A DNA stretch of 64,000 nt from Eutypella sp. D-1 (taxonomy: Eukaryota > Ascomycota > Sordariomycetes > Xylariales > Diatrypaceae): NCBI GenBank assembly GCA_023313575.1, contig JAJTTP010000021.1, positions 310,001 to 374,000 of the forward strand. Reading direction: 5' to 3'. The position numbers and the translations under genes are program-made. The first letter of the stretch is position 1. Each line of letters opens with the position of its first letter. Below are positions 1-64,000 of this stretch, piece by piece. The notes beneath the pieces are model-generated. The model was not told the DNA's origin. It ran no database searches and saw only the letters and a program-made list of their open reading frames with translations.

Positions 1-3000
1 AAATATCTCGGTAACAACGACGAAAACACTACGGTGATACGCAACATTCGCTTTTGGTCACACATACTACACTACATACAGTAACCGGCTAGTTTGCTCT
101 CAGCGCCATGTACATCATTCACAAGCATATGCATCTGTGTGATGGGCCATTGGCGCTGTAACTATAATTCCTGGTTTGATTCCACTCCGGGTCACACATA
201 CCCATCCCAAAGCTAGATCGACCAACCACGGCGCCTTGAGCGGCTATATAGCCTCCAAAATATCCAGGCCTCACCCACCACCTCTTAGATTCGGCCGCTT
301 TCCGTCGGTATTTGTAGATGTTCTACCACGATCCGACCATCGATGCGATGCCTATGCGATGCCTATTCTTGGAATCTGATAGATACCAATAGGCCTCGTT
401 GGTGCTAGCTGGGTAGACTTCTCACACACCATTCTATGGGGCTAAGGGTCGTGTGAGACTCTCGTCACCTTGTTTCTGACATACATCCTGAGTAAGCTTG
501 TGATTCCGCATCTTCCTATAGTATAACTAAGATCTGGGTAGCATCCGGCGCTTAAAGGGATAATATGGATAATACCGCCGACGCAGATGTTCTGTGGCCA
601 TACATAGTAACTATCCTTGGTGTGCCTTTCTACCATGTGCCCAGCTTTATACTCCCTTGCTCCAACCATCCAACCACTCCTAGGAGGGGAACAGGTCGTC
701 ATTCGTGGGCCATCGCGAGAAATACGTAACCCCGCATCAGGGAATGAACGACGACGCTCGGAATAGTTCGCGGTCTTGTCGGTCATACGCATATTATCCC
801 GCCCAGCCCACTCCCAGCGGCCAGCGTCCCCGCCTGCATCCGTGCATAGCGGGGAACTCCAACGAGTCTGCAAGTGTGGATGCGTGGGGAGGGAATAAAA
901 ACGTGGGCGACTAGGCAACGTGCTGGCCCGAGTTCCCACTACGGGGTCGCGAAAGGTAAGGACGCCAATCACCGTCAGTTCTTGGTATATAGCGTGGCGT
1001 AGCTGCATCGACAGATCAGATTGCCTCTGCGCATGCCCGGTCAATCATTGCCTAGAATATCCCCTGCTTGCATCATAGGCCCCGACGCCCACTATGAATA
1101 AGTCCTGCTATTGCTCATAATGCTCCTGACTGCCTGAACAGCTGTGCAGCCTGCCAGCCCTGCCTATTGCATATTCACGCCCGTCGCCCGCATTATGACT
1201 TAATTACGGGATATAGTATAGCGTGTATGAATTTGGCAGGCCAGTCCTAGTAAGAAATAACAAGTAGGCAGGTCGAATGAATCATATATATATCTCAGCC
1301 TACTTAAGTATATCTGAGAATGACTATTTCGATAGTGGCAGTTAGCAGTCAAATGGGTCAGCCGCACTGGCCACCGGTATACAGATTACAAGGATCATAG
1401 TTATATTCGGGAAGTCCTATGTAAAATGTTCTGATCGGACTGTCCTGTGCTATCAGGATATATTGTTCAAAGAACTAGTTAGAAGTCATTAGTTGAAATG
1501 TACTCCGTAGACTTCAGAACTGTGGACGCTCGCAGAAGCAAATCAGCCACCTCGTTGGATGAATTAGCACATACACTCAGTCTCATACAGTAACACAATA
1601 GTGTTTGTCTATCTCTTCTCGCCAGGAACCCGGCTAGGGTGTCGGTCAGAACCTAGCAAGGGTATTTGGCAACTTTCGCAGCCGTGATTACTATGCCCTG
1701 CCGCCATCGGTTTCGCCGCCTCCTTAGAATTAAACATGTTGGCTGGAAACGTGCTAGTTTGCGTGGGAACACTTCGTATGGATCCTGTCTTACCCATCCA
1801 TATCTCGGCGTTACTTCCATCACAACGCGTTATCGTTGGTGCAGTATGTACTATGTATCTAGATCAATATGCCAGGACCTTTTGCTTACCCAGATCGCAC
1901 ATGGCGTCCCCTTTTCGGGGGTTGGCCGAGTCTTCCGAAGCCTGGACCAAGCCTAGTTGATTGCCGACACTCCCAGAGCCGCCAACGATCATCGTCCAGA
2001 AGGATAAAGATTGAGCTAAGGAGTTGAGCCGCACAGCCTGATACGAAAAGGATTGCTGGGGGTTGCGTAGAGAACAGGGAACCTACACATGTGAGAGCAT
2101 GTGTGACCCAACGAGACGTTGAAACAAGCCGTATCTTCTAAATTATATAGCTACTCATGAGCAACCTAGCGCGATGTATAGTTGAGCCTCTTCTTCTTAG
2201 TCTCATTACTTGCATTGCGATATGCGAGATACTATGTAAGCCATCTCGGAAGGTCAAAAGGGTACGGTAGCATGTACCCCATAGCATTGATTAATTACTT
2301 AGGTACTCAAGTAGACACGGGTTTCCCGCATCTCGACAAGGGCCTGCAGTCTCAAAGAGCTCGCATGATTCCGATTTTCACATCGCTTCGTCCACACCCG
2401 GTACTTTGGGTCCTACAACAACTCTAAAATAGCATGCACATCTAAGCATGAAGTTCAAAGCTCGCCTACCGTACTGCATCTGGTAATGTCGGGCCTCGAC
2501 CTTCTATATTCACAGGTCGTTCGGCCGTAAATGGACACGCACTACTCTGTATATTGTCTAAGGTAGGTAGGTCGCAACTAGATGAGAGCATGGCTGGTAA
2601 TTCCTTAGGCTCCATACAGTATAGTCGAACTGTTCTTGAGACACGATCAAGCCGCATGTCCTTTACGGAGATTACGCTCGCTGTTAAGGGTTTAGTCTCT
2701 AGCCAGGCAATAAGCCATCCATTGGCGTCCTTTCCTTTTTACTTACTTCCAAGCCCCCGCGCCATGATCCCTGAATCCTATGCACTGAGGATCACCCTAC
2801 TGGCGCCGCACTGGTCACTATCCAGCTACTTAACTTCCTAGCATAGCATACGTACGCTGCAGCTTTCACTACCAAATACCCAGCACACCTTGCGACGGAT
2901 CAGTTTACCTATCATCCCCGGTTTACCTTCCCGTCCTTCTAGAACTGCGCGCACACCCCCCTCTTAGAGAAAGCGAATTATATCGAGGGGCCAGGTGGCT

Positions 3001-3154
3001 TGAGCGCCCTAGTTAGGACATCTCGGTGTGGGAATCCCGCCGCATCCAACGCGAGCACGGGCCTGTTTGAGGTAGATGCCCGATATAATATCATGTAACC
3101 CCGGCACATAAATGGAAAAATTTTTATGTTGATTTTTGGCTTTAATTCTTTGGC

Positions 3155-3182
3155 TTTTTTTTTTTTTTTTTTTTTTTTTTTT
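3155..3182. repeat. Poly-T run of 28
   Basis: An uninterrupted homopolymer of 28 T inside the gene-poor left region, preceded by a short TTTGGC/TTTAATTC duplication. On the minus strand it would be a poly-A tail, but I see no target-site duplication or coding remnant upstream that would make it a retroposon. Confidence 0.9.
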
Positions 3183-6100
3183 GCGTCCCCCTTCCGTCAC
3201 GTTCCCTCTCCATACCCGTCGTGCCGTCCCACAACGAGTGCCCCTCGTGTTCCGCTGGCAAATGACTGCCATTAGGTACCTACATAATTACCTACAGCCT
3301 TGGGTCTACTACTTATGACGTTTATGGCATCATCGGTCGGCCAGACCGCCGCCTGTCAGTCTGTCTTCGAGGGGAAAGGGGCAGAGTAAAAGCGTTTCTG
3401 TGACTCATAAGTGACGGGTTGCCATGTACCATGGATGTGCGATATATGTTTTGATGCCCAACGTCTTGTGGGCTGAGGCAATGCGGCCCTGCAAAGCTGT
3501 ATGGTCAATGGCGGTCAATCCTTGAGGCCAGGCTGCATTGGACTTGGTTGTCACGTCCCGCTTTCCGATTGGTCCGAAAAGGGGGAAAGGGGGCCTGCCT
3601 CTCATGGGTGGGCATCATAAATGCTTCTTTTGAACCAGAGAATACCTCGAAGAGCCCCAATTGAGGGGTTCTGCTAACGAAACGGATCGCTGTGTTTTCT
3701 TTTTGGGCTTTCTCTTCTTCCATCTAAAGTTTTTTTTTCCCCCTCTTGTGTCTTTCCCCTAACCCAACTGCCACAGCTCCATGGCATAAACTAACCCTAC
3801 AGCCAATACCTGGGCCCTGGTCTCAGCCATTCGCGATGGTCTTCGCTCCACCAAAGCCCACCAAGCGCCCAGCTCGCCCCGTTTTGCATGGGCTGTGTGC
3901 GCGATGGGTGTGTCAACTTACGATAGCTGCACACAACGGCCGAGAATAGGAACGCTTGCTTCTTTCCCACTACCTACCTGCTTATCTTCGCAGGCCGTCG
4001 ACTCGAGGAGCGGCCGGCTCAAGCGGGAGGAAAGACATCCGGGTTGTCATGGGCACCATGTCCCTCCTGCTCACCGACTGTTGGGGAGTTGGAGAATGTG
4101 CATCCAGTCGGCGATATCGCCATGCAGCGCCTGCGCCTAGATCATCCCGTCGTTCAATCCGTCGTTGTCTTTTCTTGGTTCTCGCCTCGCGATGGACAGG
4201 GAGGACGATGGGATTTACATATGGTGGTGAAGGGTTGACAGTACCGGTTAGACGTATATGTTTGAGCTGTACGTAAATATAACTGTGTCATACTCCCAGG
4301 AGTGGACGATTCTAGTAAATCTCTTCAAAAAGAAAATACAGTACAATACAATATGCACTTGAACGCTATAGGGGATGCTGGTCCCTAAAGCGGATGCAAG
4401 ACTACTGGAACCACAGGCAGCAAGCATGTAAAGAGGGGTGTAAGTTGCACCAAAAGCAGAGTGAAGGCCAAATCTTTTCGATTTAATGGTAAACTAGAAT
4501 TTAGTGATACACGAAAATGCGATAGTGGACCAAGCCATAGCTGATGAACCAAAGCTTTATTTCTCGTCTCGCTGGGCCGGATTCCAGGCGTGTAAGGTAA
4601 TCCCACAAGACCTGGAAGATGTCGACTATCCTACAGTTTATAAGGCTGCTCCGTGAGCATTTGATCCTACTATCATCGTACTACTGCATGGTACTACATA
4701 GTAAGGTGGGATCAGATCGTCAGAATAAATCGACCCTAACCTGAGATATCAAAAGCGTAGCCTAGAAGGTCATTTCCGAATTGCCTATTATTGACCCTTG
4801 TGAGCCGAATAGGGCTGTCATAGCTAAAAGTAGAAGATATCCCCCCGCAATGATATCGTCGAGATGGGAAAGCCTACAGCCGCTAGTTCCTCCCAGAACT
4901 AAAGGGAGTGTCTAAAGATCACGTCGAGAATATCTCACCCGATTTGGCTGCCCGATGAGCTATCGGGCACGATACTGTCCCGCCTCATGGCCGTGAGCCG
5001 TGGGTCGCGAATATCTAAGGCAGTATGTAGGTAATCGTATATCTTGATTATCATCCGAGCCCGTATGGAACGAGGATCGCGCTCATCGGACATGATCTAT
5101 ACATCCCATCGGACTATGCAAGGCATTATCGTGCGGTGCGGTGGTGTGGTGTATGGTGTGTGGTGGTGGTGAAGTCTTGTCCCTCCGCTCCCCTCTCCTC
5201 CGCTCCCCCTCACCCCACCACGTCGCAGCAGCGGGCCTATCAAAAAACCCGTTGAGAAGTCGCATTCACACCATTCTAATAAATCTACTACCTTACCAGC
5301 GGATAGTGGCTAGCAACTCATTCGTGGACTCACTAAGTAAACCAATAGGTTAATTTAGACGCCATGCGCCCAACCAGAACTGCGGTTCGACCCGCACGTT
5401 TTTATGACGAAAGGTGTCAAAAACAACTAGGCGCTACTGAGAAAACGGTTGTCTGAACAGGTAAGTCAGAAATGTGAAAAAATAAATCATGTGCTAGACA
5501 TTTTAGACTATCACGTAGTTTACATGCTCGGTTACCTAAGAAGGTTTTGTGTGATTGGAATCGAGATTATCGTGAACCTGTAGTATATTTCATGTCATAT
5601 CCAGCTTGTCTCTCCTCAAAAGCTCGACCTATCTGACAGTCCCTGACCAGTAGTACAAGGGATGTTCCTAGCTGGTTGCGACATCGTATAACCGGTATTT
5701 CATCTAGAGTAGCCGTCGTATTCGGGGACGCCAATCAGAGACTCCAAGAGACGGAGGCATGGGGACGGGATTGTTGGCCTCAGCTGGCTACGTAGGCCAT
5801 ATTAACGTCTTGATTAGGCGGCCTACCTGGATCCCGAACAGGCTGCCTCTTTGTTCCTCTCAACTTGAGGATGCTTTTCTCGACTGATCTCGTGTCGCAT
5901 CTCTTTTTTGATATGATATTTTCATTGAAATATTAACCTCATGCACATGCCTAGATTTCGACGAGTCTACATATGCAGGTGGCTAGTGTATACCTAAAAG
6001 GGGTGTATAGGGGCGTGGATGTAGAGTAGCTAGGCACACAATTCAGGGGCCGGTATCACATTCTTTAGTTCCCTACCTAATTAGACCACTAAGGCCATTA

Positions 6101-7012
6101 GTATTAGGCTCCGAGCGCCGATAGAAGAATTATATGACATACCCATATATCTATGATAATACGATGTGCCTACTTTTTCCGCGTATCCAGGCGCATCGTA
6201 TTATCAGATTATCTGGCGTCATATGTTTAAGTTGGCAATTAAGGCACAGCTGCAGACACTGTTGCCCATCAAGCCTATTCTCCTGTCATCATCGTCCGGT
6301 ATCAGAGATAGAAAGGAATCAGACGTCAGGTTAACCCGAATACTCGGATGACCTTTGACGCAGTTGCTGCGTTGACGTGTCACTGATCACACTGGCGCTA
6401 GCAGACCTAGGAATAACTACTTGACAGAGGCTATCTGAACACCCAGACATCCTGGACATCCCGCTGGAGCACTAACTAAATTACTCTAGTGTAGCCCCCC
6501 GGCCCCCGGGAGAGCACTAACCTAGGTAACTAGGAGCTCTAGTCCCATCCATCATGGATTCTCAAGTGCCGTTTTCACTGTGGCTGTGCGCACTTCCCTG
6601 TTATCACTCAGGACTTTTAATAGAACAAGACAGGTTACATGTGAAATTTTTTTTAATAAGCTACCACAAAGGGAAAGAAAAAAGGGAAACATCAGGGCAT
6701 TAATATCATATACTCAATTACTATATACACATAACTATATAATAGATGAGTAAATGTTATATATAGAGAAAGAGAGCAATTAGAGTAGTGTGCACCTATA
6801 TTAGTATTAGATACATACTAGTAAGTAGAGTTGCTTGATTACCTACCTAGGTATGTACCCAAGTACGTTTAGTATGCGCATATGTATGTAAATTCATCAC
6901 TGTCACTGCAGTTTAACGCATGCGGTCGGGTGGATTTCCATGTGCGCACGACGCAGTAGCATATGCCTTAAGGTTTGAGGCCACCAATTAGAAAAATTAC
7001 TGGGTAACTACA

Positions 7013-7030
7013 TACCTAGGTACCTAGGTA
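7013..7030. repeat. 18-bp TACCTAGG palindrome
   Basis: A perfect palindrome of two TACCTAGG units. The same word family recurs at 16205-16222, 60908-60921 and 60986-61001, always outside genes. Confidence 0.8.
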
Positions 7031-10000
7031 GACACTTAAGCGCTGTATAGTAGGTACTTAGGTACCTAGAAGGCTTGTAGGTAGGCGGGTCGGGAGGAGG
7101 ATGTATGTAGCTAAATCTATCTTTGAATTCGCCCGGGGGGCGTAGAATGACGGAGAGACGGGCAGACGGGCATCTCGGCCGGGCTCATTATCACCTGGCA
7201 AGCCTGGGCATCTGGCAGGCCCGCTTAATAAGGAACACATAGAGAGTACGAGTACCTCGGTACCTATAATTTCCAATATCTTCCGGAATATTGCCGCTTT
7301 TTGACTTGGCTCCATTTATCAATCTACTGTATCTTCTGCGCGTACATAGAAGTATCCATCCATTATCGTCAATCCATGTTCCATGTTCCATGTTGAATAT
7401 TCCATGCTCATGCTCAATTCTACATCGTGGACTCACCTATGAACCTGGCAACCTGGATGCAAGCAGGTAAGGTTGGACTAAAAACCAATTTCACCATTTG
7501 AACAGAATTTTCAATTTTTAATACCTGGTTCTCCCTCTCCTCCAAATTGGGGCACCATTTGGACTGCTTCCATTTTTACCCAACCACCGCCACCTCTGCT
7601 TCCCTCCCTCTACAAGGTCCGTCCCCAACAAATCTGTACGTACGTGCATTGTGTCCAGGGCACAGGATAGGAAGGAAGGAACTAGAACAACCCGAGTGAA
7701 TGACTGATTATACATGGCACTGGGCACTGCATTGACCAAGGTGTTTTCTTTCTTTCTATACCGCCTATTACTTGCTTCTTTACCCCTCCAGCCCCTCCAG
7801 TTCAGACCATATCAGCAATCACCATGAAGATAGGGCGTACTTAGGTATGTTGCGTAAGGGTAGCGCCCGACGGTGGCAGGGTGGGGTTCATCTATTCTCA
7901 CTATCATTCGTCTTCGGACAGCGGTACACACGGCACTGTTCAGTGACAAATCTAGACCAAAGTAGGGAAAGACAGGGAAAAGCAGGGCAGAGCACAACAG
8001 AGCGGAACGAATTCGTCGCATCCCTCTCGGGGCTTGTTTAGTCGGGGGTGGGTGGTGGAAAGACAACCTGGACACGCTTCTGGTCCTTTAGGCCCACGCT
8101 CATAGGGTAAGACGGAGCCCTACAAATGCGACGTGGGATCTTGACAGTCAATCACATTGAATCACATTTGGAGCAAGCGCGCCTCGGTACCACTGGCGCT
8201 ACACCATCTTCCCTTTTCTCTTCAAAGACTTTTCTACCTATGGTATCTTCAAGCCCTTCCCTTTAACCTTCTACTGGCAGGTAGGCCGCGCCCGCCGGAG
8301 TCATCTGGATAACTAAGGGCCACCCATAAATAATATCACCACCCTCGATCGTCGATGACTTATTTGGGTAGGTCAAGGAGGTCGACAGGTTGACGTTACC
8401 ATCGCTGACGAGGTGTCCTCTACTTACGTATACCGACTTATGTGAGCGTTACTGTTGGTTGAGACAAGTGACTCATCTTATATATATGTGCCTCATACAG
8501 GTAGGTAGATAGGTAAGTAGGTGGTTTGAGACTCGCGTTTCGCCGAGGTTTCGCAATCCGTTGGGTGGCGGTCGGGCTCCTCACTTTCCTTCACTTGCTT
8601 CTACCTATCCTACTTGCCTACTCTAGCTTTCGCTGGGGCAGAAAATAATTATAGGCCTTTAGGCCCCAGTGTTCTCGCCCGCTATATCGCCACACGGCTC
8701 GCCGGGCGTCGGTTGCGAAACAATTCCGCTCGGGAATGACTTTCCCAGCCCGTTGCAGCAGGCTGTGCACGGCAACGACGACGACGACTGGCTACACTCT
8801 CATTCATCTAGACTTCGCCCCCCGGGACTCCGATTAAGGGATAGGAATAGAGTCAAGTGCTCTCCTGCCATCGTGCATCCCCAATATGACTGGTGACTGG
8901 TGGTATCTGTCATATTTGGCGTACTTGCGTGCCGCCGCTGAATAGGCAGCAACTACCGCGAGGCTCGATTGATGCGACCGCATCTGATAAACTTGGGTGG
9001 TTGGGCCGCTGTCGTGCTGGGTGATTCCGGTGTGGGTGGCCTCAGTTGGGGTGTTCCATCGCGCATGCATTCACCGCTGCGGTGCAACTGCACGCCGATC
9101 CTTTTAGCCGTGTTGTCGCACATACTGGATGATGGTCGGATGCAACCCCAGCCTGGCCTCACCAGCTTCCCGGATATCGTCAGGCCTTATCCTGCTCGCC
9201 ACCCAGCCTCTTGCTGATACCATGAGGACTTCGGTCCGGGGCTGGACATGCTGCCTGTCCTTGAGGCCCAAACCAGCTGTCGCCTCAAAAAGCCACGATT
9301 GGGTTAAGGGCCTAAGCGTCGCCTGCCCTATCACGGGCCGCCGAACGCTCTAAGCCTCGCTCAACCGTCCTTATCGATCCGGACCCATCGACGGAGCCTC
9401 ACAATAGCGGCGCCTCTGTTGTCACCGTTGTCGTCGTCACCGCCGCCGCTGTCGCGATCGCTCTTGCGTGCGAGCGAGATATGAGTCATTTCTCTGACCT
9501 GTGCACTCGCGGTTCTACGTTCACACCCTGAGGGAGGCCAGTGCTTCGCATTGGGGCATGTACTGTACGCATCTGAGGTCAATAAGAAATTGGGCCCGAT
9601 GACGACGGGGCCTTGTTTTTATTTCATTTTTGTTCACGACTGTCTCCCGACTCGCCTCGACTCGACCCGTTCAATAAGGTTGTCGATTGATTAACAGGAA
9701 CGACGTTCCCACACAAATACAGTCCTATGACGATTGCCGTGGAATGCAGGGACCGATCTGCCTAGAACGCGGCGATCTGGGCGGTGCACATCCTACACAC
9801 AATTACCAAGTAGGTGCGTATGTAGGTAGGAGACGGGTCTGCATTTTCCCCCCCATCTACGTGTGAATCGACTATGTGGGCTTCTTTGTGTGGATGTGAA
9901 CCTTGGAAGCTGGCCCGATCGCCGTGTGGGAATTACGTAGAAACCTTATCAGGGCCTAATAAGAGAAGAAATAAAATAAAATAAAATTCAATCCCTAACC

Positions 10001-13000
10001 GGATTCTTTCGTTCGTGCTTCCCACTCGCTTGTGTGCTTTGAGGGCAGGAGCCCCATCCAATCTAATCCATCCACCCGTCCAATTCAGCTACGCTGCAGA
10101 CGTGAGCCAGTTATAATATACGTGTCTGTGCACGGGGCTGGAAGGGCCTTGGACAATTCCACGATGGGGCTTCCCCCCACATAGCAGTAGGACAGGACTC
10201 GCTCACGCACACGCGCATGCACATGCACTTCCACATACACACGATCCTTCTATTTCTTTCGAATCGTTGGCGTCCCATCCACTCCCCTTTTTTTTTCCTG
10301 CTGAACTACGTACATTAGATGCTTGGATAGTGCCTGATCGGCCGGACCAGCTGACTAGACATAGCCAACAATGGGACGTCCACGATCCATAAGAGTCCCC
10401 CACCCACCCGCACTCCCCTTCGTATCTGTCCGTCTTCACCACACATGCACGTCGACTGAGTCTGGGCCCGCCGATGGCCCCCTTTCCCCTGCCCCTGGCA
10501 TGTCATATATGGTAATGGTAATGACGCGAGACGAGGTCCATGTCGAGCCCTCCATCCGGTTGGTTCCTCGCGCCCACCACATCCACACCGACTGACTGAC
10601 GATGAAAAAGAGATGAAACCTTTCACACCCTCCCACCCCAACCTTCTTCCATCCCAGGAGACCCCATCAGGCTGGAGTTAAGAGGAGCACATGACGTGAT
10701 GTTTCCTTTCCCCAGATGAAACAAGAAACCAGGAGTTAGTTTCTTCCCTGGTTAGCCGTCTTCTTTAATCTGTGGTCATGCACTTCGGCGTCATTCATGA
10801 TGGGTCGAGGATAAGTATCGGTAGACCTCAAACAGGACTCAGTCCTAGTTTTGCTGGGGTAGGCACATTTCTTCTCATCCGGGGCATTGTGCTAAACTGG
10901 CTGGGTAGCTTTTTTCCGTTAAGCATATTACGTAGTAGTATAAAACGATATCATCACAAAATCGCACCCGGACGTCTCTGGTCCCGGAGTTGAGCCCCGT
11001 GTAAGTGACTTGGCTTGTAGGAAGGCGTGGACACACTGGCGTGGAGGTGGCACGCGGCGAGGCTATGGGGCTTTAGGCCTTTCCTTCACGAGGCTGACGA
11101 TTGGTCTGTCTTTATTGGCTATGTCCGTGTTAGCCAGCCAGCCAGTCAGAACGTCTGTCAGTGCTTTCTTTTTAGCGACTTAGAAGCACCCCGAGTTGAA
11201 CTCGACCGTCAACTCACCCCTATGATTCTGCTGGCTTAGATGTAAGATTCATTAACTGGGAGTAGTTATATCATGTATCACAGTTCCGTAGACAATGACT
11301 CCGAAGCTTCTGTAGGGCCTTGAGAGTACACCTGGACCTAGCTATGAAGATATACGTCACAATGGCTGGACGAATGTTTCCAGCTGTACAAATTGAGAGA
11401 ATATTATTGTTAGCATTGGGCTATCACCACTCGCCACTTGTTGAAAGTACAAGACTTCAGACTTGACGGATATGAGAGTGCGATCTGCGTCTGCGGTTTC
11501 GCCTGTGGTAAGCTATCCCAACCATCACGGGCGCTATCATTATATCTGCTTGCATGTCATATCTTCAGGAGTAAAGCACATATGACAAGGACTCTTCTGG
11601 GTGTCTTAGGCCAAGTAGCCCAGGAAGGAATCTAGCAAAATCCCTGCCCTTGATATTATAATGAGGGTATCCCTGGCGAAGTTATTTCCCATGAGTATAG
11701 GCCGAATACCGTCTGTACTTCGAGGATGGGGAGAAGAGGGGGAAGAGTGTAAATATATATTCGGCTTCCAACCCCCTGTCGCCGTGCTACCAACCACTAG
11801 TCGACTTGAAACTGTCTCTCTTAGCGCTTAATAGGAGGAAAGCACATCGACTTTCTGATGTGGTGATTTGTTGGTATCCCGCTAGTCTCATCGTACTCAC
11901 TCCTTGGGTATAGTATCATAAACCCATATCCCACTGATCAATCTATTACCATGGGACCTTGCCAGCAAGTGGAATCCTTCCGGACTTGACTTGCTGAAAT
12001 GAATCGGGTAGCTTCGTCTGTACTTTACTCTACACCACCAAGACTCCTTATTCCATCATAACTCCAGCAGGTAGATAGATATCACGTCCCAAATCGAGAA
12101 CAAGCCTAACCAGGAAAAAAGACGGATCGAAGCACTGAAATAGATTTCCGGTTCTCTCCCGAGTGAGCCCCCAAATCCGGCATCATCAGCGACTCTGTCC
12201 CCCTTATTTACTTGATGGCAATGGCTATGGTTATATCACCCCAAACCTACCTCGCATGATCCGCTTGAAGTCCGGTCTCAATGAAGGAAAACTTCCTCGT
12301 CAAGTATCCGGCTACACCGTGCCGTGTTTACTTATCTATAACAATTAACGCATCGCGAACCACTGCTGTCCCCGTCATCTGCCTCCGTGATAAAGCGTCT
12401 ACTATTAGGGTGTTTCGTGATAATGGACTTTGGGGGGGGGGGGTCTCGTGGGCTAGCAGTGATTTTACCCCTATCCATGGCTATCAAGGACTCCCGTTGT
12501 CTTCGTATTTGGAAGGGAGGAGTCTGGTCGTTATTCGACCCCCTGCCTATATATGTGATGCAGCTTCCTAATCACCACCCCACGGCTTCTATCTCTCACT
12601 CAGTACCCCCTGATGCAGGGAGGTATGGTGCAGATACCTCTAGGGGTGGGCGCTCTAGGGTTTAAGCGTGAACGCCATGGACTATTGTCTGTCCCCCTAT
12701 GTGTGACAGTAGGGACTATACGACCCTATATATAGGTTTGAGACTCTATTCTACTGGACCATGACACTCCGTCATATTCGCGACGTCTCTAATGCGGACC
12801 CGATGATCCCTTGACATCTACATGGCGGTAAGGTGGAGATATAGCACCCTTCAAATAACATTATGGCTATCTAGCTACTTGCTTAGATATGTATATGTGT
12901 GTGTATGGAATCGGGAAGCACACCACCTTCATAAACTCAGTGGCAGCCTCGGAGGGTTTGACGTCGAAGTGTTATACGAAGTCGGACGGTTCATCACTTA

Positions 13001-13326
13001 TCCATTCCAAAGATCATCACCCAATGTTGTGGATGAAAATATACTCACAGCGTGTTAGGCTAAGAAAGAAGGATTCGCAGTCATGGAGCTCATACAACAT
13101 ATGACAGGATACACCATTGCCACCGTGCAACAAAGTGTGTCTAACGGTGGTTGATTCATTTCATTCATCCATTTCGTAACGGGTGTTTGCTTTCCTTTCC
13201 TTTGCGTACACCTGCAAATGCCTGTCTATTTCTATCATTACACATCTCCTCCTCCCTCCTTCCTCTTAAATTCCTACTCCCCTTTTCACGCGTGCACTTA
13301 GTGGTAATTAGGGCGAGTACACCTAT

Positions 13327-13825
13327 CTAGTTCTTGTGCGTCGAAGGCTCTTGCGTCTTACTGAACTTCTGCTCGAGGGCGTCGTCGATGGGGCCCTTGG
13401 GATTCGAGGTCAGGTTCTGTGGGGGATTTGGCGTCAGCATCACGTACACACACGCAAACCCATGGGCATGGGTTAAAACGAGCAGGGTTTGAGAGCAGGG
13501 GACGGAAGGGGGGGGGGGGGGGGGTTGGCGGCTTGATCCTCGTACCTTGAGCTGGTCCTGCAGCTTGTTCTGCTTATCGGGCGCCTCATCGGTGCCGTGA
13601 CCAGAGGCGGGGACATCCTTCAGCTGGGCGCCGGTCTGTCCCTCAGGAGGAGGGGACTGACGGCCTTCGGTGGACGACATTGTGGCTTGTTTGGTGGTAT
13701 TTGTGGTGTTTGTGTCCGTGTTGTTGTTGATGTGGTAGTGGTTCTACAGGGGTTTAAGTTGTCAGCTGAATCTGCTCGGGGTAAAGATAGCAAAACCGTG
13801 TGAAAGACGAGGCAGACAGACTCAC
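13327..13825 (-). CDS. Conserved small hydrophilic fungal protein, 74 aa (with 5'UTR intron)
   Basis: Coding exons 13546-13680 and 13327-13416 are joined over an intron at 13417-13545 (donor GTACG, acceptor CACAG, phase 0) to give 74 residues starting MSSTEGRQSPPPEG. The product is very hydrophilic, with an Asp/Gln/Lys-rich middle, no signal peptide and no membrane segment. The C-terminal part, NLTSNPKGPIDDALEQKF, resembles a small protein I recall as conserved in filamentous ascomycetes without known function. A second intron in the 5' leader, 13744-13825 (donor GTGAGT, acceptor TGTAG), is likely. The coding intron carries 17 C on the coding strand (13508-13524). The exon frames agree perfectly, so the model is good; the function is unknown. 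Transcription is divergent from the gene beginning at 14875. Confidence 0.75.
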
Positions 13826-14874
13826 CGATTTTCGTCCGGTTGTTGTATGGCAAGTTTGTGATATACAGATGATGATGACTGGTAAGGTTTGTTCTGCTTC
13901 TGAAGTTGAGAGGTTGAGGAGTTACGACGTAGCTTGCTTTCGGACCGGGATTTAAATAAGGATTTCTAATTCCAAACCTACGGACGTTTCCTCCCGAAAT
14001 CTACATAACTACATACATCTTACATCTTACCGGCCTGTAGGGTACAAACAAACAGAGAGGCCTGCCCTGCTTATTGGGAAGTCGCACGCACGCAATATCG
14101 CTTTGCTTGCTTGCTTGCTTGCTTGCTGTTGCGCTTCTGCTGTCCAAATACGGAAGTTTGACATCACGACTTTGACATCTGATTGGTCAATCACTCTATG
14201 CCGTCATAAATACTGTATGAGATGTAGACTACGTCATGCCCCAAACTGCTGGAGTGGGGGCTTGTTTGCTTGCTTACATAATCTGCATACTACTACATCT
14301 GGAGGTACACGTACAGTAATCAATCATCTTATCTTGGTTCTGCTTATCAGCTTCCAAGGTTATCAGCGAGGTACATAGTGACAAGGTTGAGCCACACAGG
14401 TCACCTACGCCTCTGCACTAGCCACTATCTATGAATTGTGAGGCTGTCTAACGGGCTTGCTTCTCTTGCTGTGGAGGCAACAGACGAGGAAGAGGATGCC
14501 CATTGGATAAAACCGCATAGGTAGACATGTCGGTGGGCGGGTGCGTTGGCTCTGGCGACCCATGATCTATGTATGTAGTTATTTCATTGGCCTTTTCAAT
14601 CGAACCAGCGCGTAAACTGGGTGCGAATGCGCTGTACTTCACGGGAGGCGAGGCGAGGCGCACGCACTGCGGCGACGTCAAGTTTCAATTCACTCCAGTC
14701 TTAAGAACATCCCCACGTGCCATACATTTCACATCCACCCTCTCACTTACTCTCCTTCGCAGCGGCACAAACCTTCGGGATCGGGGGCTAAGAGCAACGC
14801 CTAAGAATAGATACTACCTAGATATAACCTACCGTGCTACACATTACACATAGACCAGCCCCCCAGCGGCGGCC
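13826..14874. promoter_or_regulatory. Intergenic region between divergent genes
   Basis: This stretch should hold the promoters of the minus-strand small-protein gene and the plus-strand gene at 14875. It contains a GCTT tetranucleotide microsatellite at about 14105-14126. Open frames here are short and unconvincing. No specific factor site is claimed. Confidence 0.4.
14105..14126. repeat. GCTT microsatellite
   Basis: Five to six tandem copies of the tetranucleotide GCTT lie in the divergent intergenic region. Confidence 0.85.
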
Positions 14875-15588
14875 ATGAGATTCCCCTTCGACGGCGAAGA
14901 CGACGACGCGACATCCGTGGCAACGACCCTGGACACGGGGGGGATTATCACGCCGACGCACACGGAATTCTCTTTGCTCGGGGCAACGGTGGACACGCTG
15001 TCGCCGCCGCCGCTGCGGTCCCGCTTCGAGACGGCGCCCTGGCCGGGCAGCACGTACGTGATCCGCGAGCAGGCGACGGGGCGGGCCATCACGGTCGTGA
15101 ACCGCTCCGGCGAGCTGCGGCTTATGGACTGGGAGAGCGGGCACGATAAGCGGTCGCACTGGTCGTGCGAGGAGAGGGGCGGGTGGCTTGGGTTCCGTAA
15201 TCCGGAGTACAAGACGTATAGTAAGTAGTAGATGCCAACCCCCCTCCCATCTACCCAATATCGCGATGCGAAGACGGGGCCCACTTCTAAAATGTTGTGC
15301 CCACGCAATACATCAATCGAACTTTTTTGCTGACCATAGGTGCCTTTTCCTCCCCCCCTTTTTCTTTCACGCACTACAGTGGGTCAGGATCTCAGGGGCC
15401 GCTTATGGGCGTCGGTGACTTGGCACAGGAATTGGGAGTACATCAACGCTCGGAGGCATCCGGAGGGTGGGTACCACCTGATGGTGAAGCACTGGAACGA
15501 CATGGTGAACATCGAGGCCGTGGACGGGGGCAGGAGGCTGGTGCGGTCGAATGAGGCCACGGTGTGGGAGTTCGTGAAGGTTTATTAA
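14875..15588 (+). CDS. Conserved fungal protein of unknown function, 184 aa
   Basis: Exons 14875-15220 and 15380-15588 are separated by a 159-nt intron (donor GTAAGT, acceptor TACAG, phase 1). Residues from about 55 to the end, starting near YVIREQATGRAITV, alternate Trp/aromatic and charged residues, for example WSCEERGGWLGFRNP and WASVTWHRNWEYINARRH. This is like a compact beta-rich fold, possibly beta-trefoil (inference). The N-terminal 50 residues are acidic and Ser/Thr-rich. There is no signal peptide, so a cytosolic protein is likely. I recognise the type as a widespread uncharacterised fungal protein but cannot name a function. The joined frame is uninterrupted and coding-like, while long minus-strand frames over it are shadows of GC-rich codons. 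Confidence 0.8.
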
Positions 15589-16641
15589 AGTTTTTTTTTT
15601 ATATCAGTTGGTAAACCCCGATGTTGTCATGTTGCTCGTGGGTGTTTTTGCAACTACCCTCATACTATTGTGTACATGATGGTGACGGTGTACTATACGA
15701 TTCAACTATAAGCATGCCCAATGTTCCCCAGTAAGCTCTACGAAGTCGTAGCCCGAGGTACATAGTCAGATATCCCATCTCAAATATTGGGAATATGGAC
15801 CCTGAACCTAAGTATTAAGAGGTACATGACTATTTGCCCCAGCAACCCGGGCAACGGGTCAACATAATAAATAGCTTCTAGAAGCATTTACTAGCTCTAC
15901 TCATTTATCAAAAAGACCTGTCAGCCTGTCAACCCAACCTGTCAACTACATAGGCTGCTAGGGGCACCCCTGAAGAGGGGGGGAGGAATGAGGGCCCATG
16001 ATGGTCCATGATGGCCCCCATGTGGATGGTGGTTAGCCGTAATTGGTTTACTTCTTTTACCTTGACTTACTTACTAGGTAAGTATGTATTTATCCATGCT
16101 CCAGGTTGCAGCAGAGGTGTTGCAAATAACGAGAGACTCTCCCCACTTCCCCGCTAACGATTATTAGTGCCGACCACCTGGGCCACTAAATAGCTCACAA
16201 ACGCTACCTACCTAGGTAGGTACTGAACCACACTAACTAAACGCGAACTCCCGCCCAGTCAGTCAGCAAGTCAGTCGCTCCTGCTTTAACTATGTGCCTG
16301 CCGGAGAACACGAAAACGAACATTGAACCTGCCACATTGACATTTTATTCATAGGTTTCCTGTGCTGTTGTTTATCATATTCCATTTAGCTTGATTATCA
16401 GGCCACCTTCGCTTTTTTCCTCTTCAACATCCGAGGAGGATTCTGAGACCATCCCGTCCGCCGCTCGTTTGATACATGCCCGACCCAGACACAGACCCAA
16501 CTTGACCTGACTAGATTGTTCATTCACATTCCTCACACTTGCTGTTCTACGGGGGCAAATCGAGAAGAAGAAAAAGAGAAAAGAGAAAAGAGAAGAGATA
16601 GGAGACGAAAAGAAAAGAAAAGAAAAGAAGAGGAAGAAAAA
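15589..16641. promoter_or_regulatory. Intergenic region with purine-rich leader
   Basis: No gene is seen. The region holds the 18-bp palindrome 16205-16222 and, just before the next start codon, an almost pure A/G tract (about 16560-16640) that would form a purine-rich 5' leader of the gene at 16642. Confidence 0.5.
16205..16222. repeat. 18-bp TACCTACCT palindrome
   Basis: A perfect inverted repeat reading TACCTACCTAGGTAGGTA, related to the palindromes at 7013 and 60908. Confidence 0.85.
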
Positions 16642-18149
16642 ATGCCGGACTTAAACTCTGTCCCGCCATCCCCTCACATCCTCGCCGCCTCCCGACGAAC
16701 ATCCTCCATCCCGAACTCCCAGAATCCCCAGAATCCCTCCGCCTCTCAACATCCCACACCCTCGTCTGCCAACTCGCGGTCTTCGTCAATCAATATCCTC
16801 CCCTCCAACCAACCCACCGTGAACCAGGGCCTGTCCGGAACCTCGCTCCCCTCGCCGTCCATCCCCTCGTTTCCCGGCATGGCTCAGCCACCCTCGTCAT
16901 CGTCTCAGGGGCAGGACAACACCGGTGTTGGTGCCGGCCCCGGTCCCCTGCGCCATCCGCGGCCCTTGACGGCCGCCGAGCTACACTCTCAGCTCGAGCA
17001 GGAGCAGGAGTTATTGGTACGTGTAGTGTGATGTGGCATGATGTTACACTTATAGCCGGCTCTATATTCCAGAAAAGAGACAGCTAACCCTCCAATTCAA
17101 CCGTCTAGGTGAACCGCCTCACCCGCGACCTGACCCTCCTCCGCGCCGCCCACAACTCCTCCGTCGTCTCCAACGCCTCCTCCACCAGCAACTCGACCAC
17201 TGCCGACCAGTCGCAGCACGGCCCCTCCTCCTTCACCGACACGCATCTCATGTCCGGGCCGGGCTTCCCCATCCCCACCAGCGCCAGCACCGGCCGGCAG
17301 CACCACCGCACGAGCTCGAGCACGAGCGCCCGCAGCCAGACTGCCCAGAGCGGCGGCGTTGCGGGCGCGGGCCCCGCACCTACCTCTGCCGGCACCACGA
17401 CCGCACCCATCTCCATCCCGCAGCCGCACTCGGGCAGTGCCGCCTCCGTGCTCGAGGCCGCCCGCAACCCGCGCGGCTTCAGCCTCAGCCGCCAGAACAG
17501 CGCCGCCTCCATGTCGCGCCGCGGCAGCGACCGCAGCCGCAACAATTCGCCACAGCCCTTCGGCCAGCCGAGCTACGGCTCTTACCATGGGGGCGTCGAC
17601 TTCGTCGGCGGCGGCAGCAGCAGCTATTTCCCACGGAGCGTCGGGGGCGCAGCAGCGTACCCGTCGCACCACCATCACCAACAACATCAACATCCACATC
17701 AGCATCAGCATCAACACCAACACCACAGCAGCACCAGCATCCACAACGTACTATCGAGCGCGACGAGCACGGCGGCGGCCGCGACGCCCGGCTCGTCGTC
17801 GGAGCTCTCGCCGGGCCTGGTGCCCGCGACCCTGCGGTACGAGGAGACTGCGCAGTCGCGAGCGGAGCTCGAGGCCGCCAAGCGCGAGAACGACGCCCTG
17901 AAGCGCCGCGTCAAGGACCTCGAACGCCTCGTGCGCGATCGCCACCGCGACCGCAGCGAGAGCGTCAGTACCTCTGCTAGTGTGCTTACCGGGGCCGGGG
18001 CTGGCGCTGGCGCCGGCGTCGGCGTCCCCGATGACGAGGTCAGAGTCGGTGAGAGCGCTGCTAGTGCAGGCTTAAGTAGTAGGAACGCCTCTGCGACTGC
18101 GGCTGCTGCTGCCCCCGCGGCTACGCCGTCGCAGTCGCAGGCGCGTTAG
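16642..18149 (+). CDS. Ser/Gly/His-rich coiled-coil fungal protein, 471 aa
   Basis: Exons 16642-17016 and 17109-18149 join in phase 0 (donor GTACGT, acceptor TCTAG). The start MPDLNSVPPSPHILAASRR fits a conserved fungal family of unknown function. A short conserved helix spans the junction (AAELHSQLEQEQELL, then VNRLTRDLTLLRAAHN) and is predicted to be coiled coil. A second coiled coil near residues 360-400 (RAELEAAKRENDALKRRV) follows long Ser/Thr/Ala/Gly-rich linkers. Around residue 310-330 is a histidine/glutamine tract encoded by CAT/CAC/CAA repeats (17672-17734). There is no signal peptide or membrane segment. A scaffold or cytoskeletal-adaptor role is conceivable, but that is only inference. 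Very high GC3 creates long shadow frames on the other strand. Confidence 0.8.
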
Positions 18150-19475
18150 GTCGTCGGTGGTGTTGTCCTAGGCGGGAGAGCGAGGGGGGTAGAATAAATT
18201 CTCGCGGTTGTGGGAATCCGTCCATGAATTGTGCGATACGGCACGGCGACGGCATAGCGGCGGAGTCATGCAACTCGCCCTGTTACTACTACTACTACTA
18301 TTATTATAGCTACATTTGCTAACGTTGGGAGTTGTTCACCAGCCTAACTAACTCCCAAAGCGACCCCTAGATCTGGGACTCTTACCTATCGTACGGGTAC
18401 GGAAACTCCCTTACACATATTGCTTCTTTATCCCATCCCATCCCATCTCCTTCTGGCATCGCGTAGTCTAGCTACTGCTAACCTCCCCTCTCCCTCCATT
18501 ATTATTTTCTTCTCCTCTTTCTACTCGGTATACTTTATGTATGTATGTCGAAATAAATGCGTGCGTGCGTGCGAGCGTTGCGTGGCGGTCGAGGGAGTCA
18601 GCAGGTTTTCCGTTCCGTTGGCACGAAAGGCGTTCCGGTAGTTTGCGGGCTGTTTTTCTTGGGCTTTTTTTTTTTTTTTTTTCTTTTTTCCCGGTATGGA
18701 GTTGGTTTCTAGTTTTGGCCAGGCCAGGGAGGTTAGGCAGCAGGCAAGTAGCAGTAGTAGTAGCAGCAGGAGCGGGAGTGGGAAACGAAAAATTAAGAAT
18801 TTTAATGAATGGTGTACTTTATTTTGCCTACCTTAAGGTTGATTGATATACCTAAGTACATAAGAAAGAGGATGTGGTGGGATGACCATTGCTAGGCTAT
18901 AATATATATCCTTCGTGCCGAGACAGGGGTAATGCTATGCTATGCTATGCACGTCATGTTACATGCGGGATGGCTGACTCTTCCTGTACGCAACTGACGC
19001 TGGCAATAGAGGAGATGGATGGCCGCGTCACTTGCCATGGCTAACGAATATCGAGCTAGACGACGGAAGGATAAGCACCTCTTTCTCGGGATACGTAGAC
19101 GAGGCATCATCATCTTTCATATAAAATTCATTTCCATTCATCTGATCTTAGGGGACACTCATAATAACTAGGAAGGTGAGGAGAAGAGACAACACAAACG
19201 ATCCAGCTAAGCAATGTTATGTACCTTCTTCATAGGGAATCAAAAGAAAAAGACAAGTCCAAGTCCAGAGATCCAGGCTACCCATAGCGCAACGTAAACG
19301 TGACGTAAACTGACGTGAGACGTGAGAAGAGGAGGACAAGGCCAAAAAAAAAAGAACCCCCAGGAGTTTTCATGATTCCGTCGTTATTCATTTCCATTCT
19401 TCTTATTCCCTGTTGCTTCAAAGGGGTAGACCCATGGCAAACCTCGTAGTCGATAGACATGGGTAAACAAACGCT
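18150..19475. other. Intergenic region between convergent genes
   Basis: This is the 3' side of both the 471-aa gene (+) and the RRM gene (-). It contains an ACT trinucleotide repeat near 18285-18300, an 18-T run near 18667 and GCTAT repeats near 18933-18950. The only open frames (about 60-100 codons) look like chance. Confidence 0.5.
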
Positions 19476-20415
19476 CTAGGACTTCTCGGAGCCAGGCTCC
19501 TTCGCGGGGATCGCCTCGGTGGCTGCGAGAGGGGTCGACTCCGTGGTTCCGGCTTTGGGCTCCGGCGCAGCGGTCTCAGCTGCTGCTGCTGCAAGGGAGA
19601 TATACAGTCAGTACAATGGGTGTGGTCATTGGGGTTTAAAAGCGGGGGGGGGGGGGGTGCTCACCTCCAGCTTCGGGCTTCTTCTCCTTACCAAAGACGC
19701 GCTCAAGCCCGGAGGCCTTGTAGGCGCTGCCGCCATGCTCTTCCTTCTTGAGGTCGGCGAGGCGGCGGGCCTCGGTGTGGATGTCCTGGACCTGACGCTG
19801 GGAGTCCTCATAGAAGCGGACGAGGCGTTGTCCGGTGGGGCTGCTAGCCGCCTTCTCAAAGTAGGAGCCCAGGCCGTGGATGAGGGAGTTGGCGCGGGCG
19901 GTTACGCCGTAGCTCTGGTCCGTGGCCCGCGCCCGGTCCGTCGCGTGGTACTTCGCGTCGAGCCCCTGCAGCGTGGTCCGGAACCGCTCCGTCACTCCGT
20001 GCTGCGTGTCCAGCTCGATCGCCCGCTGCAGCGCCGCGTCCCCGACCACGTACCCGTGCGCCAGGTACTCGGCCAGGATGCGCGACCGCGGCTTTTCCTC
20101 CTGCGTGATCTCGTCGGTGTCACGGCTCGCATTCGTGGTGGCGCCGGTGGCGGCGGCGGAGTGCTCCTGGTCGGCCGCGCCGCCGTCAGCGGGCGTCACG
20201 GCGATCTGGGCGCCGCCTAGCTGGGTGTTATTGAGTAGCTGGGCGGTGTTGGCGGCGGTGGGCTTCTCGAAGGTCACGGTGGCCTCCTTGCTCTTCTCCC
20301 CGTCGGTGGTCACCTGGATGTTGGTGATCTTGCCGCAGAAGCTGAAGAAGTCCTTGATCTCCTTGTCGTCGGTCTGGGCGGAGATGCCCTTCACGTAGAC
20401 GACGTTGGCAGACAT
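19476..20415 (-). CDS. Vip1-like RRM-domain RNA-binding protein, 287 aa
   Basis: Exons 19665-20415 and 19476-19588 are joined over a 76-nt intron (donor GTGAGC, phase 1). Residues 4-74 form one RNA-recognition motif: RNP2-like VVYVKGI at 5-11 and RNP1-like EATVTFEK at 44-51. A helical acidic/basic region with EKPRSRILAEYLAHGYVVGD, conserved in fungal Vip1-type proteins, follows, then an Ala/Glu/Pro-rich tail ending SEKS. These proteins are usually annotated as Vip1 (fission yeast) or actin-cytoskeleton/RNA-binding proteins; the molecular role is poorly defined. The acceptor is a run of three CAG units, so alternative use would add or remove one alanine each time. The intron carries 14 C just after the donor. 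Family assignment is confident; function is family-level only. Confidence 0.88.
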
Positions 20416-22420
20416 ATTTCTTTTCTTGATCTCTGGATATAGATGGATGCTAGAGATTGATATAATGTGTTGAATTTAAGGGTTCACGGAGAATTTTGTT
20501 GTTTGTAGGTGTAGAATGAGCGAATTGATGATATACCAGGTATAAACAAATATGGCGATGTTTATTTTATGTAGAAGTGGAGGGAGGGGTTGAGGTAACC
20601 TGGTAAGTCTAAGATGGATCCCTGGAAGTATTTAAGTTGGAATTTGGTTAAAAGGTTTCCAAGATTGGTTTCACCTTCCGAGTTGATTGGAGCCTGCCCG
20701 CAAGTCTGAAATTCTCACATGCAAGTCGTACGGTACATTACAGCTATATTGCGGGGTTACGTAACCGAAGGCGAGTAGCTGGGCAGGTGCTACCCTTCAT
20801 ATGCCACTAATTACCAGGCAACAGGTACTACTTCTACCTAGGCTACGAGGTATACAACTCTATTTGGTCCGGTGGCGGTAAATGTCCGAATTATCTGATT
20901 GTCTAATTATTTATTTAAGTATCGTGATGCCTGGCGGCTACCATGAAACGAGGGGCAACCAATACAAGATACTGACGTCAGTCCTACTAGTGGGGTTTAT
21001 CCATTAATTCTTTAACAAGTGGCTATCGCTTACCGTTTTATTTAAAGAGTGTCACGGGAGGAATAGCGCCCACACCACTAAGCCACCGTGCCCCACAAAA
21101 GGGATACAGAATACCAAGTCAAAAGCTTGGATTCTTAGTGGGCACTATACGGGCTGCCAGCTGCCGGGCTGCCAATGCTACGGCGGTTCTGGTTCTGGTT
21201 CTGGTTCTGTACATACCGGTATATGGGACCCTACCACAGGGACCGGGCTCTGTACGTACTGTTCTGTTCTGTGCCGTAACATAAAGTTAATAACAGTTTT
21301 AAATATTAAGCTTATTTAATTTATAATAATAGGTAAAAGGTAATAAATTAAAAGTGTTAATAAGGCTGTATAAGTTTTATAAAAAACACCTGACGGAGTC
21401 CCATGCATATATGTACCACCTAAATTGGGTTCCATCAGGAACCTTCCGGTTAGGATGCAACTGTTATTGCATATACCGCATCAAGTCCGTGATCCTCGTT
21501 GCCTCGTTACATGTACAGTCACGAAACATGCATAGACCTCTAACGATTATAGTCGACACGGCATCGGAGATCAGTTGAAAAGGGGTGGGAGCCGCGCATG
21601 ATTTCATAAGCTGACCCCAGCTGTGTATCTATCAGAGTAGCCCATATTGCAACATTAAGTTGCTCAGCCAGACATTAGTACCGCCCGGATATCGAGATTT
21701 CACTATCCCTTACTTATTAATCCGTGTGATATATGGATCCTGAAGGATATTTGAATCCCGTTCGGATACTAAGCAACCAAGAAACTAAGGTCATAAGGCC
21801 TGACGCCTCAACACCCACTTGATATCTGTACTTGATGCATCTGAGGTCTCCGGACTCTTATCATACATAACGACTCTCATTACCTAGCCGCCACAATTAC
21901 CGTACCTGCTTATACATGCATACACCAGACTTATAACCTTGCTTTCAGGACGATGGGTCTCAAAGGGCTTGTTGATGCTTGCTTAGTATGTTTGGCATTG
22001 TGTCGAAGGCGACCGAACGAGTTTGTCCGTATAACGCGGCCAGAAGGGATATTACTTAGATTGATCGCCGATGAGTAAAAGCAGTGGCTATCTAGGAGCT
22101 ATTCCCATTATATACATATATTCAAAAGGAGTCACCACCAATAGGGAGGATACTTTATAACAGTTGAATAGCATACTATTTTTACAATGAAAAGCGTCTA
22201 TAGTTCGATCGTTAACGGGACAGGGTGTGTCTATTGTCTCTTAGGAACCAATCGGTTAATATCGGCCCGGTAATTGGGGGTGGTAAATTAGGAAAATACA
22301 ATCCTATCAGACCGCGGGGTAAAGAGCGTTATTGCTGCTTCATAATCCAGTCCATCAGCGCTACTAGCACCGTCAAAATCTAGCAGCTGATCTTCTGAAT
22401 TGTTTAGTACAAGTTGAATC
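20416..22420. other. Intergenic region with AT-rich island
   Basis: No gene is recognised. It contains the promoter of the RRM gene, a TTCTGG microsatellite (21186-21211) and an AT-rich patch at about 21278-21400 unlike its surroundings, possibly a decayed repeat. The stretch from 21400 to 22400 contains many stops in all frames. Confidence 0.5.
21278..21400. other. AT-rich island
   Basis: A compact block of A/T words (TTAATA, TTTAAATATT, TTTATAATAAT) inside otherwise balanced DNA. It may be a remnant of a mutated repeat; there is no terminal repeat or coding remnant to name it. Confidence 0.4.
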
Positions 22421-25060
22421 ATGTCTAGTAGCACATCTTCGGATGGACATCAGCCCCGTGGCTTTGGAAAGCCGATGCTATTAGACACCGACGATGCAGC
22501 CACTACCTCCCACAAGCGAAGCCTCGTTCTCGGTGGCCATATGCCGGCACATTCTTGTGAGTATTGCCGGCTTAACCTACGCCCACCGAAGGATAGGATT
22601 AGCTGGCATTTTGGAACCACCCGAGACCATATTAGCGAAGCTTCTGCCCGCGGCTGTAAATGGGCAGCAATATACCAAGAGCAAATAAGATACTTCGACT
22701 TGGAACGAAAGGCCGAATATCAGCTCAAAATAGAATTACCTTTCCAATCACTAGGTTACAAGTGGGAGAAAGGTTACCGAGAACGCAAGGAGAGACTTTA
22801 TGAAGCGCTCGCCGATGCCCTTGACCAACCAGATCGCGAAGCATTCCTTTTCCTGAAAGAGAATAGAGCTGTGCGTTGGTCAAGTAGGAAAGTTAAATAC
22901 CGGGCGATATCTATGGAACCCAACTTCATCGGGTTCGAAATGAAGATGAAGGAGCCCGATGCTGGCTCGCACAGCATCGAAGGGGTGTTGGCTTTGGTGG
23001 TCGCTATACTCCTGCCTGTTGAACCTTTCAGTGAGGATGTCGGCGATCCGTTAGAAGATTGGGAAACAGTATCAACAGACCTTGACAACATTCCCTACCT
23101 AGCCAAATATTCCACCAGTTTTTCAGTGCTGAGAAATCCAGGTACGTAAGCGTTCGGTCATGAATTGGTGTTTCTCTAATGCTGCTTAGGTGAGCTTAAG
23201 GTATTAGGGGGTAAAAAGCGCTTTTTTTCACCCACTAATATCCATCCTGGAAGCGCTGAATCGCTGGCTCTCATACGTCGGTGGCTCCAGACATGCGCGA
23301 CTGTACATGATTGCGAGTTCACCAAGTTGCCAGATTCCATGCCAACGATGCTGCTTCAAGTAGCTGACAAACCCGAAAATGTCCAACTAGTTTTGGTTCC
23401 TCCAGGGATGCGTGAGCGATATGTTGCACTTTCGTATTGCTGGGGTCCCCGTGGACAGCAGATTCAGCTTACCGAGGAAAATAAGGCGCAGTTGTTTGCT
23501 GGCATCAGCGTTGCCTCTCTTGATCGCACTATCCAAGATGCCATTCTAGTTACAAGGGAACTTGGATTCGAATACATCTGGATAGATGCCCTGTGCATCA
23601 TTCAAAATAACCCGAACGCAAAAGCTGTAGAGATAGCCCGCATGGCTGATATCTATAAGCAATCGGTTTTCACCATCGTGGCATCAAGAGCGAGCAGTGT
23701 GATAGAGGGATTTCTTGGCGAACGTTTGCCTGCGGGCCACCGTGAACCTGACTGTGTGTTTTCTATGGGGTTTTCCGGCTGGGGGCGACAGGAAGTTTGT
23801 GGAAGTGTCGTACTTCTTCCCGCGACCGAACAGGAAATCGAACCCTGGGAGACAAGAGGGTGGACATTCCAGGAGGGTATCTTCCCCGGAAGGACCCTTC
23901 AGTTTGGCTCCGATCGTACGGCCTGGTCGTGCTACTGCGTCGACAAACCACACTATGCTTCCGATGGCGGCATCAGCGCCTTAGGGGTTTCGAAGACTGA
24001 ACATGGCGATGCTTCGTTGTACATCACCCTTAGAGAGAGACTGAGGGAATTAACCCCGCAAAGGAACCATATTCTTGTCACCGAGGATATTCCTTTCTTC
24101 ACTCAATGCTGGGGTGAGATCGTTTTTGATTACTCTACCCGACGCCTCGGAATCAAAACCGACCGGCTCCCGGCAATTTCAGCACTTGCAAAAGAATTCG
24201 CCAAGATTACCGGACAAGAATACATATGTGGTATTTGGAGAGAACACTTAGCCGCTGGACTGATGTGGGTTTCCCGCCCCGACCACCCACTGGGTGCCGC
24301 CGGACCGAGGCTTCAACCCTCGTGGAGTTGGGTGTCGCATGAGAGCGGAGTCTACATAGACAGTTGGTCATACAGGCTCCAAAAAGATTTCCAGTTGTTA
24401 TCCTCATCGGTAGAGCTCGAGTCCTTAGAGAATCCGTTCGGCGCTGTGACATCGGCAAGCCTCGACGTACTTGGTATGGTAATAACTGCCCCTCGCAGGA
24501 CGCGGATTTTCTCTCAACCAGAGCCGCGAAGTTTCAGCTTCGGAGAGTTTGAAGCCACATTGGAAGACTCTAAGTCCACTCTCGAATTTCTAAGGCTGAA
24601 TACGCCAGGACTGGGCCCATACCTGATCGAGAAATACATAGAATTTCATTTCGACTATCCAGATGAGATAGATTCCGGCATAGAGGATAGTTCACGTTTT
24701 ATTCTGCTCGTTGTAGCGGAATTATCAGACTGGTTCTCCCTCCGCGGATTGGTACTAGTAGAACTCCAGGGGAAGAAGTTCAGCCGTATAGGCCATTTCA
24801 CATTTGACCCGGGGGACCGCTTTGATGATCGTGTGAGGGCGGAGGCGGAGATGAGGTATACGAGGAGCAGGTCAGATGACAGCGAGATGGAGGACATTGG
24901 AGAAGACTTCAGTAAGCTGAACGACAGTGATTCAGAAGGTGTGTCTGATTGGACCGAGGAAGAAACCCGCCAGGAAAAGGCCTATATCGCCGCCTGTAAG
25001 AAAGAGATGGCACACATCATTCTTGCTGAAGGCAGTGTTCAAAACATAACTCTAATATAA
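22421..25060 (+). CDS. HET-domain heterokaryon-incompatibility-type protein, 863 aa
   Basis: Exons 22421-23141 and 23190-25060 join over a 48-nt intron (donor GTACGT, acceptor CTTAG, phase 1). The N-terminal 240 residues carry a CEYCRLNLRPP segment typical of the leader in many fungal HET proteins. The HET domain starts near residue 318 with YVALSYCWG, continues through the block-2 motif FEYIWIDALCIIQNN and MADIYKQSVFTIVASRAS, and reaches block 3, WETRGWTFQEGIFPGRTLQF. The remaining 400 residues are the usual variable C-terminal region with an acidic end. HET proteins trigger cell death on non-self recognition or act in fungal immunity; the partner of this one is unknown. No NACHT or repeat domain is seen. 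Frame and motifs are intact, so the gene looks functional. A MITE lies 31 bp after the stop. Confidence 0.93.
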
Positions 25061-26080
25061 ATACAATGTTTTTAGGAACTCCTCTATTCAGTAAGGCTAG
25101 GGAACGGGTACCCGTGGGTAACCCATCATTACCCGGCGATTTGGATGGGTAACCCACGGGTAAATTTTTTATAATAAAATATTTATAACTTATTTAAAAT
25201 TTAATAAAATAAATCGATTTATATTTAAAAATACTTATTACCGTTATATATATCTATTTACAATTATTTTAAAATTATTTCAGCGGAAAAAAAACTTTTG
25301 GGTAATCGTTGGGTAATTGAAAATTACCCAATGGGTACCCGTGGGTAAACGGGCATCCAATTGATTACCCATTGGGTACCCATGGGTATAGGCCAGATAC
25401 CCATGGGTACCCGGTGGGTAAAAAAAATTACCCCCGGGTACCCATGGGTCGGTGGGTAAAAATCGATGGGTGGGTATTCCCTAGCCTTACTATTCAGTAG
25501 AGAAGGCCTTACCCAGCTGTACCAACTTCGTACGTACAATGAGGTCCACACGGTGGCGACGCTTAGCTGGTGTCATCGTGCTTGTGCTTGTTTTTGGTAT
25601 AAGCAGTAATATATCGTAATGTTCTTCTCCGCCTCCTCTGTGTCGATGTGTTTTCGTTAGTTAGGGTACATCTGGGATCGTTTATATGACTTCTAAACCC
25701 GAAGAGCTGCAATCGTCAAGTGGCGTTCCGAGGCAGTGCATCGACACTAGTCAACTAGCCACTCAAGCCACTCTCCAGTTAATACATCTAGTAATACTTA
25801 TAGAGATATATTCTTTAAATGCATACTATGCAAGATTCCCAGACATTTAGCTGTTCTTAAAGTTATCAGACAAAAGCCACCTTGACGTGCTGGACGCGAC
25901 GGCAGTGGTGGAATTTCCGGTGGAAAATTCAATCACTCTCACTCTATTTCTCTCCGTTGACTGCCGATGTTCTGATGCATTTCCGGTCTCGAATCCACCA
26001 AATAGAACTGGCCTGATCAATGAGACCACGAGGTATATCCTATCCATATACGAACTCCTTAACACGCTGGGCTGTTCACC
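25061..26080. other. Intergenic region containing a MITE
   Basis: It contains the hAT-like element at 25092-25489 (separate entry). From 25500 to 26080 I see no gene; a 73-codon frame at 25887-26108 could contribute an upstream exon to the RNase H-like gene but no clear donor links them. Confidence 0.5.
25084..25497. mobile_element. hAT-like MITE with 8-bp target-site duplication
   Basis: The element spans 25092-25489 (398 bp). It begins TAAGGCTAGGGAA and ends with the exact reverse complement TTCCCTAGCCTTA. Both sides carry the same 8-bp direct repeat CTATTCAG (25084-25091 and 25490-25497), the duplication length made by hAT transposases. The interior has two arms rich in GGGTA/TACCC and GGGTAACCCA words flanking a very AT-rich core (about 25155-25300); the arms are partly self-complementary and could fold back. 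No transposase frame is present, so the element is non-autonomous. The intact duplication and perfect 13-bp ends suggest a fairly recent insertion. Confidence 0.87.
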
Positions 26081-27100
26081 ATGTGGTCACCTTCGCAGAA
26101 ATATGTAGTAATGACTGGGCTCGCTGTTTGTTTCACTGAAACCGACGAGCGTGATTCACATGGGTGTCCAGGAAAAAATTGTGATTGCAAAGCCTGCACT
26201 ATCAAATATATCGGAACAGGCGATGCGCGAGACGAATCGTGGCTTATGGAGCACCAAAGTGAACGACAGACCAATTACGCCTTTCGGGTCCACAGTGCCA
26301 GGCTGGCCATGCTCCGAGATGGAATATATATACCAAATCGGTTCGAACCGTCTAACTATCGCAACTCCAATCAAGATTGTACTCCAGAGGGACTATTTCC
26401 AGAGAAAAAATGCACCTTCAGCGTTTTCCCCGGATTCACTCCGTACCGATTTACCCTCGGTACCCCTCGACCTGTCGGCCCCTCGGGCCTTGTCAAAATG
26501 CAGCTCATCTGCACGGACGGCGCTTGCTCTGATAATGGCCGGTATGGGGCAAAAGCAGCCGCCGGCTTTGCCTTCTCCAATATCGGGCGCGAAAACACCC
26601 GCGGTTGCGTCTCCTTGCCTCTTGAAAGGGAGGGCCCGGATGGGAATAAACACACACCCACGAGCAACCGTGCTGAGCTACGTGCCGTGATTGCTGCGCT
26701 GGAATGGCGGCGTTGGTACCTCGAAGGGTGGGACGCCTTGGTCATCGCGACCGATTCGACTTATGTAGTTAATGGCTCAACTACATGGGTATCGGCGTGG
26801 ATCGACCGAGAGTGGAACAAAGCGAATGGCAGCAAGGCCGCCAACAAGGACCTTTGGAAGCACTTGCTGCGACTGTTCCGGGAGTACGCCATTCACGGTT
26901 GCGAGGTCATGATGTGGCACATACCCCGTTCGCAGAACCAGCTGGCCGACAAGAATGCCAGGCGCGGCCTTGAGTTTGACAGTAAAGATGCTTGGGCATC
27001 AAGAAGGGATCCAACGCTCGACATCGACACCGTTTTTGATTTCGGAGCAGGAAACGGGTCGCGGAATGATTCAAGAAAAAGAAAACGAACTTGGAACTAA
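26081..27100 (+). CDS. RNase H1-like protein, 339 aa
   Basis: A single open frame. The RNase H fold occupies about residues 140-300: strand one with ICTDGACSDNGRYGAKAA (D146), NRAELRAVIAALEW (E199), IATDSTYVV (D225) and the terminal NQLADKNAR with its Asp at 290. All four catalytic carboxylates of the RNase HI family are present, so cleavage of RNA in RNA-DNA hybrids is predicted. The N-terminal 110 residues are Cys-containing (CPGKNCDCKAC) and not a hybrid-binding domain I recognise. The start is uncertain: Met1 (26081), Met11 (26111) or an upstream exon are possible. Such standalone RNase H genes are numerous in filamentous fungi; origin from a retroelement is possible but no reverse transcriptase lies nearby. 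Confidence 0.82.
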   Translation: MWSPSQKYVVMTGLAVCFTETDERDSHGCPGKNCDCKACTIKYIGTGDARDESWLMEHQSERQTNYAFRVHSARLAMLRDGIYIPNRFEPSNYRNSNQDCTPEGLFPEKKCTFSVFPGFTPYRFTLGTPRPVGPSGLVKMQLICTDGACSDNGRYGAKAAAGFAFSNIGRENTRGCVSLPLEREGPDGNKHTPTSNRAELRAVIAALEWRRWYLEGWDALVIATDSTYVVNGSTTWVSAWIDREWNKANGSKAANKDLWKHLLRLFREYAIHGCEVMMWHIPRSQNQLADKNARRGLEFDSKDAWASRRDPTLDIDTVFDFGAGNGSRNDSRKRKRTWN

Positions 27101-27814
27101 TTGCCACTTGAGATCTACTCGAGCTGATGAGGTTCTGGTAAGAAAGGCGCAGTAGTAGGAAAGGGACGATCGCTGTCGCGGTCTTTGTTGGCTGCTTTCC
27201 ACGCATAATGGACGACTGCATCTTGGGACGGATTCATGTCACCCAACAAAGGAGATCTGTTGAACATGTTGCGACCGATTCCTGGAGCGTCATTAGTCAA
27301 ACATGCAAGTAAACGATTTAGTTAAGCAATTCCTGGCCGAGCCCACTGGAAATCATCGCTCAATCCCTTGTCGATTTCCCAGCAGCCCATGAATATTAAG
27401 AAAATAACCTACACACTTTCATCACCCTGAGCTTTTTTAAAATTATCCCAAGCTAATATAGTCCGATGGTTAAATGTCCGACCAGAGCGCCCACCTCAAC
27501 TGCTTTCAGGTTGATACTCCAATCATAAATCGCTGTCACCATATGCATGCCGCCATCGCAACACTAGACCAGTAGTGGGGACCAGACAGGGGCAGACCAC
27601 TTACCGAAGTCTGCCGAGAGTTGTCGGGTGAGATCTCCGAGATATTGAAGCACGTCATGATAACGGGGTGCTGGGTCGTATCTCTACCCCTAGCAGTACA
27701 TTGTAACATGCCAAAAACATTTTCCTCAACTTTGCATCCAATTGAAACCCCTTTCCATGCCGTTTGCACACACACAACGATGACCATATAATCTGTTTTG
27801 TCGGTCTTTACGTG
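27101..27814. other. Intergenic region
   Basis: No gene is recognised; a 134-codon minus-strand frame (27536-27940) overlaps the start of the transporter gene and looks like a shadow. Confidence 0.5.
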
Positions 27815-29406
27815 ATGGCAAGGGGTGATAGTGAAAGGAAGACCCCCCCTAAAGAGCGGGAGGGCGGGCCGTTTGCGAATGCACTCTCTTGGCTCCGGTG
27901 GACGCCAAGCTGGATCAGATGGGATCCTGAAGAGAATCATGATTTGACTTGGGCTATGAATATCCTTTTCGGAGTTGTATGTGACTTGTCAGTTCCTCTG
28001 TCAAGATCTTCTGACCTGAAAAGCCTGCTAATCACCGCTATCGTGTAGACAGCAGCCTTCAGCGTCGCGAACCTGTACTATGTTCACCCCATCTTAAACA
28101 TCCTCGCGATCGATTTCGGCGTGTCGAACCAGCGGGCCTCGCTCGTTGCGACTGTGCTGCAGGCTGGCTATGCTGGCGGTCTCCTATTTATCGTCCCTGC
28201 TGGCGACATCGTCCGGAGGCGTCCGTTCGTCCTCTCACTGATCCTAGGCACAGCAATGATGGTTAGCGAGCCTCTCTTCCTGCCCTCATGGCACATGGCT
28301 GATTCGCACAGTGGCTTGGATGCACACTTACCCAGTCCTACCGGGCATTCTTGGGCCTCTCCTTTCTCGTTGGGGTTTTGACAGTAACGCCTCAACTTAT
28401 GTTCCCCTTGACCATTCAGTACGCGCCTGAACGCCATCGGGCTACCATGACATCTATCGTCATGAGTGGGATCGTCTTCGGCCTTCTGGTCGCCCGGCTG
28501 CTTTCAGGGGTGGTGACTGAGTATACGTCGTGGAGAAACATATACTGGGTCTCGTTCGGATTACAAGCGGCGATCTGGACCCTCCTTTTCTGCTTCATGC
28601 CAGACTACCCCATCCTGCGACCGGGAACATCGTACCCTAGCATACTCTGGAAGATAGTGACAATGCCCTTCTTTCACCCGGTTTTGACACAGTCCGGGTT
28701 GATCGCGTTCCTAACCATGGGCATGTTCACTTCGTTCTGGACGACGCTGACCTTCCAGCTGGCTGAAGTCTTTCACTTGTCCCCGCTTGTGATCGGCCTC
28801 TTCGCACTCGTTGGCATCTCGCCGGTTCTCCTCAATCCAGTGATATCGTGGCTTCTCACTTCCAGAATACACCCCTCTGGTACCTTGCTCATTGCCCATG
28901 TCGTCACTCTCACAGCTGTGTGCATTGGAACGTTCGTGGGGACATTCTCCCTGGCAGGCCCAATCATCTGGACTTTCTTGGGCGACCTCGGGTATAATAC
29001 TATTATCGTCTCAAATCGGTTAGCCATCGCAAATGTCGACCCAAAGGCCCAGAATGCCGTCAATGCTGTATATATGCTGTTCACATTCGGTGGACAGCTA
29101 TTTGGGATAGCTCTCGGGAACCAGCTGTACGCCCAGGGAGGATGGACGCATTCTGGTGCCCTCAATATTGCCCAAATGAGCCTGGGAATCTTGGTGGTTC
29201 TAGCGAGAGGGCCTCATGAAAGGGGTTGGATCGGCTGGGGTGGTGGTTGGAACCTTAGGAACAAGAAGGTCGAGGAGGTATTAACAGCTGCAGTTGGCTC
29301 TGAAGCTTCTGATCCTGAGGCAGGCACATTTCCAACGGGGACAAAACTGAACAAAGCAGTGGACAATTCTGAAATATTGAATACTCAATGGAGTAACCCC
29401 AAGTAG
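27815..29406 (+). CDS. MFS transporter, 489 aa
   Basis: Three exons, 27815-27976, 28049-28261 and 28312-29406, with introns of 72 nt (GTATGT...GTGTAG) and 50 nt (GTTAGC...CACAG), both phase 0. After a hydrophilic N-terminus (MARGDSERKTPP) come about twelve hydrophobic segments. The first segments include LYYVHPILNILAIDFG, then the MFS loop PAGDIVRRRPFVL, and YAPERHRATMTSIVMSG before the fifth segment. This arrangement matches the arabinose-efflux/YnfM-like MFS group, which exports small molecules by proton exchange; the substrate is unknown. The C-terminal tail is cytosolic. The three exons read through without a stop. Neighbours give no pathway hint. Confidence 0.87.
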
Positions 29407-29950
29407 CCAACAGGATGGCGCAGTAGCAAACGGATACTGCCTGTGAAATTTCTGCACCTACCTGTTATAGGCGGCCAGCACACTAATGGCACACCGTACC
29501 TGCCGGCGACGACAATGTTGACAATAGGAAACCAGAGGAGTCATACCAATTCATGTACCTGAGAAATTTCGATAAGTACCAAGGTGCCTTGCTCAGGTAC
29601 TAACTACAAGGGAAAGTACATGCATACGAAAGAAGGAATACTTGTTGCTGGAAATGTCATTCACTTCGCTGGCGCCTAACTCCATACTGCAGTACATTTC
29701 AAACAAACCAAACAGAAGCCCCCCGCAAGAGAAACAACATAACCAAGGTCGCGTTTCGCACAAGTTACGGATGACTTGATCTCTTCATCCCAACTCTCAG
29801 CAACTCTCAGGACGATAGCATTTCGTCCTCTTTCTTGATCATCCCCATCTCGTCCGATAAACCGACGACGCATTCTGTCGTCACCTATTGCCTCCTATTT
29901 TGCAGTCACATTTTCGTACAACTCTCTACTCCGAGGAGCTGATCTTCGCG
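29407..29950. promoter_or_regulatory. Intergenic region upstream of the gene at 29951
   Basis: It holds the 3' end of the transporter gene and the likely promoter/5' leader of the next gene; pyrimidine-rich stretches occur near 29815-29925. No gene is seen. Confidence 0.45.
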
Positions 29951-31121
29951 ATGGGTAAGTTTCATCTTAACTTGTTGTGTCTTGTCAACACGCCTTCCTA
30001 TTTTGGTCCCATTCCTACTCTACGTGCCCAAACTTCCATGAATTCTCACCCATGGTCTGAACAACGTGCTGCTTCCTGTCGATTTATTGATGGATTCAGT
30101 GAATCCCTCTTTATTACCAAACCCTGCTTCGCATCAAATAATGCTTTGAGATTCCTTCTGTTACCCACCCTCTCATTATCTGATGAATCCCATGAACTAA
30201 CATTTCCTCACAGCGTCTCAGGAGAAGGATACACCCAAGCTCCAGCAGGGTTCCAAGAAGATCCAAAACTGGATCACTGCGGTCGCTGAATATGCCAGTA
30301 CCGGCTCCGACCAGGGCTCCGACCAGGGCCCCGAGACGAAGACGGATGCCACCGCTGAGGAGAAGACCAGCGACAGCGACTTGATTGACAAACCCAACGA
30401 GAAAATCAAGTATCCTGGCCTCGGCGATATCCCCATGAGCAAGGTCGATGAGGACATTATGATATTTGTCTGGCTTGCCGACCAGGACTTCTTCACCACT
30501 GGCGTCGTCAACTGGCCCCCCGTCCTGCGCGAGATGCAGAAGAATTGCAAGTGGAGCCTGGATCCCACCATCATCGTACAGCGCTGGAAGCGCGTCGTCT
30601 TCCCCCGAATCCAAGCGACCCAGCGTGCCGTCAAGGAGTTCGAGCGCAAGCAGCGCGAGGAGTCTGCCAACTGGGCCGACTTCCCTCCTCCCGTCGACCG
30701 CGACTCGCCCATCGAGATGACCGACGAGGACTACAAGCACAGCCTCGGTCCCTACGCCAAGCGCGTCATTAAGAAGTACGGCAACGGCCAGGGTCCCCCG
30801 TCCCCTGTGCTCCACAAGAAGCCGGTCGACGAGACTCCCTACGACGGCCCTCTGCTCGAGCCTAAGATCTACGTCCCTCCCGATTCGGAGAAGCCCTCCA
30901 CCCGAGGCTATGTTGGAACCGAGTTCGTTGGCCCCAAGCAGGTAGTTCCCGCTCCCAGTCAGGCGGCTCCTGCTCCCAGCCAGGAAGCTCTCCCTCCCGG
31001 TCGGTACCGTTACCCTCCGAGCGGTCCTCCGGTTCCGTCGCCTCGCGGTATTGGCGACTTCGGGGCCATGCGAGAGCTGGATGATGAGGGCATTGACGTC
31101 AGTGAGGACATATATGACTAG
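29951..31121 (+). CDS. Conserved fungal acidic/proline-rich protein, 303 aa
   Basis: A four-base first exon (29951-29954, ATGG) joins 30214-31121 over a 259-nt intron (GTAAGT...CACAG, phase 1), giving MASQEKDTPKLQQG. The protein is hydrophilic. Residues about 65-125 hold a coding-like block (PMSKVDEDIMIFVWL, FFTTGVVNWPPVLREM) that could be a small helical domain. The C-terminal third is Pro-rich with an imperfect repeat (VPAPSQAAPAPSQEA) and an acidic end. There is no signal peptide or membrane segment. I do not recognise a named domain. The micro-exon start fits because the next in-frame Met is far inside the conserved part, and codon bias is strong (C-ending), suggesting good expression. 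Confidence 0.78.
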
Positions 31122-33186
31122 AGATCCCCCGACTTTGAGGAGATGGTTTTATAGCCACGGCTATGCGCACGGTTCCGTAAATAGATGGTCTGTATACAGG
31201 CCATGAGATGGATGAATTCGGGAAGTCTTGCAAACCCCGAAAATCGCGGTAATGGTCTTTATTTAGGCTAATCCCAAACATTCTTCTATTATGATATCTA
31301 CATCGCGCTGTGACTGTACCTCTTGCCCATTCCATTTTCTCAAGCAGGCACGCGAAGCTTCGAACACTGACTTGAATAAATCGTAACGGGCAGTCAGCAT
31401 GGTTGGAGGTATTGGGGTAACCTTCTGGCAACAAAACATAACTATCAAGAACAAGGTAAGCTTTCCTTTTACCTTACTGGTTGTTATAGATATAAGTATT
31501 ACAGAGCAGCCCCAACCCCACCGTTTTCCCTCCAAGCCTCGTGGGCGCCCTTCACATAGTATTCTCCTGTGATTGAAGAAAGAACATTAGTTATCTCAAC
31601 TAATGCATGGTCCAACATCGGCTATAAATCCATTCCGTCTTACTGTAGCAGTCATGGACGAGTCCAATTCAGGGACAGCGTCTTCAGGGCCAACTGCATT
31701 AAAGCCTAAGTTAAAACGCTGAAGGAGAGACGACCGGTGTGTACATTTCAATCCACGAGGCCAAAACACATGCAAGTGAAGATATCAGCGAGACAAAGCC
31801 TTAGAAAACCCCAGAAGACAACATCCTCACTGTACTCCGAGACATTCTCAAGCCGTGAAGAAAGGGCTCGAAGTGATCTCTTCCTTCGGCTTAGAAGCCC
31901 TATTGCAGCCATCTGTCGAGATCGGCGAGATCAAGCTCGGGAAACATCTTCCCTCGTTCATGTGAATAAGATGGCTAGTCACACCCTGGGGTTCGCCATT
32001 TGCCAAGCGGGCTCAACCATGATCCCCGCTTCAGGATGGCTGTGAGATAGACGCTCTGAGTAGTGCCATCTTTTAGGTCTGTGCTTGGATATACCAACTC
32101 ATTTTAGAGGGTCTGAAGTATACTGGGGTTTGGGGGTTCGTGGATCGGATAAAATAGAGCGAAAGATCTAGGGCCTGAGTAGGGGAGATCACCCCAGGAT
32201 GCAGATGATGATACTCCTTTTCTTGGGAAAAGCATATCGACTCTCATCATGTGTCCGTTACTATAATCTTCCGAACGAGACAGAGGGAATTAAACTGTCT
32301 CTATTCTGAAACGAACGGGAGTGCCGTGGGAGAGAAATGGCTTATGCTCTTCACCTAGAAGGTCTAGGAGCTTCCTTGATATGACGTTTCATCCACCATT
32401 TTATCGGCATGAGTGTAGAAATACAGTGCTAATGGATCGACATACGCCGGTGGATCTAATTCTACATGGCATATCACATCGATGGCATACCATTGATTTC
32501 CGACGATGATGAACCCTTCTATCGCATGAGGGACAGACAATGAAGCCACGCCACCAGGTATTCATTCTCTTAGAACTACAAAACTTCTCAGGTTGTCACC
32601 ATCCAAAGTCCTGCAGAAGGCAACAATTCACGAACAACGCCAATGACTCCTTGAATCTTCAATCAGGTAAGAGCCCTCTGAGGGTATTCAGATCGGGTGG
32701 ATGAGGACGGCCACGTAAAGATATCTTTGTGTAGTTCCGCCGTAGAAAGATACAGGCGACATCAAAAGCCTTTGTTAACGTAGTTCTGCACCGCATACTT
32801 TATGTGCCTGAAAGCACACATACCTTGGAAAGGCTATGGGCTACGAGGTATCTGTGAAATGATGCAGCGTCTAAAGGTATGGCTGTACAATAAATACAAG
32901 TGAGATGAAGAGGAGAAGCATGCAAACTCTAGCAACCCTTGCCAGATTATTTACAGACTCCATTAAGCATAAATTCTTCTATATCCGGCTGAGTATTCTA
33001 ACTTCGACCAACCTTCTCCATGAACTGCCTTCCACAGATGTTGATTCTCACACATTTTACTTCACATACTTTCCACCATCTATCTAACTACCGGCTGGAT
33101 ACACTATACAGTGCTACATCCAGGCTACGATGGTGATTAAAAAAAGCCTGTTGCAGTAGTGACTGATCGAAACTACTTGCTCCACA
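31122..33186. other. Gene-poor stretch with possible coding relicts
   Basis: No intact gene is found. Around 31655-31960 short coding-like pieces appear in different frames, for example EDNILTVLRDILKP and, one base out of register, KKGLEVISSFGLEALLQPS, each soon hitting a stop. This is what a decayed gene would look like, but it is weak evidence. The rest shows only stop-rich frames. Confidence 0.35.
31655..31960 (+). pseudogene. Possible decayed gene fragment
   Basis: Beginning MDESNSGTASSGPT, then stops, then two helical-looking peptides in shifted frames. There is no recognised family and no intron arrangement that restores a frame. It may equally be chance. Confidence 0.2.
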
Positions 33187-33987
33187 ATGAGATCCGCAAG
33201 TAGTTCACCATCTGACGTTGATGGGTCTTCTGAGATCACAACCCCAAATATCATACCAGCTGTTGCCCATAATTCTATCCAAGATGCTGATGAGGGCAAA
33301 GTTTGCGGATGGACGCCTATTAATCCGAGGAAATCATGTCTGTCCGTGTCGACGTCCCCGCCATCCTTGATCGCGGCTCGTGAAACCGCCCCACTCCATC
33401 ACCCACCACCAATCAGTGGAAAAAGTCCAGATATCAATGAGTCCAACAACTCAAACCACAGAAATCATGCAGGAAACCCAGGATCAGAAAACCCCACCAC
33501 CGAAATCTCAACAACAAGAAAGCGCAAGCCCGTCACACAGAGCGGAGATGACCCATCATCTGGGCGAAAAAAACGCCGACGTGAACACGGCAAAGGCTTC
33601 CAGATAATCGAGGAAGGCCACCTAGCTACTAATCCGTGCCAAAAATGCTCCTTAACGGGCAAGACATGCCTCGTACCCAAGGACCCCAAGGAGATGGCAA
33701 CGTTCAAGTGCGGACACTGCATCAAGGGCCAGATGGGCTGCAGTCTCAGTGCATCGAACCCCGGTCGAGATGACTACGACGTGGAATATGTGCGAAAGTC
33801 TCTTGAGAGACTCGGGAAAACGGCCAACGCGAAGAAAAGCCGTGCTGTAGCAACGGGCGCATCCAATCACGCCGCGAAGGAGCCGGCTAAGCGAGTTATC
33901 ATCGTGGTAGAGCCAGAGGAAGTCGAGATCCAGGAACGCCCTGCCCGAACGCCACTACCAACAAGTCGCCCGAAGAAGATCCCCTGA
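33187..33987 (+). CDS. Basic Cys-cluster (zinc-knuckle-like) fungal protein, 266 aa
   Basis: A single-exon frame from MRSASSSPSDVDGSS. Residues 1-110 are low-complexity Ser/Pro/Asn. A strongly basic stretch follows, with RKRKP and GRKKRRREHGK, good candidates for nuclear localisation. Next comes a compact Cys cluster, CQKCSLTGKTC followed about 18 residues later by CGHCIKGQMGC: two repeats of CX2CX6-7C that could bind one or two zinc ions. The C-terminus is Lys/Pro-rich. This layout is seen in many uncharacterised fungal proteins; a nucleic-acid-binding role is plausible but unproven. It is not the Zn2Cys6 transcription-factor pattern. Start and stop are clear; no intron is needed. Confidence 0.7.
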   Translation: MRSASSSPSDVDGSSEITTPNIIPAVAHNSIQDADEGKVCGWTPINPRKSCLSVSTSPPSLIAARETAPLHHPPPISGKSPDINESNNSNHRNHAGNPGSENPTTEISTTRKRKPVTQSGDDPSSGRKKRRREHGKGFQIIEEGHLATNPCQKCSLTGKTCLVPKDPKEMATFKCGHCIKGQMGCSLSASNPGRDDYDVEYVRKSLERLGKTANAKKSRAVATGASNHAAKEPAKRVIIVVEPEEVEIQERPARTPLPTSRPKKIP

Positions 33988-35298
33988 AATTCTCATCGTT
34001 TCTGCCCCAAGTCATTTCAGATTGGATATCACGTGGTTGTTCATGTGTAGCAAGAACTGAGAGTCTCTGTTGGTATCCTGCGATGATTGATTCCGTTCCT
34101 GGTCTTATTTTATTCTTTTCCGACGATTGTCTGTCCTAGTCCTGGGCGAAGGATACGGAAATATTCTTATGAGGGGAGAGAGATCAATGGGTAGTATGTT
34201 GCGGTACGAAATGCAGATACATCATATGAGACGGCAGTTTAGTGGAGCGGATTTGGCGTAACGGTTTGTTTACTGTTAACCTCTTCATGATTTACGTTTA
34301 ATAGTTGAAAACACCTTCTCCCGCTATAACTAATAACTTTATTGCTGTGTTGTGGCTCGATTAATTGTGTGGGCTGGTAGTAATGTAAACATACGACGTA
34401 GATGATGAGGGGGCATTCTTGATTATAATGCCGATAGTTAGTATTTACTTCCACCCCTAACCCCTATTTAGCCCTTAAGTAGCCCCTATTAAAAAAAAAC
34501 ATCCTGGTCTGCGCCTAAGAACGCTTACTTGGGGCACTATTAGCTTATCATCAGACCAGTGATATAGCCCGAGTTCATCCGCCCACAAGACATGCAACCT
34601 TCCCCGTAACCCTTACTGATAAGGTCCCTACGAGAGTCGAGACTATCATTTTTTAGACATTGGCACTCTTGTATGCGGTTTCGTGGCTAACTGGGAACAT
34701 TAAAGCGTTCGGCGGTCATCGTTAATATAGTGTATTGTGAAGGTTACTTCAGCTAAAACTATTACCCGGACCTTTTAATTTTTGTGCTAGTCTAGCGCTA
34801 GGTGGTGGTACGGAGGGTCATCCAACTTGGACACGACGATTCACAGTTTATTCCAGACCTGCACAGTTCTCTTTAGCCTCTCCCGTATGCATTTCTATGC
34901 GTACCTAATATTACAGCCACTAAGCACATTAATTGATGGGGAGTAGAGACCACCACATGATTATTATAGGACCCTCTCCATTCTACAATGATAGAAGCTA
35001 TGATAATGTTCAAGGTTCTTTCAAAGCTGAGAACAGTAGACATTGCTTCGATCGCTACTGTCTGCAGATAAGGAATGCAGTCATCTTGATTACATAGTGA
35101 TTACCTGAACGGGGAAGTTTAACCAAGCAATTGCTTGACCAATCGGAACCCCGACTATATATATAGTGCATCCGTCACTCGATAACACAAACACCTAATC
35201 GTGTGGACAACAAAGCCGGGACCAGAAAGATCTCATTTTCATTTTCTCCCTCGTTATAAGATCACGGCCGGCCTATTTGTGTATTATTACAGATCGAA
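33988..35298. other. Intergenic region
   Basis: No gene is recognised. 34240-34500 is relatively AT-rich with stop codons in all frames, and 34455-34495 has a CCCCTA/AGCCC-type repeat followed by A9. A promoter for the oxidoreductase gene is expected just upstream of 35299. Confidence 0.5.
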
Positions 35299-36832
35299 AT
35301 GGACAAGCGCGCCGCAATCCCCGTGACGCTACCCCGCGCCAAGCCAACCGAATCCTACTGGCAGGACCCGCCAGATGAGATGGCGGACCTGCGCTCCACC
35401 GAGTCACTGCCGGAGGAAGCGGACATTGTCATTATAGGGAGCGGAATCACGGGCGCTGCAGTCGCATGGAACCTACTCCAGAGTGGTTCAAAACCGTCAA
35501 TCGTAATGCTCGAGGCACGGCAAGCATGCTCAGGCGCTACTGGGCGCAATGGTAAGGAAAGCCCGGAGTCCTTCAATCAGTCACAGGACCGCATCATTCG
35601 CAACTCTCTTCTATGAAAGTACCATCGCGTTAGCCGTTACCAGTTATCCGGTTCTAGTCGGTTTTGCTGATGATGCGAATTGGACGCGTACAGGGGGACA
35701 CACGAAGGCGGCGTCATACCGATTCTTCATGCATAATGCACGGGCAAAGGGTACGGCGGAAGCGGCCAAGATCGCCCGGATGGGGCTAGCGAACATCCGC
35801 GCGGTACACGCCTTCGCTCGGGAGCATGAAATACCTTGCGACAGCCACCCCTGCGACACCGTCGACGTCGTCTACGACGCCGCGCAGTGGCAGTTGGATC
35901 TGCTCGCCGTGCGGACTATGCAGGAGGTAATGCCTGGAGACGACGCCTCGAAGTACGCGGTGCACTCGTCCGAGGAGGTCCGCGACAAGTATTATTGCGG
36001 TCGAGGTGGCGAGGAGGGCGTCTGCGGTGCTATCGCCTATGAGGCGGGAACCATTAATGCGTATAAATTCGTCATCGGCCTGTTGAAGATATGTCTCCGT
36101 GAAGGCCTGAATCTACAGACCCACACCCCTGCGCTTGACGTCGAGAAGCAGGAGGCTGGTGGCTGGACTGTCCAGACGGAGAGGGGGACGATCCAGACAA
36201 AGAAGCTAGTGTTGGCCACTAACGGGTATACCGCACGGCTAGTGAAGAAGTTCCAGGGGGTCATAGTCCCGCTGCGCGGCCAAATTACCGCACAACGTCC
36301 TGGTCAAGGCATGCCCCGGGATGGCTTGTCCCACTCTTATAGTTTCGTCTACAAGAACGGCTACGACTACATGATCCCCCGACCGAAGGGGTCCCGCTTC
36401 GAGGGGGACATCATCATCGGCGGAGGCGTGGTCGCTGCCCCGAACGAGGGCCTCGACGAGTTCGGCACAACAGACGATACAGCCCTTAATGAACCCATAA
36501 GCGGCTACCTACACGAGAGCCTTTCCAGATACTTCGGGGATAACTGGGGGGCTGACCACTCATCTGGACGTATACGCAAGGAGTGGTCAGGAATTATGGG
36601 TTACAGCGCCGACGGCTTCCCCCTGGTCGGCCCAATGCCTGACGAGAGCGACATGTGGGTGTCGTGCAGCTTCCAGGGCCATGGTATGGTTTCCTGTTGG
36701 AAGTGTGCGGAAGCGCTGGCCGCCATGATGGAAGGCCGGGATGGTGAGGAGTTTCTCCCAGATGCCTTTAGGGTTACCAAGGAGCGACTGAACTTAACTT
36801 TCGAAGGGGATCATCTCTTTTCTTCAGACTAG
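35299..36832 (+). CDS. D-amino-acid-oxidase-family FAD oxidoreductase, 463 aa
   Basis: Exons 35299-35551 and 35694-36832 join over a 142-nt intron (GTAAGG...TACAG, phase 1). A Rossmann FAD motif is at residues 43-52 (IVIIGSGITG), followed by the acidic beta2 end, LEARQACSGATGRNGGHTKA, which is the DAO-family FAD-binding signature. The C-terminal GYSADGFPLVGPMP is the second FAD-contacting block. This matches DAO/GlpO-type oxidases, close to the gamma-glutamylputrescine-oxidase-like group that is common in fungi; an amine or amino-acid substrate is likely, but which is unknown. There is no signal peptide. The N-terminal 35 residues resemble the family's usual leader (TESYWQDPPDEMADLRS). A methyltransferase gene follows 0.7 kb downstream on the same strand. 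Confidence 0.88.
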
Positions 36833-37528
36833 TAGGCCAGGCTACACAGCTAGCGACCGTAACAGGCTTCTATATGCTGTAGAAGCCAGTAGATACGTTA
36901 TCAGCAAGTTACCAGGAACACTAGATACCTGGGCAGATATATCACAGCAAGTAAGGATGGATGCAATCCACCCGTTAGTTAGACCGGCCAGTGATGTGTA
37001 GCTAAATACCTAGGTAGTCACACTCAGCGTATGTTTCAGTTACCCACCCAGTAACCGTAGGGGGGGGGGGGCAAATAGGGGCTTCAGGGGTAGTGTGAGG
37101 ACCAGTCTACCATAAGGGGAGGATGGGTGGCTTCGGACTATCGTAAGGCTTTCCTCAGCACACTTCGAACCTTCAATCCACAATCCTCCCTATATAGTAA
37201 TGCAATCCCCTGCTTATATGATAGACATAATCGATATCTGGGATGCTCTCTTATGTAGTAGACGGAAAGATAGATGCATGTTTACAGTCTTGGCGTTCGG
37301 AGATAAGTTGTATTCAGGCGGGGTTAATCAGAGTTGGCCGCATGAATCACTCGGTAAACTCCCCACTTACTAGATTAGGTATGTTTGTGTCACTAACACG
37401 CATTCCTTATTCGAAAGCTTCGTCTTCAACTACAATAATTCCCATTATGCACCTACAATATATACACACAGACACACGCACAAACATAGAGACAGAGATA
37501 CACACACACAGCACCACTTGACAAAACA
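36833..37528. promoter_or_regulatory. Intergenic region with poly-G and CA-rich leader
   Basis: It has 12 G at 37060-37071 and a CA/GA-rich stretch (about 37465-37515) just upstream of the methyltransferase start. No gene is seen. Confidence 0.45.
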
Positions 37529-38239
37529 ATGACAGCTCCATCCGTACCCGATGACCTCAAAGCTCGCTTAAAGGCATCCTACGATGCCATCGCACCAAAG
37601 TACAACGAGTGGACCATCCCGCACTCGGAGCAGCGTTTGAAGTATCTGAACAAACTGTTGGGGATGCTCCCGTTAGGCGAGGACCATCCATTAGGCACCC
37701 TCCACGTGCTGGAGCTCGGATGCGGATGTGGTCTTCCAGTGACGCAGAAGCTGTTGTCGTATCCTAGCATAAGCGTGACTGCCAACGATATCTCGAGCAC
37801 TCAGGTCGAGCTTGCAAGGGGTAATCTTCTCAAGGGTGACTTCGAACAGGCGACAGCAGCGGAAGCTCGACTAACGCTAAAGGAAGGCGACATGACTTCC
37901 CTCTCCTTCCCCGATGTCTCCTTAGATGCCGTACTGGGGCTCTACAGCATCATCCACCTACCCCGCGGCGAACAAACGGAACTACTACGTAAGATCGTCG
38001 GATGGCTGAAGCCCGGCGGATATCTGCTAGCGAACTTCGCAGAGCAGGAGCTAGAAGGTCTCGTCATGGATCAGTGGCTTAATGAGAAGGATGGGTGGGT
38101 GTTCTGGAGTGGCTGGGGCGAGAAGGGTACCTTGAACGCTGTGAAGGAGGTTGGGCTCGAGATCGTAGACGCGAAGGTGGAACACGATGCTGTTGACGCA
38201 TCGTTCCTATGGCTTATTGCTAGAAAGCCTTCTACATGA
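37529..38239 (+). CDS. Class I SAM-dependent methyltransferase, 236 aa
   Basis: A single-exon gene from MTAPSVPDDLKARL. Motif I, the SAM-binding glycine loop, is HVLELGCGCGLP at residues 59-70. The acidic motif II (TANDISSTQVELA), LKEGDMTSLSFPDVSLDAVLGLYSIIHL (motifs III-IV, read here in short pieces: GDMTSLSF and LDAVLGLYSIIHL) and the GWLKPGGYLLANF post-I block follow. This is a complete methyltransferase-11/25-type fold; the substrate is unknown. It is cytosolic, with no membrane segment. It lies downstream of the FAD oxidase on the same strand and converges with the rhodopsin-fold gene on the minus strand (283 bp gap), so a small-molecule pathway is possible but not shown. Confidence 0.88.
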   Translation: MTAPSVPDDLKARLKASYDAIAPKYNEWTIPHSEQRLKYLNKLLGMLPLGEDHPLGTLHVLELGCGCGLPVTQKLLSYPSISVTANDISSTQVELARGNLLKGDFEQATAAEARLTLKEGDMTSLSFPDVSLDAVLGLYSIIHLPRGEQTELLRKIVGWLKPGGYLLANFAEQELEGLVMDQWLNEKDGWVFWSGWGEKGTLNAVKEVGLEIVDAKVEHDAVDASFLWLIARKPST

Positions 38240-38522
38240 CTACTTTCTCCCTTTCCATTGCTCACTATAGCACATGGCATGCCACACCGATAGATTATCA
38301 CATACCTTTCATGCGATCTAGATGATGGACTATCAGCATATCAAGAGGGCGCTATAGCAAAATTAGCAATTCTATGACATGGTCCCTTAGAAGATAATTA
38401 AATGTGCACCGCCTAGCGAGGTTTTAGCTAACATCTTATCATTGGCTGTCATCATTCTACTATCCCTCAAGTGTTTATCTTCAAAATTCCGGCAGCATCA
38501 TGCAGGCTTAACTCCGTGTTAC

Positions 38523-39696
38523 CTATGAAGTAGCTGTGTGTTCATGATCCCCCCTGAGTGCGGGATGTATATCACTGCTCGGTTTATCATGTACACTATT
38601 TGCCTCAGGCCACGAACCCATCTCGAGGGTAATAAAGCCCTTATTGTGCTTCGGAAAGGCGCGGGCCGGCCCCTGTCCCATAGAAGCCTGCGACTCCGGA
38701 TCTGTTCCTTTTACTGCCGTCTTAATTCCTCTCGAAAGTCGCAGGAAGACGGGACGGAGCACTGGTAGACAGGAAGCTATCAGATAACACCCAGTCTCGA
38801 CAAGGGACCAGGTCGCTATGGTCGCTGTTTCCCATGTTGCATCGCTGAGGGCGGTTATACGAAGGGTCATTGCGAGGCGAACGATCGCAGCTATTATACC
38901 CCTGATGGAGACCGTGTCAGTATCTTGCTATGTCCATGTTGAGGTAAATGCGCAGTTTTATACATACATACTGCCCATCAGAAATACCAGCGAGAGGCCC
39001 AGCTTCTGGCTCTTGGAGACGTTGAGGTCCCAGACGACAGGTAGTGGAAGCACGAGCATCACAAGGTCGGTAGCCACGTTCGGCACGCTAATGCCCTGCC
39101 AGTAGCGCGCCGCGTTGATGCAGTTGGTGAGGAAAAGATCCGGGTCCCATCTCGCCGAGAAGGGTCGGCAGGATGCGAAAGATGTGATGATCCCCGCAAT
39201 CGCGGTCGCGCTTACAATGCCCGCCACAACGTAGGTCGCGATGCGGTACGGCTTGGACACAAAAATGCGCAGGTAAGAAGCCAGAATCGAGAGTTTCGGG
39301 AAAGCCACTGCCGCGCAGTAGATCTGCTCGATGGCGTAGCCGCATTTCGACCAAATAAGCACGGCCTCGGGGTCCGTCGCGGCAAGGACATCTAGGTGAC
39401 GGCCGATACCAGCAATGTGAACTTCGACTGCAGTCTTATAAGCCTAAAGCCAAACATCTCGACCGAGAACCTATGCCCTTACTGATTAAGATTATGCACA
39501 TGCCCAGACAGAACAGCAATGCCGGTACGGTGAGGTAGTCATCAATGCCGAATGGCGACTTATACGATATACGCACGGCGAAGCGGGCAACCACGAAGGC
39601 GATTTCGAGGACGATGAACACGCCTGCTACGACCAGGACTCTATGGCTGATACTCTCCTCAGCATAGCCCGGAACAAAGGAGGGGTTTGACGACAT
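38523..39696 (-). CDS. Rhodopsin-fold (PTH11-related) integral membrane protein, 350 aa
   Basis: Three exons on the minus strand, 39483-39696, 38968-39427 and 38523-38901, with introns of 55 nt (GTAAGG...TGCAG) and 66 nt (GTATGT...ATCAG). The joined frame has about seven hydrophobic segments. These begin with HRVLVVAGVFIVLEIAFVV, then the fungal rhodopsin-family signature FGIDDYLTVPALL, and later CRPFSARWDP and YWQGISVPNVATDLVMLVLP. The last hydrophobic block, FLMGSMGIIAAIVRLAM, spans the second junction, supporting the splice choice. The C-terminal 90 residues are hydrophilic and cytosolic. Members of this large fungal family are candidate receptors or sensors; ligand unknown. The earlier of two adjacent donors would give a premature stop. 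Confidence 0.85.
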
Positions 39697-41668
39697 CTTC
39701 CGTGATAACAGTTACGGGATTTGTTCACTATAGAGAGGGTGATACTATACGTGTAATTCCAGAGGGGCTTGTTAATGGGATCGTCTTTGAGGGAAAACAA
39801 CCAAACCCGCGGAAGAAAAGTCCCATCATAGGTATAGCTGCGTAGCGAGCGGAATAGGAAGCCTAAGTATAGAAACACGTACACCACGCGGCATGCAGTG
39901 AGGCAGTAGAGGACTGCAGCTTGCCGGCGATAAAATAAGCTGATAAGCCTGTTTCTGCACAGACGGACTACGTGTCTCAGAACTAGAATCTTTGTGCCTC
40001 TACTATTGGCAGTTGGGCGTTTCGAGGTTGCACATGCGCAACTACACCCGCGACGATCTCGCACTCCGAAAGAGGAACAAACGTGCGAGTGGTTATGAAG
40101 CAAGGGGGCGAAGATTATTTTTTTCGCCCTTCTTGCTTTAGGTAGCAAGTAGGTAGGCAAGCAGGCTGAGCTGTGCATTTGGGCTGAGACTTTCGTACCG
40201 AAGCCCGGAATCTTATGTGTATCTTGCCTTTCAATGTCAATTTCGATACGAAAACGGGCACGCTGAAGCACCGTGATAAATATCAGGTCACCTAAATAGA
40301 TACAATGAAGCGATTTTTATATTCGCCATCATATTATGAAGGATAATGTAGGTGGTCTGGGGGGCGTTGTCGATTAACCGACATACTCTCTTGCCTGCTC
40401 CTAACGGGCTTTTTCTATTCTAGGGCTCATTCGCCGCGGTGAGGATAAGGTCTCACACGTCCCCCGCCAGCCCGTCAGTATTGCTCCTTCACGTTCCGAG
40501 CACACGATGTTTTTGCTTCTGACTTTACTTCTCACACATGTTGACGTCGGTGGTCCGCAGCGGGGTGGCGCGCGACATTATCTGTCCCGGAACATAGGCA
40601 CGTACGCACCTTAAATCCGCTATATGAAATTTTGGCACATGCCTCAAGCTTGGTTGGTATCACAGGCAAGTTTTCTGCTTACGAAGGCATAAATAAGCTC
40701 ATGATTCATTCTCCATGTGGCGTAGAAGATATATGCATGAGGCGGCACACCCTAGGTACATTTAGGTTACCCCATCTCTGGTAGATGCCAAGCACGATAC
40801 GGGAGCATCCGTTACCTGTCGCATGGCCAAGACAAGCCGCCCCAGGATAACGCCTGAACGCTATTTACGCCCTACAAAATCGGTTTACCACCAGATCGGA
40901 TTCCGTGGACCCCTTTTGGTGTTTGACCACTTGACACTGGAAGAAAGACGACATATTGGTCCGTTCCCTGCATTGGCATACTTTACACCAGCACTCAGGT
41001 TGCTGACTGGACCTGCAATCTTCGTTTCGTGTGTCTAGATCTAAACAGTTTCCTACCCAGCAACGAGATGAGCCTGAATTCGAAGTGGAAATGATGTGGG
41101 ATGCCAGGCCCAAACTTACCAGTTTAGTGATTCGCCTGCAAACGTTGTAGAACCTAATGATATACCAAGCCTCGTATTTCAGGACCATTCTTATCTTGAC
41201 CTCAGAAAGTATGAGCACAAAAGCAGAGGCTTCGTTGTTAAGTACACCTCCCCACCCCCCCCCCCCCCCCAGCTACATATCCACCCTCTCATCTGTTGGT
41301 ATGCTTTGAAGGCTTTTCGAATGAACTAGGATATTCGTCTAACTACTTGTAACTAGAGACTCATGCTACGATTAGCGTCGTTCCATTGAACCCCTCCCCA
41401 GTGCCCGGCAGTTAGGTACGCTAGCAGGGCACCAATTCTACCTATTTACGGGCTATGGCCAACTAGAGTTCTAGTTTGCCATCTACAGCGATCTTCCGAC
41501 CGCCTAGACTCACCACTCTACCCTAACAATCCTTTCAGGGTGTAAGGCGTAGGAGTGCAACTTTCCTCCAGCCTGACACTTGCACTGGATCTAGCATAGA
41601 TGCTGTACGGTCATTGTGACCGATATGCAAGACGCCCAGTAGCAGGTCCTCCCAGGCCCAAACAATAA
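39697..41668. other. Intergenic region
   Basis: No gene is recognised. A 214-codon minus-strand frame (39627-40271) has low-complexity, non-conserved-looking sequence overlapping the rhodopsin gene's start and is rejected. 16 C lie at 41255-41270. Confidence 0.5.
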
Positions 41669-42774
41669 TCACCATTCTAGGCTCTTATCTTGAGCCAATC
41701 CACCGCCGCATCCGTTTTCGCTTTGGCCCAAGTCATCTTTGGACCACTCGTAGATCCCACCGCGGTCGTTGAAGGACTTCTCGTCCCAAAAGACGGACTG
41801 CATAGCTGCCTCGACACCGACCTCGAGAATGCTCTTTGACATGATATTCTTGTTGCTACCAGACACAAAGCGCATGCACTAACCAAGAGTTTAGCGATCC
41901 ATATCAATTGCCTAAGAGTGCTGCCTGCGATGCTTACCTCATCCAAGAGCAAGTAGCTATCAGACATAACCTTGTTGCTCTCTGGCACGAAACAAGGTAG
42001 ATGACGATGCCTTCGGCAGAAGAGCTCGTACTCGTCGTTACTGATCTCAAAGCGTGCAACGTCCCGTAGAGTGGCGTCAGAGCCATCGTTCTCGCCCTCG
42101 ACCTTCAGCACTTGGAAGGCCTTCCAGCGAAATGGACCCAGCTCGGCAACGCGCGCAGCCATATCCTCATTGAAGTTGTACCGACACACCACAGTATTGA
42201 GTTTGAACATAATTCCATACTCGCGGCACCAATCGCGGATTCTGAAAAGTTGCTTCACATTGTCGCCATCCCCACGGCCGATTGTGATATTCGTGGCCTC
42301 GTCGAACGAATCACAGGAGATGGCCAGGATGTCGAGGTAGCGGCCGTACCGACGCAACCAGGGTTCCTTGATCTTACTGCCGTTGCTCACAATGGAGATA
42401 CTGTCGAGCTTTAGCGTTTTCTTGCCATACTCAATGAGTTCGCCAAGGAACTTAGGGTGTAGAAAGGGCTCGCCGCCGGCAATGTTAAGCTTCTTCATCC
42501 CAGCACGCTTCAGCAAGGCTAGGCCGCGCCTCGCGTCTTCCTCATTTAACATGAAAGAGTTCTTTGCTGTGTGGAAACAGAACCCACATTCTTTATTACA
42601 ATCTCGGTTGGGAAAGTAGTTGACTGAGATGGGGAGAGAGGCAGGAGTCGTGCGCGGCTTGTGGAATCGCCGCAGGCACACAGCACACCCTAGTGCTACG
42701 CATGCTAGGCACACGAGCAGGTTGACAATGGAAGTAGGGCCGCTATCAAGCAGTATCGTATGAATGAGCGCCAT
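41669..42774 (-). CDS. RSAD2-like: Viperin homologue (radical-SAM nucleotide dehydratase, SAND), 348 aa
   Basis: Exons 41938-42774 and 41669-41878 join over a 59-nt intron (GTAAGC...GTTAG, phase 0). Residues about 15-35 are hydrophobic and would anchor the protein to a membrane. SVNYFPNRDCNKECGFCFHTAK is the viperin signature (given here in pieces: NYFPNRDC and CNKECGFCFHTAK); Cys59, 63 and 66 make the CX3CX2C cluster-binding motif. NIAGGEPFLHP (GGEP at 100-103) contacts SAM. Further viperin-only blocks are SIVSNGSKI, LDILAISCDSFDE, RWKAFQVLKVEGEN, PESNKVMSDSYLLLDE and, after the intron, SKSILEVGVEAAM and RGGIYEWSKDDL. Length is close to human viperin (361). The last residues are SLEW. Family members convert CTP to the chain terminator ddhCTP, with antiviral action. 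No kinase or other pathway gene is adjacent. All catalytic residues are intact. Confidence 0.95.
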
Positions 42775-43573
42775 GGCATGAGATTTATATGGTTCGAAAA
42801 TGGATGAGTAGGTCAGTGACGAATTCTTGGGGCAGTCCAGTGAACCCCTCCTTCCTACACAGGTTTATGCGAAAAGCCAAGAACCAAAGGTGCAAAAGGA
42901 AGGCTCAAACTCAACAGGGTTGGCCTCCACCGCAAAGAAGTATAAACACAGGCATCTTGCATGTGGCAATCACAGTCATGGGGTTTGTAAACCGGCCTAA
43001 GGCAGCTACGTAGTATTGCCAAGGGAACCTGTATGCCAGATTATAACCGATAGAGGAACGGGAGGCTGCAAGTTGGCCAAACTTACATGTTCACTAGTCA
43101 AAGGTTGGCTCTAGTCGTAGTCAGGATCACTTAGTTGTTGTACTGTAGTCTTCCATTTTGGGTCTGTGTAGATCCGTATGGCCCGTGAATCATACCCATA
43201 GCGGGGTAAAGAGTAGTTTGCTTGAAGTTCTCGATGATGGTCAATAAGAATGGTTGAAAGCCTGGTCTCTTCGGCTCGAATCGGTGAAGTGGCCAGCTAA
43301 CGCTTTTATGTCCTGAACAACACGTTTACTTTATTGCTCAGTTCACCCTCCATATCATGTTAATATATGGCTGTTTGTAGCTCACATCAGCCAGTGAGTA
43401 TTCATAAGCTATGGGTTGATAAGGTGCAGTTTGCAGGGAAGTGTTGACCCAACAGCGTGTAGCTGCGCTTCCGCTAGTATATCGATCTACTATATACAAC
43501 TAAGGTAGCCTACTCCTTAGAGTATTGGGCCAATGGCCCGGGCTTTGGTCGTTCGCGCCATGTTCCTATGGAA
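42775..43573. promoter_or_regulatory. Region upstream of the viperin homologue
   Basis: This 0.8-kb region separates the viperin gene from the MCT-like transporter, both on the minus strand, so it holds the transporter's 3' end and the viperin promoter. No gene is seen and I claim no specific site. Confidence 0.4.
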
Positions 43574-44975
43574 CTATCGAATGCCATTTTTCCTGTCCAG
43601 CATCAGGCGCAATACTATGGCGAGGACAACTGAAGCCATGATGATAAAGCCAGTGAACAACTGCACGCCAAGATAACCACCTGCAGTGTTGAGAATGACA
43701 CCTGCAATCGGTGGGCCAATCGATGACCCCACTCCTTTCCATACTGCAAGGACTCCCAGCCTTGTTCCCAACGAGCCCCAATCTGCAGTAATGGAGGTCA
43801 TTACCACGGGTTGGAAAGCCACAACACCGCCCGAGAAGAAGCCATACAAAACAGCGAAAGCGATATTGCCACCTATAGTAGACGCACTCGTCCAATAGAA
43901 CACACTAGCGGCGCAGAGGAAATAGGTAAGAATGACCGTGTTCACTGTTCCAAGACGACTAGATAGGGCTGACGGCGCTAATCGCCCGGGTATTGAGGAA
44001 CTGTTAAGGATCGATAAAAGATAGAATGTAACCTGATGGCCCTGTCCGCCGTGACTTAATGCGTAGCTTTGAAGATAGTATAAAGGCGGGTAGAATCCGA
44101 TATTGTTGAAGAAAATAGCTGCGACATATATGAGGTAGGTCTTCTCACCCAATCTCGCTTGCTGAACGATGACCCGAAACGAACGTGCCTTGCCTTGATC
44201 TTTCATCTTCTGAGCTGCATATCGCGGTCGCGTAACTGCGACGGAGAAGATGCTTACAGCCAGGGAGATGAAACCGAGGATTCTGGTAGTCCACGAAAAG
44301 CCAATTCGAGGCTGTAAGGCCTGGAAGATAATTGGGTAGGTCGTTGACCCCAGGCCGCTTCCCAAAGTTGCGATGGACATGGCCCAAGCTCGCTTCGTAG
44401 TGAAATACATGGCAACCAGCGCTATCGACGGAATGGAGAGGCAGCTAGTGCCTATACCTATACAGATGCCCTGCGCCAGGAACACTTGCCAGTACGTAGA
44501 GCTTATGCTAGTCATCATAAAGCCAAACACGACCAGGAAAGACCCGGAAACCAGCAGTGTATAACAGTGCCCTGCGTCATATATCGGCCCGATGAGAACA
44601 CCGATTGCGAAGAAGCAGAAAGCTTGGATAGAGCCAATCCAAGAAATACTAGACGGCGAAATGTCGCGCAGCAGTTCTAATTCATAGTATGTTTGGAAGG
44701 CGCCGTAAGCGTTGATAACGCCACTGAAATACTTGGATATTAGCAATATTCTAGGGCCCCAGGTCAGTGACATCAGTTAACGGGGATATTTACAGAGAGT
44801 TTAAGTAAAGACCAAAGCACCCGGCGACTTGGAGCCAAGCCAGCCATCCACCATTAGGCGGCGGGTTATCGTCTCCGGTAGGCGACCCGTCCGTCACATC
44901 TCCTGAGTCTGTTGATGGGATCCCTTGGGTGACCTCCTTATCTGCTGTCACTTTGCCATTTGGTACAGACATCAT
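43574..44975 (-). CDS. Monocarboxylate-transporter-like MFS permease, 443 aa
   Basis: Exons 44794-44975 and 43574-44723 join over a 70-nt intron (GTAAAT...TTCAG, phase 2). After an acidic 40-residue N-terminus comes NPPPNGGWLAWLQVAGCFG, the signature of fungal MCT (SLC16-like) transporters, and then NAYGAFQTYYE. About twelve hydrophobic segments follow, with SISWIGSIQAFCFFAIG and the central-loop transition RPRYAAQKMKDQGKARSF. Such proteins move monocarboxylates or related small acids across the plasma membrane; several sit in secondary-metabolite clusters. The substrate here is unknown. It is the upstream neighbour of the viperin gene, but with 0.8 kb between them a functional link is only speculation. 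Confidence 0.88.
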
Positions 44976-46175
44976 GTCCAGTACTGCATAGAACGGTGTA
45001 TCGCTAAGTTCTAATTAAGGTGTCTTAGAGGCTTCTCTTGTATCCCCACGACTCTACAACTTGGGGAATCCAGCTTCGGCAATAGTCATGCCAAGGAAGA
45101 AAATTGACCCGCATTACCCCACATTGAATCGCGAATAATCTGATAATTCAGCCAGATTCATCCCTGGTAGACATGTCGGGCTGATCAGACATTGTATCGT
45201 AAACAAAGGCTTATCTTCAATTTTTCAAACCGGCTTACCTCATGGCACATCTGATGCGTACTTAAGTAGTCAAAGTGGGACTCCATCTTAACCCTTATTC
45301 CCCTATTCGTAACAAGGATAGCAACCTACTCGCAGAATTGCAGCTTCAATCTTGAACTTATTAGCAATAAATTCAAGTAACTAATCGTTTAGCATATGAC
45401 TAATTCTATATAAACGTATCAATTGCATAGTTGCCAGGTGCAGCAGTGATAGCGACTATGAACAAACGACGTTTAAATCAACCACGCCTTATTCTGTTTA
45501 CTTCTCGTCCATGCACAGTTAGTTGAAGACAACTTTATCCGCTCGGACGAGCTCTCCACGAATCCAGTGAGATGTTCTGTGATACAGTCACCAATGAGTA
45601 GATCCTGTGAAATAGAGTTGGCCATTGAGATATCCAGAATTCTTTCCTGACTGTCTGCTGGTCCGTCTAACGCCATACTGAGAAGTGACGGAGAAAATCC
45701 ACTTGGGATGGGGGCTAGTTCTGTCTTTTTTTCCACCTCATGAATTCTTGGAATTGCTCATATTCCAACATTCCATCGTCGTCTTTTTGTTCTTCCTGTA
45801 CTTGGGTGCGCTCACGGTTTGTTGTAGTATTCCTAGACTTGCGGCGCGATATTTCATTCGCGCTGCTCTCACCGTTGTCGTCATCGTCACTATCAGTGTC
45901 AGAGCTATTTTTCCCATGAAAGAGTTACATCATTTGGCACAATGTTTGTGCTTACCAACATCGCGAGCCACTCACCGACGTACTCACTTCATCCCTAGGT
46001 AGGCTACATGTCGGTAGATTTCTCGGGAATATTGGGGGGCGGGGTTGGACAATGGACAACATCAGATACACGTGCGACAAAGCCTCGCGAACGTGGCCTT
46101 TTTCCCGTAATCTTCAGGAGGATACGAAGACAAACAACTACACATACTGCGGACAGTTAATCTGGATACGATTAG
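44976..46175. other. Intergenic region with a coding relict
   Basis: No complete gene is found. A fragment with coding character on the minus strand (45715-45930) is listed separately. The promoter and possible first exon of the STAND-like gene should lie in 45950-46175, but I could not identify a start codon. Confidence 0.45.
45715..45930 (-). pseudogene. Fragment of a decayed gene, acidic then basic with conserved-looking tail
   Basis: Reading from about 45930 to the stop at 45715-45717 gives an Asp/Ser-rich stretch (SSDTDSDDDDNGES), a basic stretch (SRRKSRNTTTNRERT) and the tail LEYEQFQEFMRWKKRQN. Upstream in a neighbouring frame is SEYVGEWLAMLV..., ended by a stop just before the first piece. 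The two frames are one step apart and no canonical intron restores them, so this looks like a broken gene, perhaps mobile-element-derived. No family is claimed. Confidence 0.35.
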
Positions 46176-48318
46176 GAGAGAAGAATTCTTACGCTCACGT
46201 AGGCGCCAGCTAGGCAACGATGCTGCTCGGTTCATTGAAAACAGAGTTTCCGTTCCAGGCAGATTAGAAACTGCCTATTGCGAACAGCTAGGCAGCTTTG
46301 TGGAGGTCCATGAAGCCGCGAAGCATCAGAGAATAAGGTAGGCGAATCTATTATCATTTATACGCCATTTACAAAGTTTATTCACACACTCGTAGTGACG
46401 AGTTGTGAAACCAGGTAAATGAAGAAAAGGAACGCCTATTCGCCAGTATCGAGCAAGTACGAGCCAAATTGGCGAAAAGGGGTAACAGGGAATTGGAGAT
46501 GGTCGACATAAGAAAGTGTACTTGGGCCCAGGTTATGACAGAAGTCCAAACCACATCTTTCCAATGGCAGTCATCTACGAAAACATCGAAGACTATGCTT
46601 TGCATCAATAAAGTTGGGCGGAACTCCGCTGTGTTTGGAAATTGGTTAGAGCTACTTCCAGCTGGAGATTACGGGTCGAGGTATGGTTTGAACTTCGCAT
46701 CGTTTAGTCTTGTACACTTGGTTTACGAAAGGAAACAGTATCTGCGGTGTTTTCAAGGTCGTCATCGAGGTGCGTGAGCCCCTCTCTTGAACTTTTGCAA
46801 GCTGATATCCTGTTCTGTCTTAATCATGGGGCTCACTCTCATCTGCTTTGGCTACACAGGCCGCTGGCTATTACACCAAGGTGGAAGAGGCTATCTTCGA
46901 GACACTGTCAGAGATTCCAGAGATCCTCGAGAGCTCGCGAAGACACATCGAGATATACGCAGACCTACGTGATCAATTGCTCGAGGAGAGAACATTCCAT
47001 CTATTCCGCTCAGTTTTGAGAACCCTTACCCATGTAATGCGCTTCTTCTCAGACAGCTCGATCCGTAAGTCCACGCCGTAACGCCGAGCTGACTTTCCTA
47101 CGCTAATTGATCTTGACAGGTAAACTTTGTGAGCCAATTCTCAAACAGTCTTCATACAAGAGAGAGCTATTGGCGAGCGTAGAGGAGATCAAGAAACATG
47201 CCGATAAAATGAAGGATGAAGCTGCCCAGTGCTTGGCTACAAGGATCCATGGACAGCAAATACACCTGATGGCCACTCGCGACGCCTCAGAACAAACATT
47301 GCATTTACTTCAATCTGTGTATTTACTGTTGCGCGAGAGAATCAGCCCCATAGCTACCGGGATGTCGCGCCAATAGTATGCGTCTACTTGTGAGCTAATA
47401 ACATCATTAGATACCCGCCAAGAACCGCGCCTGGAAGACCGCAGTACGGATGAATTGGAAAGCATTACTGAGCCAGATGATAATGCGGCTGTCTCGCGCA
47501 AAACACCTAGAGCGATGGCTTTGGAGGCAATGTGTACACTTCTTGAACTTCTCCATTTCAATATTAACGAGACGGCCGATAATGTCACGTTCTATCCCCA
47601 AGCAGGTCGCTCCCTAGATGAGGGGCCGAAAGCGAGGGTAGCAGCAATGGTTAGGAATGACCATTTTACGACGTTCATCTCAGAACCTGACTCCTCGATG
47701 CTGCTTGTCAACGGCCGGGCCGACCTTTCATCAGTGGATGGCGTTTCTCCGCTGAGTTTCGTCGCTGCGGAGCTCGTCAGAACCACAGGGGAGCAGGGCT
47801 CTGCTTTTATCGTCAGTTTCTTCTGTGGCCGACACCGACCGGCATATGGCCAAACTTCCCCATATTCACCGGCATGCAACTTGATAGTAAGCCTTCTGGG
47901 GCAGCTGGTCGCCCAATTAATTGACAGGGGGGTCGAAATTGACCTCTCGTTCTTGAAGAAAGATGACTGGCAAGATCTCCACGAGCTGAAGCTTACGTCG
48001 CTGTGCTTCGCGTTGCGACGGCTCGCCAAGCAGCTTCCCAGGAAGAGTTTACTTCTGTGCGTTGTAGACGAAATCGCCCTCTATGAGACGGAAGGTCGAG
48101 CGAATGACACCGAGGCTACGATGAGTAGGCTGGCGAAGCTGGCGCGGGCGCAAGATGATGTCATTTTTAAGCTTCTAGTGACTTCTCACAACAGAGCGTT
48201 GTATGTATGGAAACATTTCATTGGTCACATGCTAAATTTGCAAGACGATATCGAGCCGGATGATTGTTCTGGATGGCACGTCTCGGCAATGGGTGGTGTT
48301 CAGAACGGGCTTCGATGA
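46176..48318 (+). CDS. Fungal STAND-like N-terminal-module protein (5' end and first junction unresolved)
   Basis: Readable exons are 46176-46337, 46415(or 46447)-46680, 46739-46769, 46860-47064, 47120-47375 and 47445-48318. They spell REEFLRSRRRQLGND and VSVPGRLETAYCEQLGSFVE; then RKCTWAQVMTEVQ, LPAGDYGS-SICGVFKVVIE-AAGYYTKVEEAIFE, KLCEPILKQSSYKREL and a C-terminal block with LLVNGRADLSS, FIVSFFCGRHRP and LLLCVVDEIALYE. This is the architecture I know from fungal STAND-type or NACHT-less relatives of unknown function. The DEIALYE block looks Walker-B-like, but no Walker A (GxxxxGKS) is visible. The first junction does not keep frame with the best acceptor (46414); only 46446 does. The start codon is not found, so the gene may be intact with an odd exon or slightly broken. 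Confidence 0.65.
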
Positions 48319-49635
48319 GGGTTTCAAGTACTATATGTGGCGGGACCGACTCTTGAGTCTTGTTGGTGGGGGGAGGGGAGGGGGGGCTTGCAACTTTTCA
48401 TGATAGATGCGTAAAAATCATAGGCTCCGTAATGAAATATGATAATTAACGAGATCACGAAAACAACGTAGTTAAATCCGAAAAGCTGCCTATGGTTTGA
48501 ATTTTCCACAAAGGCCGACTGATCGAAAAAGTCGGTGATTTCATTAATTACGGCCACCCTTATTACCGGTCTGCAGGCTGACCGGGGCTGAACGCTGACG
48601 ACGATGGGGGCGCCCGGGCGATCGATTTAGATGGATAAGATTGCATTGACTGGGTCGCATTAGGTGGCTACCCCCTGGTCGCAGCGATATTAAGCCCAAG
48701 CCATTCAACTATGTGTCATGATAATTCATGGTTATTGATTACACTACTATGTTGGTACGGGCTTACTTAGGCGCTTGGTGTGTTTACAACATGAAAAACG
48801 GAAAGGGATGGCTGGTCTAAAATTCAGGCAGCTGCATATCACCATGGACAACATGAATGGAAGGCAAAGCACCGACGGAATACGGAACGGTTGTAAGGGA
48901 TAAGCCATGCATCTGAATTGAAGGGACTGGAGGAAACGTGGTAAACATAGCTGGGAGTCCGACGTGAGTCACACGGATATGTGGATTCGTAATCTTGGGA
49001 CGAATATATCCCTTGATGTGAGCGTCTGCATAGTTCGTGTCTCTGATCCGAGTTCCCATCGGTACGGGACTAATCGGGGCCGTTGTGAGATACGTGCCGG
49101 CACCGACAACCAATACCCCGACTGGTTGCATGCACTAGGTCTGCCAGTAGGCTGTGTGCCTATTATAGTAGTCTGCGTGAAGGATCCACGAAATTTTCAG
49201 AGCAACTTCGTATGGTATATCGGCATCCGCGCGCTGCGTTCCCATCATTCGGATCCTCCCCACTTACAGGTCAAATCATAGTTTGCAAGACAGTCCAATA
49301 CGACGACATGCAGCTGACATCTGATCCTGGCAGTTAACGGTATGGTACCACGAAGAAGTCTGAACGCTGAACCCAGTCCTTGTAGAAACATGGTTATCAA
49401 CCCCAGACAAGCAAGGGGTTACCTGGCGCGTAGGAGTGCGTAATGAATCATTCGGTACTGGCGACATGCCGAATGGAACATCATTCGGGCTCGTAGGTTT
49501 CGCCGATGTAGCGAAGTACGACAACTCTATATGTAGTTGACTAGCAGATAGCACGTTGCTTACAAGAAGGCGGCCGGATTCGTGTATTCATCCTTTTCAG
49601 TTACTCACGCCATCACAAAAAGACCAACCGTTACC
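48319..49635. other. Intergenic region with two same-strand open frames
   Basis: Two minus-strand frames (48817-49131 and 49276-49554) are listed separately as a possible gene; otherwise nothing is recognised. A G-rich stretch lies at 48366-48387. Confidence 0.4.
48817..49554 (-). CDS. Possible gene of unknown function, exon structure unresolved
   Basis: Two Pro/Thr/Ser-containing open frames of 92 and 104 codons lie in tandem on the minus strand. The upstream one begins MLSASQLHIELSYFATS and the downstream one contains PISPVPMGTRIRDTNYAD and GYIRPKITNPHIRVTHVG. A GTAAGT donor near 49278 and a GGCAG acceptor near 49145 exist, but I could not join them in one frame with certainty. No family is recognised; chance frames remain possible. 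Confidence 0.25.
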
Positions 49636-50895
49636 ATGCCGCTAAAGATTCTCATCATAGGTGCGGGAGTCTGCGGCCCTGCCGTGGCTTACCTCCTACT
49701 GCATACAAACCCGGACCATGAGATAACCGTTATAGAGCGGTCTCTTTCGCTCCGCTCGAACGGCCAGCAGATCGACCTTCGCGCACAAGGAATTCCCTTG
49801 ATGAAGAAAATAGGGCTACTCGATGCCGTTCGGGAGCGGGTCGTCCATGAACGCGGAGTCGAGTTTCTAGGGCGGAATGGCAAACGAAAAGCGCTGGTTA
49901 CTATGAACGACACGGGCAAGGGCCGCCAGTCGTTCACAAGCGAATATGAGATAATGAGGGGCGATTTGGTCGACATCTTGTACGAGGCGAGCATCAAGGA
50001 GAGTAACAAGGCAAAGGGCACGGGCAGCATCAAGTACGAGTTCGGCAAGACCACGGATAGTATATCGCAAGATGAGAAGGGCGTCGATATTACATTCTCA
50101 GACGGGAGCAAGCACAGATACGACATCGTTATCGGAGCGGATGGTCAGAACTCCCGAACACGGAAGGAAATGTTCGGCAAGGAGGTTAGCGCCTCCGCGT
50201 ACAAGGAGCTCGGTGTGTGTACGGCCTTTTACAGCATGCCCCCCCAGTCGAACGAAAGCGTATACGCACAGGGCTACCACACTCCAGGTAGACTGGTAAT
50301 CACACGACCGAGCAAGCCCGACATCACAGCTGTATACTTGATGACGACCAACCAAACCTCGGAACTCAACGCGGTCGTGGGGCAGCCGGTTGAGAAGCAG
50401 AAAGAAGCGTGGGCGAAAGCGTTTGCGGACCTGGGCTGGCAGGATGATCGCTTGCTTTCGGGAATGAAGAACACATCCGACTTCTACTCCAGCACGATCG
50501 GACAGGTGAAATTAGAGCATTTCGTCAAAGGCCGCATCGCACTGCTCGGCGATGCAGGATACGTACCCAGCCCAGTTACTGGCATGGGGACCACATGCTC
50601 TCTCGTGGGAGCATACGTGCTGGCGGGCGAATTGACCAAACACAAGGATGACGTTCCCTCTGCGCTGAAGGCTTACGAAGAGGTTATGCGCCCCTTTGTC
50701 GTCGAAGCCCAGAAGCTCGTGCCCGGTTTCCCTTCTCTCATGGTCCCTAAGACCAATCTCGGAATCACAATATTGCACCTGGTGCTTTGGTTCGTCACAA
50801 TATTCAAGATCGACAAACTCATCGGGCGCATTTTGCCGGAAGAGAACGGCGGTTGGGCTCCGCCTGACTATCCGGGATTGAAATTTGACTCATAA
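49636..50895 (+). CDS. FAD-dependent monooxygenase (PHBH/TetX-like), 419 aa
   Basis: A single-exon gene. I choose the Met at 49636 (MPLKILIIGAGVCGP) because the FAD Rossmann motif GAGVCG (residues 9-14) should lie near the N-terminus; an upstream in-frame Met at 49582 would add 18 residues. E34-R35 ends strand two as in group A hydroxylases. The DG motif is VIGADGQNSRTRK (168-170) and the GD motif is RIALLGDAGYVPSPVTGMG (305-306). All three group A FAD motifs are present, so NAD(P)H-dependent hydroxylation of an aromatic or polyketide-like substrate is predicted. The C-terminus has a hydrophobic segment (GITILHLVLWFVTIF) that could touch a membrane. It precedes homogentisate dioxygenase by 1.5 kb on the same strand; a shared aromatic pathway is possible but unproven. 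Confidence 0.88.
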   Translation: MPLKILIIGAGVCGPAVAYLLLHTNPDHEITVIERSLSLRSNGQQIDLRAQGIPLMKKIGLLDAVRERVVHERGVEFLGRNGKRKALVTMNDTGKGRQSFTSEYEIMRGDLVDILYEASIKESNKAKGTGSIKYEFGKTTDSISQDEKGVDITFSDGSKHRYDIVIGADGQNSRTRKEMFGKEVSASAYKELGVCTAFYSMPPQSNESVYAQGYHTPGRLVITRPSKPDITAVYLMTTNQTSELNAVVGQPVEKQKEAWAKAFADLGWQDDRLLSGMKNTSDFYSSTIGQVKLEHFVKGRIALLGDAGYVPSPVTGMGTTCSLVGAYVLAGELTKHKDDVPSALKAYEEVMRPFVVEAQKLVPGFPSLMVPKTNLGITILHLVLWFVTIFKIDKLIGRILPEENGGWAPPDYPGLKFDS

Positions 50896-52351
50896 GTCGA
50901 GAGCGGCTCGCGGAAACTTGGAGTATTTCGTGCTTAAGAAAGTGGCCAAAGCGGGCGTTCGACGTTGGTGGCTGCGATAGACACATCCTCTCTACTGTCC
51001 CTCTAGTGTACATTAAGATCAACACTTAGCTCTATCCTCTTGTATGTAAATTACAATACTATCTATTTAACTCGTCGAGGCTGGTTACTTTCTCTGCGCT
51101 GATTAAATTGCGTAACATACAGTAGTTTGTGACCTGTCACCGCTTATGTGGTTGGACGGGTCCAGACGACACCCGTGTGGAATTGTAAGAGCTAATAATG
51201 ATAAGTCTTACGATTCTTGATGGCTTCTCATCTTGAGCACGGATGATTGGCCGCTCGGCACTGTTGTGGCATTCTGCAGGTGCCCGATCCAAAGGGAGAT
51301 GAGAGTTGTAGAGAACGCGGCCTTACTGACTTCACCAGCAACGGTATCAATTGTATCTGCATCAATAGCTCAAAGAAGGTGAGGAAAAGCGGACGGCAGT
51401 CTGCCAGTTCTATCAGGGGCTCGAGGACGACTAAAGGGCTCACTAAAAGGCTTGGCTAACCCCGCATTCCGCATTCCGCATTCCGCATCCCGCATCCCGC
51501 ACCTCCTCGCCGATGCCGATGTGGATCAGATGAATTAGTTGGGGATGGGTGCATTGATGCTTCGCTGGTACAGGGAGTGGCTTACGAACTTCTTAGTTGG
51601 ACATGACGCATCATAATACAATACCACGTTGAAAGGACGATTTGGGGTCTGGAGACTTTATACTTTTTATCATATCTCTTGGGTTCAGCGGTTAACATCT
51701 TGTACGCTGGCTTCTATCCTGGTTAAATCATCCAACATGTGGCAAACCTTGTAACGATTACAGCCATGGCGCCAGAGACACTAAAATTAACACTTGGTTT
51801 AGGAATCCCGGCGGGCGGTTTGCCCTCCCCATCACTCTTTTTACTAAGTACGAAGTACGTAGTAGGCCCGATCATTTTTAAACTCGCGGCTAACGGTGGA
51901 AAACACCGGCCGCGAGCGCATCTTTCCGCGCTTCCATCCACGCACCTACCGCAACAGCCCGAGTGACAAGTTGTGTGGGGAATTGACATACTGAATATCT
52001 GATTGGATTGTATCATCTTTGCGGATGTATCTATGTGTCGCTCATGTGAACGTTTCTCCAGGTAACCAGGTGCTCTTGTCTTTCATGGGCGAAATGAGTT
52101 TGGGAGTTCCTGCAGTGTTTTCGGAACTGTTTACTGGGTATGAGTTAGTCTCTGACCTTTACTCGAATTCCAACGGCCGAGACCTTCCAAGTATAAATAA
52201 ATACCGTCGCTATCCACCATAAGGTTTCCAAGGTTCTTTGTTTTGTCTCTCTTGTAGTATCCGTGGATATAAGTCACAATCACTAGGTAACTTGATCTAT
52301 ATCGTAATCACATTCGCGGTCCCTTCTTAGCCTTGCTCGAATCTAATCAAG
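50896..52351. other. Intergenic region with heptamer repeat
   Basis: It contains a GCATTCC/GCATCCC tandem array at about 51464-51500. No gene is recognised. The promoter of the homogentisate dioxygenase gene is expected before 52352. Confidence 0.5.
51464..51500. repeat. Tandem heptamer repeat GCATTCC/GCATCCC
   Basis: Three copies of GCATTCC are followed by two of GCATCCC and a partial copy, in noncoding DNA. Confidence 0.85.
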
Positions 52352-53805
52352 ATGCCCGTCACGTCCTTTGACTTTCCCGAACGTTACAGATATCAAAATG
52401 GTTTCCGATCGTATCTAGAGTAAGCACATACCCGTCTCACCTTGCAGCGCTGCCGTCAGATGAAGCCTATTGTCCTAACGCAGTCAGAACTGAAGCAGTC
52501 CCTGGGGCCCTAGCGATTGGCCAGAACTCACCCCAGAAGCCTCCGCATGGCCTGTATGTAGAGAAACTTTCGGGCACGGCGTTCACGGCGCCGCGCAGCG
52601 AGAACTCGCAGACATGGCTACATCGAATCCTCCCTTCCTCAACACATCCTTCTTTCGAGCCGACCACAGACGACCCCTCTAAGTCGGAAGAGGCATCCAA
52701 GATGAAGTTCATTCCTGACCAACTGCGGTGGGACCCGTTCGACCACGACGAGCAGACGGACTTCATATCTGGGTTGCGCCTAGTTTCCGGTGCCGGTGAC
52801 ACCACCCTAAAGCAGGGCTTTGGGATCTATATATACGCTGCAGGCAAGTCAATGGACGACAAGTCCGCCTTCTACTCCGCAGACGGCGATCTCTTGATTG
52901 TAGCCCAGGATGGTGTCCTGGACATCAGGACAGAATTCGGCTGGCTCCTCGTGCGGCCGATGGAAATCTGCGTCATCCCGCGGGGCATCAAGTACCAGGT
53001 ACACCTACCAAAAGGACCGGTTCGCGGATATGCACTCGAGCTCTACCAGGGTCACTTCACATTGCCGGAGCTGGGGCCGATCGGGTCGAATGGATTGGCG
53101 AATGCACGGGATTTTCAGGCGCCAGTGGCCTCCTTCAGCGAGGACTTCGGGGCCACGGCGTCTGACGGCGAGCGCAAATACACAATCACCGTCAAGTTCA
53201 ACAACTCTCTTTACCAGACCCGGCAGTCTCACACGCCGTTCGATGTGGTAGCCTGGCATGGCAACTACTATCCATACAAGTACGATCTGGGCCGCTTCAA
53301 TACCATCGGGTCCATCTCGTACGATCATCCGGACCCGTCCATCTTTACAGTACTCTCAGCCCCCTCTGCCCACCCAGGCACGGCGGTGGCCGACTTCGTC
53401 ATCTTCCCGCCACGCTGGCTGGTCGCCGAGGGCACGTTCCGGCCGCCTTGGTACCATCGGAACAACATGTCCGAGTTCATGGGCCTTATAGCGGGGCAGT
53501 ACGACGCGAAGAAGGGTGGCGGGTTCGCGCCCGGCGGCGCTAGTCTGCACAATACTATGAGTGCGCACGGCCCTGACGCGGAGAGCTTTGAGGGCGCATC
53601 AAACGCAAAGCTCGAACCCGTCCTTGTGGGTAAGGGCAGTTGTGCCTTCATGTTCGAGAGCTGCCTCACCGTCGGTGTAACGGAGTGGGGTCTTAAGACT
53701 TGCAAGAAGGTCCAGGAGTCCTATAATGAGCATAGCTGGGGCAACCTAAAGGTCCACTGGAAGCGCCCCGAAGGTGTCGAGACCGATACTCACTTGCTTA
53801 GGTAA
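52352..53805 (+). CDS. hmgA: Homogentisate 1,2-dioxygenase, 461 aa
   Basis: Exons 52352-52419 and 52488-53805 join over a 68-nt intron (GTAAGC...GTCAG, phase 2). The N-terminus [18 protein letters not shown] and, after the junction, [26 protein letters not shown] (cited in part) match the fungal HmgA family closely. Iron ligands are visible as [12 protein letters not shown] (His346, Glu352) and SAHGPD (His383), with the spacing of known enzymes. The enzyme opens the ring of homogentisate with oxygen to give maleylacetoacetate in phenylalanine/tyrosine breakdown, in the cytosol. No fumarylacetoacetate hydrolase or maleylacetoacetate isomerase lies in the window, although in several ascomycetes these genes cluster. 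It could be the main copy or an extra one serving another pathway; an intact sequence suggests it works. Confidence 0.96.
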
Positions 53806-54848
53806 ATAATATTGTGCCAATAGCACCCTGGTTGCTATCATGGCATATAATATATCATGACGTATTCTATGCCACTGTGGCCGAATGAGTGTTTGGACTG
53901 AGGTGCATCCACACGCTAGTTTCAGCAGGACGCTGTGAAACTTAATTGTCCATGGTTATTTAGATGTCGTGATAGTCTTCGCAGGGTTGTTTTTGAATTC
54001 CCCTATCACTAACTAATTAGGAATTCCGTCTGAACCGAAAAGGGTCTTGCTGCCTAACCCCTAGGGAACCTTTCAGGGGAACAGAAGAGCGACAAGACAA
54101 AATCTTATTCTAACAAACACCAGCCTAGCAACCCTTGTCCTAATGGCACTTAACGCGGTGCCTAAGGGGGTAGCATAAGTGGTCTACCGGGACCTCGGCG
54201 TCTGGTAAATATAGAATCATGTCGACGCCGCTAAGTAGTGTTGCCAAATCACGAGGCGAGGATAGCGACGAAACCCCCACCCAGTTCCCCTTTCGCCAAG
54301 CCTTGGTGTCCACTCCCAGCCTGCTGTGCATTTAATCTGGAATTTGTAGGTCTCGCAATTTGGAGGATCTTCGACGTTTGGGGGCCAGATACTACGACGT
54401 GTAGACTAAGATAGCTGCCCGGGCACCATATCAGCTGCTATAAATTATCTTCTCAAGTATATTGGCCAACAATAATACAAATAAGGGGTGAGCCCCTGTC
54501 TAACGTCGTGGACGTCATGTTTAGGGGAGTTCACTGCCTCGGTTGGCTAGACATGGATGGCGGAAGCTACCGAGAGTCTATATGGAGTAACTGAATCACC
54601 GAAGCAAGGTATTATGGCGCGGAGAGGGTCTCCATGTTTTTGTCATTGCGCTATGTATTCTACCTAGGTTGTAGTTATAGCTATGAACTATCGAGTTTCT
54701 CGACTCGTCCCAAATTTCCAATGTGAATGCGAAACCGACAAATAATTAGAAGGTCTCAAATGCCTCTCCATGAAAACATCCTCGCTATCCGCCCTCTGGT
54801 TTACGACTACTATGGCTGACACGACTCCCGTTCATGGGTAAATGAAAG
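53806..54848. other. Intergenic region
   Basis: No gene is recognised and no notable repeat is seen. The promoter of the CLR5 gene should lie at the right end. Confidence 0.5.
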
Positions 54849-56669
54849 ATGTCGCATGAGAGCCCGCAACATGGTTGGGCCACGCAGGATGACTGGGACA
54901 CCCATCGGGAGTTGATTTCCCGGCTCTACTGGGACGAATCCCGGCCGCTGCCGGAGGTGATGGAGATTATGCGGTCGGAGCACGCTTTCCACGCGACGTA
55001 CGGACACACCGCTTCACAAGCCCGTCTCTGAGTAGAAGAAATGCTTGCATCAAGGATCAGTACGTGTGGCTAACATGGTCATCTCAAAATACTCGAATCG
55101 AAATATAGGCCAAGAATGTTCAAGTTCCGCTTCAAGAAATGGGGGCTCGCCAAGAACGTCAAGACCGAGCAGGAAGAAGAAATCCGCGTCCAGGCGGCCA
55201 GCGGCGGCATACCCGCCGTACCCCTAATCCGCGGCCGCGCCCCCGGGTCCAAGAAGCTGAAGCGCTACGTGAACCGACTGGCCCCCGAGGCCCTGTCCCA
55301 GTGCACGAGCGAGTCGTCATCCGACGTCAACTCCAGGTCGCCAAGTGCCAGCGATCGAGGCAGCGCCCGCGGCGACGTCTGCAGGGTCCAGAGCGAAGGG
55401 TCCGCGCTTGCCCCGACCACCCCACACCATCAAGAACCCTGCCCCCCACAACTATCCATCTCGGCCCTGCTGAACCCACCCGACGACCTACGGCTCACTC
55501 AGCAGAGCCTGCGGGCGGTGCTGGACTACACGAGCAACCGGGTGCGCAAGGGAGTGTGGGACCCGACGGGCTCGCCGTACGAAGCGGAGGACCATGCTGA
55601 GAACTGGCATAACAAGGTGTTCCAGGCGACGGGGATGATCCAGCGGGGCAAGTACCGCGAGGGGTTCCGGCTGCTGGACATCTGCTACAAGAACTACACG
55701 CATCAGCTCGACACCGAGCACCCACTGCTGATCATCGAGACGTACACGTCTGTGCTGCACCTGGCGCGTATCGAGCTCGCACTCGCACACTCACTAGTGC
55801 GCTACCTCGCGGGGCTCTGCCGCATCCGGCTCGGGGCGCGTCATCCGTTCGCGCGATTCTGGGCGGCGCTGCAGGCCATGGGGCCCGCGCAGGTGCGCCA
55901 GGCCGTCGGCGCCGTCACGCAGGCCCAGTTCGCGCTGCTGGAGGACTACTTCGCTCCGGGTGCCGAGTTCCTGATCATCCAGAACGTGGACTCGGCGCGC
56001 ACGCTGCGCGAGGCTGGGTGCATCCCGCTGTCGTCGGCGGAGTCGATCATCGAGCGCGCGATCCGGCAGCGCCGCCTCGATACCGCGCGCCCCGGCACCG
56101 ACGACTTCGTTTGCTGGGCCCGCATCGTGCTCGCTCTCGTCTTCTTCCGCGACGGCCGCCACGACCTCGCTAACGCCGTCGTCGACGACGTCGGTGCCTG
56201 CATTCGTGCTTTCAATGACCCGCGCCGCGCCCCGCGGGCCCCCGGCGATGAGATCACCCTGTTCACCGAGTACGAGTACCGCAGCATGCGGGTGCACATA
56301 CTTCGGGCTCGGGTCGCGGACGCGGACGCTACCGGGGGTGATGGCGGCGCCGCGCACAGGGACCTCGCGGCCTGCCTCCGCGAGCGCCTCGATTTCTGCC
56401 TCAACGCCGGGGGCGTCGGGGCTACTCACCACTATACAACTCGAGCGTTTGCAGAGCTCGAGCATTTGTACCAGCAGGCCGGCGACATCGAGGCCGCGGA
56501 GCGCCTGCGCGCCGATTTTGATTTCGCCGCCCAGTGGGAAGAGGTCTGCAAGAGGGCCGATGGCGGCGCGGAGGAAGACCTGGGCGCCGCTGGCCCCTCT
56601 GCCTCTGCCTCTGCTCATGTCGGCTCCACTTCCTCTTCTACGCTACGTGAAGAAGAGGAATTAGATTAA
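54849..56669 (+). CDS. CLR5-domain protein, 569 aa
   Basis: Exons 54849-54997 and 55109-56669 join over a 111-nt intron (GTACGG...TATAG, phase 2). The first 65 residues are a CLR5 domain: WATQDDWDTHRELISRLYWDE, PLPEVMEIMRSEHAFHAT and, over the junction, PRMFKFRFKKWGLAKN. This small domain is named after a fission-yeast silencing factor and is frequent in filamentous fungi, often with C-terminal helical repeats. Here residues about 150-530 are mostly helical, with Leu/Ala-rich TPR-like pairs such as LLDICYKNYTHQLDTEHP and FAELEHLYQQAGDIEAAERL. Role unknown; DNA binding or regulation is the family's usual guess. Very GC-rich third positions explain the long shadow frames on both strands. Confidence 0.88.
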
Positions 56670-57662
56670 GAGGAGGGTCTCGGCTGATGGCATGTAGCTG
56701 GGAGTTCTAGCTACTGACGAAAATCGATGTCTTTAACTCCATACTACCATGGAAAGTATTCTTCGACTAGGAAAAGGACGGAGGTCCTAGATGATTACGT
56801 ATGTTTCCACTATAGGTCCTGGCCCACAGCATCACTGCCTGTTCGGGTAACTGTCAACAAGCCGGCCAGCTTGCTCGATCCTTTTCTGCATGCATGAGGA
56901 TCATGCATGCATTCCCATCCTCTGCTGTGGCCAGGGATCTTGATCCTTTCCGGGTAGAATTCTGGACTACCAACAGCACCCAGCTACCAGAGCTTATGAT
57001 ACTATTATAGGAATGGTAGAGGTACTGCTATAAACACCGCGATGATCATAAGGGGGGGGGGTGGATAGCAACTCCCAGTGTTGCTGTTTTCTTTCAATTG
57101 ATTAGGATAGGCAGCACGTCGTGTACGATTTCCTGTTTAGAGTTGTGAGCCATAGGGCCCCAGGGATACACAATTACGGACGGGTTTCTCAATTTAGCGA
57201 GTGCGTATTCTCTTACAACCTTGGGTAGAATATTCGATAGACTTATACACGACCGGGCGAACAACCCCTATTGCGGACCGTCTTGGTTTGGTTTTACGAG
57301 AGCTTATTTTCAATCTGATTTCCATCCGAGACATCCCCTACTTCTAAGATTATTGCTTACCTCGGTACGAGACACCCGGAACATCACGACGATCTATAGC
57401 CTCAAAATCTAATTCATCGGAGAGATGAGCATATAGCGAATAGCTAGTTTCTGAGGTTTTATTTTGCGACTAGTTACAGGTCATAGTGTGGTCCCCTTTT
57501 CCAGTAGCTATCCACAAGGAAGAGGGAGCATAAAGCTAAGCTATCTACTAGGATGACAAATGACAAGTATAAACGGCGACATGCTTCCGTTAGCAACCTC
57601 GGGATTCCTAGCCTCGGGACGGTGAACAATTGCAATAACATGTCCGCAAAAACATCTCCATC
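56670..57662. other. Intergenic region between convergent genes
   Basis: It contains a perfect 11-bp inverted repeat at 56887-56911 and a 10-G run at 57052-57061. No gene is recognised. Confidence 0.5.
56887..56911. repeat. Inverted repeat, 11-bp arms, 3-nt loop
   Basis: Arms TGCATGCATGA and TCATGCATGCA flank GGA. It lies 0.2 kb after the CLR5 stop and could act as a 3' hairpin in RNA or be a chance palindrome. Confidence 0.8.
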
Positions 57663-59902
57663 TCAAATACGGTCAAGTAGGCTACCGATCGCGTCTCTCA
57701 CCTGACCACCGAACCATCTCTGCGCAGGGTTGGGGTCGGTCATGGCCCTAGCAAGCGTCAGCGTGTCCTCAACGATGGAGCTGTCAAACCCCTCCCCCTC
57801 TAGTTTGCCCTGGAGCCCCTGCGGTAGGACCTGCTGTTGCAGGCCCGTTAGCATCCCCACTCGCTCCATCCTTGTACCGCATTCCCACAACATTTCCATG
57901 AAGATGACCCCCAGGGCGTAGATATCCGTCTTTTCGTCTTCGACCTGCCTCGGCAGGTTGTGTCCCGGGCCCTCAATTCCACTTCTGCCGCCGTTCCAGA
58001 CAGGGGGCCGGTAGTACGTGGTGCCAACACGATCGTTGGCTCTGGTAGTAGCCCCTGCCTCCTCTTCAATGACAAGGCCCTCGCTAGCGAGCTGTGTGAC
58101 GAGACCGAAATCGCCAATCCGCGGGTTCAGCCAGCGAGTGAACGGCCTATTGTCACGTAGGCAGGTCCGGCAGCTGACATCTGAGTATCCATTACGAAAC
58201 ACGACCTCTGGCTTAGAGAGGAATATGTTGCCGGGCTTGATATCCCTATGGATCAGGCCATTTGCGTGGATGTACTGAAGGCCATCTAGGATAGCGAGCA
58301 TGAGCCGAAGGGTGGGAACGAGGTGAAAGCAATGTCTCGGGTTAGGCGGGTGGGTTGAGAAGTCGGGAGGCGAAATATACTCTGTCAAGGTCATGGGATA
58401 GAGGGTCATCTGAATGTATAAGATAGGTCTATCAGGGTCGTTTTTACTCCTTGATGAGGTGGCAGCATCCGATCGAGTAGGCCCCTTGCCGTCTGTGAAT
58501 GCACTATCGCTTGTGGCTTCCAATGAAGACTCCTCGGATGAAGATTCCGTCAATGACATCTCTGTAGCATCATCCTGTGGTGTACCATTCCCGGACAGTT
58601 GTCGTTCAGGTTTGTCTGACTTGTTCGAGTCCTCTTCCACGTTGCGGGAGGCCGTGCTATCGCAGAATTCCACGTTGCCATCGGCTTCTGAATCCTCAGG
58701 GTTGTCTGAAAAGCTAGGTTCAGGGACCGGGCTGGTATTGAATGGTCGACTATCCAACAGCAGCCGTGGCTGACCCGGTCCAGTTGTTATGGCAAGAACT
58801 ATGTGCCTTGAAATCAGCGATATTCCTAAAGACTATGCAGGCTCGGCAATAATGGCTTGGAATGCATGTTTCGAGAGAAGGTATTTCAGGGACAGTGCTG
58901 GTACTAAACTTATCGGATGGATGGGATCCTCCAATAACTGAGGCAACAAGGAGATAGGGGTGATGATGAGAACATACCTGAGTCGAGAGCGGCAGGGTCC
59001 CCATCAACTATGGGCAGATTCCGTGGTTGTTCTATCCATGTTGCATGGTATCTGACAACGTTGACATGATCCAACCTTGCCATTGCTTTAACTTCTCGCA
59101 GGAGCGCTTCCGTCTCTTCGTGCTTGTCATCAGAGAGCCGTGCAGTCAGTTTTCTCGATAGTTGAATCTTCTTGACCGCATACGTCCTCTGGTCCAACAG
59201 GTTGTAGCATCCAAACACCTTGCCAAAACCACCTCTTCCAAGTAGTTTCACCTCCTTGAAGTTGGCCTGGTAGTGGCTAGGATACGGTGACCGCATATTG
59301 AAGTGGAGGTCACTGGTGGGCGAGTTTGAAGCAGGCCCGGCAGGCTTGATCGCTAGATTACGCATGGGATGAAGAAGATCAGGTGTACGAACAATCCCAG
59401 AAGCCGCAAGGCTATCGAGACCGGAAAGATAATGGCGTCGGCGATCGCGTCCGGTATCGGAAATGGATGAGATGTCTAGCACGCCGTTCTCTGAGAGATA
59501 CTGGCCTCCTTTTCTGAACAGCTCTTCGGCTAGAGGTTTCACCTCAGGTGAATCCCGACTGAAGTAGTTGCCAGGGTATGCGGAGTTGAGAAGATCTGCA
59601 GCCCGTACTTTGTAATGCTCCTCCAGCAAGCTTGCTATTATCATGTTGCGATGTCCGTCAATACTAGTACCAGCATCAACACCTTGTCCACTCTGCAGGT
59701 CCGCAATCAAGACAGACCCTTCGCTATAGGTACCGGACTCAGATGGGGCATTGTCTTTCTCATCTTCTACGTCCACAGTAGCAATGGATGGTGACGGTGA
59801 TGGCGATATTCCATGATGATTTCCTGCGGAGGGCGTGGCAGAAGGCACATCTTCTTCTGATGACTCGGACGAGATATCACCTTGGCGGCGAAATACATTC
59901 AT
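57663..59902 (-). CDS. eIF2alpha-kinase-like (HRI/PEK family) protein kinase, 686 aa
   Basis: Exons 58978-59902 and 57663-58798 join over a 179-nt intron (GTATGT...CATAG, phase 1). After about 210 residues of acidic/Ser-rich and helical leader comes the N-lobe: glycine loop LLGRGGFGKVFG (221-230), AVKK (Lys244) and the helix-C block EALLREVKAM. HVNVVRYHATWIE is typical of eIF2alpha kinases. An acidic 110-residue insert (about 325-425) splits the N-lobe, and then LYIQMTLYPMTLTEYI resumes it, again an eIF2alpha-kinase trait. Catalytic HRDIKPGN (Asp494), DFG (538-540) and GTTYYRPP are intact. It should phosphorylate eIF2alpha under stress to reduce translation. No heme-binding or His-tRNA-synthetase-like domain is seen, so HRI-like is preferred over GCN2. 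Confidence 0.88.
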
Positions 59903-62500
59903 GTTGAAGGACCCATTTGCCTGTGAGGTGTCAAACTAGATGAGAATACAAAAAGATTGTGGGAAAATAAAACCTAATAAAGAAATCACATAACAGGCGA
60001 GGAAGGAGATAGCATGCTGAGTAGACCGCCCAATGGGCATTCAATGCCAAATTGTCACACTGGGGTAGTTAGACGTGGTAGTGACAAAAAGAGGGTTGAG
60101 AATGTCTAGAGATCTAGTAGGCAAATCCAGTCTTGGTGATAACGAAGTGTCCAGAAACCAGTTCCGTTCAGGGGCAGAGAGATGTTGGGTGGGACACTAT
60201 AAATCTGTAATGTGTGCTCAATTGTTAGATACTTCAGACTAGGGTAGGGAAGGGAGGGGGGGGTTCAAGATACATGGAGATGGTTGGCTGGTAATGCGTT
60301 CCAATATATGAATCACGAACGTTTTAGTCCTTTTAGTCCGCTGCATGGATGTGCACAATGCGCAAGTTGTACAACATGCAAGACTTTCTTTTTGATTGTA
60401 GAAGGTTCGGGAATTTTGGACCTGCTTCCCTTTTTTTTTTCCCTTCCCAGTTCTCCTCTATGTTGTTTGTTTGATAGTTGTTGGGGTGAGTCAAGATGAA
60501 CCCGTGCTTGATCCAGGCAACCCTGGTGACCTTAGGGAGTAAAGTATTACCTAAGGATTGATTACCTGGTGACGTCCATGTTGTTCCCCTGGTAGAAGCT
60601 GGGTACATGTAGGTAGCACAGAGAATGCCTATAATACTACTCCGTTCTTGCCAGATTCCAGCTTGCACATAACGGAAAGAAGGCAGTTGCGACAAAGAAT
60701 ATCAGTGCGCTAAGCCGGTCTAGACCTAAGTAAGGCCTATGGGATTACCTAATAATGGTAAATAATTCATGGGTGCCCACCTGAGCACTAATACAACTTT
60801 TAACTATATCTATCGTTGCAACCGTTACGATTCTTATAGCCGGTTAACCACTCTTATCGAGTCTCAAGCTTTATCGTCGCTTATCGTACCTCATACTGGG
60901 CGCTACTCCTAGGTACCTAAGTACATGTAGCCAGGGTAGGCTACAGGTTGACATCACCTAGAGGCCTTAACTGGGCCACCTCAACTTAGGTACCTACCTA
61001 ACCTGGAAGTGGGCTATCTGTTACCTACAAACCTGAGGTCAGTAACCCGTCAACCAGCATGTCGCCGTTACATGTACTCCCAAGGTCAAATACCCTATTG
61101 TTAATGTTTCCGGTTGCCTCGGAATAATGACCTACGTAGTAGGTATTACTGTAGAGCAGGCCCTCATTATCCTAGATGTACTTAGGTATCCAGATCTTGA
61201 ATTACAATGACATCCATGATGAACCTCCAGCTTGACCGTTCAATGGTACGTTGATAAGTGTATTCAGCTACAATATGCACTTGAGCTCAACATTTCGTTA
61301 CTATTTCCGATCCTGTTTTCTTAGTTACTCCAGCGAATGGATATTTCTCAGGAGCAGGGTGATGGTGGTAGGGTTTTCTGGTAGTGGAATAACACCTGAT
61401 CTGGCAGTTCCATCAAAGGCAGGCAACCGAGCAAGAATTCCAAGGTCCGAATACGATGGTGGCGCTGCCCCCGGTCTCCTGTAGGTCTTGCACCTGCCAT
61501 ATCCTTCAACACTCTTATAGTAAGGCTTCACCGAAGCAATAGAAGGAATCAAGGCCAGAGCGTTCGGGTGATGACATTCCTTACAGTTCGTATATCGAGC
61601 TCGACAGACTTACAGTCTACTCAAGTAGAGTTTCAGCTCCAAGTATTACCTTCGTGAACACCTTCTCGTCTATTACACTGCAATCAAATCCGTGTCACCA
61701 TCGATCGTGCTATACGCCATCTGACATTCAATTACCAATCACTGCTGACGTGTGTCTTACTACATTCTATATCTGCGAATCTGTTGTCCAGATACAAAAG
61801 CTGTCATGGACGAGGCTCTGGGGTATGCTCTGCGCTGTTGTCCCTTCCCGAGAAACTGCCAGTCCGTGTTCCCCCGGGTAATTCTGTATTGCCGCCCACA
61901 ATTGAGATTCGTCTGGTTCTCATCCGCCTGACCGTTCCACCGCCGCCCTTCACCGAGCTCTTAAGGGGATGCATAATCATGGCGGTATCTACCCGATTAG
62001 CTGCGATTCCCGAGACAACCGAGACTCGACCATTGGATGAGCACCCGCTGTGGGATGCCGTTCATCAGCAATGGAACCGTAACAAGTAATCAAGCACAGC
62101 CACGACATATACCGTATTGCAGATATATCATCCAGAGGTGTTGATGCACAAGAGTCTCCTAGTGTTCGATAGTATCACGCTCTACGTACCTCCGCCCGCT
62201 CCCCATCTGTATCAGGCCGGATTGGTGTCATCGTTGACCATGGAGTATTATTCTAACGAGGCGAGTGAAACACGCCTCGGTCCTGGGGGCCATGCACTGC
62301 GCTTTGAATACTACCGTGAGTAGGCGAGCTGAAAGTCTGCCCACTTCTAACATCTATATAATGTCCTGCAAGTTGCAGCGCAACTTTCCATGGCCACTTC
62401 TCCGACCTTGTACGAGATGCAATAAGTTAAAACTCTTCTTTGTGTTCCGTTTCTTTTCTCACTAACCTCCTTTCACCTATCTTCTTCATCTCCTGCTATA
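59903..62500. other. Intergenic region with TACCTAGG-type palindromes
   Basis: It contains the kinase promoter, palindromic words at 60908-60921 and 60986-61001, and a G-rich stretch at 60251-60263. Two in-phase open frames around 61784-62323 are listed separately. No other gene is recognised. Confidence 0.45.
61979..62323 (+). CDS. Possible small gene of unknown function
   Basis: An open frame beginning MAVSTRLAAIPETTETRP reaches a stop at 62087-62089 and, in the same frame, continues as YHPEVLMHKSLLVFDSITLY to 62323. The composition is protein-like, but no canonical intron removes the stop without shifting frame (GT at 62076 and CAG at 62120 give a different tail). It may be a small gene, a degraded one, or chance. 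Confidence 0.25.
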
Positions 62501-64000
62501 ATGGAAGACTGGCTTACCAAAAGCTTGCCTCAATTTGCCGGAAATCGCACATGGAAGGAACAGTGTGCCAGGGAACTGCATAATTCATGGCTCCGCGATC
62601 CAAATACCATGGTGAATATCACGAGCGGGCTCGTGGACCAAACAGGGGTTCATACTACTAAACCGACCGATATTTGGGGCATCAACATGGCCACCTGCCA
62701 GCAATACTGCTCATATGATAAGCTCGGTACAGTATGTCATACTTACCTCGATGACCGCCGGTGTTTCAAGGAGACTGACCAGACAGGTTTTTGATTTCTC
62801 TACATTCTGCACAGGGGCAACCAATTACCTTCTCCCTTGGCTCGCGCTCACTGCACAGCTTCCTTTTGAGACGGGTGAGTACGAAGTCGTGCCGAACATA
62901 ATGAGCTTTTGCTATGCGTTGGGAAGTCCCATGCTCATCACATACTCTCTCATGATCACTGTTCTCAACCAACACTGGCTGCGCGCCAAATTCCGTCCTC
63001 TCGAATCGCCGGAGAAGCCAGGTGCCAGCACCGTCAAGAATGCACGCATCTTCCTCCAAGAGAGTCAGCAGCTTCCCCTGCGACTAACTCAAGAAGGCGG
63101 CGCTCTCACTAGTCTCATAATGGTCACCGAAAATGCCGAATGGTGGCAAAAACTGAGGGAAAATATTCAGATCACGAGACGAGGCGTGACGCTGTCTTTA
63201 GTTGCACAAATAATCGTAGCTATCGCCTCCTGGGTCCTGACTGTCTGGTCAGCTTTCCTGTCTGCCCTGGGCAGCCCGTCTGAAGCTCTAGTGATGTCTT
63301 CTGGCTCACTATGGGTGTGGCTGGTATGTCAGCTCTACCAGTTCCCAATGTGACCTTCACTGACTGCTTCAGGTCCCAGTAACATGCGGATGGATCGCTG
63401 TTGGAACTCAACGAGACCACGGTACCATCGCGCGTGCTCTCAACAGAGATGTAGCCAGCCTCGTGGATACCAATCGCATGCCATTGCAAGATTCCGATGC
63501 TTTTCAACAAACAAACAATAGTACCACACAGAATACCGTGTCGAACGAATCGGTTGAAAACCCACGGCCCCAGACGTTTTCCTCTGATCGTGACGACTTG
63601 GAAACATTACGAAACCAAAGCACCACGACTACCTTTCGACGACCAAGCCATGAAGTGCAAGGCCCATTTCTTATATCAGAAAGACAGAAAGCATTTAAGG
63701 TAGCACGGAACGGCACGATGTTGCCATCTTTGATGAGCAACATGGATGGATCTATGGCATTTCAAGTTGAGAGGCACGCGGAGACAATTCCGAACTGCCT
63801 GGGCTTGAGCGTTCCGGGTGACGAGAAGCAGGAAGGTCCCGCCTTCAACTACGCGCGCGTATTCACGTGGTGGAACATGGCCAGGCGCCTCCACCAGGCC
63901 TTCGAAACGGTCGCCGTCAACGTGGAGCGGAGGAACGGCTTAGACGAGAAGCCAATCCCCAAGGATGTGAAGTTCAAACAGCGCAACCTGAAAGGAGACA
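62501..64000 (+). CDS. Fungal multipass membrane protein, N-terminal 415+ aa (runs off window)
   Basis: Exons 62501-62731, 62787-63323 and 63373-64000+ join over introns of 55 nt (GTATGT...GACAG) and 49 nt (GTATGT...TTCAG), both phase 0. The N-terminal 80 residues (MEDWLTKSLPQFAGNRTWK, with paired Cys in CQQYCSY) are likely outside the membrane. Hydrophobic segments follow near YLLPWLALTAQLPF, IMSFCYALGSPMLITYSLMI and, after a long loop, TLSLVAQIIVAIASWVLTVW and SLWVWLVPVTCGW. A hydrophilic loop with Asn/Gln/Ser-rich sequence then leads to FNYARVFTWWNMA at the edge. I recognise this as a common, uncharacterised fungal integral membrane family; function unknown. No stop occurs before 64000. 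Confidence 0.8.

Follow-up and report, generated by a model that had tools for sequence, protein, structure and literature searches.

The window, a stretch of 64,000 nucleotides from the genome of Eutypella sp. D-1, carries on its minus strand a gene for a viperin (SAND, a relative of RSAD2). Translation from 42774 to 41669 gives one protein of 348 residues encoded by two exons. A sequence-only reading of this DNA had placed an intact viperin homologue at 41669..42774, which proved to be exactly the coding sequence, and mentioned neither the strand nor the intron. The features are as follows.

41938..42774, minus strand: viperin exon 1 (by translation), from the ATG at 42774 to Glu279 (residues 1-279); it holds a hydrophobic helix at about residues 13-37, the CX3CX2C motif (59/63/66), GGEP (100-103), Lys191/Asn193, Arg216/Lys218 and Tyr274, assigned from conservation, mapping to mouse viperin and the predicted structure
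41879..41937, minus strand: putative spliceosomal intron of 59 nt, phase 0, GTAAGC...TTAG, between Glu279 and Cys280
41669..41878, minus strand: viperin exon 2, residues 280-348 and the stop codon, with the blocks SKSILEVGVEAAM and RGGIYEWSKDDL and the C-terminal Leu-Glu-Trp
43574..44776, minus strand: MFS transporter gene, upstream of the viperin gene on the same strand (PF07690, E 5.2e-25)

Both C-terminal blocks had been listed in the sequence-only reading, and they are present, in frame only once the intron is removed. Without splicing the frame runs into unrelated sequence and yields a 365-aa product that lacks them. The Leu-Glu-Trp at the end of the spliced frame gives independent support for the gene model. 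Two predicted proteins stop matching viperin at one and the same codon: P0001 (365 aa), 99% identical to the Eutypella viperin across 80% of the latter, and P0003, 78% identical across 81%. Gene calling that failed to remove an intron at a position common to these genes would produce this pattern. The intron has no in-frame stop, and an unspliced transcript would encode the 365-aa form minus the conserved C terminus and Leu-Glu-Trp. Intron retention as a regulated isoform gains no support from P0003, whose read-through reaches a stop after 17 residues, so that the trait is not conserved in that relative. When the 48.5-Mb assembly was searched with the protein, the two exons of this gene were the sole match.

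The identity of the protein was analysed by profiles, residues and predicted fold. The cluster motif is formed by C59, C63 and C66, and GGEP by G100-G101-E102-P103, both as first read; C59 is kept in 120 of 120 aligned rows, and C63 and C66 in 121 of 121. The viperin profile NF038283 gave a score of 227.1 against a cut-off of 180 (E 2.3e-67), whereas TIGR04278, a viperin profile of type 'exception', gave 386 against a curated cut-off of 450 despite an E-value of 1.5e-115. In the PDB, the viperin of Trichoderma virens was matched with an E-value of about 1e-113 and that of mouse with 2e-102. Ten mouse positions (N77, K120, S180, R194, K220, N222, R245, K247, Y302 and R347), which we take to be substrate-site residues plus the active-site Tyr, and three cysteines are all identical in the Eutypella protein; these 13 are the ones that fitted the mouse row among 25 positions tried, 11 others misfitting and one lying outside the row. 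The predicted structure agrees with the viperin fold, its final 19 residues, including the Leu-Glu-Trp tag, falling below pLDDT 50. Among the 120 matches listed, 62 carry organism names and 61 of these are fungi.

In a 66-row tree rooted on the fungus's own MoaA, the Eutypella protein falls among the viperins, apart from MoaA, and the fungal-plus-mouse set has an SH-aLRT support of 99, the MoaA end branch being flagged as very long. All 30 prokaryotic rows, taken from 80 loci, fall outside the fungal-plus-mouse set, and a recent bacterial origin was rejected on this ground. One of them, the long branch L071, attaches beside the set at 83. The mouse row lies inside the fungal rows in this tree and in the 50-row tree described below, a position that rests on a long branch.

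The N-terminal membrane anchor suggested at first reading corresponds to a predicted hydrophobic helix at residues 13-37, with a 19-residue mean hydropathy of 2.7 from residue 16. A hydrophobic 19-residue stretch (mean hydropathy at least 1.6) precedes the cluster motif in 98 of 105 relatives, the 105 being those of 120 with a Met start and the motif from position 45 or later; the other 15 were excluded. At the opposite end, the protein closes with Leu-Glu-Trp, which has the form of a CIA-targeting tripeptide. The C-terminal pattern [LIM][DES][WF] occurs in 78 of 120 relatives, and Trp or Phe is the last residue in 110 of them. According to the part of the source consulted, this tripeptide directs clients, viperin among them, to the cytosolic Fe-S assembly machinery, and the C-terminal Trp of viperin is critical for its maturation (PMC10623007).

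In animals, viperin makes a chain-stopping antiviral building block. The aligned row of mouse viperin (5vsl, 6q2p) starts past the N-terminal region, so that its likeness to the Eutypella protein covers the part beyond the membrane segments, and this likeness does not imply an interferon system in a fungus. The prokaryotic viperins (pVips) have the catalytic domain in common with it, the best loci, e.g. Nostoc L010, reaching 41% identity, but no kinase partner or fusion was seen for the Eutypella gene among the ORFs scanned around it. The T. virens viperin belongs to a different fungal subclade, and in 6b4c it has Thr in place of Glu226 of the VEGEND stretch. Structures of this enzyme are deposited as 6b4c, 7n7i and 9dgw, while 9dfn is that of a second viperin-like enzyme from T. 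virens; the entry titles name CTP and SAM as ligands of the T. virens enzymes. In the portions of the literature consulted, a fungal SAND from Thielavia terrestris (TtRSAD2) converts both CTP and UTP to their ddh analogues in vitro (PMC9642334), fungal viperin is reviewed with the T. virens structure listed (PMC8124187), and viperins occur across eukaryotes, are traced back at least to the last common ancestor of eukaryotes and are sparsely distributed through repeated loss, some well-assembled fungal genomes lacking the gene (PMC10732462). A paper on viperin-like proteins of plants (PMC11185175), in which no mention of fungi was found, has no bearing on the fungal enzymes. The initial interpretation is supported in part, viperin identity and probable chemistry being well backed by the comparisons. 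Novelty is not supported, fungal viperins being common and structurally solved. The Eutypella gene is another member of a well-known enzyme family whose fungal copies were already known.

Based on the gene structure, family membership, conserved residues and predicted fold, we propose that the gene very probably encodes a working fungal viperin. The N-terminal helix would hold the protein on the cytosolic face of a membrane, and the CIA machinery, acting via the C-terminal Leu-Glu-Trp, would load its [4Fe-4S] cluster. The enzyme would then cleave SAM and convert CTP by dehydration, and probably UTP as well, into the 3'-deoxy-3',4'-didehydro analogue, a kind of product that can stop RNA chains. 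The reaction, substrate, membrane side and cluster loading in this proposal are modelled on characterised relatives. Defence against mycoviruses is a plausible, putative purpose. A literature search covering titles and the starts of abstracts returned no study of fungal viperin or RSAD2 against a mycovirus, and so the antiviral role in fungi stays putative; one paper on the yeast L-A virus contains the word viperin once, within a reference. In people, SAND has non-antiviral roles too, as stated in the part of PMC9642334 consulted.

An alternative is that ddhUTP, another ddh nucleotide or a metabolite of the fungus's own metabolism is the main product of this clade, rather than ddhCTP for defence against viruses. 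Such promiscuity has precedent, since in the consulted parts of the sources the T. terrestris enzyme accepts CTP, UTP and 5-bromo-UTP in vitro (PMC9642334) and, in an earlier report, UDP-glucose (PMC5850085). In addition, 14 positions distinguish the clade that holds the query, where at least 8 of 9 rows agree, from the Fusarium/Colletotrichum/Monosporascus clade, where at least 11 of 12 do, the two clades having been picked after the tree was seen. However, none of the 14 is among the 13 positions that fit mouse viperin, all of which are kept, and CTP is present in the crystals of both T. virens enzymes according to the PDB titles. We therefore consider a different main product unlikely. A decaying or unexpressed copy is far less probable still, as both exons are open, the splice sites are GT-AG, the Leu-Glu-Trp is kept, the base composition is unremarkable (GC3 0.64, inside the 0.52-0.72 of six other ORFs in the window) and the near-identical P0001 comes from another data set; the gene is intact, as first claimed. 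Finally, confusion with a MoaA-like or other radical-SAM enzyme is refuted, since the MoaA profile TIGR02666 gave 54.7 bits against a cut-off of 284.05, the genome holds a separate MoaA-like gene (L001), and tree and structure put the protein among viperins. Six other loci of the genome score above the radical-SAM cut-off, and their translations were read as including MoaA, LipA, BioB and TYW1.

The surroundings of the viperin gene were scanned with Pfam over 19 of the 43 ORFs of at least 150 aa in the window, and 12 of the 19 gave matches: transporters, oxidoreductases, a dioxygenase, a methyltransferase, a HET-domain protein and RNase H, and further a fungal rhodopsin domain, protein kinase pieces and an RRM protein. 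No nucleotide kinase was found among these 19 ORFs, and a kinase-linked or CMPK2-like pair is thus not supported, although a small kinase gene could be missed because shorter exons and other ORFs lay outside the scan. Matches to the thymidylate-kinase family (PF02223) in the genome fall only on another contig (C16). A homogentisate 1,2-dioxygenase gene (52372-53805, two domains, E 5.7e-108 and 4.6e-71) and the FAD-binding-domain ORF upstream of it (49552-50895) possibly form an aromatic-catabolism cluster. Elsewhere in the window lie an ORF encoding an RNase H domain (26063-27100, E 3.1e-19) and a HET-domain (heterokaryon incompatibility) gene (23180-25060, E 1.8e-29). Genes of the latter kind restrict hyphal fusion, which is one of the ways in which mycoviruses spread.

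The least expected aspect of the Eutypella viperin is which fungi supply its closest named relatives. Searches with the host MoaA and the MFS neighbour scored the 8000 candidates that had the most words in common with the query, and each listed 120. Among the matches listed, the nearest named to MoaA are from Monosporascus (82-84%), then Neoarthrinium, Pestalotiopsis and Hypoxylon, and the nearest to the MFS protein are from Xylariales sp. AK1849 (68%), Seiridium, Neopestalotiopsis and Truncatella. By looked-up taxonomy, Monosporascus and Biscogniauxia are Xylariales and Apiospora and Seiridium Amphisphaeriales, all Xylariomycetidae; Diaporthales and Ophiocordycipitaceae were looked up too, and the remaining placements follow general taxonomy or the match names. 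On these matches, the host looks like a Xylariomycetidae fungus, and the viperin gene lies in a neighbourhood of Xylariomycetidae type. A 50-row tree was built from 41 named proteins of the 120 listed matches, P0001-P0003, T. virens, mouse, three prokaryotes and the query, a sample drawn from the matches most similar to the Eutypella viperin. In this tree the query lies within a 12-row clade (support 99/99) made up of Diaporthe, Cytospora and Discula (Diaporthales), Ophiocordyceps and Hirsutella (Ophiocordycipitaceae), P0001-P0003 and itself. The eight sampled Xylariomycetidae viperins fall elsewhere, six in one clade and two in another. For Diaporthe citri and likewise for D. batatas, copies are found in two clades.

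Topology tests were run without P0001 and P0003, which read through the intron, and P0002 was removed too. Forcing the query together with all eight Xylariomycetidae viperins was rejected (p-AU 2.4e-7), as was forcing it with the six rows (p 0.0009) or with the two Monosporascus rows (p 5e-8), and forcing the eight together alone was also rejected (p 0.0007); these p-values are optimistic, because the tests were chosen after seeing the 50-row tree, which gave the split into six and two. P0001-P0003 may well come from Xylariomycetidae too. The mismatch between gene tree and host fits either old paralogues unevenly lost or transfer between fungi. Tentatively, horizontal transfer among fungi might have given a Xylariomycetidae fungus a viperin of the Diaporthales/Ophiocordycipitaceae kind within surroundings otherwise like those of its own group, as though Sordariomycetes exchanged viperin as a defence gene in the manner of bacteria. 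If the mismatch does reflect transfer, viperin would have been passed around within fungi.

The host probably has RNA silencing, as suggested by Piwi-domain matches at four places in the genome (C12, C15, C34 and C72) and RdRP-domain matches at four (C8, C11, C12 and C14). On the window's own contig, about 270 kb before the window (G000:C14:41237-43493), the RdRP-domain pieces have stops inside the matches, which may reflect either introns or a damaged copy. Neither the host genome nor the control genomes matched the viral RdRP families PF05919 and PF02123, so that the absence in the host carries no weight. Our literature search found nothing on nucleotide-based defence alongside RNA silencing against mycoviruses. 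With the sole viperin found in its assembly and Piwi-domain and RdRP-domain matches in the same genome, a fungus like this one could serve to probe nucleotide defence beside RNA silencing against mycoviruses.
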